From assembly GCA_026416375.1 (NCBI GenBank), contig JAOAFI010000060.1, positions 1-44,775 of the forward strand: a stretch of DNA of 44,775 nt, read 5' to 3'. Positions 1 to 44,775 of the stretch are shown here, in pieces. The stretch comes from Patescibacteria group bacterium (GTDB lineage Bacteria; Patescibacteriota; Microgenomatia; UBA1406; GWC2-37-13). The notes below the pieces were generated by a model that was not told the DNA's origin, searched no databases, and worked only from the letters and a program-made list of their open reading frames with translations. Every line of letters begins with the position of its first letter. Within the stretch, counting starts at the first letter, position 1. The translations under genes were made by a program, and so were the position numbers.

Positions 1-1131
1 TTTACGTTTTACGTTCTATGTTATTTATTTTTTACTTATCTTATTCTTCGTTTAGCTAATCCTTATTATTTTGCCTCAAGTAATTTTTTTGATTTTATGC
101 TTGATCAAAGATTTGTTTCGAGTATTGAATCATTAAAATATTTTACTCAAAAAGACGCTTGGTATCCTCCTGGAGTTCAATGGATTAATAAACCCTGGTG
201 GGCACTGTTATCAACGACTTTTTTTGTTGGTTTAGGGCCGGTTAATTTTATAGTTATGGTTATAGGGTTGATTTATCTAATTTTCAATTTTCAATTTTCA
301 ATTTTCAAACAATTTTTAAACTTTAAAAAAATTAAAAAAGAAATTTTTGTACTAATATTAATTATTTTTTGGATGATTGGTTATTTCGTATATCAATCAT
401 TACAGTTTGTTAAATCAATTCGCTACACAATATATCTTTATCCATTTTTTGCAATTTTTGGAGGATTGGGAATATTAATTATTAATAATTGGTTTAATCA
501 ATTAAAATCAGTTAAAATCAGCAAGTTATTTTTATACGTTTTACGTTTTACGTTTTACGTTTTACTTTTAGTTTGGCCTTTGTTATTTTCAACTATTTAC
601 TTTCGCAAAAACACTCGAGTTGAGGCTTCAGAATGGATTTATCAAAGTTTGCCTGATAAATCAGTAATTCTTGGTGAGCACTGGGATGATCCTTTGCCTT
701 TGTATGTTTCAAATCCTTTAAATAAAACTTTTCAAGTTGAGCTTTTGCCGATTTTTGATCCAGACAAAAGCGAAAAATGGCAGAAAATGAAAGAGTTATT
801 AGAAAAAACTGATTATTATATTTTGTCATCCAATCGTGGTTGGGGAAGTATTCCAACTGTGCCTGAGAGATATCCGGTGATGAGCAAGTTTTATGACAAT
901 TTGTTTAAAGAAGAATGTTTTAATATTAGAATTAATTGTCAGTCTAATGTTTCTTGTCATCCCGAATTCATTTCAGGATCTCATTCTTCAGAAAAACTTT
1001 GTTTTCGAAAAATTAAAGAATTTTTGCCTTATTATTATAAATTTATTCGCTATCCAGACAATTGGATAGAGGAGACCTTTACTGTCTACGACCATCAGAC
1101 AGTGTATGTTTATGAAAGGATTAAAAAATAA
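1..1131 (+). CDS. GT39-like membrane glycosyltransferase, 5' end outside window
   Basis: The reading frame is open to the first base of the window, so the gene begins upstream; the first in-frame ATG (97) is internal. The visible part has about four or five hydrophobic helices, then a soluble C-terminal domain. This architecture and the neighbouring PMT/ArnT-type genes suggest a dolichyl-phosphate-mannose-type membrane transferase that moves sugar from a polyprenyl-phosphate donor to an extracytoplasmic acceptor. The catalytic N-terminus is not visible, so substrate is unknown. Two heptamer arrays (281-308, 536-563) and a palindromic repeat (959-981) lie inside the coding sequence. It overlaps the next gene by 26 bp. 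Confidence 0.65.
   Translation, partial: FTFYVLCYLFFTYLILRLANPYYFASSNFFDFMLDQRFVSSIESLKYFTQKDAWYPPGVQWINKPWWALLSTTFFVGLGPVNFIVMVIGLIYLIFNFQFSIFKQFLNFKKIKKEIFVLILIIFWMIGYFVYQSLQFVKSIRYTIYLYPFFAIFGGLGILIINNWFNQLKSVKISKLFLYVLRFTFYVLLLVWPLLFSTIYFRKNTRVEASEWIYQSLPDKSVILGEHWDDPLPLYVSNPLNKTFQVELLPIFDPDKSEKWQKMKELLEKTDYYILSSNRGWGSIPTVPERYPVMSKFYDNLFKEECFNIRINCQSNVSCHPEFISGSHSSEKLCFRKIKEFLPYYYKFIRYPDNWIEETFTVYDHQTVYVYERIKK
281..308. repeat. (TTTTCAA)4 heptamer tandem repeat inside a gene
   Basis: Four consecutive copies of TTTTCAA within the coding sequence of the first glycosyltransferase, encoding a Phe/Ser/Gln/Ile-rich loop. A copy-number change of one unit would shift the reading frame. Confidence 0.85.
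536..563. repeat. (ACGTTTT)4 heptamer tandem repeat inside a gene
   Basis: Four exact copies of ACGTTTT in a membrane-helix-coding part of the same gene. A two-copy relative (ACGTTTT ACGTTCT) is at the left edge of the window, bases 4-17. Confidence 0.85.
959..981. repeat. Palindromic dispersed repeat, copy 1 (inside CDS)
   Basis: A 23-nt element with half-sites ATCCYGAA and TTCAGGAT around a short spacer. It matches the copy at 5642-5664 at 21 of 23 positions. It is read in frame as HPEFISGS within a Cys/Ser-rich stretch that looks inserted in the C-terminal domain of the glycosyltransferase. Confidence 0.75.
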
Positions 1132-2608
1132 AAATTATATTTTTTATATATTTAAAATAATTAAAAAAAATAAAGAAAAGATATTTTTGGTTTTGGTTTT
1201 TTTGCTTGCTTTTTTTCTTCGAGTTTTTAAATTAGATAATATTCCAGCAGAAATTTGGGGAGATGTCAATGAACATATAATTTATACTAAAGAAATTTTA
1301 TCAGGAAAACTTTATTGGGATTTTTTTGGAGGCGACGGACCTGTTTTTGATTATTTAACAGCTTTGTTTTTTTTAATTTTTGGCAAGAATTTTTTGGCGA
1401 TAAAGATAACAACTGTTTTTATTGGAATGTTAATTTTATATTTTGCTTATTTAATATTAAAAAAAATTACTCAAAAAAAATTTATTCAATTAACAACAAT
1501 TTTTTTAATGACAAGTTCTTTTTGGCTTGTTTCATTTTCTCGTCAGGCAAAACCTTATATTTTAGTTTTATTATTTGTTGAATTTTTTATTTATTTTTTT
1601 CTAAATAAAAAATATTTTTTATCAGGAATTATTTTAGGTATAGGTCTTTTTGTTCAATCATCTTTTTGGGGAATGATTTTTTTTGCTTTTTTAAATTGGA
1701 AGATTTTTTTAAGTTTCTCACCGTTTTTTTTATTAATTTTTTTACATCAGCTTTATCCTCAAATTATTTTATCATCAACAAGTTATTTAGGAGAAAAAAC
1801 TGGTTATTATTTAAGTTTTAATCAAAAGATTTATAATTTTTTTGAAAATATTTTTGATAATCTTCAATCAATTTTTTTAAAAGGAGATATAGTTTTTCGT
1901 CATAATATTCCAAATAGGCCAATATTAGATGTTTTTTTATCTTTATTTTTTATTTTTGGATTAATTATTTTCTTAAGAGAAATGTTTACTATTAAAAATA
2001 AATTAAAAATAAATTTATTTTTAATTAGTGTCTTTATTTTTTCTCAGTTTGCATCATTTTTAGATATTACTAATCCTTTAAATTCTCCATCTTTTGGCAG
2101 AATGATTGGCGCTGGATTTTTTATTTATTATATTTGTTCTTTAGGATTAAGCGGTTTTTATTATAAATTAAGACAAATAAACTTAAAATTTACCAATATT
2201 TTTATATTTTTTATTTTTACGTTTATTTTTTTTAAAAATTTTTATGATTATTTTTTTATTTATCCAAAAACTCTTCCAAATAATAATATTCCTTATGGAA
2301 AAATTATTACTGATGATATAAAAAAAGAAAATAAAAAAATAATAAAAATTGTTTATGGTTGTTGTTGGGGAGAATGGGGTCAGCCTGAACCAAAAAGTAT
2401 TTTAAATTATTTAGAAAAAGAAAATATTAAATATTTTGATTTTTTTGAAAAAAATGAATTATGTAATTTTGTTAAAAATCAAAAACAAGATGTTTTAATT
2501 TATACTCAAAAAAATATTAATATTGATTGTCTTGACAATTTTAAAATTGAAAGGATAGAGAAAGATTTTTATCAAAAAAATTTAATTAAGCGTTTAATTT
2601 TATTTTAA
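1106..2608 (+). CDS. GT39/PMT-like membrane glycosyltransferase
   Basis: A 500-residue polytopic membrane protein of the dolichyl-phosphate-mannose mannosyltransferase/ArnT type. A basic N-terminus leads into the first helix (about residues 27-43). An acidic external loop follows (GDVNEH, about residues 53-58), where this superfamily carries its catalytic or metal-binding Asp/Glu. Around ten more helices come next, then a soluble C-terminal domain with a CC pair. The start overlaps the upstream gene; ATG at 1106 and ATG at 1112 are both possible and neither has a clear ribosome binding site. The gene meets the convergent GT2 gene with a 4 bp overlap. Acceptor and sugar are unknown. Confidence 0.7.
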   Translation: MFMKGLKNKNYIFYIFKIIKKNKEKIFLVLVFLLAFFLRVFKLDNIPAEIWGDVNEHIIYTKEILSGKLYWDFFGGDGPVFDYLTALFFLIFGKNFLAIKITTVFIGMLILYFAYLILKKITQKKFIQLTTIFLMTSSFWLVSFSRQAKPYILVLLFVEFFIYFFLNKKYFLSGIILGIGLFVQSSFWGMIFFAFLNWKIFLSFSPFFLLIFLHQLYPQIILSSTSYLGEKTGYYLSFNQKIYNFFENIFDNLQSIFLKGDIVFRHNIPNRPILDVFLSLFFIFGLIIFLREMFTIKNKLKINLFLISVFIFSQFASFLDITNPLNSPSFGRMIGAGFFIYYICSLGLSGFYYKLRQINLKFTNIFIFFIFTFIFFKNFYDYFFIYPKTLPNNNIPYGKIITDDIKKENKKIIKIVYGCCWGEWGQPEPKSILNYLEKENIKYFDFFEKNELCNFVKNQKQDVLIYTQKNINIDCLDNFKIERIEKDFYQKNLIKRLILF

Positions 2609-3324
2609 TTAAAAACATTAAATCTTATTATTTCCCAAAAAGCTTTTACTCCATCTATCCAATTTATTTTTTTTCCTTCTTTATAAGTACGACCAAAATA
2701 TGAAATTCCTACTTCATAAATTTTTATATCTTTGATTTTGGCGATTTTGGTTGTAATTTCTGGTTCAAAACCAAAACGTTTTGATTTTAAAGATGGGGCA
2801 ATTTTTCTTATCAAACTGCCTTTAAAAACCTTAAAGCCTGTTTCCATATCAGTTAGATTAAGATTAGTAAGTATATTTGAGAAAGTAGTTAGAATCTGAT
2901 TTATTAAATAATGCCAAAAATATAAAACTCGATGAGGCCGATCACTGATGAATCTTGAACCATAAACAACATCAGCCTCATTTTTTAAAAATGGAGAAAG
3001 AAGAAAAGGATAATCGCTTGGAGAATATTCTAAATCAGCATCTTGGACCAAAACAATATCACCAGTTGATGCTAAAAATCCTTGTTTTAAGGAATATCCT
3101 TTTCCTTGATTAGTTTTATTATTAATAATTTTTATATTTTTATGTTTTGATTTTATTTTTTTTAAAATATTTAAGGTATTATCAGTTGATCCGTCATTAA
3201 CAATAATAATTTCTTTTTTTAAATTCAAAGTATTGGATTTAATTACAGCTTTAATAGTTTTTTCAATAAATCTTTCTTCGTTGTAAACTGGGACAATGAT
3301 TGATATTTTTTTAAAATTTCTCAT
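2605..3324 (-). CDS. GT2 glycosyltransferase, dolichyl-phosphate mannose synthase-like
   Basis: A 239-residue GT-A fold transferase. It has an N-terminal IIVPVYNEE, the nucleotide-binding VNDGSTDNT and the DAD metal-site motif in QDADLEY, then VYGSRF and the METGFKVF stretch typical of polyprenyl-phosphate mannose/glucose synthases. No C-terminal membrane helices are present, unlike the GT2 at 38157. It probably charges a polyprenyl phosphate with a sugar used by the nearby GT39 enzymes. The ATG overlaps the TGA of a methyltransferase remnant (ATGA), which looks like a translation-coupling junction left behind. Confidence 0.85.
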   Translation of the reverse strand: MRNFKKISIIVPVYNEERFIEKTIKAVIKSNTLNLKKEIIIVNDGSTDNTLNILKKIKSKHKNIKIINNKTNQGKGYSLKQGFLASTGDIVLVQDADLEYSPSDYPFLLSPFLKNEADVVYGSRFISDRPHRVLYFWHYLINQILTTFSNILTNLNLTDMETGFKVFKGSLIRKIAPSLKSKRFGFEPEITTKIAKIKDIKIYEVGISYFGRTYKEGKKINWIDGVKAFWEIIRFNVFN

Positions 3325-3374
3325 TTTTTCAAAATCAAAAATAATCCTGCGCCTTTTTGAGAATTTTTTATTAT
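3321..3374 (-). pseudogene. 3' remnant of a methyltransferase paralogue
   Basis: On the minus strand this stretch encodes KNSQKGAGLFLILKK then TGA, matching the C-terminus of the intact methyltransferase at 4806-5597 (KNPKKGAGLFLILRK). 22 nt are identical (3337-3358 and 4840-4861). An in-frame TAA lies directly upstream and no further homology is visible. I read it as the tail of a duplicated or deleted gene. Confidence 0.6.
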
Positions 3375-3414
3375 TTATGGTTTTGTAATATATTTTTAAA
3401 AAATATAAATTTAA

Positions 3415-4557
3415 TTAATAAATTTTATTTCTAAATTCATAATTGTACCAATCATAAAATGTAAATGGAATATTGTTTTCCTTTATCCATTGGTATTGTT
3501 TCTTTTGCCAAAAAGGATATTCATCTATTGAAATAGCTGGTTGCTGGGCATTAAAAAATTCCGGAGTTCTTATCCAATTGAAATAAATTAACACATCGCA
3601 AATAGCAATTGATATAAAAAATATTATAGTTATAGATAGAATAAAAATCTTAATATTAGATTTAATTTTTTTTAATATTTCAAATAAACTAAATATTGAT
3701 AATCCTACAAAATAGTAAATAGCTGGCAAAACTGATAAAGCTCTTGCCCAATTAGGAGTATAAACAGACATAATTTGTATTAATAAGATGTTTAATAAAT
3801 AAATTAAGAAAAAAAACCCACCCTTTTTCTTTAAAAACCCAATTATTACTCCAATATAAAATAAAATTTGAACTGTAAGATTTATTGCTGGTTTATTATT
3901 TGGAATATGGCGTAAGTTTTCTATTTCCTGATGAGAGACTTTATTATCAAAAAAAACTAAACCTTTTATGTTGTAAATTATTTGATGTTTTAATATATTT
4001 ATTAAATCATTGGGCTGATAATTATAATATGGATTTTTTATATAGAAAATTGATGTATATTTCATTCTTGTAAAATATTGATCTTTATTTTTTGACATTG
4101 TTAATAAAAAAGGAAACAAAGTTATAAAAAATATTAATAAAAAAATTATGATTTTTTTAAAAAAATTACTTTTTTTATTTGATTGTGACAAAGTAAGCAA
4201 AAAAATAATAATACCTGATAATAAATATATTCTTGTTCCCATATAATTAATAAATACTAATGTTCCGGATATACCAAGAAAAAGAGGATAAATAGTTTTT
4301 TTTTCTAAAAGTGTTTTTTTTAATAAAAAGTAAAAAAGCAACCCAAAAAACAAACCGTCAACGGTTATCCATGAAATTCTTGAAAAATTTAGAAACCAAT
4401 ATGAAGAAGAAAATAATAAAGTTGTTATTACAGCTGATAAAAAATTAGTTTCTTTTTTGATTATTAAGTAAAACAAAATTATTGTTAAAATGCTCATGAT
4501 TACAGTTGTTAGTCTTACAGCGAAAAGTGAATTTTTGATTCCAAATAATAAAATCAT
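3415..4557 (-). CDS. GT39/ArnT-like membrane glycosyltransferase, true start upstream
   Basis: A polytopic membrane protein (about ten helices) with a soluble C-terminal tail, of the PMT/ArnT superfamily. The first canonical start is ATG 4557, giving 380 residues. The frame stays open for more than 80 codons further upstream and there encodes what the family needs: a basic stretch, a first helix ending in RLYKL, then NGDE (codons for GDE at 4674-4666), the conserved acidic loop. No ATG, GTG or TTG occurs in that extension. The best candidate is the ATA at 4809, overlapping the TAG of the upstream methyltransferase. The ATG 4557 call is therefore conservative and the functional protein is probably longer. 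Donor and acceptor are unknown. Confidence 0.65.
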   Translation of the reverse strand: MILLFGIKNSLFAVRLTTVIMSILTIILFYLIIKKETNFLSAVITTLLFSSSYWFLNFSRISWITVDGLFFGLLFYFLLKKTLLEKKTIYPLFLGISGTLVFINYMGTRIYLLSGIIIFLLTLSQSNKKSNFFKKIIIFLLIFFITLFPFLLTMSKNKDQYFTRMKYTSIFYIKNPYYNYQPNDLINILKHQIIYNIKGLVFFDNKVSHQEIENLRHIPNNKPAINLTVQILFYIGVIIGFLKKKGGFFFLIYLLNILLIQIMSVYTPNWARALSVLPAIYYFVGLSIFSLFEILKKIKSNIKIFILSITIIFFISIAICDVLIYFNWIRTPEFFNAQQPAISIDEYPFWQKKQYQWIKENNIPFTFYDWYNYEFRNKIY

Positions 4558-4805
4558 TAGAGCCTTAAGATAGTAAATTATTGCCGGAACACTTCCATCA
4601 TGAGTAAGTTGAAGGGGCGATAATTGATTTAATATGATTTGCCAAGGATGAATTATGCTTCCACTTTCATCACCATTAATTACTGCTGGTAAATTATAGA
4701 GTTTATATAGTCTAATTATTAAAGAAAAAAATATAACAGAGATGAAAAGGAATAATTTATATCTTTTTTTAAATAATAATTTTAGATAGTTATAAATAGT
4801 TAAAC

Positions 4806-5597
4806 CTATTTTTTTGTATTTTCTAATTTTCTTAAAATTAAAAATAATCCTGCGCCTTTTTTGGGATTTTTTTCTAAAATAATTTTTTCAATAATTTTAT
4901 CAAAAAATAAAAACTTATACCAAAAAGGAATTAATACCCATTTATTAAAAAGCTTATAAGACAAAAGAGACGGAAAAGAAAGATAATGAAAAAGCTCCAA
5001 AAATCTTGATTGAGTTATAGACAAATAGGGGAGAGAAGCAATAATTTTAAAGCCTTGTTTTTTAAAAATTTTTTCCCAGTTTTCTTTTGATAAAAGATTA
5101 TAGTGTTCTTGTTTTTTTCGCCAAAATTTAAGATATTTTTTGCCAAAAATTTTTTTGCCAATTAAAAACTTTTCCCAGTTATCAGTCATTACGCTGGTTA
5201 AAAAATAACCTTTTGGTTTTAAGACCCGGTAAATTTCAGCAATTGAAGTTTTTAAATCTGGAATATGTTCAAGAACGCAGTTTGAAATAATTGTCTTGAA
5301 AAAATTATTTTTAAAAGGAATCTTTTTGCCCTCATAAAGAACAAGTTTTTTATATATTTTATTTTTTTCTGCCTCTTTTGTTCTTTTGTTTATTTCTAAA
5401 TCAAGGCCAAAATCAATTTTTTCTTTCCCAAAAACAGTGCTGGCAAAAAATCCGTCGCCACAGCCAAAATCGAGAATTTTATCTTTGATATATTTTTTAT
5501 TTTTTTCAAATAAATCTGCTTCTATTGTTCTTATCACAGAAAAAAACATCGGCCGGTTTTCAAGATATTTTTTGATAAAAATTTTTATTTTTTTCAT
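4806..5597 (-). CDS. Class I SAM-dependent methyltransferase
   Basis: 263 residues with the SAM-binding motif I LDFGCGDG (about residues 42-49), an acidic end of strand 2 (GLDLEINKR), and NCVLEHIPD plus the RVLKPKGYFL stretch typical of UbiE/Methyltransf_11 proteins. The C-terminal third has two hydrophobic segments, so it may sit at the membrane. Position between glycosyltransferases suggests methylation of a surface sugar or lipid carrier, but the substrate is not shown. A remnant of a paralogue's 3' end lies at 3321-3374. Confidence 0.8.
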   Translation of the reverse strand: MKKIKIFIKKYLENRPMFFSVIRTIEADLFEKNKKYIKDKILDFGCGDGFFASTVFGKEKIDFGLDLEINKRTKEAEKNKIYKKLVLYEGKKIPFKNNFFKTIISNCVLEHIPDLKTSIAEIYRVLKPKGYFLTSVMTDNWEKFLIGKKIFGKKYLKFWRKKQEHYNLLSKENWEKIFKKQGFKIIASLPYLSITQSRFLELFHYLSFPSLLSYKLFNKWVLIPFWYKFLFFDKIIEKIILEKNPKKGAGLFLILRKLENTKK

Positions 5598-5641
5598 AAT
5601 ACTTTATTTGAAATGCTTAATGTAAACTTATTATTAATGTA

Positions 5642-5664
5642 ATCCTGAATTTATTTCAGGATCT
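5642..5664. repeat. Palindromic dispersed repeat, copy 2 (intergenic)
   Basis: ATCCTGAA and TTCAGGAT arms flank a 5-nt spacer, followed by CT. It is the near-identical partner of 959-981, here in the 78 bp gap between the methyltransferase and GT4 genes. Confidence 0.75.
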
Positions 5665-5675
5665 AAAAAATTGTA

Positions 5676-6809
5676 TTAATCTATAATTTTGCTCCAAAAT
5701 TGATAGACATTTTTAATATCAAAGATTTTTTGAGCTTGAATGATTAACTTTTTATTATTATATTTTTTTTGATTTTCTAAAATTTCTGAAATTGCTTTTG
5801 CTAGTTGTTTTTCGTTTTTTGGTTCAGTTAATAACCCCATTTTTGTCAGTTTAATTGGAATATTAACTCCAGGAAGATTTGAGGCGACAACAGGTGTTCC
5901 TAAAATTATTGCTTCAGCTTGAACCATACCAAAAGCCTCAGTTGAATTAATTGATGGTAAAGCCAAAACATCAATTGTTTTATAAAAAGCACCAAGCTGA
6001 TTTTCTTTTAAGTTGCCTAAGAATTTATAAAAGATTTTATTTTTTTCAAGAAGATTTTTGATTTTTAAAAAATAATTATTTTCGCCAGCAACATCTTTTC
6101 CATAAGGACCGGCAAAGATTAATTTTAAATTTTTAATTTTTAATTTTAAATTTTTTATAGCTTTTATCAGATATTCAATTCCTTTTTCAGAAGCAGTTCT
6201 GCCAGAAAAACCAATTAAAAAACTATTTTCTTTATATTCCAAGAGTTTTTTAAAATAATTTTTATCAATTGATAGTTTTTTAATTGGAGGCAGGTGATAA
6301 TATATTTTTTTGTTTTTTAAAAACCGGTAAAAGCAGGTTGATTGAAAATATTCTTTAGTATAAAAAACAAGTTTTTGAGAAAGAAAAAGCTGTAAAAAAA
6401 CAAAAAAATTAGCTAATTTGAAAATTAATTTTTCAAAGATATTTTTTCCGCCGTATAAAAAACAATGGACAAGAGAAATAGTTTTTTTTCTGAAAATTTT
6501 AGCCAGTATTGCTAAAAATAGTCCCTCAACGTTTGGTTGGTTTAAAATTAAAATATCAGTTTTTTTTATTTCTTTTAAAAAATAAAAAAAAGATTGGGGC
6601 GAAATAAAGCCTTTTGATAGCTTAAAAAGATAAGGAAGGTAAACAATTTTTAATTTATAATTTTTAATTTTTAATTTATTGTTTTGATGATTGAAAGTTA
6701 AAACAGTGATTTGGTGATTTTTTGAAAGATAGCTTAATATTTTCCAAGGATAGGTAGTTAAACCGGAAGTATAAGGGTAAAAATATGATGAGAAAAAAAG
6801 AATTTTCAT
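5676..6809 (-). CDS. GT4-family glycosyltransferase
   Basis: 377 residues with a GT-B fold. The N-terminal half begins ILFFSSYFYPYTSGLTTYPW. The C-terminal Rossmann half has GFSGRTASEKGIEYLI, LIFAGPYGK and the E-x7-E motif EAFGMVQAE followed by LGTPVVAS, as in retaining family 4 enzymes. It probably adds a sugar in the cytoplasm to a surface glycan. The start overlaps the end of the epimerase gene (ATGA), so it belongs to the operon HAD-epimerase-GT4. Two AATTTTT-type heptamer runs (near 6120-6160 and 6650-6680) encode Lys/Leu/Asn-rich loops. Confidence 0.85.
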   Translation of the reverse strand: MKILFFSSYFYPYTSGLTTYPWKILSYLSKNHQITVLTFNHQNNKLKIKNYKLKIVYLPYLFKLSKGFISPQSFFYFLKEIKKTDILILNQPNVEGLFLAILAKIFRKKTISLVHCFLYGGKNIFEKLIFKLANFFVFLQLFLSQKLVFYTKEYFQSTCFYRFLKNKKIYYHLPPIKKLSIDKNYFKKLLEYKENSFLIGFSGRTASEKGIEYLIKAIKNLKLKIKNLKLIFAGPYGKDVAGENNYFLKIKNLLEKNKIFYKFLGNLKENQLGAFYKTIDVLALPSINSTEAFGMVQAEAIILGTPVVASNLPGVNIPIKLTKMGLLTEPKNEKQLAKAISEILENQKKYNNKKLIIQAQKIFDIKNVYQFWSKIID

Positions 6810-7777
6810 ATTTTTAAATTTTCTTTTTGCCAGTTAATTAATTTTTTTAAGCCAATTTTAAAATCAGTTTTTGGTTTCCAGCCTAAAATTTTCTTTATTT
6901 TTTCGTTTTTTGAAACAAAATATTTTTGATCGCCAATTCTTTCTTTTTCAAACTTAATTGATATTTTGTATTTAAACTCATTTTCTAAAATTTTTATTAC
7001 CTCAAGCAAAGAATAAGCATTTTTTATGCCTCCGCCGATATTAAATACTTGACCGACTGATTTTTTAATATTTTTTATTGCTAGATAGTAAGCCTCAATC
7101 AAATCATCAACATATAAAAGATCTCTTATTTGTTTTCCGTCCCCAAAAATTGTAATTGGTTTTTTAAATAAAAATTGTTTAGCAAAATGAGCCACCCAGC
7201 CTTGATCTTCAACCCCAAATTGATGTTTTCCGTAAACACAAGATTGTCTAAAAACAATTGTTTTTAAGCCAAAAATTCGATGATAATCAAGAAAATATAA
7301 ATCAGCAGATCCTTTTGAACAGCCATAAGGCGAAATAAAATCAATTTTTTCTGATTCATCAATAGGAGAAAGTTTTTTTAAATGTTTTAAATCACCATAA
7401 ACTTTGTTAGTTGATGAGTAGATAATAATTGAAGAAGAATTATTTTTTCTTAAAAAATCTAAAAGCAAAAAAGTTTGATAAATATTAGATGAAAAATCCA
7501 GAGAGGGGTTTTTAATTGAGGTGGTGACTGCTGTTTGGCCAGCTAAGTGAATAATAACATCGCTTATTAAAATCTCTTTTTTATATTTATTGATTTCTCC
7601 GACATCGCTTTTAATAATTTTTATTTTTGGAAAATTTTTTTTTAAAAAAAAAGCATTTTTTTCAACGCCAACTCTTGAAAAATTATCAATAAGAGTAATT
7701 TGATAGTTTTTTTTAGAAAAATAAATAGCGGTATTTGTACCGATAAATCCAACTCCACCGGTAATTAAAATTTTCAT
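6806..7777 (-). CDS. NAD-dependent epimerase, CDP-paratose 2-epimerase-like
   Basis: 323-residue extended short-chain dehydrogenase. It has the NAD-binding GGVGFIG (residues 7-13), HLAGQTAVTTSI, SSTNKVYG and the catalytic Tyr151-x3-Lys155. The segments AGQTAVTTS, TNKVYGD and FRQSCVYG with FGVEDQGWVAHF are characteristic of CDP-paratose/tyvelose 2-epimerases rather than GalE. The expected reaction is epimerisation of a nucleotide-activated (di)deoxy sugar at C2, but the partner CDP-sugar genes are not in the window. It is translationally coupled to both neighbours by ATGA overlaps. Confidence 0.8.
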   Translation of the reverse strand: MKILITGGVGFIGTNTAIYFSKKNYQITLIDNFSRVGVEKNAFFLKKNFPKIKIIKSDVGEINKYKKEILISDVIIHLAGQTAVTTSIKNPSLDFSSNIYQTFLLLDFLRKNNSSSIIIYSSTNKVYGDLKHLKKLSPIDESEKIDFISPYGCSKGSADLYFLDYHRIFGLKTIVFRQSCVYGKHQFGVEDQGWVAHFAKQFLFKKPITIFGDGKQIRDLLYVDDLIEAYYLAIKNIKKSVGQVFNIGGGIKNAYSLLEVIKILENEFKYKISIKFEKERIGDQKYFVSKNEKIKKILGWKPKTDFKIGLKKLINWQKENLKI

Positions 7778-8361
7778 ATTATTTTTTTTAAATATTCAAC
7801 AACTTTTTTTAAATTAGAAAATTTATATTGATATTTTATATTTTTATCTAAGAGATTATAAATCCAGAAAACTTTTATTGGCCAGCTGGCGGATTGAGAT
7901 TTAAGATTTTTTACCACGTCCCAGTTATCTTCAACAAAGATATCAAGCTTAAGTTTTTTAATCATTTTAGCTTTATAAATATAAGGTTGTTCGTTATTTT
8001 TATTAAAATAATAGCTGGAAAAAAGTTTTTCTTTGTCAATTTTTTTTACCCAGTACCAGAAATCTTTTTCCAGAGATTCATAACGGGCAGAAACAACATA
8101 TGCTTTAATCTTTTTTTCTTTAATCAATTGTTTTATTTCTTTGATACCTGATTGGGGAAAAAGACTGGTTTTATGAAGAAAAATCCAGATTAATTTTTCT
8201 AATTTTGTTTTTGGATAATAAAATTTATTAACATCGCGTTTTAAAAGAAATTTTTTTAAGAAAAAAATTATTGGCCGAAAGATCCTGGCTGGATTATAAA
8301 GCAGAACTCCATCCATATCAAAGCCGATTTTCAAGATTTTTTTATCTTTAGTTTTTTTCAT
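7774..8361 (-). CDS. HAD-superfamily phosphatase-like protein
   Basis: 195 residues with the HAD nucleophile motif FDMDGV (Asp15 and Asp17), motif II VSARY (about residue 95), a downstream lysine-rich segment and the acidic motif VEDNWD (about residue 138). These are the elements of a small phosphatase acting on a sugar or nucleotide phosphate. It is the first gene of a three-gene operon with the epimerase and GT4, so a role in nucleotide-sugar supply is likely but unproven. A TATAAT box sits 9 nt before the ATG. Confidence 0.75.
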   Translation of the reverse strand: MKKTKDKKILKIGFDMDGVLLYNPARIFRPIIFFLKKFLLKRDVNKFYYPKTKLEKLIWIFLHKTSLFPQSGIKEIKQLIKEKKIKAYVVSARYESLEKDFWYWVKKIDKEKLFSSYYFNKNNEQPYIYKAKMIKKLKLDIFVEDNWDVVKNLKSQSASWPIKVFWIYNLLDKNIKYQYKFSNLKKVVEYLKKII

Positions 8362-8370
8362 TAGTTATAA

Positions 8371-8376
8371 ATTATA
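8371..8376 (-). promoter_or_regulatory. -10 box of the HAD-epimerase-GT4 operon
   Basis: Perfect TATAAT on the minus strand with only 9 nt between it and the ATG at 8361. Transcription should start within 2-3 nt of the start codon. No convincing -35 is visible. Confidence 0.5.
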
Positions 8377-8501
8377 CTACATTATTATTTATTAATTAAC
8401 GAGTTTAGCGAGTTAGCGGGTTTTTTATTTTAGATTTTGAATTTAAGTTATAATTTTGATTTGAATTTTAGTTTTTTAGTATTTAATATTTTAGATTTTA
8501 T

Positions 8502-8510
8502 TGTTATACT
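8502..8510 (+). promoter_or_regulatory. Extended -10 promoter of the lgt-like gene
   Basis: TGT-TATACT (extended -10, TGn plus TATACT at 8505-8510), 9 nt before the ATG at 8520. This predicts a leaderless or nearly leaderless mRNA. Confidence 0.5.
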
Positions 8511-8519
8511 TTTTATATT

Positions 8520-9341
8520 ATGCTTCCAATTCTTTTTACAATTGGTCCAATCAAAATCTATACTTTTGGTATTTTTTTAGTTTTAGCTTTATTCTGGAGT
8601 TTTTTTGTTTTGTGGAAAAATATTAGATTAACTTCTTATAAAGAAGAGGAAGTTTTTGATGGCGTTTTTTTGTCAATTTTTTTTGGATTTTTTTTTAGTC
8701 GTTTGTTTTATGTAATTTTAAATTTTAATAAATTTGGTCTTGATTTTTTAAAATTTATTTTGATTAATGGTTATCCAGGCCTTTCTATTTATGGTTTTTT
8801 ATTTGGTTTTTTTATTTATTTATTATTTTTTTCTAAATTTTCAAAAATAAAATTTTTAGATTTGATAGATTATTTTATTCCTTCTTTTTTTATAGCTTTA
8901 ATTTTTGGAAAATTAGGCGCTTTTTTTTCTGGATCAGAAATAGGAACAAAAACAGATTTTTTTTTAAAAATAAAATATTTAGGATTTGAAGAATATCGTC
9001 ATTTAACAGCTTTTTATGAGGTTTTATTTTTTATTTTTGGAGCATTAATTTCTCAAAAAATACTTTTTGAAATAAGAAAAGGAAAGTTTTTTAAAGGTTT
9101 TTTGTTTTATTTTTCAATTTGGTATTTTTCTTTAATTTATTTTTTATTTGACAAAATTAAAGATAATAAGTTATACTTTTTTGGTTTTAGCTTTGATTAT
9201 CTAGTTTCTTTAATTTTATTATTGACAACGACTGGTTTTTTTGTTTATTATTTTAGGAATAATATTTTAAGTTTTATTAAAAATTATGGACAAAAAATTT
9301 TCAAAAAAATTTATAGAAGAACAAAAACAAAGATTGATTAA
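8520..9341 (+). CDS. lgt: Divergent prolipoprotein diacylglyceryl transferase-like protein
   Basis: 273-residue integral membrane protein with about seven helices and the Lgt layout: N-terminal IGPIKIYTFG, GYPGLSIYG (84-92), GKLGAFFSGSEIG (130-142), and RHLTAFYE (160-167) matching the usual HPTQLYE-like segment. Lgt transfers diacylglycerol from phosphatidylglycerol to the lipobox cysteine of prolipoproteins. Several normally conserved residues are altered: Lys instead of Arg, Ala instead of Asn in the signature, and Tyr instead of His in the GGLSxHG motif. Activity is uncertain. It overlaps the following zinc-finger gene by 56 bp. Confidence 0.75.
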   Translation: MLPILFTIGPIKIYTFGIFLVLALFWSFFVLWKNIRLTSYKEEEVFDGVFLSIFFGFFFSRLFYVILNFNKFGLDFLKFILINGYPGLSIYGFLFGFFIYLLFFSKFSKIKFLDLIDYFIPSFFIALIFGKLGAFFSGSEIGTKTDFFLKIKYLGFEEYRHLTAFYEVLFFIFGALISQKILFEIRKGKFFKGFLFYFSIWYFSLIYFLFDKIKDNKLYFFGFSFDYLVSLILLLTTTGFFVYYFRNNILSFIKNYGQKIFKKIYRRTKTKID

Positions 9342-9651
9342 AGATAGACAAAAAAGCTTATCTCAAATTGAAATTTTGAAAACAGAAGATCCTTTTTCAG
9401 ATCCTGAACATGCTTCAGATAATGCTGCAATAGACACTGATGTTAGAGAACAGATGGGGCATGAAGCAATTGAAGCTCAAATAAAAGATCTTCAAAAAAA
9501 AATAAATGATATTGATAATGTTTTGAAAAAAATTCAAAAAAATCAATATGGATTATGTGAGCGTTGTAAAAAAAATATTCCTCAGGCAAGATTAAAACTT
9601 ATTCCTGAAGCTTTGTATTGTGTGGAATGTGAAAAAACATTGAGAAAATGA
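9286..9651 (+). CDS. DksA/TraR-type C4 zinc finger protein
   Basis: 121 residues. An N-terminal charged helical half is followed by HASDNAAIDTD, a second coiled segment (about 65-90), then the C4 finger CERC-x17-CVEC near the C-terminus. This is the domain order of short DksA/TraR family proteins, which bind the RNA polymerase secondary channel and modulate initiation. The N-terminus lies inside the upstream gene and no Shine-Dalgarno is visible, so expression is probably coupled to the lgt-like gene. Confidence 0.85.
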   Translation: MDKKFSKKFIEEQKQRLIKDRQKSLSQIEILKTEDPFSDPEHASDNAAIDTDVREQMGHEAIEAQIKDLQKKINDIDNVLKKIQKNQYGLCERCKKNIPQARLKLIPEALYCVECEKTLRK

Positions 9652-9669
9652 TCTTCTTTATTTTATACT
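9640..9669 (+). promoter_or_regulatory. Promoter of the Kef-type antiporter gene
   Basis: TTGAGA (9640-9645), an 18 bp spacer, then TATACT (9664-9669). The -35 lies inside the end of the upstream zinc-finger gene. The ATG at 9679 is 9 nt past the -10, so the transcript should be essentially leaderless. Confidence 0.6.
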
Positions 9670-9678
9670 TAATTTGTT

Positions 9679-11412
9679 ATGGCTGAAATTGATTTTTATT
9701 TAGTTTTCAATTTTTTTATTTTTCTTTTTATTCCCTTTATTTTTGCTTTTCTTGCTAAAAAGATAAAAATATCTCCTATAGTTGGTTATATTTTTGGAGG
9801 ATTGATTTTTGGATCTTTGTTTAATAATAATTTGCCATCAAATGAAATAATTAAAAATTTTGCTTATTTTGGGATTTTACTCTTGCTTTTTACAGTCGGT
9901 TTAGAGATTAATTTTTCTAGAATTTTGTCTTTTAAAAAGATTATTTTATTAGCGGGAAGTTTTCAGATAATACTTTCAATAATTTTTATTACTTTAATTT
10001 CGATTTTTTTTAATTTTTCTCCTTTAGTTTCATTTTTAATTGGAATTGCTTTATCTTCTTCAAGTACTACTTTAGTGGCAAAAATTATTCAAGATAGGGG
10101 AGAAGAATCGTCTTTTTTAGGAGAAATAGCTATGGGAATGCTTATTTTTCAAGACATTGCTTTTATTCCTTTTATGATTATTTTTTCATCAATTACCAAT
10201 AAAGAAGAAATTAGTTTTTTTTCTTTTTTTTCAAATCTTTTTTTAAGTTTATTTAAATCTGGATTAATAATAGGAACTCTTTTTTATTTAGGAAATAAGA
10301 TTTTACCTTTTTTGTTTAGTAAAATTGCTAAGTCATCTAGAGAACTTTTTAATTTTTTTATTATTATTTTTATTTTTTTTATTACTTCTTTATCTTTATT
10401 TTTAAAAATTCCAACTCTTATTAGTGTTTTTATTGCTGGTATTCTTTTATCTTCAACATTAGAGCATCATCATATATTTTCACAGATTAGACCTTTTAGA
10501 GATATATTAGCAATTATTTTTTTTATTTATATTGGAACTAATATTAAAATTTTTTCAGAAATTAATATTATTCCTCAAATATTTTTATTTACTTTTTTTA
10601 TTATTTTAATTAAAGGATTAATAATTTTATTTATATTTTTATTTTTAAAATTTCATACAAAAATGAGTTTTGGTTTAGCTGTTTATCTTTTTCAAATTGA
10701 TGAAGATGCTTTTATTTTAATATCAACTGCTTTGATAAATAATTTAATTTCAAAAGAAGACTATCTTTTTATTATTACGAGTATTTTAATAACTTTAATT
10801 TTTACTCCAATTTTAATAAGAAATAAAGATAATATTTATGCAAAAATAAGAAATTTTATAAAAAAATACATTCCTTTTTTGGAAAATTTTATAAATTTAA
10901 AATTAGATACAGACAAATCACCAATAGATGAATTAAATTTAAAAAATCATATTGTTATTTGCGGTTATGGGAGAGTTGGAAGTTATATTGGAAAATCTTT
11001 AGAAATGGCAGGAATTTCTTATATAGCCATTGATTACAATTTTCATATTGTTGAAAAAGCAAAAAGACAAGGAATAAATATAATTTATGGTGATTCAACA
11101 GATATTGATATTTTAGATTATGCTCAGGTTGATGAAGCTTTAATTTTGATTTTAGCAGTTCCAGATAAAAACTCTCAAGAAGCAATAATTTTAAATGCTA
11201 AGAAATTAAATAAAAACATTTTTATTATTAGTCGTGTTCATAAAAGAAATGATCATGTGAGAATGAAAGATTTAGGTGTAAATTTAATAGTTCAGCCAGA
11301 ATTTGAAGCTTCTTTATCAATTATAAAAAAAATTTATCTTTTGCTTAATTTAAATAAAGAAGATATTATTAATAAAATTAAAAGATTAAAAATAGAGTAT
11401 GGTTTGACTTAA
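9679..11412 (+). CDS. Kef-type cation/proton antiporter (CPA2) with RCK domain
   Basis: 577 residues. About twelve to thirteen hydrophobic helices (1-380) form a Na+/H+ exchanger domain with GYIFGGLIFG, LFTVGLEI and SSSSTTLVAKI. A cytoplasmic TrkA-N (RCK) domain begins near residue 423 with the NAD-binding ICGYGRVGSYIG and an acidic strand end (AIDYN). Expected to exchange K+ or Na+ for protons, gated by nucleotide binding to the RCK domain. No TrkA-C domain is evident after it. The protein of unknown function that follows starts 2 nt after the stop. Confidence 0.88.
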   Translation: MAEIDFYLVFNFFIFLFIPFIFAFLAKKIKISPIVGYIFGGLIFGSLFNNNLPSNEIIKNFAYFGILLLLFTVGLEINFSRILSFKKIILLAGSFQIILSIIFITLISIFFNFSPLVSFLIGIALSSSSTTLVAKIIQDRGEESSFLGEIAMGMLIFQDIAFIPFMIIFSSITNKEEISFFSFFSNLFLSLFKSGLIIGTLFYLGNKILPFLFSKIAKSSRELFNFFIIIFIFFITSLSLFLKIPTLISVFIAGILLSSTLEHHHIFSQIRPFRDILAIIFFIYIGTNIKIFSEINIIPQIFLFTFFIILIKGLIILFIFLFLKFHTKMSFGLAVYLFQIDEDAFILISTALINNLISKEDYLFIITSILITLIFTPILIRNKDNIYAKIRNFIKKYIPFLENFINLKLDTDKSPIDELNLKNHIVICGYGRVGSYIGKSLEMAGISYIAIDYNFHIVEKAKRQGINIIYGDSTDIDILDYAQVDEALILILAVPDKNSQEAIILNAKKLNKNIFIISRVHKRNDHVRMKDLGVNLIVQPEFEASLSIIKKIYLLLNLNKEDIINKIKRLKIEYGLT

Positions 11413-11414
11413 AA

Positions 11415-12275
11415 ATGAGATTTAAAAAAATTATTTTTATTTTTGTATTTATTTTATTATTTTTCTTATTTATTAATCAATTCTTTTCTTCTGTTTTTTT
11501 AAAAAATAAAGAAAGAATAAATATTATTTTTTATGATAAAAGAGTTCAATATTTTTCTTTATCATCGTCAGGGATTAATTATTTGATAAATATACCAATA
11601 AATACAAAAGTTTTAGTTCCTGGAGGATATGGTTTTTATAGAGTTGGAGCTGTTGGTAAATTAGCTTATTTGGAAAAAAATCCTGAAATTATAAAAAAAA
11701 CTTTTTCTGGAACTACTTCTTCTTTTGTTGATTTATATTTTTATGATAATAAAGATAAAATTTATTATTATGAAAATGATAAAAATTCAATAATTCCAAG
11801 AATTAATTTTTTATTTTTTTCTTCATCAAATGCTAATTTTTTTGATAGAATAATTTTATTTTTTAAATTATTTAATAAGAGAAAATCTGATTATAAGATA
11901 ATTGATATTAAAGAGTTTGATATCCTTAATCAGGATGATTTTAATAAGTTATATCAAGGAATTTTTTATAAAAAAAAATATAGAGAAATTATGTCTACTG
12001 TTCAAATAATTTATAAAAAAGATTATTTAACAGCTTATTTTTTATCTCAAATTATAAATGGAGAAGGAATTAGGGTTGTTGATTTGGATACTGATAAAAA
12101 TAAAAGAAATAATAAAATAAAAAATTGTGAAATAATAACAAAAGAAATTAATGAAATATCAAAAAATTTAGCTCATTATTTTGGTTGTAATATAAAAAAA
12201 GAAAAAAATGAATTGTTAATTTCTGATATAATTTTTAAGATAGAAAATTTAGAAAATTATTGGTCAGTAAAATAA
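11415..12275 (+). CDS. Membrane-anchored protein of unknown function
   Basis: 286 residues. One N-terminal hydrophobic helix (about 5-27) acts as signal anchor, with the remainder predicted outside the cytoplasm. I do not recognise the family. A C-terminal segment around INGEGIRVVDLD loosely resembles the LytR_C domain found at the end of LCP-type cell-wall proteins, but the LCP catalytic domain is absent. It is spaced 2 nt from the antiporter gene, so the two are probably cotranscribed. Confidence 0.6.
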   Translation: MRFKKIIFIFVFILLFFLFINQFFSSVFLKNKERINIIFYDKRVQYFSLSSSGINYLINIPINTKVLVPGGYGFYRVGAVGKLAYLEKNPEIIKKTFSGTTSSFVDLYFYDNKDKIYYYENDKNSIIPRINFLFFSSSNANFFDRIILFFKLFNKRKSDYKIIDIKEFDILNQDDFNKLYQGIFYKKKYREIMSTVQIIYKKDYLTAYFLSQIINGEGIRVVDLDTDKNKRNNKIKNCEIITKEINEISKNLAHYFGCNIKKEKNELLISDIIFKIENLENYWSVK

Positions 12276-12286
12276 TTTAATAAAAT

Positions 12287-12463
12287 ATGATTGTTTTTTT
12301 TTGGTTTTTTTTAATTTTTTTAATTTCTTTTTTTTTAGCCTTAAGATCAATGAATGATTTTAATATTCCTTATGAAATAAAAAAAATATTAAACTCAAAA
12401 AAAATAAAGGGAACAATTATTTTTTTTAAAAATAAAATTAAGCATTATTATAATAATAAATAA
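12287..12463 (+). CDS. Small membrane protein of 58 residues
   Basis: ATG 12287 to TAA 12463. The product starts MIVFFWFFLIFLISFFLALR, a single hydrophobic helix, followed by SMNDFNIPYEI and a lysine-rich cytoplasmic tail ending HYYNNK. The sharp hydrophobic/basic division and exact packing (11 nt after the previous stop, abutting the convergent TPR gene with no gap) support a real gene. Function unknown. Confidence 0.6.
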   Translation: MIVFFWFFLIFLISFFLALRSMNDFNIPYEIKKILNSKKIKGTIIFFKNKIKHYYNNK

Positions 12464-13249
12464 TTAATCTTCTGTTTCCTCATTTTCTTCATTGATTTCA
12501 TAATCAATATATTCTTCTTTTTCTTCATTAATAATAGATTCAGCTAATTTTTCTAAATCGCTATCAGATATTTCTTCTGAGTCTGATTCTTGAACTTCAT
12601 CATTAATATTTATATTAGATGTAAAATTATTATTTATTGGAAATGGAGCATAACGATTTACTTTTTTGCCTCTTATTTCTTCTTTTATAAAGATAACTAC
12701 TTCTTTTAACTCAGCTTCTTTTATGTAACATTTAAAGAAACTTCCGGCTTTTATAAGAATTGTTAATCTTTTTGATATATCATCTGGAAGATAGCCTATG
12801 TATTCTTTGTTTTTAGTTCTTACTTCTATTTTTCTTTTTTTTAGATTAAGAAATACTTCTTGACCAATTGATAGTCCTGCTAAGACATTTTTTTGTCCGC
12901 AATTTACTAAATTTACTGACTTTGTTTTTCCTGGAATATCTAAAAAAGCATAAGGACTTAAAGTTGAAGTAGAATAAGGTTTATTTTTTTTAGCTTCAAG
13001 AACTTTAATTTTTTCAAGATTTTTTTCAATAATGTAATTTTCTGGTTGAATTTTCTTTGCTTTATTATAAGATTGTTTTGCTTTTTTTAAATTACCTTTT
13101 TGCATAAAAGCAAAACCAAGTCTTAAATATGCATCTAAGTTTTTTTTATCTTTTTTAATAATTTTTTCATTTAATTTAATCGCATCATCCCATTGATTGT
13201 TTATTGCAGCATTAATAGCTTGTTGTTCAAGTTCTTGTAGATTTTCCAT
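12464..13249 (-). CDS. TPR-repeat protein with an acidic tail
   Basis: 261 residues. Two tetratricopeptide repeats (about 1-80, with WDDAIKLNEKIIKKD and GNLKKAKQSYNKAKKIQP) precede a middle beta-rich domain (about 95-200) with IGYLPDDISKRL and a run ending VIFIKEE. A strongly acidic C-terminus (about 215-261) is rich in Glu and Asp. The middle domain has a HIRAN-like look, which is only a guess. It is probably a cytoplasmic scaffold or binding protein. It has its own well-formed promoter. Confidence 0.7.
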   Translation of the reverse strand: MENLQELEQQAINAAINNQWDDAIKLNEKIIKKDKKNLDAYLRLGFAFMQKGNLKKAKQSYNKAKKIQPENYIIEKNLEKIKVLEAKKNKPYSTSTLSPYAFLDIPGKTKSVNLVNCGQKNVLAGLSIGQEVFLNLKKRKIEVRTKNKEYIGYLPDDISKRLTILIKAGSFFKCYIKEAELKEVVIFIKEEIRGKKVNRYAPFPINNNFTSNININDEVQESDSEEISDSDLEKLAESIINEEKEEYIDYEINEENEETED

Positions 13250-13261
13250 AGATTAAGGATT

Positions 13262-13289
13262 AGTATATTTTAAAAAAAATAAAAGTCAA
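13262..13289 (-). promoter_or_regulatory. Promoter of the TPR gene
   Basis: On the minus strand TTGACT (13289-13284), a 16 bp spacer, then TATACT (13267-13262). The ATG at 13249 is 12 nt past the -10, so the leader would be about 5-6 nt. It is one of the best sigma-70-like matches in the window. Confidence 0.65.
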
Positions 13290-13343
13290 GTAGAATAAAA
13301 AAACAAAATGAAAAATAAAAAAATATTAAGTAAAATAATTAAT

Positions 13344-14060
13344 ATGTCTGGACATTCAAAATGGGCAAATATCAAAAGAAAAAAAGAAGCTAATGATAAA
13401 ATAAAAGGCAATATTTTTGGCAAACTTAGCCGAATAATTACTTTAGCTGTTATTGAAGGAGGCGGAATTGCTGATTCATCTTTAAATAATAAACTTCGCT
13501 TAGCAATAGAAAAAGCTCAATCTTTTAACATGCCAAAAGAAAATATAAAAAGAGCTATTGAAAGGGGATTAGGGCCTCAAAAAGACCAATTAAAAGAGGT
13601 AATTTATGAAGGTTTTGGTCCATATGGAGTTTCTTTATTAATATTGGCAACAACAGATAATCCAAACAGAACTTTTTCTGAATTAAGATCTAATTTAGAA
13701 AAAAACGGCGGAAAATTAGCTCAATCCGGAGCCGTATCTTATCAATTTAAAAAATGCGGTCTTATTGTTTTAAATAAAAAAGATTTTAATCAAGAAGAAA
13801 TTTTTCAAATTTCAGATAAAATTGAAGCTTTTGATATAGATGAAGATGAGGAAAAATATTATCTTTATTTTCCATATGAGTTTATTGGTCATATAAAAGA
13901 GAGATTGGGAGAAATTAAATATGAAAAATTAGAGATTGATTTTAAGCCTCAAATAAAAGTTAGTATTGATGATGAAAACAAAATTAATGAGATTTTTAAA
14001 TTAATAGATTTTTTAGAATCATCAGATGATATTCAAAAAGTATTTACAAATATTGGATAA
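13344..14060 (+). CDS. yebC: YebC/PmpR family protein
   Basis: 238 residues from the canonical start MSGHSKWANIKRKK. A longer in-frame start at 13308 would add 12 lysine/isoleucine residues not normal for the family, so I chose 13344. Diagnostic stretches are IIKRKKEANDKIKG-like N-terminus, GPQKDQLKEVIYEGFGPYG, NRTFSELRSNLEKNGGKLA and SGAVSYQF. YebC-type proteins act as transcriptional regulators and, more recently, as translation factors that help ribosomes at proline stretches. No Shine-Dalgarno is seen. Confidence 0.92.
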   Translation: MSGHSKWANIKRKKEANDKIKGNIFGKLSRIITLAVIEGGGIADSSLNNKLRLAIEKAQSFNMPKENIKRAIERGLGPQKDQLKEVIYEGFGPYGVSLLILATTDNPNRTFSELRSNLEKNGGKLAQSGAVSYQFKKCGLIVLNKKDFNQEEIFQISDKIEAFDIDEDEEKYYLYFPYEFIGHIKERLGEIKYEKLEIDFKPQIKVSIDDENKINEIFKLIDFLESSDDIQKVFTNIG

Positions 14061-14850
14061 ATCAATAAAAAAAAGAGCTATTAAAATAGAAAAAAGATTA
14101 AGGCTTGTGATTTCCTCTTTTTTTTTAAGTTTATTAATTTTTTTTTCAACATTTTTTTATTTTGATAAAGCCCCAATCTTTATTCCTTTATTATTAATTA
14201 CTACTTATTTTTTCACTTATTTTTCTCTTATTGAAAAAATTGAAAAAATTGGTTGGTTAAATTTATTTTTAATGCCTATTATGTTAACTATTTCTTTTTA
14301 TGTATTTTATTTTTTATTTCCTGGAAGATGGCTTACCAGACTTCCTTTTATTATTATTTATTCAATATCAATTTATGCTGTTTTGCTTTGCTCAAATATC
14401 TTTAGTGTTGGAATAGAGAAGAGTCTTCAGCTTTATCGGGCTGCTTTTTCAATAAATTTTTTTTATCAGACTTTGATTTCTTTTTTATTTTTTAATATTG
14501 TTTTTTCTTTAAAAGAATATTTTTATATTAATATGATTTTGAGTGGAGTAATAACTTTTTTTCTTTCGTTTCAGCTTTTTTGGACAGTAAAATTAGATAA
14601 AAATCTTGACAAAAAGAATTTGCTTTTTGCTTTTTTAATAAGTTTAATAATAGCTCAACTTTCAGCTTTATTAAGTTTTATTCCTTTAAGATCAACAAGC
14701 ATAGCTCTTTTTTTAACAGCCACCTTTTATAGTCTTTCAGGAATTATTTATAACTATCTTGATAAGAAGCTTTTTAAAGAGACTATCCGCGAATATGTTT
14801 TTGTTTGGATTTTTGTTTTGATTATTACTTTTTTTTCTATTTCTTGGTAA
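14026..14850 (+). CDS. Polytopic membrane protein of unknown function
   Basis: A short basic N-terminus is followed by about seven or eight hydrophobic helices to the C-terminus (274 residues). I do not recognise the family. ATG 14026 overlaps yebC by 35 bp; a TTG 27 nt later is an alternative that would shorten the overlap. It is probably cotranscribed with yebC. The 1.3 kb gene-free region begins just after its stop. Confidence 0.6.
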   Translation: MIFKKYLQILDKSIKKRAIKIEKRLRLVISSFFLSLLIFFSTFFYFDKAPIFIPLLLITTYFFTYFSLIEKIEKIGWLNLFLMPIMLTISFYVFYFLFPGRWLTRLPFIIIYSISIYAVLLCSNIFSVGIEKSLQLYRAAFSINFFYQTLISFLFFNIVFSLKEYFYINMILSGVITFFLSFQLFWTVKLDKNLDKKNLLFAFLISLIIAQLSALLSFIPLRSTSIALFLTATFYSLSGIIYNYLDKKLFKETIREYVFVWIFVLIITFFSISW

Positions 14851-14953
14851 AAATAATAAAAAATAAAATTAAAATCTTTAAACCCTAAAAAAAATAGAGC
14901 ACATTATTAAGATAGAGAATAGAGAAGTGGAGAAATAACGGACGTGATAAATA

Positions 14954-15000
14954 TATCCTATAGTTTTATTATTTACGGACGTTTAAAAAACTATAGGATA
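14954..15000. repeat. 14 bp inverted repeat with ACGGACGT in its loop
   Basis: TATCCTATAGTTTT (14954-14967) and its exact complement (14987-15000) around a 19 nt loop. ACGGACGT occurs just before the left arm (14938-14945) and again in the loop (14975-14982). A partial copy of the right arm (AAAAACTATAAGA) follows at about 15026-15038. Confidence 0.75.
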
Positions 15001-15106
15001 ATTAATCAATTAATTTATAATTTAAAAAAACTATAAGACTTTATTTAGCTTCAAAAAAGCTTGCTTATTTTGTTTGATTAAGATAAAATTAGGTTTAAAT
15101 TTACAC

Positions 15107-15909
15107 TTTAGATTGTTATTATACTCCAGGTATTATGCTATTATTTTGTGGACAACTTGTTTTATTTAGCTTTAAAAATTAATATTTAGATTGATAAATC
15201 AATCTAAATTAATATATAACTTTATAATCAATTATTTTAATAATAGCCTTAAAATTAATTATTTATATTGTTATAACAATCTAAAAATAATTTAAAACTT
15301 AAATATTTTCTTTTAAAAATTAGCCTTAATTCTTAATATTTAGATTATTATGACAATATAAATTAGAAAGCGAAGTGTTTTTTGTTTGTCATATTTGTTA
15401 AATATTTGATAATTTTAGCCTCAAATTGATTAAAATAAATCGATATAACAATCTAAATTTAATTATATTTATCAAGATAATTTTGTATTTAAGAGAAGTG
15501 TTTTTTATTGAATAATTAAGTCATTTTAAAACAGATAATTTTTAAAAATAAAAAAAATATTTTTAAAGTTAATTTTAAAAAAGAAAGGAGAGTTATTCTC
15601 TTTATTTATATATATTCATAAAAAAAGATTTTTACTAAAAAATCAGTTTTTAAGATATAAAGTTAAAGAGAATAAAGCATATATAACGTCGTAAATTATA
15701 TCTTTTACGATGTTTTAGAGAGCTGATAGAAGAGAAGTGTTTAGATTATAAAATCAATCTAAAATTAAAAATTATTTAAAAATATTTTTTTTATTTTTAA
15801 ATTAATTTTTCTGAAAAAAAGATTTTTATTCTCCTATTTGTTTTCTTAGTTAATTTTTAGAATCTTCTCTGGTTAATTTTAATATTTTAGATTATTGTAA
15901 TGCTCTTTT
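15107..15909. repeat. Degenerate array of palindromic repeats, ~77 bp period
   Basis: Seven sites related to TTTAGATTGTTA plus its complement start at 15107, 15185, 15262, 15339, 15434, 15740 and 15886. The first four are 78, 77 and 77 bp apart. At 15185, 15262, 15339 and 15434 a TAGC(C/T)T motif sits exactly 18 bp upstream (15167, 15244, 15321, 15416), so the repeated unit is about 42 nt with spacers of 35, 35 and 53 nt. The copy at 15184-15209 is a perfect 26 bp palindrome. The copies differ too much from each other for a live CRISPR. Confidence 0.7.
15593..15714 (+). ncRNA. Candidate structured RNA: nested hairpins
   Basis: Perfect 12 bp arms TTATTCTCTTTA (15593-15604) and TAAAGAGAATAA (15664-15675) enclose a 7 bp GATTTTT/AAAAATC hairpin (15627-15644). 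A second hairpin follows, with 11 bp arms AACGTCGTAAA (15685-15695) and TTTACGATGTT (15704-15714, one G-T pair) around an 8 nt loop. A GAAAGGAGAG purine run precedes it. No known RNA family is recognised and the strand is arbitrary. AT-rich DNA gives chance hairpins, but the GC-containing arms are less easily explained so. Confidence 0.35.
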
Positions 15910-16172
15910 TATTCCTCTTCCCTAGTTTTTTTAACTGTATTTATTTTTATTAATTTAAAAAATAAATATTTTTTTGATTAAATTTAATAGAATTATTTGA
16001 AAATTATTTTTAAAATAGTTAATTTAATAATTAATACAATGAAAATAAATTTTTGAAATTAATAATGAATAAAAAACTTTGTTATTTTTTTATGAAAAAG
16101 ATTTATACAAATTATTATTGATTTTTTTATTTTTATAATTTAAAATATTTCTTTAATTAAAAAAATTAATAT

Positions 16173-16649
16173 ATGAAAAATTTAAAAATAAAAGATATTG
16201 TAGAAAAAAATGTTCCTTCAGGAGGGGAAGACATTCTTCTTAAAGATGCATTAAAATTAATGATTAAAAAAAAGATTAATATTTTTATAGTTTTAGATTC
16301 AAATAAAAAAATTAAAGGAGTTTTTACTTTATATGATCTTTTAGATAAAATAATACCTTTTTTTGTAAAGCTTGATACAACTTTAGGATATATATCAACT
16401 AATGAAATAATAAGTGAAGATAAAATTTTAAAACTTTCTAATATTAAAGTAAAAGATATAATGATACAAAAAGTTTATACTCTTAAAGAAAATGAAGAGA
16501 TTATTAAATCAATAATATTAATGTATATAAAAAATTTTGATTATATTCCAGTTATTGATAATAAAGATAATTTTTTAGGAGTTGTAAATAGAATAAATGT
16601 TGAAAAAAAAATAATCGATATTATAAATTCCTTCTCTAAAAATTCTTAG
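16173..16649 (+). CDS. CBS-domain pair protein
   Basis: 158 residues comprising two CBS domains: about 5-65 (IKDIVEKNVPSGGEDILLKD, IFIVLDSNKKIKGVFTLYDL) and 90-155 (VKDIMIQKVYTLKENEEI, YIPVIDNKDNFLGVVNRI). Such pairs bind adenine nucleotides and regulate a partner protein. The ion permease gene begins 11 nt downstream, so it is likely the sensor subunit for that transporter. No Shine-Dalgarno precedes the ATG. Confidence 0.85.
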   Translation: MKNLKIKDIVEKNVPSGGEDILLKDALKLMIKKKINIFIVLDSNKKIKGVFTLYDLLDKIIPFFVKLDTTLGYISTNEIISEDKILKLSNIKVKDIMIQKVYTLKENEEIIKSIILMYIKNFDYIPVIDNKDNFLGVVNRINVEKKIIDIINSFSKNS

Positions 16650-16660
16650 TTTATCTTTTT

Positions 16661-17971
16661 ATGGAATCTTCTTCAATCAATTTTATCCCTTTTGTTTCTT
16701 TTTTAATTCTTTTAATAATTTTAATTAGTGAAAAATTTAACAGATCGATTATTACTGGAATTTTTGCTATTTTTTTTGTTGTTTTTAGTTTAATTGATTT
16801 TGAAAAAGCAATAGAAAGTATTGATTTTAATACAATTGGATTATTGATTGGAATGATGATAATTGTTTCTATAATTGCTAAAACTGGAATTTTTCAATTT
16901 TTAGCAATTAAAATGTTAAAACTTGCTAAAGGAAGACCAGTTAGATTAATGATTTATCTTTCTTTATTAACAGCTTTTTTATCAGCTTTTTTAGATAATG
17001 TAACAACTATTCTATTAATTACTCCTGTTACTTTGTATATTACTAAAATTCTTGGAATATCAGCTTTTTCAATAATTCTTTCTTTAATTTATTTTTCAAA
17101 TATAGGCGGAACAGCAACTCTTATTGGAGATCCGCCTAATATAATAATTGGAAGCGAGGCTAATTTAAGTTTTAATGATTTCTTAATTTATAATGGTCCA
17201 ATTGTTGTTATTAATATTTTTATTTCTTTAATTCTAATTTATTTTATGTTTAAAAATAAATTGAGAGAAAAAAAAGTATCTTTGAAATTGATAAAAAAAA
17301 TAAAAGAACAAAATTTAATAAAAGATAAGATATTTTTAATTAAATCTTTAATTATTTTATTTTTAGTTATTTTAGGATTTTTAACTCATAATATAACCAA
17401 AATAGAAAATTCAATAATTGCTTTAGCTGGTGCTTTTTTGATGCTTCTTACAACAACAAAAGAGCCTGATCATATATATAAAGAAATAGAATGGTCTTCG
17501 ATTTTTTTCTTTATTGGTCTTTTTATAATAATTGGATCAATTGAACATAGTGGTGTTTTAGATTTAATAGCAAGAAAAATTATTGATTTTACAGATGGAA
17601 ATGTAGAATTAACTTCTTATGCTATTTTATCTTTTGTTGGTTTAATTTCTGGATTTGTTGATAATATACCTATTACTGTTGTTTTTTCTAAAATAATTAA
17701 AGAAATTTCTTCTTCTGGAGTTGATATTTTTCCTTTATGGTGGGCTTTATCTTTAGGTGCTTGTTTTGGTGGAAATATGACTTTGATTGGTGCTTCTGCT
17801 AATATTGTTGGTATTGATATTTATAATAAAAATTTAAACGATAATAATGAAAATAATAAAACAGAAAAAATAAATTTTGGTAATTTTATGAAATATGGTT
17901 TTTTAATTACGATTATTTCTTTATTAATTAGTTTATTTTATTTAAAATTAATCTTTTTTTTAAATAAATAA
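16661..17971 (+). CDS. NhaD/ArsB-type ion transporter (SLC13-like permease)
   Basis: 436 residues with eleven or so hydrophobic helices. The paired signature FLDNVTTILLITPVT and later GFVDNIPITVVFSKII, together with GGTATLIGDPPNIIIG and GNMTLIGASANIVG, are the inverted-repeat hairpins of the ion transporter superfamily containing NhaD Na+/H+ antiporters and ArsB. Na+/H+ exchange is the more likely role, since no ars genes are near and Kup and Kef transporters are. It probably works with the CBS protein upstream. Confidence 0.8.
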   Translation: MESSSINFIPFVSFLILLIILISEKFNRSIITGIFAIFFVVFSLIDFEKAIESIDFNTIGLLIGMMIIVSIIAKTGIFQFLAIKMLKLAKGRPVRLMIYLSLLTAFLSAFLDNVTTILLITPVTLYITKILGISAFSIILSLIYFSNIGGTATLIGDPPNIIIGSEANLSFNDFLIYNGPIVVINIFISLILIYFMFKNKLREKKVSLKLIKKIKEQNLIKDKIFLIKSLIILFLVILGFLTHNITKIENSIIALAGAFLMLLTTTKEPDHIYKEIEWSSIFFFIGLFIIIGSIEHSGVLDLIARKIIDFTDGNVELTSYAILSFVGLISGFVDNIPITVVFSKIIKEISSSGVDIFPLWWALSLGACFGGNMTLIGASANIVGIDIYNKNLNDNNENNKTEKINFGNFMKYGFLITIISLLISLFYLKLIFFLNK

Positions 17972-17983
17972 AATTATTAAAAT

Positions 17984-19621
17984 ATGAAAAAACTTTTAAT
18001 TCTTGCTTTAGGAGCTTTAGGAGTTGTTTATGGAGATATTGGTACATCTCCTTTATATGCTATTAATGAAATTTTTTTTGGAAAAGAAAAAATAGTTCTT
18101 AATTTAAATAATATATTAGGAGGAATAAGTTTAGTTATTTGGTCATTAACGCTTATTGTTGCATTAAAATATATTGTTTTTGTTTTAAATGCTGATAATA
18201 ATGGTGAAGGTGGAGTTTTTGCTCTTTATGGTTTATTAAAAAAGAAAAAATTTTTTGGAGGTTCTTTTTTAATGATTCTTTTTATTTTTGCTTCTGGTCT
18301 TCTTTTTGGAGACGGTTTTATCACGCCGGCAATTAGTGTAATATCAGCTATTGAAGGATTAAAATTAGCAACGCCTATTTTTGAACCTTATATTATACCT
18401 ATTACTATAATTGTTTTAACAATTCTTTTTAGTATTCAAAGCCGAGGAACTGGAAAAATTGGTTCTGTTTTTGGTCCGATTATTATTTTTTGGTTTTTGT
18501 CTATTGGTCTTTTAGGTTTAAATCAAGTTTTAAATAATCCTTTGATTCTTAAAGCTTTTAATCCTTATTATGCGTTTAATTTTATTTTTAATCATGATTT
18601 ATTGACTAATTTATCAGTTATGGGAGCGGTAATGCTTGTTATAACTGGAGGCGAAGCGATGTATGCTGACATGGGTCATTTTGGTAAAAAACCAATTAGA
18701 ATTGCTTGGTTTTCTTTAGTTTATCCATCTTTACTTTTGAATTATTTAGGTCAAGGAGCATATCTTTTAAGCAAAAAGCCAGTTTTTTACGGAAATATAT
18801 TTTTTAGTTTAGTGCCAAAAAAAATAATTTATCCAATGGTTGGTTTATCAACAATGGCAACGATTATTGCTTCTCAAGCTTTAATATCAGGTGTTTTTTC
18901 TTTAACAACTCAAGCAATTAATTTAAATTTGTTGCCAAAAATGCCAATTAAGCATACTAACAAAGATCATCATGGTCAAATTTATGTTAATTTTATTAAT
19001 TGGTTTTTATTTTTTGGTTGTGTAAGTTTGATTTTAATTTTTAAAAGCAGTTCTGCTTTAGCTTCTGTTTATGGATTGGCTGTTTCTGGTGATATGATTA
19101 TTAATTCATTAGGAATGTTTTTTATTGCTGTTTTGTATTGGAAATGGAGCAAATTAAAATCTTTTATAATTTTTGGTTTCTTTGCTTTAATTGAAATAAG
19201 TTTTTTATTTGCAAATTCTTTAAAAATATTTCAAGGAGGATATATTCCTTTATTAATTGCTATAATTTTTGCATTAATTATGATTATTTGGAATTGGGGA
19301 ACAAAAATAAAAAATTCAATAGAAGAATTTATAAATAGAAAAAATTTGTTAATGAAAGATTTAATAGAAATAAAAAAGAACATAACAAAAACTTATACAA
19401 TAGATCGTTCGAGTATATTTTTAAGTCAAAATTTTATTGATGATTTAAACGATAATATTCCTTTAACTTTAAATATCTTTTATAAAAGATATAAACAATT
19501 GCCAAAAGATATTGTTATTTTATATGTTAATATTGATCAGGAAAATCCTCATTTGCAAGAAAAAAGATATGAAATAAAAAAATTTTTGAAAACGGTAAAA
19601 AAGGAAGCATTTTTTCTGTAA
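17984..19621 (+). CDS. kup: Kup potassium uptake protein, truncated by a frameshift
   Basis: 545 residues covering the twelve-helix membrane domain of KUP/HAK/KT transporters. The N-terminus has GVVYGDIGTSPLYAINEIFFG, followed by NGEGGVFALYGL, FGDGFITPAISVISAIEGL and GGEAMYADMGHFG. The cytoplasmic domain starts but stops early at TAA 19621, right after a T6 run (19610-19615). The missing end is encoded in the -1 frame immediately after. K+/H+ symport into the cell is the family role. Whether the full protein is made depends on frameshifting, or on the indel being an artefact. Confidence 0.88.
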   Translation: MKKLLILALGALGVVYGDIGTSPLYAINEIFFGKEKIVLNLNNILGGISLVIWSLTLIVALKYIVFVLNADNNGEGGVFALYGLLKKKKFFGGSFLMILFIFASGLLFGDGFITPAISVISAIEGLKLATPIFEPYIIPITIIVLTILFSIQSRGTGKIGSVFGPIIIFWFLSIGLLGLNQVLNNPLILKAFNPYYAFNFIFNHDLLTNLSVMGAVMLVITGGEAMYADMGHFGKKPIRIAWFSLVYPSLLLNYLGQGAYLLSKKPVFYGNIFFSLVPKKIIYPMVGLSTMATIIASQALISGVFSLTTQAINLNLLPKMPIKHTNKDHHGQIYVNFINWFLFFGCVSLILIFKSSSALASVYGLAVSGDMIINSLGMFFIAVLYWKWSKLKSFIIFGFFALIEISFLFANSLKIFQGGYIPLLIAIIFALIMIIWNWGTKIKNSIEEFINRKNLLMKDLIEIKKNITKTYTIDRSSIFLSQNFIDDLNDNIPLTLNIFYKRYKQLPKDIVILYVNIDQENPHLQEKRYEIKKFLKTVKKEAFFL

Positions 19622-19638
19622 AAATTAATTTTGGTTTT

Positions 19639-19914
19639 ATGGAAGAGCCTAATGTAGAAGAAATCCTTGAAGATTTAGCAAAAGAAAAAGAATTAAAAAT
19701 TGATGTTAAACATGAAAAATGGCTTATTCATGCAATTAATAAGAGACTTTTGTATAAGAAGCCAATAACATTGTTTACAAGATTAAAATTTTTTATTTAT
19801 AATTTGTTAGATTCTTTTTCATTAAAAGCAGATAGATATTTTGGTTTAGGTCACGAAGAAGAATTAACTGTTGAAGTAATACCTGTTATTTTTTTTGATA
19901 AAAATAATAAATAA
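19639..19914 (+). pseudogene. Detached C-terminal domain of Kup (-1 frame)
   Basis: 91 residues from ATG 19639. The frame is open upstream and reads SVKINFGFMEEPNVEEIL, the conserved GFMEEPxV block of Kup C-terminal domains. The end, ADRYFGLGHEEELTVE, matches the YFGLPPNRVVELG region. Joining it in the -1 frame to the preceding gene restores a protein near the usual Kup length (about 640 residues). It is either a broken gene end, a separately made fragment, or the product of programmed or transcriptional slippage at T6. Confidence 0.7.
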
Positions 19915-19946
19915 AATATAAATAAATATTAAATATTTTATTTTTT

Positions 19947-21176
19947 TTATTGTTTGCAATGATCATAACTACATAATTCATTATTGCAACAAATAGACTC
20001 GTTTTTTAATATTTTTATTATTCTCCACAAATTTCTTAAAAGTGAACTTTTTAAATAAATAAAATCATTTGGTTTTAAGATGTTTTTTAAAATTTTAGAA
20101 GCTTCAAAAACATCGTCAGCATAAAAAATGTTATTTTTTGGAAAGCCAAGATTAATAGCTTCATTTATAGTATATTTTCGATAATCTCCTACTCCAATTA
20201 TAATATCTGGCGGAAATTTAACTAAAGTTTTAGCTGTTTTTTTATGCTCTATTATTGGATCATAAAGTTCGCCCATTACTCCTAAAACAGCAATTTTTCT
20301 ACCTTTTTTGTAAGGAATTTCATAAAAAGTTTTTAGTCCTTCATCTGTTGATTTTGGATTGGCGCGAAGAGAATCATTTAAAATAAGAGTTTTTAATGGT
20401 CCTTTTTCAATATTCATTCTTCCTTTAAGAGGTTTTAAAGATTTAAGAGTTTTTTTAATTAAAAAATAAGCTTTTTTTGGATTGTTAAATATATTTATAA
20501 GGCAAGAGAAAATAGCAGAAAAATTATAAGCATGATGTCTGCCGATAAGCTTAGTTTTGAATTTATAGTTTTTATTTTTATATTTTAAGATAAACTCTGT
20601 TCCTTGAATTGTTATTTTTATTTTTTTTGGATCAAAATAAACTTGACAGTTTTTTTTGTCAGTGCCATAGAAAAATATATTTGCTTTAGTAAAAGGCGCC
20701 ATTTTTTTTACATTTTCATCATCCCAATTTAAAATAGCTACCCCATTTTTATTAGGAAGATTTTCAATTAATTTTCTTTTTTCTTTAATTAAATTATCAA
20801 TAGATCCAAAATGTTCTTTGTCTGTGTGAACCGGTGAGATACCAGTAATAATTCCAATTTTCGGTTTAGCAATTTCAAGATGTTTGTCCATTTCTCCAAT
20901 ATGATCAACTCCCAGCTCCCAAACAATATATTTAGTCCAAGGCTTAACCTTTAAAGCAGTTATTGGAACATTAAAGTTGGTGTCTAAATTAGTATCAGTG
21001 ACAATAGTTGGTCCGTCATTTTTTAAAATTTTAGCTAATGTTTGGGTAACTGAGGTTTTTCCTTGAGAGCCAGTAATACCGATTTGAAGGGGATGAAAAA
21101 AAGAAAGCCAGTTTTTGGCAATTAATCGGCGGGGTTGGTGATAAATTTTTTTTAAACCTTGTGTTTGATAGGACAT
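19947..21176 (-). CDS. Mur ligase family protein, MurF-like without N-terminal domain
   Basis: 409 residues. The ATP-binding loop GITGSQGKTS comes at residues 33-42, whereas MurF normally has about 100 residues of UDP-MurNAc-binding domain before it. The central motif VWELGVDHIGEMD, GIITGISPVHTDKEHFGS, the LILNDSLRANPKS segment and VLGVMGELYD all fit MurF (UDP-MurNAc-tripeptide:D-Ala-D-Ala ligase). The loss of the N-terminal domain leaves substrate recognition open. The tail carries a Cys/His cluster (CCNNELCSYDHC) not typical of Mur ligases. It is divergent from the Nudix gene. Confidence 0.75.
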   Translation of the reverse strand: MSYQTQGLKKIYHQPRRLIAKNWLSFFHPLQIGITGSQGKTSVTQTLAKILKNDGPTIVTDTNLDTNFNVPITALKVKPWTKYIVWELGVDHIGEMDKHLEIAKPKIGIITGISPVHTDKEHFGSIDNLIKEKRKLIENLPNKNGVAILNWDDENVKKMAPFTKANIFFYGTDKKNCQVYFDPKKIKITIQGTEFILKYKNKNYKFKTKLIGRHHAYNFSAIFSCLINIFNNPKKAYFLIKKTLKSLKPLKGRMNIEKGPLKTLILNDSLRANPKSTDEGLKTFYEIPYKKGRKIAVLGVMGELYDPIIEHKKTAKTLVKFPPDIIIGVGDYRKYTINEAINLGFPKNNIFYADDVFEASKILKNILKPNDFIYLKSSLLRNLWRIIKILKNESICCNNELCSYDHCKQ

Positions 21177-21199
21177 TTATAAATTTTATCAAATTAATC

Positions 21200-21227
21200 T
21201 TGAATTTTCTATATTTTTTTATATACT
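21200..21227 (+). promoter_or_regulatory. Promoter of the Nudix gene
   Basis: TTGAAT (21200-21205), a 16 bp spacer and TATACT (21222-21227), with ATG at 21241. An overlapping TATAAG (21227-21232) is an alternative -10. Either gives a leader of a few nucleotides. Confidence 0.5.
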
Positions 21228-21240
21228 ATAAGATAATTTT

Positions 21241-23415
21241 ATGATAGAACGTGTAGTTCAAGAAATTCCAAAAAGATTAGTTAGTCGATCTTTTGTGATG
21301 GCTTTAGCTCAGGCTAAAGAAATATATCAATATCTTTTTCAACCAGGCGAAAGGTTAATTGATCAAAAAACAGAAAAACCAGAAGATTTTAGTTTTTTAA
21401 GATTTCTTTTAGCAAAAAAAACTTCTCCAGAAAAAGAGGGCGAAAGGTTAACTTTTTTTGGAGGTAATATTAACCCAAATGAGGATGTTATTGAGGCTGT
21501 TCAAAGAGAGATAATTGAAGAATTAGGAATCACTACTATTGGTATTGGTGATTCTAAAAGATTTCCAATAACCTTATTTAATTTAGGCGAATATAATTAT
21601 TATTTTAGATTTAATGGACAAGTCATAAGTCGAAGATTGATATTAAACGGAATATATGTTTTACCTGATGAAGATGGTACTTTAGTTGGAGACAAAAAAA
21701 TTAAAGATGTAATTAGTGTTTCTTTAGAAGACTTAATAAATCTAGTAAATGGTGGAGATTTTGATGGTTTGAGTCTTGAAGAACATCTAAGACTTAATGA
21801 AAAAGGATCAAGGGATATTTTTCAAAATCATGAAACAAGATTTTTTATTTCTCCTTATAGTATTAAATTACGTCGACGTATTTTTAATGAAAGTTTGAAA
21901 TGGTTTGAACATATTAATAATTATTTAAAAAGAAGATTTGAAAAAATAAAAGAAGAAAATCCCAATATGACTTTTGATGATTTTAAAAAAGTTTATCGAA
22001 AAGAGTTGTTAAGATTTATGAAAAATGGAATAGAAAAAACATTAAAAAGAAAAGATATTGTTAAAGAAGGACAAGAAGAAGAAACAAAGATAATATCAGA
22101 AGAATCTTCATCAGAAGAAGCTTTAAAAATTAAAGAAGGTTTAAACAGAGGGTTTTTAGGAACAGATATCCTATATTTTTTACCACAAATAATAGAAGGA
22201 TTATTAGAAGGATATGATTTAAACTTTCTTTTATCAGATACAACTGAAGCAACACAGGCTTTTTTTCAGTATTTCTCTAATTTTCTTAGGGAAAAAAACC
22301 AACAAATAAAGGAAATAAGAAAGGCTAACACATTAGAAGAAAGAAACAGATTGATTTCAGAATTCAATTCTTTTCTTTTAGAAATTTTACAGCAAGATTT
22401 TGGTATTTCAAAAGAAGAGATTGATTTAACATTTGCTTATTTCCATAATTTTTGGGGGGAGATTGAAAATACTTTAAAAAACGCTGACCCAAATCTTACT
22501 CAAGGTTTAGTTCAAAATTATCGTTTATTAAATGAAGTTTCAAATGCTTCTTTGGGAAAGCTTATTTTATTAATGTTTGGAATAATTGGTTTTAATAGAG
22601 AAAAAACATTTCAAAAACAATTAATGTTTGAAGCAGGAAGGCAGTTAGTTTTAATTATGAAAGGATTTTTATCTGTTAGGTATTTTTTTGAAAGGACAAG
22701 TTCGACTTCTTTAGATAAAATTTCTTCTGCTATTGAATCTTTTTTTGGCAAGCCCGTTAATGTAAATGAGGTTGTTTATCAGAATGAAAAAGGACAAGAA
22801 AGAAAGATAATAGCGAATATGAGAAATGGAAATATTGGACCAACAATTGTTGATCAAAAGCCACCAAAAAGTTGGTTTTCTTATTTAAGAAAAGCTTTCA
22901 AAGAAATGCCTGAAAAAATAGAAGACTATCTTTCATATAGTATTGTTTATTTAGGTGAGAAGGATAAAGATTATTTTATTAGAGATTTAATAAATGATAA
23001 TTTTAAGGAAAAATTGAAAAGCTTTTTAGAATTTCAATTTCCAACAAGTCGGATAGAAATAACAGAAAAATCAACATTTGGTTTAAGAGAGTTTGTGCAA
23101 GGAACAAAAAAACAAGAAGGTAAAAGAACAGGTTCGCAGGGTAAAAGAATTGTAGCAATGAAATATAGAATTAAAATAAATAATCAAATAGCTGAGTTGC
23201 TTATTTATCCTTATCTATCTACTGTTAGAAGCGCATGCGACGATAATGGTTGGTGGATGGGATGGTTAGAAAAAAGAAATGATGATGATGATTATGTGGT
23301 TAGAAGAATGTTAGCTGGCGAAAAAGGAATTCCTTCTTTTTATGATTTGTTATTTCCATTTCAAATATATCCTCAATTATATTTAGATAGATTAAGATCA
23401 AATTATCATTTGTAA
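21241..23415 (+). CDS. Large Nudix-domain protein of unknown function
   Basis: 724 residues. A complete Nudix box (G75-x5-E81-x7-R89-E-I-I-E-E-L-G-I97) marks an N-terminal hydrolase domain (about 45-190) expected to cleave nucleoside-diphosphate-linked substrates with Mg2+. Nudix enzymes are usually 150-250 residues, so the remaining ~500 residues are unusual. They are mostly helical and charged (200-480) and end in a domain (about 580-724) with RSACDDNGWWMGWLEKRND. I recognise no second domain. It has its own promoter and is divergent from the MurF-like gene. Confidence 0.75.
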   Translation: MIERVVQEIPKRLVSRSFVMALAQAKEIYQYLFQPGERLIDQKTEKPEDFSFLRFLLAKKTSPEKEGERLTFFGGNINPNEDVIEAVQREIIEELGITTIGIGDSKRFPITLFNLGEYNYYFRFNGQVISRRLILNGIYVLPDEDGTLVGDKKIKDVISVSLEDLINLVNGGDFDGLSLEEHLRLNEKGSRDIFQNHETRFFISPYSIKLRRRIFNESLKWFEHINNYLKRRFEKIKEENPNMTFDDFKKVYRKELLRFMKNGIEKTLKRKDIVKEGQEEETKIISEESSSEEALKIKEGLNRGFLGTDILYFLPQIIEGLLEGYDLNFLLSDTTEATQAFFQYFSNFLREKNQQIKEIRKANTLEERNRLISEFNSFLLEILQQDFGISKEEIDLTFAYFHNFWGEIENTLKNADPNLTQGLVQNYRLLNEVSNASLGKLILLMFGIIGFNREKTFQKQLMFEAGRQLVLIMKGFLSVRYFFERTSSTSLDKISSAIESFFGKPVNVNEVVYQNEKGQERKIIANMRNGNIGPTIVDQKPPKSWFSYLRKAFKEMPEKIEDYLSYSIVYLGEKDKDYFIRDLINDNFKEKLKSFLEFQFPTSRIEITEKSTFGLREFVQGTKKQEGKRTGSQGKRIVAMKYRIKINNQIAELLIYPYLSTVRSACDDNGWWMGWLEKRNDDDDYVVRRMLAGEKGIPSFYDLLFPFQIYPQLYLDRLRSNYHL

Positions 23416-23424
23416 AAACAATAG

Positions 23425-24174
23425 TTATAAATTTAAAAGAAAATACATAATTAAAATTCCAAAAATAAAAGCTAAAATTTGTTTTATACTTTTTTTTAAT
23501 TCAACTTCTTTGTGAAGTTCGGGAATTAAATCAGATCCGGCAATATAAATAAAATTACCAGCAGCAAAAGGAACAAGATATAAAAGAAGATTATTTATTT
23601 TTTGATTTAAAAAAATTCCAATTAAAGCGCCTATAATCGAAGAAAGAGCTGTTAAAAAATTTAAAAATAAAGCTTTTTTTATTTTAAATCCTCCATGAAC
23701 TAAAACTCCAAAATCTCCTATTTCTTGAGGAATTTCATGAAAAATAACTGCTAAAGTGGTGGCAATTCCAGTTTTAATATCTAAAAAATAAGCTGAAGCA
23801 ATGGTTAAACCATCAATAATATTATGAAAAAAATCTCCCCATAAATTCATAAAAACAAAAGGATGAATATGGTTTTTGGTAATTGGCATATGACAATGTC
23901 TCCAACAAATAATTTTTTCTAAAATAAAAGAAAAAAGAATTCCTGATAATATTGAAAATGAAATTATTAAAGTAAAGCCGTTTTCTTTGATTAATTCAGG
24001 CAATAAATGGATAAAAACATCTCCAAGCAAAGCACCGGCTGAAAAAGAAACAAAATAAATAAGAAAATTTTTTAATTTTTCTTTTTTAATAGTTAAAGTT
24101 AATATTCCAGCAAAAGAAAGTAGGCTTACAAAAAATACTGATAAAAATATATAAAGAAAATTATTAAAAATCAT
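23425..24174 (-). CDS. ZIP-family divalent metal transporter
   Basis: 249 residues with eight hydrophobic helices. The metal-site helices are clear: FFHNIIDGLTIA (about 118-129) and FHEIPQEIGDFGVLVHGG (about 144-161), matching the HNxxDG and HExPxExGD motifs of ZIP transporters. A His-rich loop (CWRHCHMPITKNHIH) precedes helix 4. It should import Zn2+ or another divalent ion. It is divergent from the photolyase with a 24 bp gap, so promoters overlap. Confidence 0.88.
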   Translation of the reverse strand: MIFNNFLYIFLSVFFVSLLSFAGILTLTIKKEKLKNFLIYFVSFSAGALLGDVFIHLLPELIKENGFTLIISFSILSGILFSFILEKIICWRHCHMPITKNHIHPFVFMNLWGDFFHNIIDGLTIASAYFLDIKTGIATTLAVIFHEIPQEIGDFGVLVHGGFKIKKALFLNFLTALSSIIGALIGIFLNQKINNLLLYLVPFAAGNFIYIAGSDLIPELHKEVELKKSIKQILAFIFGILIMYFLLNL

Positions 24175-24184
24175 ATTGTAAAAT

Positions 24185-24190
24185 TATAAC
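24185..24190 (+). promoter_or_regulatory. -10 box of the photolyase gene
   Basis: TATAAC, 8 nt before the ATG at 24199, in a 24 bp divergent gap. No clear -35 is seen. A leaderless transcript is implied. Confidence 0.4.
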
Positions 24191-24198
24191 ATAGATTT

Positions 24199-25569
24199 AT
24201 GTATAAAGAAAGAATTAAAAAATTAAATTCTAAAGAAGTAAATTTATCTGGAAAATATGTTTTTTATTGGGTTCAAACTGGTTTAAGAATAGATTATAAC
24301 TATTCACTTGAGTTTGCTATTAATCAAGCTAATAAATTAAAAAAACCACTTGTGGTTTTTTTTGGATTAAAAGAATTTAAATTTTCTAATTTAAGACAAT
24401 ATCAATTTTTAAAAGAAGGAATTTTAGAATATAAAAAAAATTTAGAAAAAATAGGTTCTAATTTTTTAATAAAAAGAATAAAAAATTTTGATGAAATATT
24501 AGATTTTGCAAATGATGCTTGTTTAATTATTTCTGATTTTGGTTATTTAAAAAAACAAAGATTTTGGCGTTATTATTTATCATCAAAAGCAAATGTTTCT
24601 TTTTTTGAAGTTGAAAACGATACTGTTTTTCCATTAAAAATTATTTCTTCAAAAAAAATAAGTTTTGCTTTTCAAATAAGAAAAAAAATTTTTAATGCTC
24701 TTCCCTACTTTGTTAGAATTTTTAATCTTCCTGAAATTAAAAATAAAGAAAAAATCTTTTTTCAATCAAAAAAAGAAATAGAAGAATTATTTGATCAATT
24801 AAAAATTGATAAAAAAGTATATCCTTCTTTTTTTATTGGCGGAGAGCTTGAGGCAGAGAAAAAATTAAAAGAATTTATTGAGAGTAAGTTAAGTTATTAT
24901 AAAAATTATAGAGGCAATCCATCAAAAAATTTTCAATCTGATTTGTCAGCTTATCTTCATTTTGGTTTTATTTCACCTGTTAAAATTATCAATCAAATTT
25001 TAAAAAAATATCCAATAAGAGATGAAAATGTTATTTCTTTTTTTAATGAGCTTTTAATTTGGAGAGAGTTAGCTCGTAATTTTGTTTATTTTGAAGAAAA
25101 TTATGATAATTGGAAAAATTTACCGCAATGGTCGATTAATACTTTAGATTATCATCAAAAAGATAAAAGAGAGTATGTTTATTCTCTTGAAGATTTAGAA
25201 AATGCAAAAACTCACGATAAATATTGGAATGCTTGTCAAAAAGAGATGCTTATTGCTGGCAAAATGCATAATTATATGAGAATGTATTGGGCAAAAAAAG
25301 TGATTGAATGGACTAAGGATTGGCGTCAGGCTTATGATTGGTTAGTTTATCTTAATGATAAATATGAACTTGATGGTCGAGATCCAAATGGTTATGCTGG
25401 AATTGCTTGGAGTTTTGGCCAATTTGATCATCCTTGGAATGAAAGAAAGATATTTGGAAAGGTAAGATATATGAATGATAAAGGTTTAGAAAGAAAATTT
25501 GAAATGAAGGATTATTTGAAAAAAATAGAAAATCTAGAAAAAAATTCAAAAAATAAACTTGAAAGATAA
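24199..25569 (+). CDS. phrB: Class II CPD photolyase
   Basis: 456 residues. The N-terminal Rossmann domain has YVFYWVQTGLRIDYNYSLEF; the C-terminal FAD domain has SDLSAYLHFGFISP, ELLIWRELARNFVYF, GKMHNYMRMYWAKKVIEWT and DGRDPNGYAGIAWSFG, then FGKVRYMN. These are hallmarks of class II photolyases, which use light and FADH- to reverse cyclobutane pyrimidine dimers. It faces the carotenoid operon and overlaps the lycopene cyclase gene tail to tail by 58 bp. Pairing with carotenoid genes fits a light-exposed life. Confidence 0.92.
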   Translation: MYKERIKKLNSKEVNLSGKYVFYWVQTGLRIDYNYSLEFAINQANKLKKPLVVFFGLKEFKFSNLRQYQFLKEGILEYKKNLEKIGSNFLIKRIKNFDEILDFANDACLIISDFGYLKKQRFWRYYLSSKANVSFFEVENDTVFPLKIISSKKISFAFQIRKKIFNALPYFVRIFNLPEIKNKEKIFFQSKKEIEELFDQLKIDKKVYPSFFIGGELEAEKKLKEFIESKLSYYKNYRGNPSKNFQSDLSAYLHFGFISPVKIINQILKKYPIRDENVISFFNELLIWRELARNFVYFEENYDNWKNLPQWSINTLDYHQKDKREYVYSLEDLENAKTHDKYWNACQKEMLIAGKMHNYMRMYWAKKVIEWTKDWRQAYDWLVYLNDKYELDGRDPNGYAGIAWSFGQFDHPWNERKIFGKVRYMNDKGLERKFEMKDYLKKIENLEKNSKNKLER

Positions 25570-26198
25570 ATAAAATTAAATCCATATAAAAAATCCTCAA
25601 TAGGAATAGTTAATATTTTTATATTAGTTAAATATTTTTTATTGTAGATAACAACAGGTCTTTTAGTTAGATAATAATTAAAAATAAAAGTTAAAAGGAA
25701 AATAAAAATTGAAAATATTAAAAAATTAAATTTTAAAATTAAATTTATTTTTAAAATTAATAAATCAACAATTATTAATAAAATAAATAAATAATTAATA
25801 AATTTTAAGTATGGTTTTGAATTTTTTAAATATAAAAATAAAAAAGAAATAAAAATTAATCCAAAAAAAATTAAATTTAAAATAAATAAACTTTCTTTTT
25901 CAAAAATAATTTTTTTTAAATTAATCCATATTATCATTGTTGAAAAAGAAACAATTGGAAAAAAAATAATTTCTTCAATTGGAAGATTAAATATTTTTAT
26001 ATCAGTAATATATTTTTTATTAAAACTCCACCAAGAATTATTTACTTTTATATCATGAATTATAAAAATTATTGAACTTAAAATATTTGATAAAAAAAAA
26101 TAAATATTTAAATTAGAAAGAGTTTTTTCATAAAAAAAATTTGCTATTAAAGGTGATAATAAAATTATTAAATTAAAAATTAAATATTCAAGTTTCAT
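25512..26198 (-). CDS. Lycopene cyclase, fused CrtYc-CrtYd type
   Basis: 228 residues with six to seven hydrophobic helices and two copies of the heterodimeric-type cyclase domain. Each ends in the same signature: NKKYITDIKIFNLPIEEIIFF (first half) and KKYLTNIKILTIPIEDFLYGF (second half), carrying the P-[IV]-E-[ED] core. The family cyclises lycopene ends to beta-rings. I start at ATG 26198, 4 nt after the preceding stop; an in-frame TTG at 26219 is less likely. It is last in the crt operon. The last 19 codons lie inside the photolyase gene on the other strand. Confidence 0.85.
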   Translation of the reverse strand: MKLEYLIFNLIILLSPLIANFFYEKTLSNLNIYFFLSNILSSIIFIIHDIKVNNSWWSFNKKYITDIKIFNLPIEEIIFFPIVSFSTMIIWINLKKIIFEKESLFILNLIFFGLIFISFLFLYLKNSKPYLKFINYLFILLIIVDLLILKINLILKFNFLIFSIFIFLLTFIFNYYLTKRPVVIYNKKYLTNIKILTIPIEDFLYGFNFIYLSSLFFEFFSRFSIFFK

Positions 26199-26202
26199 TT
26201 TT

Positions 26203-27252
26203 TTATTTTTTTCTTTCAATTAAATATTTTATAATTTCAAGAATAAATTGATTGAATTTTTTTGGAAATTTTTCTTTTAATAAAATTTTTTCAACCTCTA
26301 TTTTTAGTTGATCAATTTTTTCTTCAATTATTCTTTTTGTTTTTGAATTAAGATAAAAAAATCTTATTCTATTTATTTCTTCAGATTTGACATTTTTTTT
26401 ACCAAAGATTTTTTTAAAATCGTTTTTTATTTCTTTTTTTAAATAAAAATAAATTATTGTTTTTTTGTTTTCTTTTATATCAGAGCCTATTGTTTTTCCT
26501 GTTTCATCAGATAAAAATCCAATTAAATCATCTGTTATTTGAAATATAAGTCCTAAATTTTCCAAAATTTTTATTAAATTTTTATTTTTATAATTTTTAT
26601 TTTTTATTAAAATAAGAGTTGAAATTATTGGTAAAACAAAAGTATATCTTGATGTTTTATAAAGATATATTTTTTTAATTTCTTCCTCTTTTGGTTCGTA
26701 GTTTGTTGAACTATAAACAACATCATCAGTTTGAGCTAAAGCGACTTTTATATATTCTTTTGTTAAAAAATAAATTAAATAATTTTTAGTTTTTTTATCA
26801 ATATTTAATTTACTTAAAAAATAAAAACTTATAAAAAAACCAATATCTCCAATATTGATAGCCAAGTTATTGCCTAAGTTTTTTGATTCTTGTGAAATTT
26901 TTTGATATTTTTCTTGATAATAAAAATTTATTGTTTTCTCTCCCCTTCTTAAAGTGTCATCATCCATAATATCATCATGAATTAAAAGAGTTGAATGAAT
27001 TAACTCAAAAAAAGAAGCAAGATAATAAAAATTTTTTCTATTAATTTTTTTACCTTTAAATAAATTATTAGTTAAAAAAACCAAAGATCCTCTTATTCCC
27101 TTTCCTCTTAAAATAAAATTTTTATAATTTTCAAAAAGTTCATTTTTTTCAAAAGAATAATCTAAAAAATCTGAATTAAATATATTAATTTCTTTTTCTA
27201 TAAATTTAAAAATTTTGTTTTTGTATTTATTAATTTTTTCTATTAAAACCAT
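26203..27252 (-). CDS. crtE: Geranylgeranyl diphosphate synthase-like prenyltransferase
   Basis: 349-residue trans-isoprenyl diphosphate synthase. The first Asp-rich motif DDIMDDD with TLRRG follows ELIHSTLLIH, and the second is DDLIGFLSD; both bind Mg2+ and the diphosphates of the allylic substrate and IPP. Positions four and five before the first Asp motif are Leu and Thr, not aromatic, which favours C20 or longer products over FPP. With crtB next door, GGPP is the expected product. It overlaps crtB by 23 bp. Confidence 0.88.
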   Translation of the reverse strand: MVLIEKINKYKNKIFKFIEKEINIFNSDFLDYSFEKNELFENYKNFILRGKGIRGSLVFLTNNLFKGKKINRKNFYYLASFFELIHSTLLIHDDIMDDDTLRRGEKTINFYYQEKYQKISQESKNLGNNLAINIGDIGFFISFYFLSKLNIDKKTKNYLIYFLTKEYIKVALAQTDDVVYSSTNYEPKEEEIKKIYLYKTSRYTFVLPIISTLILIKNKNYKNKNLIKILENLGLIFQITDDLIGFLSDETGKTIGSDIKENKKTIIYFYLKKEIKNDFKKIFGKKNVKSEEINRIRFFYLNSKTKRIIEEKIDQLKIEVEKILLKEKFPKKFNQFILEIIKYLIERKK

Positions 27253-28072
27253 ATATTATTAAAAAATTATTAATAATTGTTTTTAATATTTGAAATTTTG
27301 TTATTTTTAATTTTTCTTTATGAAAAATAAGTTTTGGATTTTTAACTATTTTTTTAGCAATATCTTGATATAAAGAAATAGCTATTTTTATTGGAAAAAG
27401 AATATTTTTTTTAAAAAATTTATATGATTTTTTTGCTTTTTTTTCAAGCAAAAAAGATTTTTTGATTAAATAATAGATTATTTGATTTAATTTATTTTCA
27501 TTTTCTTTTTTTAAAAAATTTTTATGATTAAGATTATATTTTTTTAATAATTCTTCAGGAAGATAAAATTTTTTAATTTTGTAGTCTTCATAAATATCCC
27601 TGACGTTATTTATTATTTGAAGAGAAATACCAACATTTTTAGCATCTTTATAAGTATTTTTTGGAAGTTTTAATAATTTTGCCATTATTATTCCAATTGT
27701 TCCAGCTACTCCATAAGCAAATTGGTTAAAATCCTTTATTTTTTTATACTTTTTTATAATTAATTCTTTTTCTTGAGTTTTTAAATAATCGTATATTTCT
27801 TTTTTAATTTTGTTTTCTTTAATTAATTTACCAATATCATTAATTATTTTTATCTTTGATCTTTTATTTTTTTCTATTAAATTTTTTAATTCTTGTTTGT
27901 ATAAATAAAAATTTTTTTTGTCTGGATTTTTTTTATCAACAAAGTCGTCAATAATTCTTACAAATGAATAAAGAAGAAAAACTTTTTCTTTTATTTTTTT
28001 TGGAAAAAAAACTGTTGAATAATAGAAGGTTTTAGTATTTTTTTTAGTTATTTTTTGATAATTTCTCATCAT
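27230..28072 (-). CDS. crtB: Phytoene synthase
   Basis: 280-residue squalene/phytoene synthase. It has YSFVRIIDDFVD (first Asp-rich motif) and the second motif INNVRDIYEDYK followed by KFYLPEE, as in bacterial CrtB. It condenses two GGPP to phytoene via prephytoene diphosphate. Two adjacent ATG codons mark the start. It overlaps crtI upstream by 29 bp and the prenyltransferase gene downstream by 23 bp, so translation is probably coupled. Confidence 0.9.
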   Translation of the reverse strand: MMRNYQKITKKNTKTFYYSTVFFPKKIKEKVFLLYSFVRIIDDFVDKKNPDKKNFYLYKQELKNLIEKNKRSKIKIINDIGKLIKENKIKKEIYDYLKTQEKELIIKKYKKIKDFNQFAYGVAGTIGIIMAKLLKLPKNTYKDAKNVGISLQIINNVRDIYEDYKIKKFYLPEELLKKYNLNHKNFLKKENENKLNQIIYYLIKKSFLLEKKAKKSYKFFKKNILFPIKIAISLYQDIAKKIVKNPKLIFHKEKLKITKFQILKTIINNFLIIYGFNRKN

Positions 28073-29537
28073 AATCTTTTATCAAATTAAAAACAATTTG
28101 AGATGAAATTAAGACTGGAGGCATTCCAACTCCAGGATTAGTGTGATGACCAACATAAAAAAGATTTTTTATTTTTGAAGAAAAATTTTTAGGTCTAAAT
28201 ATAGCTGTTTGAAAAAAAGTATGAGCGATTCCAAAAGCTGAACCTAAAGTTGAATTATAATCTTTTAAAAAATCTTTTGCTTGAAAAATTTTTTTGATGA
28301 CAATTTTTTTTTCAATATTTTCAATATTATTTAATTGAGCAAATTTTTTGACGATTTTTTTATAAAATTTTTCTACATTTTTTTTATTTAAAAAAAGTCC
28401 GGGAGGCATCGGCACTAAAATCATCACGCTATGATGATTTTTTGGAGCTAAAGAATAATCTGTTTTTGAAGGAATATGCCAGTAAAAAGATGGATTTTTT
28501 GGAATTGATTTTTTATTATAAACATTTTTAAAATGATTTTCCCAGTTGTCTGTAAAAAAAAGATTATGATGTTGGCTTTTTATTAAATTATCTTTTATTC
28601 CAAAATAAATCAAAAAAGCAGATGGTGAAAAAATCTTTTTTTGCCAATATTTTTTATTATATGTTTGATATTTTTTTGGAATTATTTTTGTTTCAAAAAA
28701 CGGATAGTCAGCATTTACAACAAAAAAATCTGCATCATAATTGTTTTTATTAGTAATAATTTCTTTTATTTTATTTTTTTCAATTTTTAATTTAATTACT
28801 TCCTCATTAGTTTTAATTATTACTTTATTTTCTAAACATATTTTTTTTAAAGCTTCAATAACTTTATATATTCCTCCTTTCGGATAATAAATGCCTAAAT
28901 TAAAATCTGCATGGGCTACTAATTGATAAAAAGCTGGAGTATTGTATGGAGATCCTCCAAGAAAAACAGTAGTATATTCTAAAATTTTTTGTAATTTTTT
29001 ATTTTTAATGATTTTTTTTATATAATCATGAAGAGATTGAAATAAATTAAATCTTAAAAGATTAAAAATTATTGATGGTTTTAAGAGTGTTGTTATTTTT
29101 TTATAGTCTTGATAAACTAATTCTTTCATTGCCTGTTTATATATAAATTCTGATTTTTTTAAAATTTTTTCTAATTTTTTATCTCCATTTTTTTCTAACT
29201 GTTTAAATATTTTTTTGTTTTTTTCAATGTTTGAATCAATATCAATAACATTATTATCCTCAAAGAAAACTCTATAATGATTTTTAAGTTTTATAAGATG
29301 ATAAAAATCAGAAGTTTTTTTATTAAATAATGAAAAATAATTATCAAAGACCTCAGGCATCATATACCAAGATGGACCCATATCAAAATAAAAATTTTTT
29401 AATTTTAAAAATCTGGCTCTACCGCCAATAATTTTATTTTTTTCAATTAAGATTGTTTTGTAACCATTTTTTGCTAAAAGAGAGGATGTTGCCAATCCTC
29501 CAATTCCTCCGCCAATAACAATAGCAGTTTTTTTCAT
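28044..29537 (-). CDS. crtI: Phytoene desaturase (CrtI type)
   Basis: 497 residues. The FAD-binding VIGGGIGGLATSSLLAK begins near residue 8, with GGRA at the end of the Rossmann fold, FYFDMGPSWYMMP, YPKGGIYKVIEALKKI and the C-terminal signature FYVGHHTNPGVGMPPVLISS. This is normal CrtI length. The family desaturates phytoene, usually in four steps to lycopene, which suits a lycopene cyclase downstream. It overlaps the isomerase-like gene by 4 bp (ATGA). Confidence 0.92.
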   Translation of the reverse strand: MKKTAIVIGGGIGGLATSSLLAKNGYKTILIEKNKIIGGRARFLKLKNFYFDMGPSWYMMPEVFDNYFSLFNKKTSDFYHLIKLKNHYRVFFEDNNVIDIDSNIEKNKKIFKQLEKNGDKKLEKILKKSEFIYKQAMKELVYQDYKKITTLLKPSIIFNLLRFNLFQSLHDYIKKIIKNKKLQKILEYTTVFLGGSPYNTPAFYQLVAHADFNLGIYYPKGGIYKVIEALKKICLENKVIIKTNEEVIKLKIEKNKIKEIITNKNNYDADFFVVNADYPFFETKIIPKKYQTYNKKYWQKKIFSPSAFLIYFGIKDNLIKSQHHNLFFTDNWENHFKNVYNKKSIPKNPSFYWHIPSKTDYSLAPKNHHSVMILVPMPPGLFLNKKNVEKFYKKIVKKFAQLNNIENIEKKIVIKKIFQAKDFLKDYNSTLGSAFGIAHTFFQTAIFRPKNFSSKIKNLFYVGHHTNPGVGMPPVLISSQIVFNLIKDYDEKLSKNN

Positions 29538-30079
29538 AAAGAAAGATATTTTTTAATTTTATATAAAGGAATTTTTTTTATCCAAGGAGCAAAGTTAAAA
29601 TTTTTAAATTTTTTATAAAGAATATTAAAATCCATAAAATCCATGCCATAACTATATTCTTCTTTATTTTTTATTTTGCCTTCAATTTCTATTAAATATA
29701 AATAGTTAATTTCATTTTCTATAAAACCTGATTTTTCATCTTTCTCTTTGTAATAATATTTATCTAAGAATTTTAATTTTTTTATTTTTCCTTTAAAAGT
29801 CCATTCTCTTTTGAAATTTTCAATAATTGCTTTCTCTATTTTTTGAAGTTTTTTATTTTTTAGCATTTGAGGATGAGAAGAAAAAGAAAGATCAAAAACA
29901 TTATCAAAAACTTTATGTTTTCTTTTTTGAATAACATAAAAATTATTTATTTTTATAATACAAGTAAAACCTCGATGAAGAATTCCTTCTTTATGAGCCT
30001 GCCAGCGATCAATAGATTTGATAATTTTATCTTTTTTATTAACTTGAAGAATGTTAATGTTTTTTTGATAATAGTTCAT
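29534..30079 (-). CDS. Isopentenyl-diphosphate isomerase-like Nudix protein, catalytic Cys missing
   Basis: 181 residues resembling type I IPP isomerase: HKEGILHRGF (His29, His35), IQKRKHKVFDNVFDLSFSSHPQ and IENEIN (Glu121, Glu123). Type I enzymes carry a catalytic Cys in C-x-H-P (Cys67 in E. coli); here the motif is Ser67-Ser-His69-Pro. Metal-binding His and Glu residues appear kept, though the His-His spacing is one residue shorter than in E. coli. As first gene of the operon it should balance IPP and DMAPP, but chemistry may be weak or different. A related Nudix hydrolase role is the alternative. Confidence 0.7.
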   Translation of the reverse strand: MNYYQKNINILQVNKKDKIIKSIDRWQAHKEGILHRGFTCIIKINNFYVIQKRKHKVFDNVFDLSFSSHPQMLKNKKLQKIEKAIIENFKREWTFKGKIKKLKFLDKYYYKEKDEKSGFIENEINYLYLIEIEGKIKNKEEYSYGMDFMDFNILYKKFKNFNFAPWIKKIPLYKIKKYLSL

Positions 30080-30103
30080 TTATTTATATTTAATTATAAC
30101 AAA

Positions 30104-31087
30104 TTATTTTTCTTTTTTTATTGCTAAATATGTAGTTAATGGAACAGCTAAGATAATAAATATAGTTGATAGAATCATTCTTAAAATTTCTTGAATAATA
30201 ATCTCATAATTTAATATTTGATAAAAATTTTTTTGGCTTAAATAAAAAAGCAAATATAAAGGAAAACTTGCGCTTAAATAAACAATTATTAATGTATTAA
30301 AAATTGAGTTTATATGATCTTGACCTATTTCAATTGCTTTTTGATAAATCAATTTTTTTTCTATTTTTTCTTTTTTTAAAGTTTCAACTATTGATGCTTG
30401 AGTAATAGTAATGTCATCAAGAGAACCAAAAATACCTAATATTATTGAGCTTAAATATACAAGCTCGAAGTTAATTTTTTTTTCAGTAATTATATTTACA
30501 AAATTTGCTTCTTCATCTATTCCAGTTATTTTTAACCAATAGATAAAAAAATAAGATAAAAAAGCAGATAAAATTATAAGAATTAATGATGAAATAACCG
30601 CAACAAAAGTTTTTTTTGAAAAACCATGAGCAAAAAAATAATTTATTGGAATTAAAAATAAAATTCCGATTAGAGTTGAAATAAGCGGATTGTAGCCATT
30701 TATAATATTGGGAATAATTGAGAAAAATATAATAAAAAAAGTTAATATTAAAGAAAAAAAACTTCTTAAAGCTTTATCTTTTAAAACAAAAAAAAGAATA
30801 AACAATAAGAAGAAAAAAATTAATATTATTTTTTCTCCTCTGTCTATGTCGTTGATTATTAAATTATTGTTTGTTCTTTCAATAATTATATTATCATTTT
30901 TTTTTAGATTTTTTTCAATTGTGTTCTTATATATTAAAGCTTCTTGTTCTTTGTTATTTATTTTTATTTTAGCAATATAATAATTTTCTTTTTCTTTTTT
31001 TATTTCTATAAACTTAGGAGATTTTTTTTGATAATAAAAAATAGAAAAAATTAAAAAAAATAAAATAATTAAAAAAATTTTTTTCAT
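30104..31087 (-). CDS. YibE/F-family membrane protein
   Basis: 327 residues from ATG 31087 (MKKIFLI); a TTG 15 nt upstream is the longer alternative. An N-terminal anchor helix precedes a small extracytoplasmic domain (about 25-85), then seven or eight helices. The segments GILFLIPINYFFAHGFSKKT and ILGIFGSLDDITITQASIVE are characteristic of YibE/F proteins, whose function is not established. It lies 24 bp upstream of the isomerase-like gene and may share its transcript. It diverges from the riboswitch gene. Confidence 0.75.
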   Translation of the reverse strand: MKKIFLIILFFLIFSIFYYQKKSPKFIEIKKEKENYYIAKIKINNKEQEALIYKNTIEKNLKKNDNIIIERTNNNLIINDIDRGEKIILIFFFLLFILFFVLKDKALRSFFSLILTFFIIFFSIIPNIINGYNPLISTLIGILFLIPINYFFAHGFSKKTFVAVISSLILIILSAFLSYFFIYWLKITGIDEEANFVNIITEKKINFELVYLSSIILGIFGSLDDITITQASIVETLKKEKIEKKLIYQKAIEIGQDHINSIFNTLIIVYLSASFPLYLLFYLSQKNFYQILNYEIIIQEILRMILSTIFIILAVPLTTYLAIKKEK

Positions 31088-31095
31088 AAAATAAT

Positions 31096-31122
31096 TTGAC
31101 AAAATTAATTTTATTTTATAAA
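31096..31122 (+). promoter_or_regulatory. Promoter driving the cobalamin riboswitch
   Basis: Perfect TTGACA (31096-31101), then TATAAA (31117-31122) after 15 bp, or TAAATT (31119-31124) after 17 bp. Initiation near 31130 would put the whole riboswitch (from 31149) in the leader. Confidence 0.5.
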
Positions 31123-31148
31123 TTTATATTGGTCAAATAAAAATTTAA

Positions 31149-31302
31149 AAAAGCTTGATTTTAGTCACTTCCTGATTTAATTTGGGAAGGAAGACTGTCC
31201 CGACTTAGTCGGGATTTTAGGGAACACCGGTGAAAATCCGGGGCTGTGCCGCAGCGGTAATCCCGACTGAGTTGGGAAAGCCCGAAGACCGATCAAGCTT
31301 TT
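31149..31302 (+). promoter_or_regulatory. Cobalamin riboswitch
   Basis: The closing helix P1 is exact: AAAAGCTTGAT (31149-31159) with ATCAAGCTTTT (31292-31302). The conserved core runs AGGGAACACC, GGTGAAAATCC (31229-31239), CTGTGCCGCAGCGGTAA (31244-31260) and AAGCCCGAAGACC (31278-31290), the order and spacing of the B12-binding aptamer. Two peripheral hairpins carry nearly the same sequence (31198-31214 and 31261-31277). A short CGCC/GGCG hairpin (31304-31315) and an AGGGA ribosome site (31326-31330) follow, suggesting control of translation start at 31338. GC content is far above the surroundings. Confidence 0.9.
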
Positions 31303-31337
31303 GCGCCTCTTGGCGGACCCCGAGCAGGGATATTTTT

Positions 31338-32363
31338 ATGAGTCTTTCTGTATCAGAGTCTTTAGCAAAATTTGGTTTTAATCCTCAAGAAAAAGTTAAT
31401 TCTGAGACTGATTTTAAAAACCAGCTTGAGTCTTATATTCTTCATGTTTTTGAGGATAAGCCTGTTTCAAATAGATATTCTTATTTTTTAAAAAATGGCA
31501 AAATTTTTACTGAAGGCAATCAAGAGTTTTTTATTGATCCTGAGGAGAGAGGCGGATATTCTTTAAAAGGAACTCTAGAGGCAATTAGTTTAAGTTTAGA
31601 TAATCCAGGAAAATTAATCTTTTTATATAGTCCTCCAGGACCAGTGACTTTTACTGCAGGAACAAAATATGACAAATTAGCTCCATATCCTTCAGGTCAG
31701 TTATATATAATGACTTCAGATGAATTTTCCAATAGAATTGATGCGATTGCCATATCGGTATCAAGAGAGGTTGAAGATAAAGTTTTAGGACTTTTAAGAT
31801 TAAGGCATAATAGTGGATTTGATGATGAGAAACAAAAAATAATTTATTATTTGACTCATCCTCAATTATTTTATGGAAATATTGACAATTTAATAAATGA
31901 CTTAGGAATTTTTTTATCAAAAAATGAAGATTTTTTAGTTTATAAGAATGTTAGAGGTGAGCGTTTTAACTTGTCCCATATTATTTCTTTTTTAATTAGT
32001 GGCTGGAGAAAAGAATTAAAATCTGAAGAACCAATAGATTATGATGAATTATATAAAAAAGCATTAACTGATCCAAAATTAGCTTATTTAGGAATTCTTT
32101 ATGCTCGTTCCGGCGGATCATCAGTTCCTCTTGGAGGAAGCTGTGGCGGAAGCGAAACTAATCCAAGTGAGATTGAAGAAATTCTTCACGGTTTTAATCT
32201 TTTATCTACTTCTTGGCGAATTAGTGATATTCTTAAAAGTCAAGATTCAGATAAATATGGTTCTTTAGAATTCGAATGTCCTCATTGTCGAAAAAAAGTC
32301 AAAAGACCAAAAAATACTTTAATAGAAAAATGTCCTCATTGTGAAGGAAATGTAAGATGTTAA
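31338..32363 (+). CDS. Unrecognised zinc-ribbon protein under B12 riboswitch control
   Basis: 341 residues from ATG 31338, the first start after the riboswitch; an earlier ATG (31230) lies inside the aptamer core and is not a start. Soluble, with no signal or membrane helix. The middle has LYSPPGPVTFTAGTKYDKL; later comes a Gly/Ser loop SGGSSVPLGGSCGGS. The C-terminus is a zinc ribbon with two CPHC knuckles (about 314-336). I do not recognise the family and it is none of the usual B12-switched genes (transporters, NrdJ, MetE). Its stop overlaps the convergent Pus10 gene by 4 bp. Confidence 0.75.
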   Translation: MSLSVSESLAKFGFNPQEKVNSETDFKNQLESYILHVFEDKPVSNRYSYFLKNGKIFTEGNQEFFIDPEERGGYSLKGTLEAISLSLDNPGKLIFLYSPPGPVTFTAGTKYDKLAPYPSGQLYIMTSDEFSNRIDAIAISVSREVEDKVLGLLRLRHNSGFDDEKQKIIYYLTHPQLFYGNIDNLINDLGIFLSKNEDFLVYKNVRGERFNLSHIISFLISGWRKELKSEEPIDYDELYKKALTDPKLAYLGILYARSGGSSVPLGGSCGGSETNPSEIEEILHGFNLLSTSWRISDILKSQDSDKYGSLEFECPHCRKKVKRPKNTLIEKCPHCEGNVRC

Positions 32364-33298
32364 TTTTTATTATTAAAATCTATTTTTATAACTTTTAATT
32401 TTTTAACAAAGCATTTTTGATTTAAAAAATAAGAAAATGATGGTTTTGTTCGGTCTTCATCACCGTTTATTAGTTCTTTAATATATGTGCCTGATTCTGA
32501 TTCAATTTTTAAAATTGGATTTTTAGGATGATATGAGATTAATTCAATATAATAAATCTTTTTTTTTCTTTTAAGATTAGCTCTTCTTTTTAAGACTCTT
32601 GTTGGTGTTTTTTGGATTATTGTTAAATTAGAAAATTTTTTACAAATTTTTTCTAAAACTGATTTTAAAACTGGTTTTTCCAGCTGAATTTCAGTTTCAT
32701 ATGTTTTTTTTGGGGAAGCTAATTTTATTTGTCTAATTTTATTTTTCTCGCAAAAATTAAGATTAGCAACTTTAACATATTTTGAATTATGATTTATTTT
32801 TTCCTCAATTTTTTTAAGATTAATTTGACGTTTTTTTGGATTTTTAATTTCAATGACAAATGGTCTGCCTTTTCCTATTGTTATCACATCAATATCTTCT
32901 CTTCCGCATCCATGAAAAGAATGATCCTCTCCTCTGCTTTCTTTTAAAACAATTTCTCCAATTTCTTCTTGAACTGATGTTTGATATCTTTTTTTATGCC
33001 AACGGGTTTGAGGAATGCCGGGAAGAATTTTTTGATAATATCCAAAAATATATAGAGGTTTTATATTAAAGTTAATCTCATTTTTTTCAAAGTTAATCTC
33101 AATTAAAATATCAGGATTTTTAAAATCAGCTGTTTTTTTTAATTTTTTCTCAATTTTTTTTCCTAAAAATATTTTAATCTCTTTTTTTTCTTTTTCATCA
33201 ATTTTATCTTTTATTCCAAGAAGAAATGTTTTGAATTGATATTTTTTTAATTGACTGGATATTTTTTTAAAAATATTATTGATTTGTTTTTTTATCAT
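32360..33298 (-). CDS. pus10: Pus10-like tRNA pseudouridine synthase (archaeal/eukaryotic type)
   Basis: 312 residues from ATG 33298; a longer start at 33343 would run into the tRNA gene and is rejected. Diagnostic Pus10 blocks are YYQKILPGIPQTRW (about 87-100), SFHGCGREDIDVITIGKGRP (127-146, with the expected catalytic Asp in GREDID) and ESGTYIKELINGDEDRTKPS near the end. Pus10 makes pseudouridine 54 and/or 55 in the tRNA T-loop and is classically archaeal and eukaryotic. The N-terminal THUMP-like part is short and lacks the Cys-pair zinc site of archaeal forms. It follows tRNA-Leu by 6 nt on the same strand. Confidence 0.88.
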   Translation of the reverse strand: MIKKQINNIFKKISSQLKKYQFKTFLLGIKDKIDEKEKKEIKIFLGKKIEKKLKKTADFKNPDILIEINFEKNEINFNIKPLYIFGYYQKILPGIPQTRWHKKRYQTSVQEEIGEIVLKESRGEDHSFHGCGREDIDVITIGKGRPFVIEIKNPKKRQINLKKIEEKINHNSKYVKVANLNFCEKNKIRQIKLASPKKTYETEIQLEKPVLKSVLEKICKKFSNLTIIQKTPTRVLKRRANLKRKKKIYYIELISYHPKNPILKIESESGTYIKELINGDEDRTKPSFSYFLNQKCFVKKLKVIKIDFNNKN

Positions 33299-33304
33299 TT
33301 TTTG

Positions 33305-33386
33305 TGCCGCAGAGAGGAGTTGAACCTCTACGGGTTGCCCCACACGGTCCTAAGCCGTGCCTGTCTGCCAATTCCAGCACTGCGGC
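33305..33386 (-). tRNA. tRNA-Leu (UAG anticodon)
   Basis: 82 nt class II tRNA. Acceptor arms GCCGCAG (33386-33380) and CTGCGGC (33312-33306), discriminator A. Anticodon stem CACGG/CCGTG around loop CTTAGGA gives anticodon TAG. Variable arm GGG CAA CCC; T-arm AGAGG TTCAACT CCTCT. CCA is not encoded. The Pus10 gene starts 6 nt downstream and is probably cotranscribed. Confidence 0.96.
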
Positions 33387-33465
33387 TTTTTATTATAAAT
33401 AAATTATACTATTTTTATTTAATTGAAGCGACTTTTTATAATTTAAATTTTTTGTTTTTTTTAAT

Positions 33466-33471
33466 TATAAT
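33466..33471 (+). promoter_or_regulatory. -10 box of the PH-domain gene
   Basis: Perfect TATAAT with 9 nt to the ATG at 33481, again implying a leaderless mRNA. No good -35. Confidence 0.45.
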
Positions 33472-33480
33472 ATTTTTATT

Positions 33481-34005
33481 ATGAATAAAAAAAATTCTTA
33501 TAAAAAAGAATATCGTTTGCGTCAAACTTTTGTTTTACCTGTTTTTAAAATAATTATGGTTGAGTTAATAATAATTATTATTAATTTTTTAACAAGATTT
33601 ATTTCTTTCAATTATTTAGGAGATTTTTTAAATAATTTCATTATTTTTATTGAGATATTAATTATTCAGTTATTTAATATTTATTTAGTTTTAAAAATTA
33701 TATTTAGTTGGATTTCTTATGAATATATTATAAGAGATGATGAAATAATTATTAGACAAGGTTTACTAATCACAAAAGAAATCACTTATGAAATAGCTAA
33801 TTTGCAATCAATGATTATTAATCAAGGATTATTTGGAAAAATTTTTAATTTTGGAACTATAAGATTATATAATCCAGTTTTGAAAGAAGAAATTTTTATT
33901 GAGAATATTAATAATCCTAATTTTTATGGTGATTTTATTCAAAAAAAAGAACCAGAGATTCCTTTTATAATAAAGCAAAATAATCAAAAATCAATAAAGA
34001 AATAA
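33481..34005 (+). CDS. Membrane protein with bacterial PH domain
   Basis: 174 residues. Two hydrophobic helices (about 20-45 and 55-80) precede a PH-like beta domain with SYEYIIRDDEIIIRQGLLIT, NLQSMIINQGLFGKIFNFGTI and a C-terminal basic tail. This matches the bPH2 (YdbT/YdbS-like) family of membrane proteins of unknown role. It lies between tRNA-Leu and the convergent rhomboid gene, whose stop is 4 bp away. Confidence 0.75.
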   Translation: MNKKNSYKKEYRLRQTFVLPVFKIIMVELIIIIINFLTRFISFNYLGDFLNNFIIFIEILIIQLFNIYLVLKIIFSWISYEYIIRDDEIIIRQGLLITKEITYEIANLQSMIINQGLFGKIFNFGTIRLYNPVLKEEIFIENINNPNFYGDFIQKKEPEIPFIIKQNNQKSIKK

Positions 34006-34009
34006 AAAA

Positions 34010-34660
34010 TTATTTATTTTTTAGAAATAATTTTATTGATTTAAATCCAAAAATAAATCCGCCAATATGAGCAAACCAAGCTATACCTCCATGATTAATG
34101 TCAAAAGTAACTAATGAACCAAAACTAGAAAATAATTGAATAAAAAACCAATATCCTAAAAAAAACCAAGCAGGAATTATAATAATTTGAAAAAAACCAA
34201 ATATTGGAAGAAGAGTTTCAATTTTTGAATTTTTAAATAAAACAAAATAAGCTCCAGCTACTCCTGAAATTGCCCCTGAAGCTCCAATCATTGGTATTTC
34301 ACTTTGATAATTAAAGATAAATTGTGAAAATATAGAAAATATACCACTTAAAATATAAAAAATAATATATTTAAAATGTCCTAATTTATCTTCAACATTA
34401 TCTCCAAAAATATGAAGAAACCAAAGATTTGAAATAATGTGAAATAAACTTCCGTGAATAAACATTGAATAAATTATATATTTATAGCTTTCTAAATTTA
34501 AAAAATTAAATTTTGAAGGTATAAATCCATATTTAAATATAAATTCTTCAAAATTATATGAATTTAATTGAATAAAAAAGATAAAAATATTTATAAAAAT
34601 TATTAAATAATTTGCAAATGGAATTTTTTTTGATTTATTAATATCTCTTAAAGGAAGCAT
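34010..34660 (-). CDS. Rhomboid family intramembrane serine protease
   Basis: 216 residues with six helices. The catalytic GASGAISGVAG contains Ser129. The oxyanion-side HIISNLWFLHIFGDNVED is at about 74-91, and the catalytic His is in WFAHIGGFIFG near residue 198. Rhomboids cleave substrates within the membrane. The substrate here is unknown. A TATAAT lies 6 nt before the ATG. Confidence 0.9.
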   Translation of the reverse strand: MLPLRDINKSKKIPFANYLIIFINIFIFFIQLNSYNFEEFIFKYGFIPSKFNFLNLESYKYIIYSMFIHGSLFHIISNLWFLHIFGDNVEDKLGHFKYIIFYILSGIFSIFSQFIFNYQSEIPMIGASGAISGVAGAYFVLFKNSKIETLLPIFGFFQIIIIPAWFFLGYWFFIQLFSSFGSLVTFDINHGGIAWFAHIGGFIFGFKSIKLFLKNK

Positions 34661-34666
34661 TTTATT

Positions 34667-34672
34667 ATTATA
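34667..34672 (-). promoter_or_regulatory. -10 box of the rhomboid gene
   Basis: Perfect TATAAT on the minus strand, ending 6 nt before the ATG at 34660, so initiation would fall at the start codon. A second TATAAT on the plus strand (34689-34694) probably serves tRNA-Ser. Confidence 0.5.
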
Positions 34673-34723
34673 TTAAAATTTTTTAAGTTATAATTAAAAA
34701 ATATTTTTAATTTTTAAAATCAA

Positions 34724-34810
34724 GGAGAGGTGCGAGAGTGGTTGATTCGGCACGCCTGGAGAGCGTGTATGGCCGAAAGGTCATCGCGGGTTCGAATCCC
34801 GCCCTCTCCG
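34724..34810 (+). tRNA. tRNA-Ser (GGA anticodon)
   Basis: 87 nt class II tRNA. Acceptor arms GGAGAGG (34724-34730) and CCTCTCC (34803-34809), discriminator G. Anticodon stem CACGC/GCGTG around CTGGAGA gives GGA. A long variable arm (TGGCCGAAAGGTCA) and T-arm GCGGG TTCGAAT CCCGC follow. CCA is not encoded. A TATAAT at 34689-34694 may be its promoter. Confidence 0.96.
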
Positions 34811-34855
34811 CAAATAATAAAATGATAAAAATATTTTTATATATATTTTTAATAT

Positions 34856-35611
34856 ATGAAATTTTTAAAATATTTAAGAAATATAATTTTGTTTTCTAAA
34901 ATATTTAGAATAATTTTATTCATTGTATTATTGTTTATTGGATTTTTTTTTGGTATAAAGTATGAAGAATTTGTTAATAAAAATACAAATCTAAAGAAGA
35001 GATGTATAAGCCTTAACTCTTTATCTCAATCGCCTAAAAAAATTATTACTCCAACTTCAAGTTATATCAGTGAACAGAAATTTAATGATCTTATTTGGAA
35101 AAAACATATTAATTATGATTTAAAAATAAGTTTTGAATATCCTGAAAATCTTGGTTCTTATCGAAAAGAAGCTTTAAAAGTAAAGGATGGAAAAATAATT
35201 TTAACGCATAATATGTCATATATTTTTAAAGTTGAAAAAATTATAACAAATGATAGTGTTGAAAGTTGGTGGGATAAAAATGATTCTTTAAAAAATAATG
35301 GAAATGGAATTTTGCCAGCAAAAATGACTAAAACAAAATTTCATAATAAAACTGCCTATTATTTTGAAATTTTAGTAAATCAACAAGTTCCAAGTGATTT
35401 TTATATTATTCCATTTAATGAATATTTTCTTCAAATTTCGTTTATAAAAATTGAGCCTTATAGAGATGCTTTGTTTTCTTGTATTAATAATAATTCTAAT
35501 TTATGTTCAATGTCTGACTTATATTCTAAAATTGATTATGATAATTATTATCGTCAATTTTATGATCTAATTATTCAAAGGATTTTAAGCTCAATTTCTT
35601 TTTTATTATAA
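34856..35611 (+). CDS. Membrane-anchored extracytoplasmic protein, function unknown
   Basis: 251 residues. A basic N-terminus and one hydrophobic helix (about 18-37) form a signal anchor; no lipobox cysteine is evident. The rest is a soluble domain with YDLKISFEYPENLGSYRKEA and FYIIPFNEYFLQISF, resembling the PsbP-like or secreted beta-sandwich proteins often found in these genomes, but I do not assign a family. Two Cys (about 203 and 210) could form a disulfide. It stands alone between tRNA-Ser and the recombinase. Confidence 0.65.
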   Translation: MKFLKYLRNIILFSKIFRIILFIVLLFIGFFFGIKYEEFVNKNTNLKKRCISLNSLSQSPKKIITPTSSYISEQKFNDLIWKKHINYDLKISFEYPENLGSYRKEALKVKDGKIILTHNMSYIFKVEKIITNDSVESWWDKNDSLKNNGNGILPAKMTKTKFHNKTAYYFEILVNQQVPSDFYIIPFNEYFLQISFIKIEPYRDALFSCINNNSNLCSMSDLYSKIDYDNYYRQFYDLIIQRILSSISFLL

Positions 35612-35697
35612 AGATTTAAAAATATTTCTAGGTTTGATTTTTATTATTTTGTGAAATTTTTTAATAATAATTATATTTTATTTGTTTATTTTTTTTA

Positions 35698-35726
35698 TTG
35701 AAAAACATCATTGCGTCGTTTAATAT
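35698..35726 (+). promoter_or_regulatory. Promoter of the tyrosine recombinase gene
   Basis: TTGAAA (35698-35703), a 17 bp spacer and TAATAT (35721-35726). The ATG at 35733 is 6 nt past the -10, so transcript and coding sequence would start together. Confidence 0.5.
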
Positions 35727-35732
35727 TTATTT

Positions 35733-36668
35733 ATGGAGATAAAAGAAGCGGTTTTAAGATTTTTAGAATACTGCGAACTTGATAAAAATCTTTCTTTGCG
35801 AACTGTTAGAATGTATAGTTATTATCTTAATTTTTTTCAAGATTGGCTTTTTAAAAAATATCAAAAAGAGTTAAAGGTTGAAGAAATAAATGAGGAAGCA
35901 ATTAGAAGTTTTCGTCTTTTTATTTCCCATCAATATAAAAATCCTTATAAAGGCGAACTTAAACGCCAGACTCAAAATTATTTTTTGGTAGCTTTGCGAA
36001 GTTTTTTTAGATTTTTATTAAAAAAAGGTTATAAGGTTTTATCTCCTGAAATGATTGAGCTTGGAAAAACAAGAGATAGAAATATAAAATTTTTGCTTCC
36101 TGAAGAACTAGAGCGATTATTTAATGCTGTTGATATTAAAGATGAAATTGGTTTAAGAGATAGAACAATTCTTGAGGTTTTATTTTCAACAGGTCTTCGC
36201 GTTTCAGAGTTAGTTTCTTTAAATCGCGAACAAATTAATCTTGAAAAAGGAGAATTTGGAGTGATTGGAAAAGGAGGCAAAGCAAGAGTGGTTTTTCTTT
36301 CAAAAAGAGCTATTGTTTGGCTAAAAAAATATTTAGAAAAAAGAAATGATCCTTACTCTCCCCTATTTATTCGTTATTCGGGTCCAAAAGCAAAAGAAGG
36401 ATTAACTAATGAAAAAATGAGATTATCTGTCCGATCAGTTGAACGAATGATTGATAAATATAGAAAAAAAGCTGGTATTTTATTTAGAATTGGACCTCAT
36501 GTTTTGCGACATTCTTATGCAACAGATTTATTGTCGCATGGCGCTGATTTGCGAAGTGTCCAGGAAATGCTTGGACATAAAAATATTTCTACTACTCAAA
36601 TTTATACTCATGTTACCAACATCAGACTTAAAGAAATTCATGAAAAGTTTCACTCAGGAAATAAATGA
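35733..36668 (+). CDS. XerC/XerD-type tyrosine recombinase
   Basis: 311 residues. An N-terminal SAM-like core-binding domain (about 5-90) is followed by the catalytic domain. The active-site set is complete: Arg in STGLRVSEL, Lys in VIGKGGKARVVF, His-x-x-Arg in HVLRHSYAT, His in LGHKNISTTQIYTHV with the nucleophilic Tyr. Length and motifs fit chromosomal XerC/D, which resolve dimers at dif, rather than a phage integrase. No dif or att site is recognised nearby. Its end overlaps the DUF2079 start by 4 bp (ATGA). Confidence 0.88.
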   Translation: MEIKEAVLRFLEYCELDKNLSLRTVRMYSYYLNFFQDWLFKKYQKELKVEEINEEAIRSFRLFISHQYKNPYKGELKRQTQNYFLVALRSFFRFLLKKGYKVLSPEMIELGKTRDRNIKFLLPEELERLFNAVDIKDEIGLRDRTILEVLFSTGLRVSELVSLNREQINLEKGEFGVIGKGGKARVVFLSKRAIVWLKKYLEKRNDPYSPLFIRYSGPKAKEGLTNEKMRLSVRSVERMIDKYRKKAGILFRIGPHVLRHSYATDLLSHGADLRSVQEMLGHKNISTTQIYTHVTNIRLKEIHEKFHSGNK

Positions 36669-38149
36669 TAAAAACTCAAAACTCAAATCTTAAATCTCAA
36701 ATTTATTATTTTTTACTATTTTTATTTATTTTTATTTTCTCTACCTATTTTATTTATATGTCAATAAGAAGAGTTGAGACTTTAAATTCTCATTATTATG
36801 ATTTAGGAATTATGAACCAGACAATTTATAATACTTCCCGCGGAAGAATTCTTGATATGACTAACCCAACTTTTTTAAAAAATATGTCTCGGTTAGCAAT
36901 TCATTTTGATCCAATCTTAATATTTTTTGCTCCTTTTTATTGGATATATCCTTCTTATATCTGGCTTTTAATTTTTCAGGTAATAATTGTTGCTTTTGGA
37001 GCCTACCCCCTTTTTCTTTTGGGAAGAAAAATTTTAAAAAACGATAATTTGAGTTTGTTAATTTCTTTACTATATTTATCTTTTTTTGCAGTTCAAAGAA
37101 TGATTCTTTTTGATTTTCATGCTGTGGTTTTGGCAACAACTTTTTTTATCGCTTCTTTTTATTTTTTAGAGATTAAAAATTGGAAATTTTTTTATTTTTT
37201 TATAATTCTCTCTCTTTTGACAAAAGAACATATTGGTCTTATTGTTTTGTTTTTTGGCAGTTATATTTTTATCTTTAAAAAAGAAAAAAAACATGGTTTG
37301 ATAACAATGTTTTTGGGAATTATTTTTTTTATCTTAACAACTTATTTTATTATTCCTTATTTTCGAAGCGATATTCATTTTGCTAAAAATTATTTTTATA
37401 ATATTAAAGGAAGATTTTTTACCATAATAAATAATGGTTTTGAATATTTTTTTAGATTAACAACTCCTTTATTTTTTTCATTATTAGCGCCTGAGATATT
37501 TTTAATTGCTTCTGCTGAATGGGGAATAAATATTTTAAGCCTTAATAATAATATGAGAGCAATATATTTTCATTATCACGCAATAATTATTGCTTTTCTT
37601 TTTATTGCTTTGATTTTTGGAATCAAGAGATTTTTAGACTTACCAATAATAAAGAACAAAATAATAAAAATTTCTATTTTCTTGATTTTTATATTTTTAA
37701 ATATTCGCTCTATTTATTTTTACAATCCTTTACCTTTTCTTGTTAAAGAAAGAATAAATTATGAAAATATTCATTGGTTGACTAAAAAATCAATTAATTA
37801 TTGGCAGGAAAACTTAAAAGATGAAAACATAATTGTTTCAACCACTCCTCTTTTGGCACCTTTTTTTACTAATAGAAAAACTTATTATAATTTTTTATTT
37901 GATCCAGCATTTGGAGAAACAGGAGAAATTGAAGATGATATAATTAAAAAATCTGATAATTATAAAAAAGCTGATTATGTCATAATTTATAAAAAAGAAA
38001 TTGGTGATTTAGATTCTGGAATTTTGCCAGTAAGGTTTTATCAAAAATTAAAAGAAGATAAAAATTTTGAGATGATATATGCAGATAGTTTAAATGAAAA
38101 ATATGGAGGCAGTATTGAAGTTTATAAAAAATTAAAAGTTAAAAATTAA
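36665..38149 (+). CDS. DUF2079 membrane protein (putative GT-C glycosyltransferase)
   Basis: 494 residues with about eleven helices. The stretch HYYDLGIMNQTIYNTSRGRILDM, then HFDPILIFFAPFYW and FDFHAVVLATTFFI with LLTKEHIGL are characteristic of DUF2079, a family with GT-C-like architecture. A soluble C-terminal domain follows. It probably uses a polyprenyl-linked sugar made by the GT2 gene 7 bp downstream. Heptamer repeats (36671-36705) encode its N-terminal NSNLKSQI, and others its lysine-rich tail. Confidence 0.8.
   Translation: MIKTQNSNLKSQIYYFLLFLFIFIFSTYFIYMSIRRVETLNSHYYDLGIMNQTIYNTSRGRILDMTNPTFLKNMSRLAIHFDPILIFFAPFYWIYPSYIWLLIFQVIIVAFGAYPLFLLGRKILKNDNLSLLISLLYLSFFAVQRMILFDFHAVVLATTFFIASFYFLEIKNWKFFYFFIILSLLTKEHIGLIVLFFGSYIFIFKKEKKHGLITMFLGIIFFILTTYFIIPYFRSDIHFAKNYFYNIKGRFFTIINNGFEYFFRLTTPLFFSLLAPEIFLIASAEWGINILSLNNNMRAIYFHYHAIIIAFLFIALIFGIKRFLDLPIIKNKIIKISIFLIFIFLNIRSIYFYNPLPFLVKERINYENIHWLTKKSINYWQENLKDENIIVSTTPLLAPFFTNRKTYYNFLFDPAFGETGEIEDDIIKKSDNYKKADYVIIYKKEIGDLDSGILPVRFYQKLKEDKNFEMIYADSLNEKYGGSIEVYKKLKVKN
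36671..36705. repeat. Heptamer tandem repeat at the start of the DUF2079 gene
   Basis: Five units in a row: AAAACTC, AAAACTC, AAATCTT, AAATCTC, AAATTTA. They encode the polar N-terminal residues just after the start codon. Confidence 0.8.
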
Positions 38150-38156
38150 AAATTTA
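38129..38156. repeat. AAATTAA-type heptamers at a gene junction
   Basis: Units AAATTAA, AAGTTAA, AAATTAA, AAATTTA bridge the DUF2079 stop and the GT2 start, encoding the KLKVKN tail. A similar run (about 39936-39966) ends the EamA gene and another lies at about 40987-41020. Confidence 0.65.
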
Positions 38157-39053
38157 ATGATTTCAATTATTATTCCATTTTACAATGAAAAAGAAAATCT
38201 TCCAATTTTGATTAATAATTTAACAAAAACATTAAAAAAAAATAATCAAAATTGGGAAATTGTTTTAGTAGATGACGGGTCTGATGACAAATATCAAACA
38301 TCAAATATCAAATATCAAAAAGAGAAAATTAGATTGATTAAACATAGAAAAAGACTTGGAAAAGGAGAAGCATTAAAAACCGGAATTGAAAATTCTAAAG
38401 GAGAAATAATTGTTTTTATGGATGCAGACTTACAAGATGATCCTAAAGATTTACCAAAATTTTTAGAAAAAATTAATAAAGGATATGATTTTGTTAATGG
38501 TGCGAGAACAAAAAGAAGTGAAAGTATAATAGTTAAAACTTATTCAAAAATTGCTAGCTTTTTTTTAAAAATTTTTTTTCATTCTCCATATAGAGATATT
38601 AACTGTGGTTTTAAAGCATTTAAAAAAGAAACAGTCCAAAATTTTGTTTTTTATGGAAATAATTTTAGGTTTTTTCCTCTTTATGTTTTTTATCAAGGAT
38701 ATAAAGTAACCGAAGTGCCAGTTATTAATCATCCGCGAAAATTTGGCAAATCAAAATTTGGTTCAAAAAAATTAATTGGCGGAATTTTTGATATGATTAC
38801 AGCATTTTTTTTGTATAAGTTTTCTGAAAGACCTTTTTATTTTTTTGGAACAATTGGTTTGTTTTTTTCTTTAATTGGATTTTTGCTTTTAGGATATTTA
38901 GCTTATGAGCGAATTTTTCATAATATGCTTTTATATCGACGGCCAATTCTTTGGCTTGGAGTTTTGCTTTTTATAGTTGGTGTTCAAATATCAATGACAG
39001 GGATAATTGGCGAGCTTATTGTTTATTTAAATAAAAAAAATAAAAAATTATGA
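38157..39053 (+). CDS. GT2 glycosyltransferase with C-terminal membrane helices
   Basis: 298 residues. The GT-A domain has IIIPFYNEKENL, VLVDDGSDD and DADLQDDP, then INCGFKAFKK and NHPRKFGKSKFG, as in polyprenyl-phosphate sugar transferases of the ArnC/GtrB/DPM1 group. Two C-terminal helices (about 222-250 and 258-287) anchor it. It likely loads a sugar onto undecaprenyl phosphate for the DUF2079 protein. A heptamer array (38289-38316) encodes an extra loop KYQTSNIKYQ just after the DDGS motif. The stop overlaps the next ATG. Confidence 0.88.
   Translation: MISIIIPFYNEKENLPILINNLTKTLKKNNQNWEIVLVDDGSDDKYQTSNIKYQKEKIRLIKHRKRLGKGEALKTGIENSKGEIIVFMDADLQDDPKDLPKFLEKINKGYDFVNGARTKRSESIIVKTYSKIASFFLKIFFHSPYRDINCGFKAFKKETVQNFVFYGNNFRFFPLYVFYQGYKVTEVPVINHPRKFGKSKFGSKKLIGGIFDMITAFFLYKFSERPFYFFGTIGLFFSLIGFLLLGYLAYERIFHNMLLYRRPILWLGVLLFIVGVQISMTGIIGELIVYLNKKNKKL
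38289..38316. repeat. (AAATATC)4 heptamer tandem repeat inside a gene
   Basis: AAATATC, AAACATC, AAATATC, AAATATC within the GT2 coding sequence. Confidence 0.85.
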
Positions 39054-39955
39054 ATCCTATATTAGCTCTTGTTATTACCAATATTATTTGGGGAGGCGCC
39101 TCGCCTATTTTTAAATTTGCTTTGGAAAATATTCCTCCTTTTACTTTGGCTTTTATCAGATTTTTTTTTGCTGGATTGATTTTTTTGCCTTTAGCAATAA
39201 TTAATTTTCAAAAAATAGATTTTAGACGTTTTCTTGAGATTTTTTTAGTTGGTTTTTTTGGAATTTTTATTAATATTAGTTTTTTCTTTTTAGGATTAAA
39301 AAAAACTGAAAGCATCAATGTACCGATTATTGCTTCATCCGGTCCTGTTTTTTTATATATTTTTTCGATTTTGTTTTTGAAAGAAAAACCAAAATTAAAA
39401 GTTTTTTTCGGAATGATGATATCTTTGATTGGTGTTTTAATCATTGTTTTATCTCCTGTTTTTTTAAACGGTCAAAAAATTTCAGTGGGCGAAGTTGAAG
39501 GAAATATTTTTATAGTTTTGGCAACAATGGGAACAGTTTTTTCTACTTTAATTGGCAAAGATCTTTTGAAAAAAATTAATCCTTACATAGTTAGCGCTTT
39601 TTCTTTTTTAACATCAAGTATTTTATTTTTATTTTTTGTTCCAAATGAGTTTAGAAATTGGAATTTTATTAATCTTAATTTAAATGGTTGGATAGGAATA
39701 ATTTATGGAGTGTTTTTTTCTTCAGCTATTGCTTATTTTTTATATTATTACGGCATCTCAAAAATTCAAGCTCAAGAAGTTGGGATTTTTACTTACCTTG
39801 ATCCAATAGTGGCTGTTGTTATTGCTTATTTTTTACTTGGAGAAGTGCCTAATTTTTTTTATATTTTAGGAAGTATTTTTGTTTTTGGAGGAATATATTT
39901 GGCTGAAGGAAGATTTAATTGGCATCCTTTTCACAAATTAAAAGTGAAAAATTAA
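39050..39955 (+). CDS. EamA/DMT-family transporter
   Basis: 301 residues with ten helices in two five-helix EamA repeats. The first has NIIWGGASPIFKFAL, the second begins near residue 155; FTYLDPIVAVVIAYFLLGE near the end is the family signature. These exporters move small metabolites or, in glycan clusters, sometimes lipid carriers. Substrate unknown. It overlaps GT2 by 4 bp, supporting a shared operon. The C-terminal KLKVKN comes from AT-rich heptamer repeats. Confidence 0.85.
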   Translation: MNPILALVITNIIWGGASPIFKFALENIPPFTLAFIRFFFAGLIFLPLAIINFQKIDFRRFLEIFLVGFFGIFINISFFFLGLKKTESINVPIIASSGPVFLYIFSILFLKEKPKLKVFFGMMISLIGVLIIVLSPVFLNGQKISVGEVEGNIFIVLATMGTVFSTLIGKDLLKKINPYIVSAFSFLTSSILFLFFVPNEFRNWNFINLNLNGWIGIIYGVFFSSAIAYFLYYYGISKIQAQEVGIFTYLDPIVAVVIAYFLLGEVPNFFYILGSIFVFGGIYLAEGRFNWHPFHKLKVKN

Positions 39956-39978
39956 AAATCAAAAGTTATAATAAAGAA

Positions 39979-40992
39979 ATGAAAGTACTGATTACTGGTT
40001 GTGCTGGTTATATTGGTTCAATTGCTGCTGATTTGTTTCTTAAGGCAGGATATAAAGTTGTTGGTATAGATAATTTTCAAACAGGATATAAACAACCTAT
40101 TGATATTTTAAAAAAAAGATATGCTAATAATTTTATTTTTTATGAAAAAGATTTAAAAAGTGATTTATCAGAAATTTTTGAAAGAAATAAAGACATATCT
40201 TCAGTTGTTCATTATGCTGCTTCATGTGTTGTTGATGAATCGATGAAAAATCCTTATAAATATTTTGCCAATAATCCAAATTCAACTTTAAATTTAATTG
40301 AGACGATAACAAAATATAATATTAAAAATATTGTTTTTTCTTCAACTTGCGCTTTATATGGAGAAGCTCAATATGTTCCTCTTGATGAAAATCATCCAAC
40401 CAACCCAAACAATGTTTATGGCGAATCAAAACTAATGGCAGAAAAAATTATTTCTTGGTATGGAAAAATAAAAAAATTAAACTATATTATTTTTCGATAT
40501 TTTAATGTTTCTGGAGCTACAGAAGATGGTGTTTTTGGTTATTCAAAAAATCCATCAACTCATTTGACAGAAAACGCTGTTCGATCTGCTTTAGGGATTG
40601 CCCCTTTTTATCTAACTTATCAAAAAACAAATACTTTTGACGGCTCGCCTATTCGCGACTATGTTAATGTTTTAGATTTAGATGAAGCTCATTTGATGGC
40701 AGTTGAAAAACTTAAAAATTTGAAAAAGGAAAAATTTCAAGAAATTATAAATTTAGGCACAGGCACTGGAAATAGTGTTCTTGAGGTAGTTAAAAAAGTT
40801 CAAGAATTAACAGGAAAAAAATTTGATATAAAAGCCTCTGATAATCCTCGCCAAGGAGAGGCGCCAAAACTTATTGCATCAATCAAAAAAGCAGAAAAAC
40901 TTTTGGGCTGGAAACCAAAAAGAAAAATAGAAGATTCAGTTGCCTCTCTTATAAAATGGTATACTAAAAATCCTCAAGGATGGGAAAAATAA
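39979..40992 (+). CDS. galE: UDP-glucose 4-epimerase
   Basis: 337 residues from ATG 39979, the usual GalE length; the upstream in-frame ATG 39919 only adds repeat-encoded residues inside the previous gene. It has the NAD motif GCAGYIGS, HYAASCVVDESMKNP, SSTCALYGE and the YGESK catalytic Tyr/Lys, then RYFNVSGA and SPIRDYVNVLDL. It interconverts UDP-glucose and UDP-galactose (or the GlcNAc forms) for glycan synthesis. A TATAAT (39967-39972) ends 6 nt before the ATG, so it may be transcribed separately from the operon. Confidence 0.92.
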   Translation: MKVLITGCAGYIGSIAADLFLKAGYKVVGIDNFQTGYKQPIDILKKRYANNFIFYEKDLKSDLSEIFERNKDISSVVHYAASCVVDESMKNPYKYFANNPNSTLNLIETITKYNIKNIVFSSTCALYGEAQYVPLDENHPTNPNNVYGESKLMAEKIISWYGKIKKLNYIIFRYFNVSGATEDGVFGYSKNPSTHLTENAVRSALGIAPFYLTYQKTNTFDGSPIRDYVNVLDLDEAHLMAVEKLKNLKKEKFQEIINLGTGTGNSVLEVVKKVQELTGKKFDIKASDNPRQGEAPKLIASIKKAEKLLGWKPKRKIEDSVASLIKWYTKNPQGWEK

Positions 40993-41026
40993 AAAAATAA
41001 AAAATTAAAAATTAAAAAAAATAGAA

Positions 41027-41782
41027 ATGATAATTGGAATTATTTTAGCAGCCGGCAAAGGAACAAGGTTAAAATCTAAAAAAACTAATAAAGTAACTTT
41101 GCCTTTTCTAAATAAACCTTTAGTTTTATACGCTGTTGATTTAATGGAAAAAATTACTAAAAAAACAATTGTTGTTGTTGGTGCTTTTCATCAAAGTGTT
41201 AAAGAAGCATTAAAAAATAAAAAAGTCCTTTATGCTTATCAAAAAAAAAGATTAGGCACAGGCCATGCTGTAAAAGTAGCTTTAGATAAAATTGACTCTT
41301 TAAAATTAAAACCAAATTTAATTTTAGTCGGATATGGAGATCACACAATGTTTTATAAAAAACAAGATATTGAAAAATTAATAAATGAACATATAAAAAA
41401 TAAAGCAGCTATGTCTTTAATAACAACAAAAAGCAATGAAAATGAAAAACTTCATTGGGGATATATTATAAGAGATAAAAATAATAATGTTACTGACAGT
41501 GTTGAATATAAAGATGCTTCAGATGATATTAAAAGAAAAATAAATGAGCTTAATGCTGGTTTTTATTGTTTTGATTTTAAATTTTTAAAAAATAATATAA
41601 AAAAAATCCCAAAATCTTTAGTTTCAGGCGAATATTATATCAATAGTTTAGTTAATATAGCTTCAAAAAACAATTTAAAAATATTAGGAATTGAAGTGCC
41701 TTTTTCTTCAGTTGGAATTGGGGTAAATACTAAAGAAGAATTTGAGGAAAGTCAAAAGATATATCTTTCTTTAAAAAAATAA
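41027..41782 (+). CDS. Sugar-phosphate nucleotidyltransferase (GlmU N-domain-like)
   Basis: 251 residues. The N-terminal LAAGKGTRLKS is the pyrophosphorylase loop; KRLGTGHAVKVA and the VGYGDHTMF acidic site follow, then WGYIIRD and ELNAGFYCFD. These match the GlmU uridyltransferase domain (UDP-GlcNAc formation). The left-handed beta-helix acetyltransferase domain of full GlmU (about 450 residues) is absent, so this is a single-function enzyme or a related NTP-transferase. It follows galE by 34 bp. Confidence 0.82.
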   Translation: MIIGIILAAGKGTRLKSKKTNKVTLPFLNKPLVLYAVDLMEKITKKTIVVVGAFHQSVKEALKNKKVLYAYQKKRLGTGHAVKVALDKIDSLKLKPNLILVGYGDHTMFYKKQDIEKLINEHIKNKAAMSLITTKSNENEKLHWGYIIRDKNNNVTDSVEYKDASDDIKRKINELNAGFYCFDFKFLKNNIKKIPKSLVSGEYYINSLVNIASKNNLKILGIEVPFSSVGIGVNTKEEFEESQKIYLSLKK

Positions 41783-41814
41783 TTATTTATTGTAAAATAA
41801 TATTAATATTAAAA

Positions 41815-42999
41815 ATGAAAAAAATAACTACTAAAAATATTCATTTAGGAGTTAAAAATTCTGATTCTGTTTTTGGTTCTGTCAATCCTCCAATTTATTT
41901 ATCTTCAACATATAAATTTCCAAACAGTGAAATTGGAGCAAGAAGATTTAAAGGAGAAGAAAAAGGAATGATTTATTCTAGATTTACTAATCCTACAATT
42001 CAAGCTCTTGAAGAAAGACTTATAGCTTTAGAGGAAGCAGAAGCATCTATTGTTACTTCATCTGGAATGTCAGCAATAACAACTGTTTTTTTTAATTTTC
42101 TTAAACCTGGAGATGAGATAATTGCTCATAAAGTTCTTTATGGAGGAACAACTCAACTTTTAACTCATATTTTGCCGAAATTTGAAATAAAAACACATTT
42201 TGTTGATTTTAAAAATAAAAAAGAAATTGTAGAAAAAATATCTTCTAAAACAAAAATTATTTATTTTGAAAGTCCAACTAATCCAATGCTTGAAGTAATT
42301 GATATTCAAGCAATAGTTAATTTGGCTAAAGAAAACAATATTATGACTGTTTTTGACAATACTTTTTCTCCTTTAATTCAAAAACCTTTTAGTTTAGGAA
42401 TAGATATTATTATTCATAGTCTTACAAAATATATTGGTGGTCATTCTGATTTAATAGGCGGAGCAATAATTGGCAAAAAAAAATTAATTGATGATATTTT
42501 TAATAAATCTTTTATTTTTTTTGGACCAACTCTTTCTCCTTTTTCTGCTTTTTTAGCTTTAAGAGGAATGACTACCCTTGAAATACGATTAAGACAAATT
42601 TCAGAAAATGCAAAAAAAATAATAAATTTTTTAGAATCTCATCCGATAATTGAAAAAATTTATTATCCAGGATATGCAGACAAATCTCAAAAAGAAATTG
42701 TAAAGAAACAAATGAATGAAAATATTGGTTTAGGAGGAGTGATTTCTTTTGAGGTAAAAGGAGGTTATGAAAAAGCAAAAAAAATTGTTGATAATGTTAA
42801 GATAATTTATTTAGCTGTATCTTTAGGAGCAGTTGAAAGTCTTATTGAGCATCCAGCTTCAATGACTCATAGTGAATTAAACGAAAATCAATTAAAAAAA
42901 GCAGGAATAACTCCTGGATTAATAAGACTTTCTGTTGGTTTGGAAGATTCAGAAGATTTAATTAATGATTTAAATCAAGCTTTCTTAAAAAGTAAATAA
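41815..42999 (+). CDS. Trans-sulfuration PLP enzyme (cystathionine/methionine gamma-lyase family)
   Basis: 394 residues. It has PIYLSSTYKF, YSRFTNPTIQALEERLIALE, ASIVTSSGMSAI, YFESPTNPMLEVID, FDNTFSPLIQKPFSLGID and the PLP-lysine motif HSLTKYIGGHSDLIGG, with EHPASMTHSEL toward the end. This is the Cys/Met metabolism family (MetB, MetC, MegL). FGPTLSPFSAFLALRGMTT leans toward methionine gamma-lyase or cystathionine gamma-lyase, but reaction type cannot be fixed from motifs. tRNA-Gly lies 8 bp past its stop, on the other strand. Confidence 0.88.
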   Translation: MKKITTKNIHLGVKNSDSVFGSVNPPIYLSSTYKFPNSEIGARRFKGEEKGMIYSRFTNPTIQALEERLIALEEAEASIVTSSGMSAITTVFFNFLKPGDEIIAHKVLYGGTTQLLTHILPKFEIKTHFVDFKNKKEIVEKISSKTKIIYFESPTNPMLEVIDIQAIVNLAKENNIMTVFDNTFSPLIQKPFSLGIDIIIHSLTKYIGGHSDLIGGAIIGKKKLIDDIFNKSFIFFGPTLSPFSAFLALRGMTTLEIRLRQISENAKKIINFLESHPIIEKIYYPGYADKSQKEIVKKQMNENIGLGGVISFEVKGGYEKAKKIVDNVKIIYLAVSLGAVESLIEHPASMTHSELNENQLKKAGITPGLIRLSVGLEDSEDLINDLNQAFLKSK

Positions 43000-43007
43000 A
43001 TATTTTG

Positions 43008-43078
43008 AGCGGGATACGGGAGTCGAACCCGTCTCTTCTGCTTGGAAAGCAGACATTGAGCCGATCAACTAATCCCGC
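43008..43078 (-). tRNA. tRNA-Gly (UCC anticodon)
   Basis: 71 nt. Acceptor arms GCGGGAT (43078-43072) and ATCCCGC (43015-43009), discriminator T. Anticodon stem TCTGC/GCAGA around TTTCCAA gives TCC. T-arm ACGGG TTCGACT CCCGT; D-stem GTTG/CAAT with a short loop. CCA is not encoded. The anticodon is not UCA, so there is no sign of UGA-to-Gly recoding. Confidence 0.96.
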
Positions 43079-43159
43079 TTTAAAATGATATTAAATATAA
43101 AATATAATTCTTAAAAAATCAACAGAAATATAAAATAAATTCAAATCACATTTATTTTT

Positions 43160-44515
43160 TTAAGGTATTGGAAATTTTAAAGCCATTTTTTTTATCTCAT
43201 TTTTTATTTTTTTAATATCTCTGTTTTTTTTAATTGTTTTTTCAAAATTTTTTATAAATTCTCCTCTTTTTTCTTTTGGCAAATTCCAAAAAGAAAAATT
43301 ATTTCCTTGTTTTTTAAAATAATTTTTAATTATTGATAAAACTTCAATTATTTTTTTGCCGATAAATCTCATTTCTTTTTCTTTCATTCCGCGGGTAGTT
43401 GAGGCTGGAGTTCCAAGTCTTATTCCTGAAGGATAAAAAGGAGATGCTGGTTCATTTGGAATTGTATTTTTGTTTAGTGTTATTCCAGCCAAATCTAAGG
43501 CTTTTTGGGCAAAAACACCGCATCCTGGGCCAAATAATGGCGATAAATCGGCTAAAATAAGATGATTTTCGCTTCCTCCGCCGACTAAATTTAATCCTCC
43601 TTTTTTAAGTTCTTCTGCTAAAGCCTGGCTATTTTTTACTATTTGATGAGCATATTTTTTAAAAGATGGCTGAAGGGCTTCATTTAAAGCAACAGCAATA
43701 GCAGCTGTTTGATTGTCGTGAGGACCTCCTTGAAGACCAGGAAAAACTGCTTTATTTATTTTTTCAGGAAGCTCTGGATCTTTTTTTAAGCCTTTTTCAG
43801 TTACCATAATCATCGCTCCTCTTGGACCTCTTAAGGTTTTATGAGTGGTTGTTGTTATTATATGGACATAATCAACCGGTGACGGATGAACTCCTCCGGC
43901 AATAAGACCAGCAATATGTGCTATATCAGAAGCTAAATAAGCATCGACTTCATCAGCAATTTCAGCAAATTTTTTATAATCAAATTTTAAAGGATAGGCT
44001 GTTGCACCAACCCAAATAAGACGAGGTTTATATTCTTTTGCTAATTTTCTTATTTCATCATAATCAAAAAGATCTTGTTTTTTGTAAACATCAGTTTTTT
44101 TTAGAGCGTATTGAATAGTTTTAAAAAATATTCCTGTGGCTGAAACCGAATGTCCGTGAGTTAAATGTCCGCCGGCGGTTAATGCCTGACCCATAACCAC
44201 ATCTCCGGGTTTGCATGTAGCTAAATAAACAGCTAAATTGGCAGGAGATCCTGAATAAGGTTGAACATTGGCAAAAGGAACACCAAATAGTTTTTTTGCT
44301 CTTTCAATTGCTAAAAGTTCAACATCATCAACATTTTCATTGCCTCCATAATATCTTTTTTTAGGATAACCTTCTGAATATTTATTAACAAAATAAGAAG
44401 ATAAAACTTTTCTTACTTTGCTTGAGGCGTAATTTTCTGAAGGAATAAGCTCAACACCTTCTTTTTGTCTTTTTTCCTCAAGATTTATAAGTTTTTCGAT
44501 TTTTTTGTCATTCAT
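43160..44515 (-). CDS. glyA: Serine hydroxymethyltransferase
   Basis: 451 residues of the PLP aminotransferase fold. It has LIPSENYASSKVRKVLSSYFVNKYSEGYP, RYYGGNENVD, DIAHIAGLIAGGVHPSP and the PLP-lysine motif TTTHKTLRGPRGAMI, then FPGLQGGPHDN and IRLGTPASTTRGMKE. It converts serine and tetrahydrofolate to glycine and methylene-THF. A lysine-rich C-terminal extension of about 30 residues explains the length above the usual 415-430. It is transcribed toward tRNA-Gly on the same strand. Confidence 0.95.
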   Translation of the reverse strand: MNDKKIEKLINLEEKRQKEGVELIPSENYASSKVRKVLSSYFVNKYSEGYPKKRYYGGNENVDDVELLAIERAKKLFGVPFANVQPYSGSPANLAVYLATCKPGDVVMGQALTAGGHLTHGHSVSATGIFFKTIQYALKKTDVYKKQDLFDYDEIRKLAKEYKPRLIWVGATAYPLKFDYKKFAEIADEVDAYLASDIAHIAGLIAGGVHPSPVDYVHIITTTTHKTLRGPRGAMIMVTEKGLKKDPELPEKINKAVFPGLQGGPHDNQTAAIAVALNEALQPSFKKYAHQIVKNSQALAEELKKGGLNLVGGGSENHLILADLSPLFGPGCGVFAQKALDLAGITLNKNTIPNEPASPFYPSGIRLGTPASTTRGMKEKEMRFIGKKIIEVLSIIKNYFKKQGNNFSFWNLPKEKRGEFIKNFEKTIKKNRDIKKIKNEIKKMALKFPIP

Positions 44516-44595
44516 ATTTTTTGAATTTTAATTTATAAATTTATATAATAAAATAATAGTATTTTTTTAAAAAAAATCAATTGATTATCTATTAA

Positions 44596-44775
44596 ATGAA
44601 TAAAATAAAATTAAAAGCAATTGTTTTAGAGAATAGAAAATCTTTTATTTTTTATCTTTATATTTTATTAACAATTTTTATTACTCTTGTTTTAAATCAT
44701 CAGCAGTTAATTGTTGGAACAATTGTTAATTCTTTTTTGTTTTTTACTGCATTAAATATTGATAAAAAATATCAT
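44596..44775 (+). CDS. N-terminus of a membrane protein, cut by the window end
   Basis: An open frame from ATG 44596 to the last base (60 codons, no stop). A basic N-terminus (MNKIKLKAIVLENRK) is followed by two hydrophobic helices around LYILLTIFITLVL and LIVGTIVNSFLFFTAL. Function cannot be judged from this part. It is divergent from glyA with an 80 bp AT-rich gap. Confidence 0.55.
   Translation, partial: MNKIKLKAIVLENRKSFIFYLYILLTIFITLVLNHQQLIVGTIVNSFLFFTALNIDKKYH

Follow-up and report, generated by a model that had tools for sequence, protein, structure and literature searches.

A minimal archaeal-type Pus10 in Patescibacteria that probably stands in for TruB

We report a gene for the tRNA pseudouridine synthase Pus10 in the genome of a bacterium of the Patescibacteria, on the 44,775-nucleotide stretch of DNA analysed here (hereafter the window). 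The encoded protein genuinely belongs to a known enzyme family, of which it is an unexpected and most likely laterally acquired member. We consider it likely that this is a genuine bacterial Pus10, acquired laterally from an archaeon-related source, which stands in for TruB in a Patescibacteria family that is mostly without that enzyme. Reviews from 2021 and 2023 report no Pus10 in bacteria (PMC7912444, PMC9957541), and our literature search returned no paper linking Pus10 to Patescibacteria or CPR; some of the genes described here may already have been named Pus10 by automatic annotation. The region of interest (32360-33386) comprises Pus10 and tRNA-Leu, and lies among the following features.

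24199..30079, photolyase, lycopene cyclase, GGPP synthase, CrtB, CrtI and IDI (tblastn synteny; Pfam for photolyase, lycopene cyclase and CrtI)
31230..32363, plus strand, 377-aa protein with two C-terminal CPHC zinc-ribbon-like motifs and no Pfam match (open reading frames, synteny)
32360..33298, minus strand, Pus10, 312 aa (TIGR01213, PF21238, PF22023, AlphaFold2 model, alignment-backed start)
33304..33386, minus strand, tRNA-Leu(TAG), no encoded CCA (ARAGORN)
34010..34660, minus strand, rhomboid protease (PF01694)
34724..34811, plus strand, tRNA-Ser(GGA), the other border of the variable stretch (ARAGORN)
35733..36668, plus strand, XerC-like tyrosine recombinase (synteny in G410, G411, G390, G430 and G388)

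Identification of the Pus10 gene and protein

The Pus10 open reading frame runs on the minus strand from an ATG at 33298 to a stop at 32360-32362, and its start codon agrees with an alignment to four orthologues. A preliminary description of this DNA had named the protein Pus10 from the blocks GIPQTRW, FHGCGREDID and GTYIKELINGDEDRTKPS and had called it compact; the blocks are present in the translation, the length is indeed 312 residues, and the identity is borne out by profile and fold comparisons. The protein passes the family model TIGR01213 (tRNA pseudouridine(54/55) synthase Pus10; 300.9 bits, 1.3e-89, cut-off 200), matches PF21238 (Pus10_C) across all 232 model positions (1e-65), and scores just above the cut-off of 28 for PF22023, the archaeal Pus10 THUMP (31.4 bits, 2e-7), with a layout of an N-terminal THUMP-like domain (approximately residues 1-80) followed by a catalytic domain (approximately 82-308). 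Its top PDB sequence match is human PUS10 (2v9k, 6e-34). An AlphaFold2 model with five family members as input (pLDDT 85.9) aligns with 2v9k over 308 of 312 residues in structure comparison (Z 24.2, rmsd 3.0), Foldseek matches it to the solved Pus10 fold at 3.2e-25, and its residues 1-85 resemble THUMP structures (Z 8.6-9.1); Cbf5 and TruB structures reach Z <=14.

Membership of another pseudouridine synthase family, which the preliminary description had allowed for, was checked by HMM search, and the TruB and Cbf5 models fall far under their cut-offs: TruB_N scores only 10.5 bits (E-value 0.83, cut-off 27.3), TIGR00431 is absent among the NCBIfam matches, and Cbf5 models give 40 bits versus 242 and 24.5 versus 238. 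In the alignment of the five bacterial copies, the catalytic R-E-D motif (G132-R133-E134-D135) and its surroundings are unchanged throughout. We take the first Asp of GREDxDV, a motif of the wider superfamily, to be the nucleophile, and the predicted catalytic residue of the window protein is Asp135.

Residency of Pus10 in bacterial genomes

The genome to which the window belongs, as contig 32, spans 764 kb and is 93% complete with 0.62% contamination. Pus10 was found in 5 of the 83 genomes of its order, namely the window's genome, G410 and G411, which share a genus, and G390 and G434, which represent other genera of the same family, so that the gene spans three genera of that family. Carriers account for 3 of the 20 genomes of the window's genus; the four further orthologues in the family are 56-63% identical, and the carrier genomes are 85-93% complete. 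The Pus10 gene of the closest relative (Patescibacteria isolate SKYG101) lies on a 304-kb contig with the same gene order as the window, and since the gene sequences of SKYG101 and G410 are identical, they were counted as one genome. A phylum sample of 380 genomes yielded one intact and one broken copy, and a class sample of 373 genomes yielded three intact copies and no additional family with an intact gene; weak matches in G186 and G841 are probably due to chance.

The GC content of the five copies (0.22, 0.41, 0.30, 0.29 and 0.25) follows that of the corresponding host regions (0.23, 0.38, 0.31, 0.26 and 0.28). Differences between the window and G411 copies at codon positions 1, 2 and 3 amount to 0.29, 0.16 and 0.38, conservation being stronger at the first two positions than at the third. 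Because gene GC tracks host GC over a range from 22% to 41%, synteny is bacterial and several genomes carry the gene, we regard Pus10 as resident in these bacteria. An assembly or binning artefact, with an archaeal contig placed in a bacterial bin, would accord with a literature that describes Pus10 as archaeal and eukaryotic only, but we give it almost no credence: five genomes show bacterial synteny and host-like composition, one copy sits on the 304-kb contig with its bacterial gene order, and the window's own bin is only 0.62% contaminated. Synteny, composition and recurrence across five genomes exclude archaeal contamination for the set, the remaining exception being the G434 copy, which is found on a 3-kb contig in a bin with 4% contamination. 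The bacterial nature of the contig is upheld on the same grounds, and the archaeal or chimeric contig considered in the preliminary description is not supported.

Absence of TruB and TrmA

Whether TruB is missing from this organism had been raised as a question, and for the window's genome the answer is that it is. A TIGR00431 search found no TruB match there, with 14 of 14 control genomes positive, and a looser profile, built from TruB proteins of the window's own order, gave no match at E<=1 in any of the five Pus10 carriers, in which neither TruB nor Cbf5 was detected; as a control, the same profile recovered TruB in G028 (7e-64) and Cbf5 in two archaeal genomes. TruB might hide in an assembly gap of one carrier, which is unlikely for all five. 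A search with PF05958 (TrmA family) likewise found no match in any of the five.

This absence is not peculiar to Pus10 carriers. TruB is missing from 65 of the 83 genomes of the order and present in 18; it is present in 245 of the 380 genomes of the phylum sample, and its loss is also documented in some Mollicutes (PMC4014445). No genome of the order (0/83) has TruB and Pus10 both intact. Since most relatives without Pus10 also have no TruB, no anticorrelation between the two genes can be demonstrated within the order (Fisher p = 0.58). Most of the 65 TruB-less genomes are also without Pus10 and form a large group lacking a known synthase for pseudouridine 55 (psi55); this clade may be able to do without psi55. 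As a separate observation, several relatives encode a second TruB-like protein (L026-L031, L034-L036) with a large insertion and with GYAGRLDPMA replacing GHAGTLDPLA, which accompanies a canonical TruB in G413, G438 and G440.

A variable island bordered by tRNA genes

Pus10 lies within a variable stretch bounded by tRNA-Leu(TAG) and tRNA-Ser(GGA), beside the XerC-like gene, whose position next to tRNA-Leu is conserved in the family. Between these tRNAs, G390 has rhomboid and Pus10 only, G411 has both of these plus the carotenoid/photolyase block, and G430 has rhomboid and IDI without Pus10; the window contains the same genes as its relatives in rearranged order. The most constant neighbour is the rhomboid gene, present in all family genomes with Pus10 and in 0 of 17 congeners without it, so that among the 20 congeners only the three Pus10 carriers possess it. 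The gene for the 377-aa CPHC protein is convergent with Pus10 (stop overlap 4 bases), also adjoins Pus10 in G410, and was detected near rhomboid in G430. The carotenoid/photolyase block recurs alongside Pus10 in G411 and, with a broken Pus10, in G028; its presence at 24199-30079 of the window places carotenoid genes together with a photolyase in a Patescibacteria genome.

G028 is a single-contig genome from a different family with an intact TruB. Its block (L041:9175-15089) contains tRNA-Leu, IDI, CrtI, CrtB, GGPP synthase, lycopene cyclase, photolyase and Pus10, and is 92% identical at the nucleotide level to the G434 island over 2.6 kb. The photolyase frame is open, and Pus10 is interrupted by nine gap positions, most of them in homopolymers, and by stop-creating substitutions; the homopolymer gaps could be sequencing errors, an explanation that does not apply to the substitutions. 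We also observed that the IDI, GGPP synthase and CrtB matches are fragmentary and stand beside a poorly paired tRNA-Leu(TAG) copy. The shared, 92% identical block indicates that the island moved between families, and its state in G028 suggests a tRNA-associated transfer followed by decay. Pus10 is thus decayed where TruB was kept, the G434 side of this comparison being the 3-kb contig noted above.

Origin of the bacterial copies

The preliminary description had proposed either lateral transfer or an ancient bacterial lineage of the enzyme, to be separated by phylogeny. Of 60 Thermoplasmatota genomes, 57 have a Pus10 that scores above the family cut-off, as do 16 of 60 Micrarchaeota genomes, and our tree comprised the five bacterial sequences with 30 from Thermoplasmatota and 15 from Micrarchaeota. 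In this sampling of two archaeal phyla, the bacterial copies form a single clade (support 100/100) outside both. A Micrarchaeota source near L090/L010 was rejected (union with the bacterial clade, AU p = 2e-7), and union with the Thermoplasmatota L009 group was not (AU p = 0.17). Intact copies are confined to one family, which fits lateral gain and does not fit an ancient bacterial lineage; the sparse distribution (1/380 intact in the phylum sample, 3/373 in the class sample) speaks against ancient inheritance, so that only the first of the two proposals stands. Most likely, Pus10 was gained laterally from an archaeon-related source. Searches of phage records, plasmid records and viral contigs found no match to a mobile carrier of Pus10. 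Apart from the question of origin, six Thermoplasmatota genomes (G477, G486, G495, G511, G515 and G519) have Pus10 frames that reach about 590-600 aa, with an insertion within the catalytic domain that divides the family match into two parts.

Linkage to tRNA-Leu

The tRNA-Leu(TAG) gene lies 5 nt upstream of the Pus10 ATG; the preliminary description was right that Pus10 begins just after a tRNA gene, and its spacing of 6 nt is corrected by one. The T-loop of this tRNA retains U54 and U55 (GGTTCAACTCC), and canonical U54U55 occurs in the tRNAs examined. Cotranscription with tRNA-Leu does not hold as a trait of the bacterial gene: the arrangement with tRNA-Leu directly before Pus10 is a local one, shared by the window and its closest relative G410 alone. 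In G390 and G411, tRNA-Leu is elsewhere and Pus10 adjoins rhomboid, and in G434 Pus10 faces photolyase. No terminator-like site was found near tRNA-Leu and Pus10, and a promoter scan gave a value close to the shuffle level (26 versus 21.3 +/- 5.0). By the simplest route, transcription through tRNA-Leu in the window and G410 probably also yields pus10 mRNA, which would be nearly leaderless after 3' processing of the tRNA.

Reduced size and missing cysteine motifs

The window protein shares its profile family (TIGR01213; COG1258), catalytic domain and archaeal-type THUMP with the archaeal Pus10s, including those of M. jannaschii and P. furiosus, and has 41% identity to one Thermoplasmatota protein. 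It differs in its bacterial host, in its length (312 aa, against approximately 390-490 aa for most Thermoplasmatota members) and in the loss of both kinds of cysteine motif. Whereas most archaeal Pus10s have two N-terminal CxxC motifs and an internal zinc-type CxxC..CxxC, the N-terminal motifs are missing from all five bacterial copies, as the preliminary description had claimed for the window protein, and the internal one is missing as well. The N-terminal CxxC is a common rather than defining feature, some Micrarchaeota members above the TIGR01213 cut-off also being without it. Minimal proteins of approximately 330 aa without CxxC in the DPANN archaea L089 and L090, both Micrarchaeota, represent a like trimming in another small-genome lineage, but they are not sisters of the bacterial clade (the rejected union with L090/L010); with CxxC missing from these two proteins too, Pus10 trimming occurred more than once. 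Human PUS10, whose structure 2v9k is the only solved Pus10, also has no internal zinc insertion, and the entire predicted model of the window protein superposes on it; the human enzyme is the longer of the two (2v9k chain, 530 residues), has a more extensive accessory domain at its N terminus and is only about 27% identical. Bacterial TruB has the pseudouridine synthase core fold in common with the window protein (Z approximately 11) and the same presumed target, U55, but belongs to a different family and has no THUMP.

Discussion

The predicted function of the bacterial Pus10 is probably the formation of psi55, a near-universal tRNA mark for which bacteria usually rely on TruB, and its functional replacement of TruB is likely. 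The THUMP-like domain would dock the acceptor end of the tRNA and Asp135 would isomerise U55 of the T-loop, producing psi55 where TruB would otherwise do so; the gene itself would travel in a variable tRNA-Leu/tRNA-Ser island able to move between lineages. We predict mainly psi55 activity because the N-terminal cysteines and thumb loop of M. jannaschii Pus10 are reported to be important for psi54 (PMC9957541), and P. furiosus Pus10 forms psi55 only (PMC7912444); with those cysteines gone, psi54 formation would be weak or absent. It is possible, if rather unlikely, that psi54 and psi55 are both products of this enzyme, or that psi54 is its chief one, and that it thereby replaces the TrmA-type and TruB-type marks together. 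M. jannaschii Pus10 does form both (PMC7912444), and the carriers are without a TrmA-family gene, so that U54 is not obviously taken; however, besides the missing cysteines and the single product of the P. furiosus enzyme, U54 may be methylated by TrmFO. That the protein retains the Pus10 fold but serves as an RNA chaperone or acts on an RNA other than the T-loop seems improbable. Human PUS10 contributes to microRNA processing non-catalytically, and TruB also acts as a chaperone, but all five copies keep the catalytic motif and the residues around it unchanged, and no other psi55 enzyme was found in the carrier genomes.

Since TruB loss is the norm in the order (65/83), a direct swap and a loss followed by a gain both fit the distribution. 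Our tentative reading is that a TruB-less lineage regained psi55 through an archaeal-type Pus10 of minimal size, carried by a mobile island with tRNA borders, its sister lineages being without a known psi55 synthase. We are more doubtful of a direct swap, by which Pus10 was gained in the family ancestor, redundant TruB was lost and most members later lost Pus10. The presence of Pus10 in three genera, a Pus10 tree that broadly matches the trees of neighbouring genes, and the lack of any genome in the order with both enzymes intact would agree with such a swap, but the neighbour-gene trees are poorly supported, TruB is also gone from most genomes in which no trace of Pus10 is seen, and the tRNA-Leu/rhomboid/tRNA-Ser locus is present in G430 but has no Pus10 gene.

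At least four well-supported bacterial genomes, each without TruB, therefore carry Pus10. If it replaces TruB, this would be a natural swap between enzyme families for a highly conserved tRNA mark, and the small bacterial protein offers a chance to find which parts of Pus10 decide between U54 and U55. As many Patescibacteria have no recognisable psi55 enzyme, the universality of psi55 is directly testable in them.
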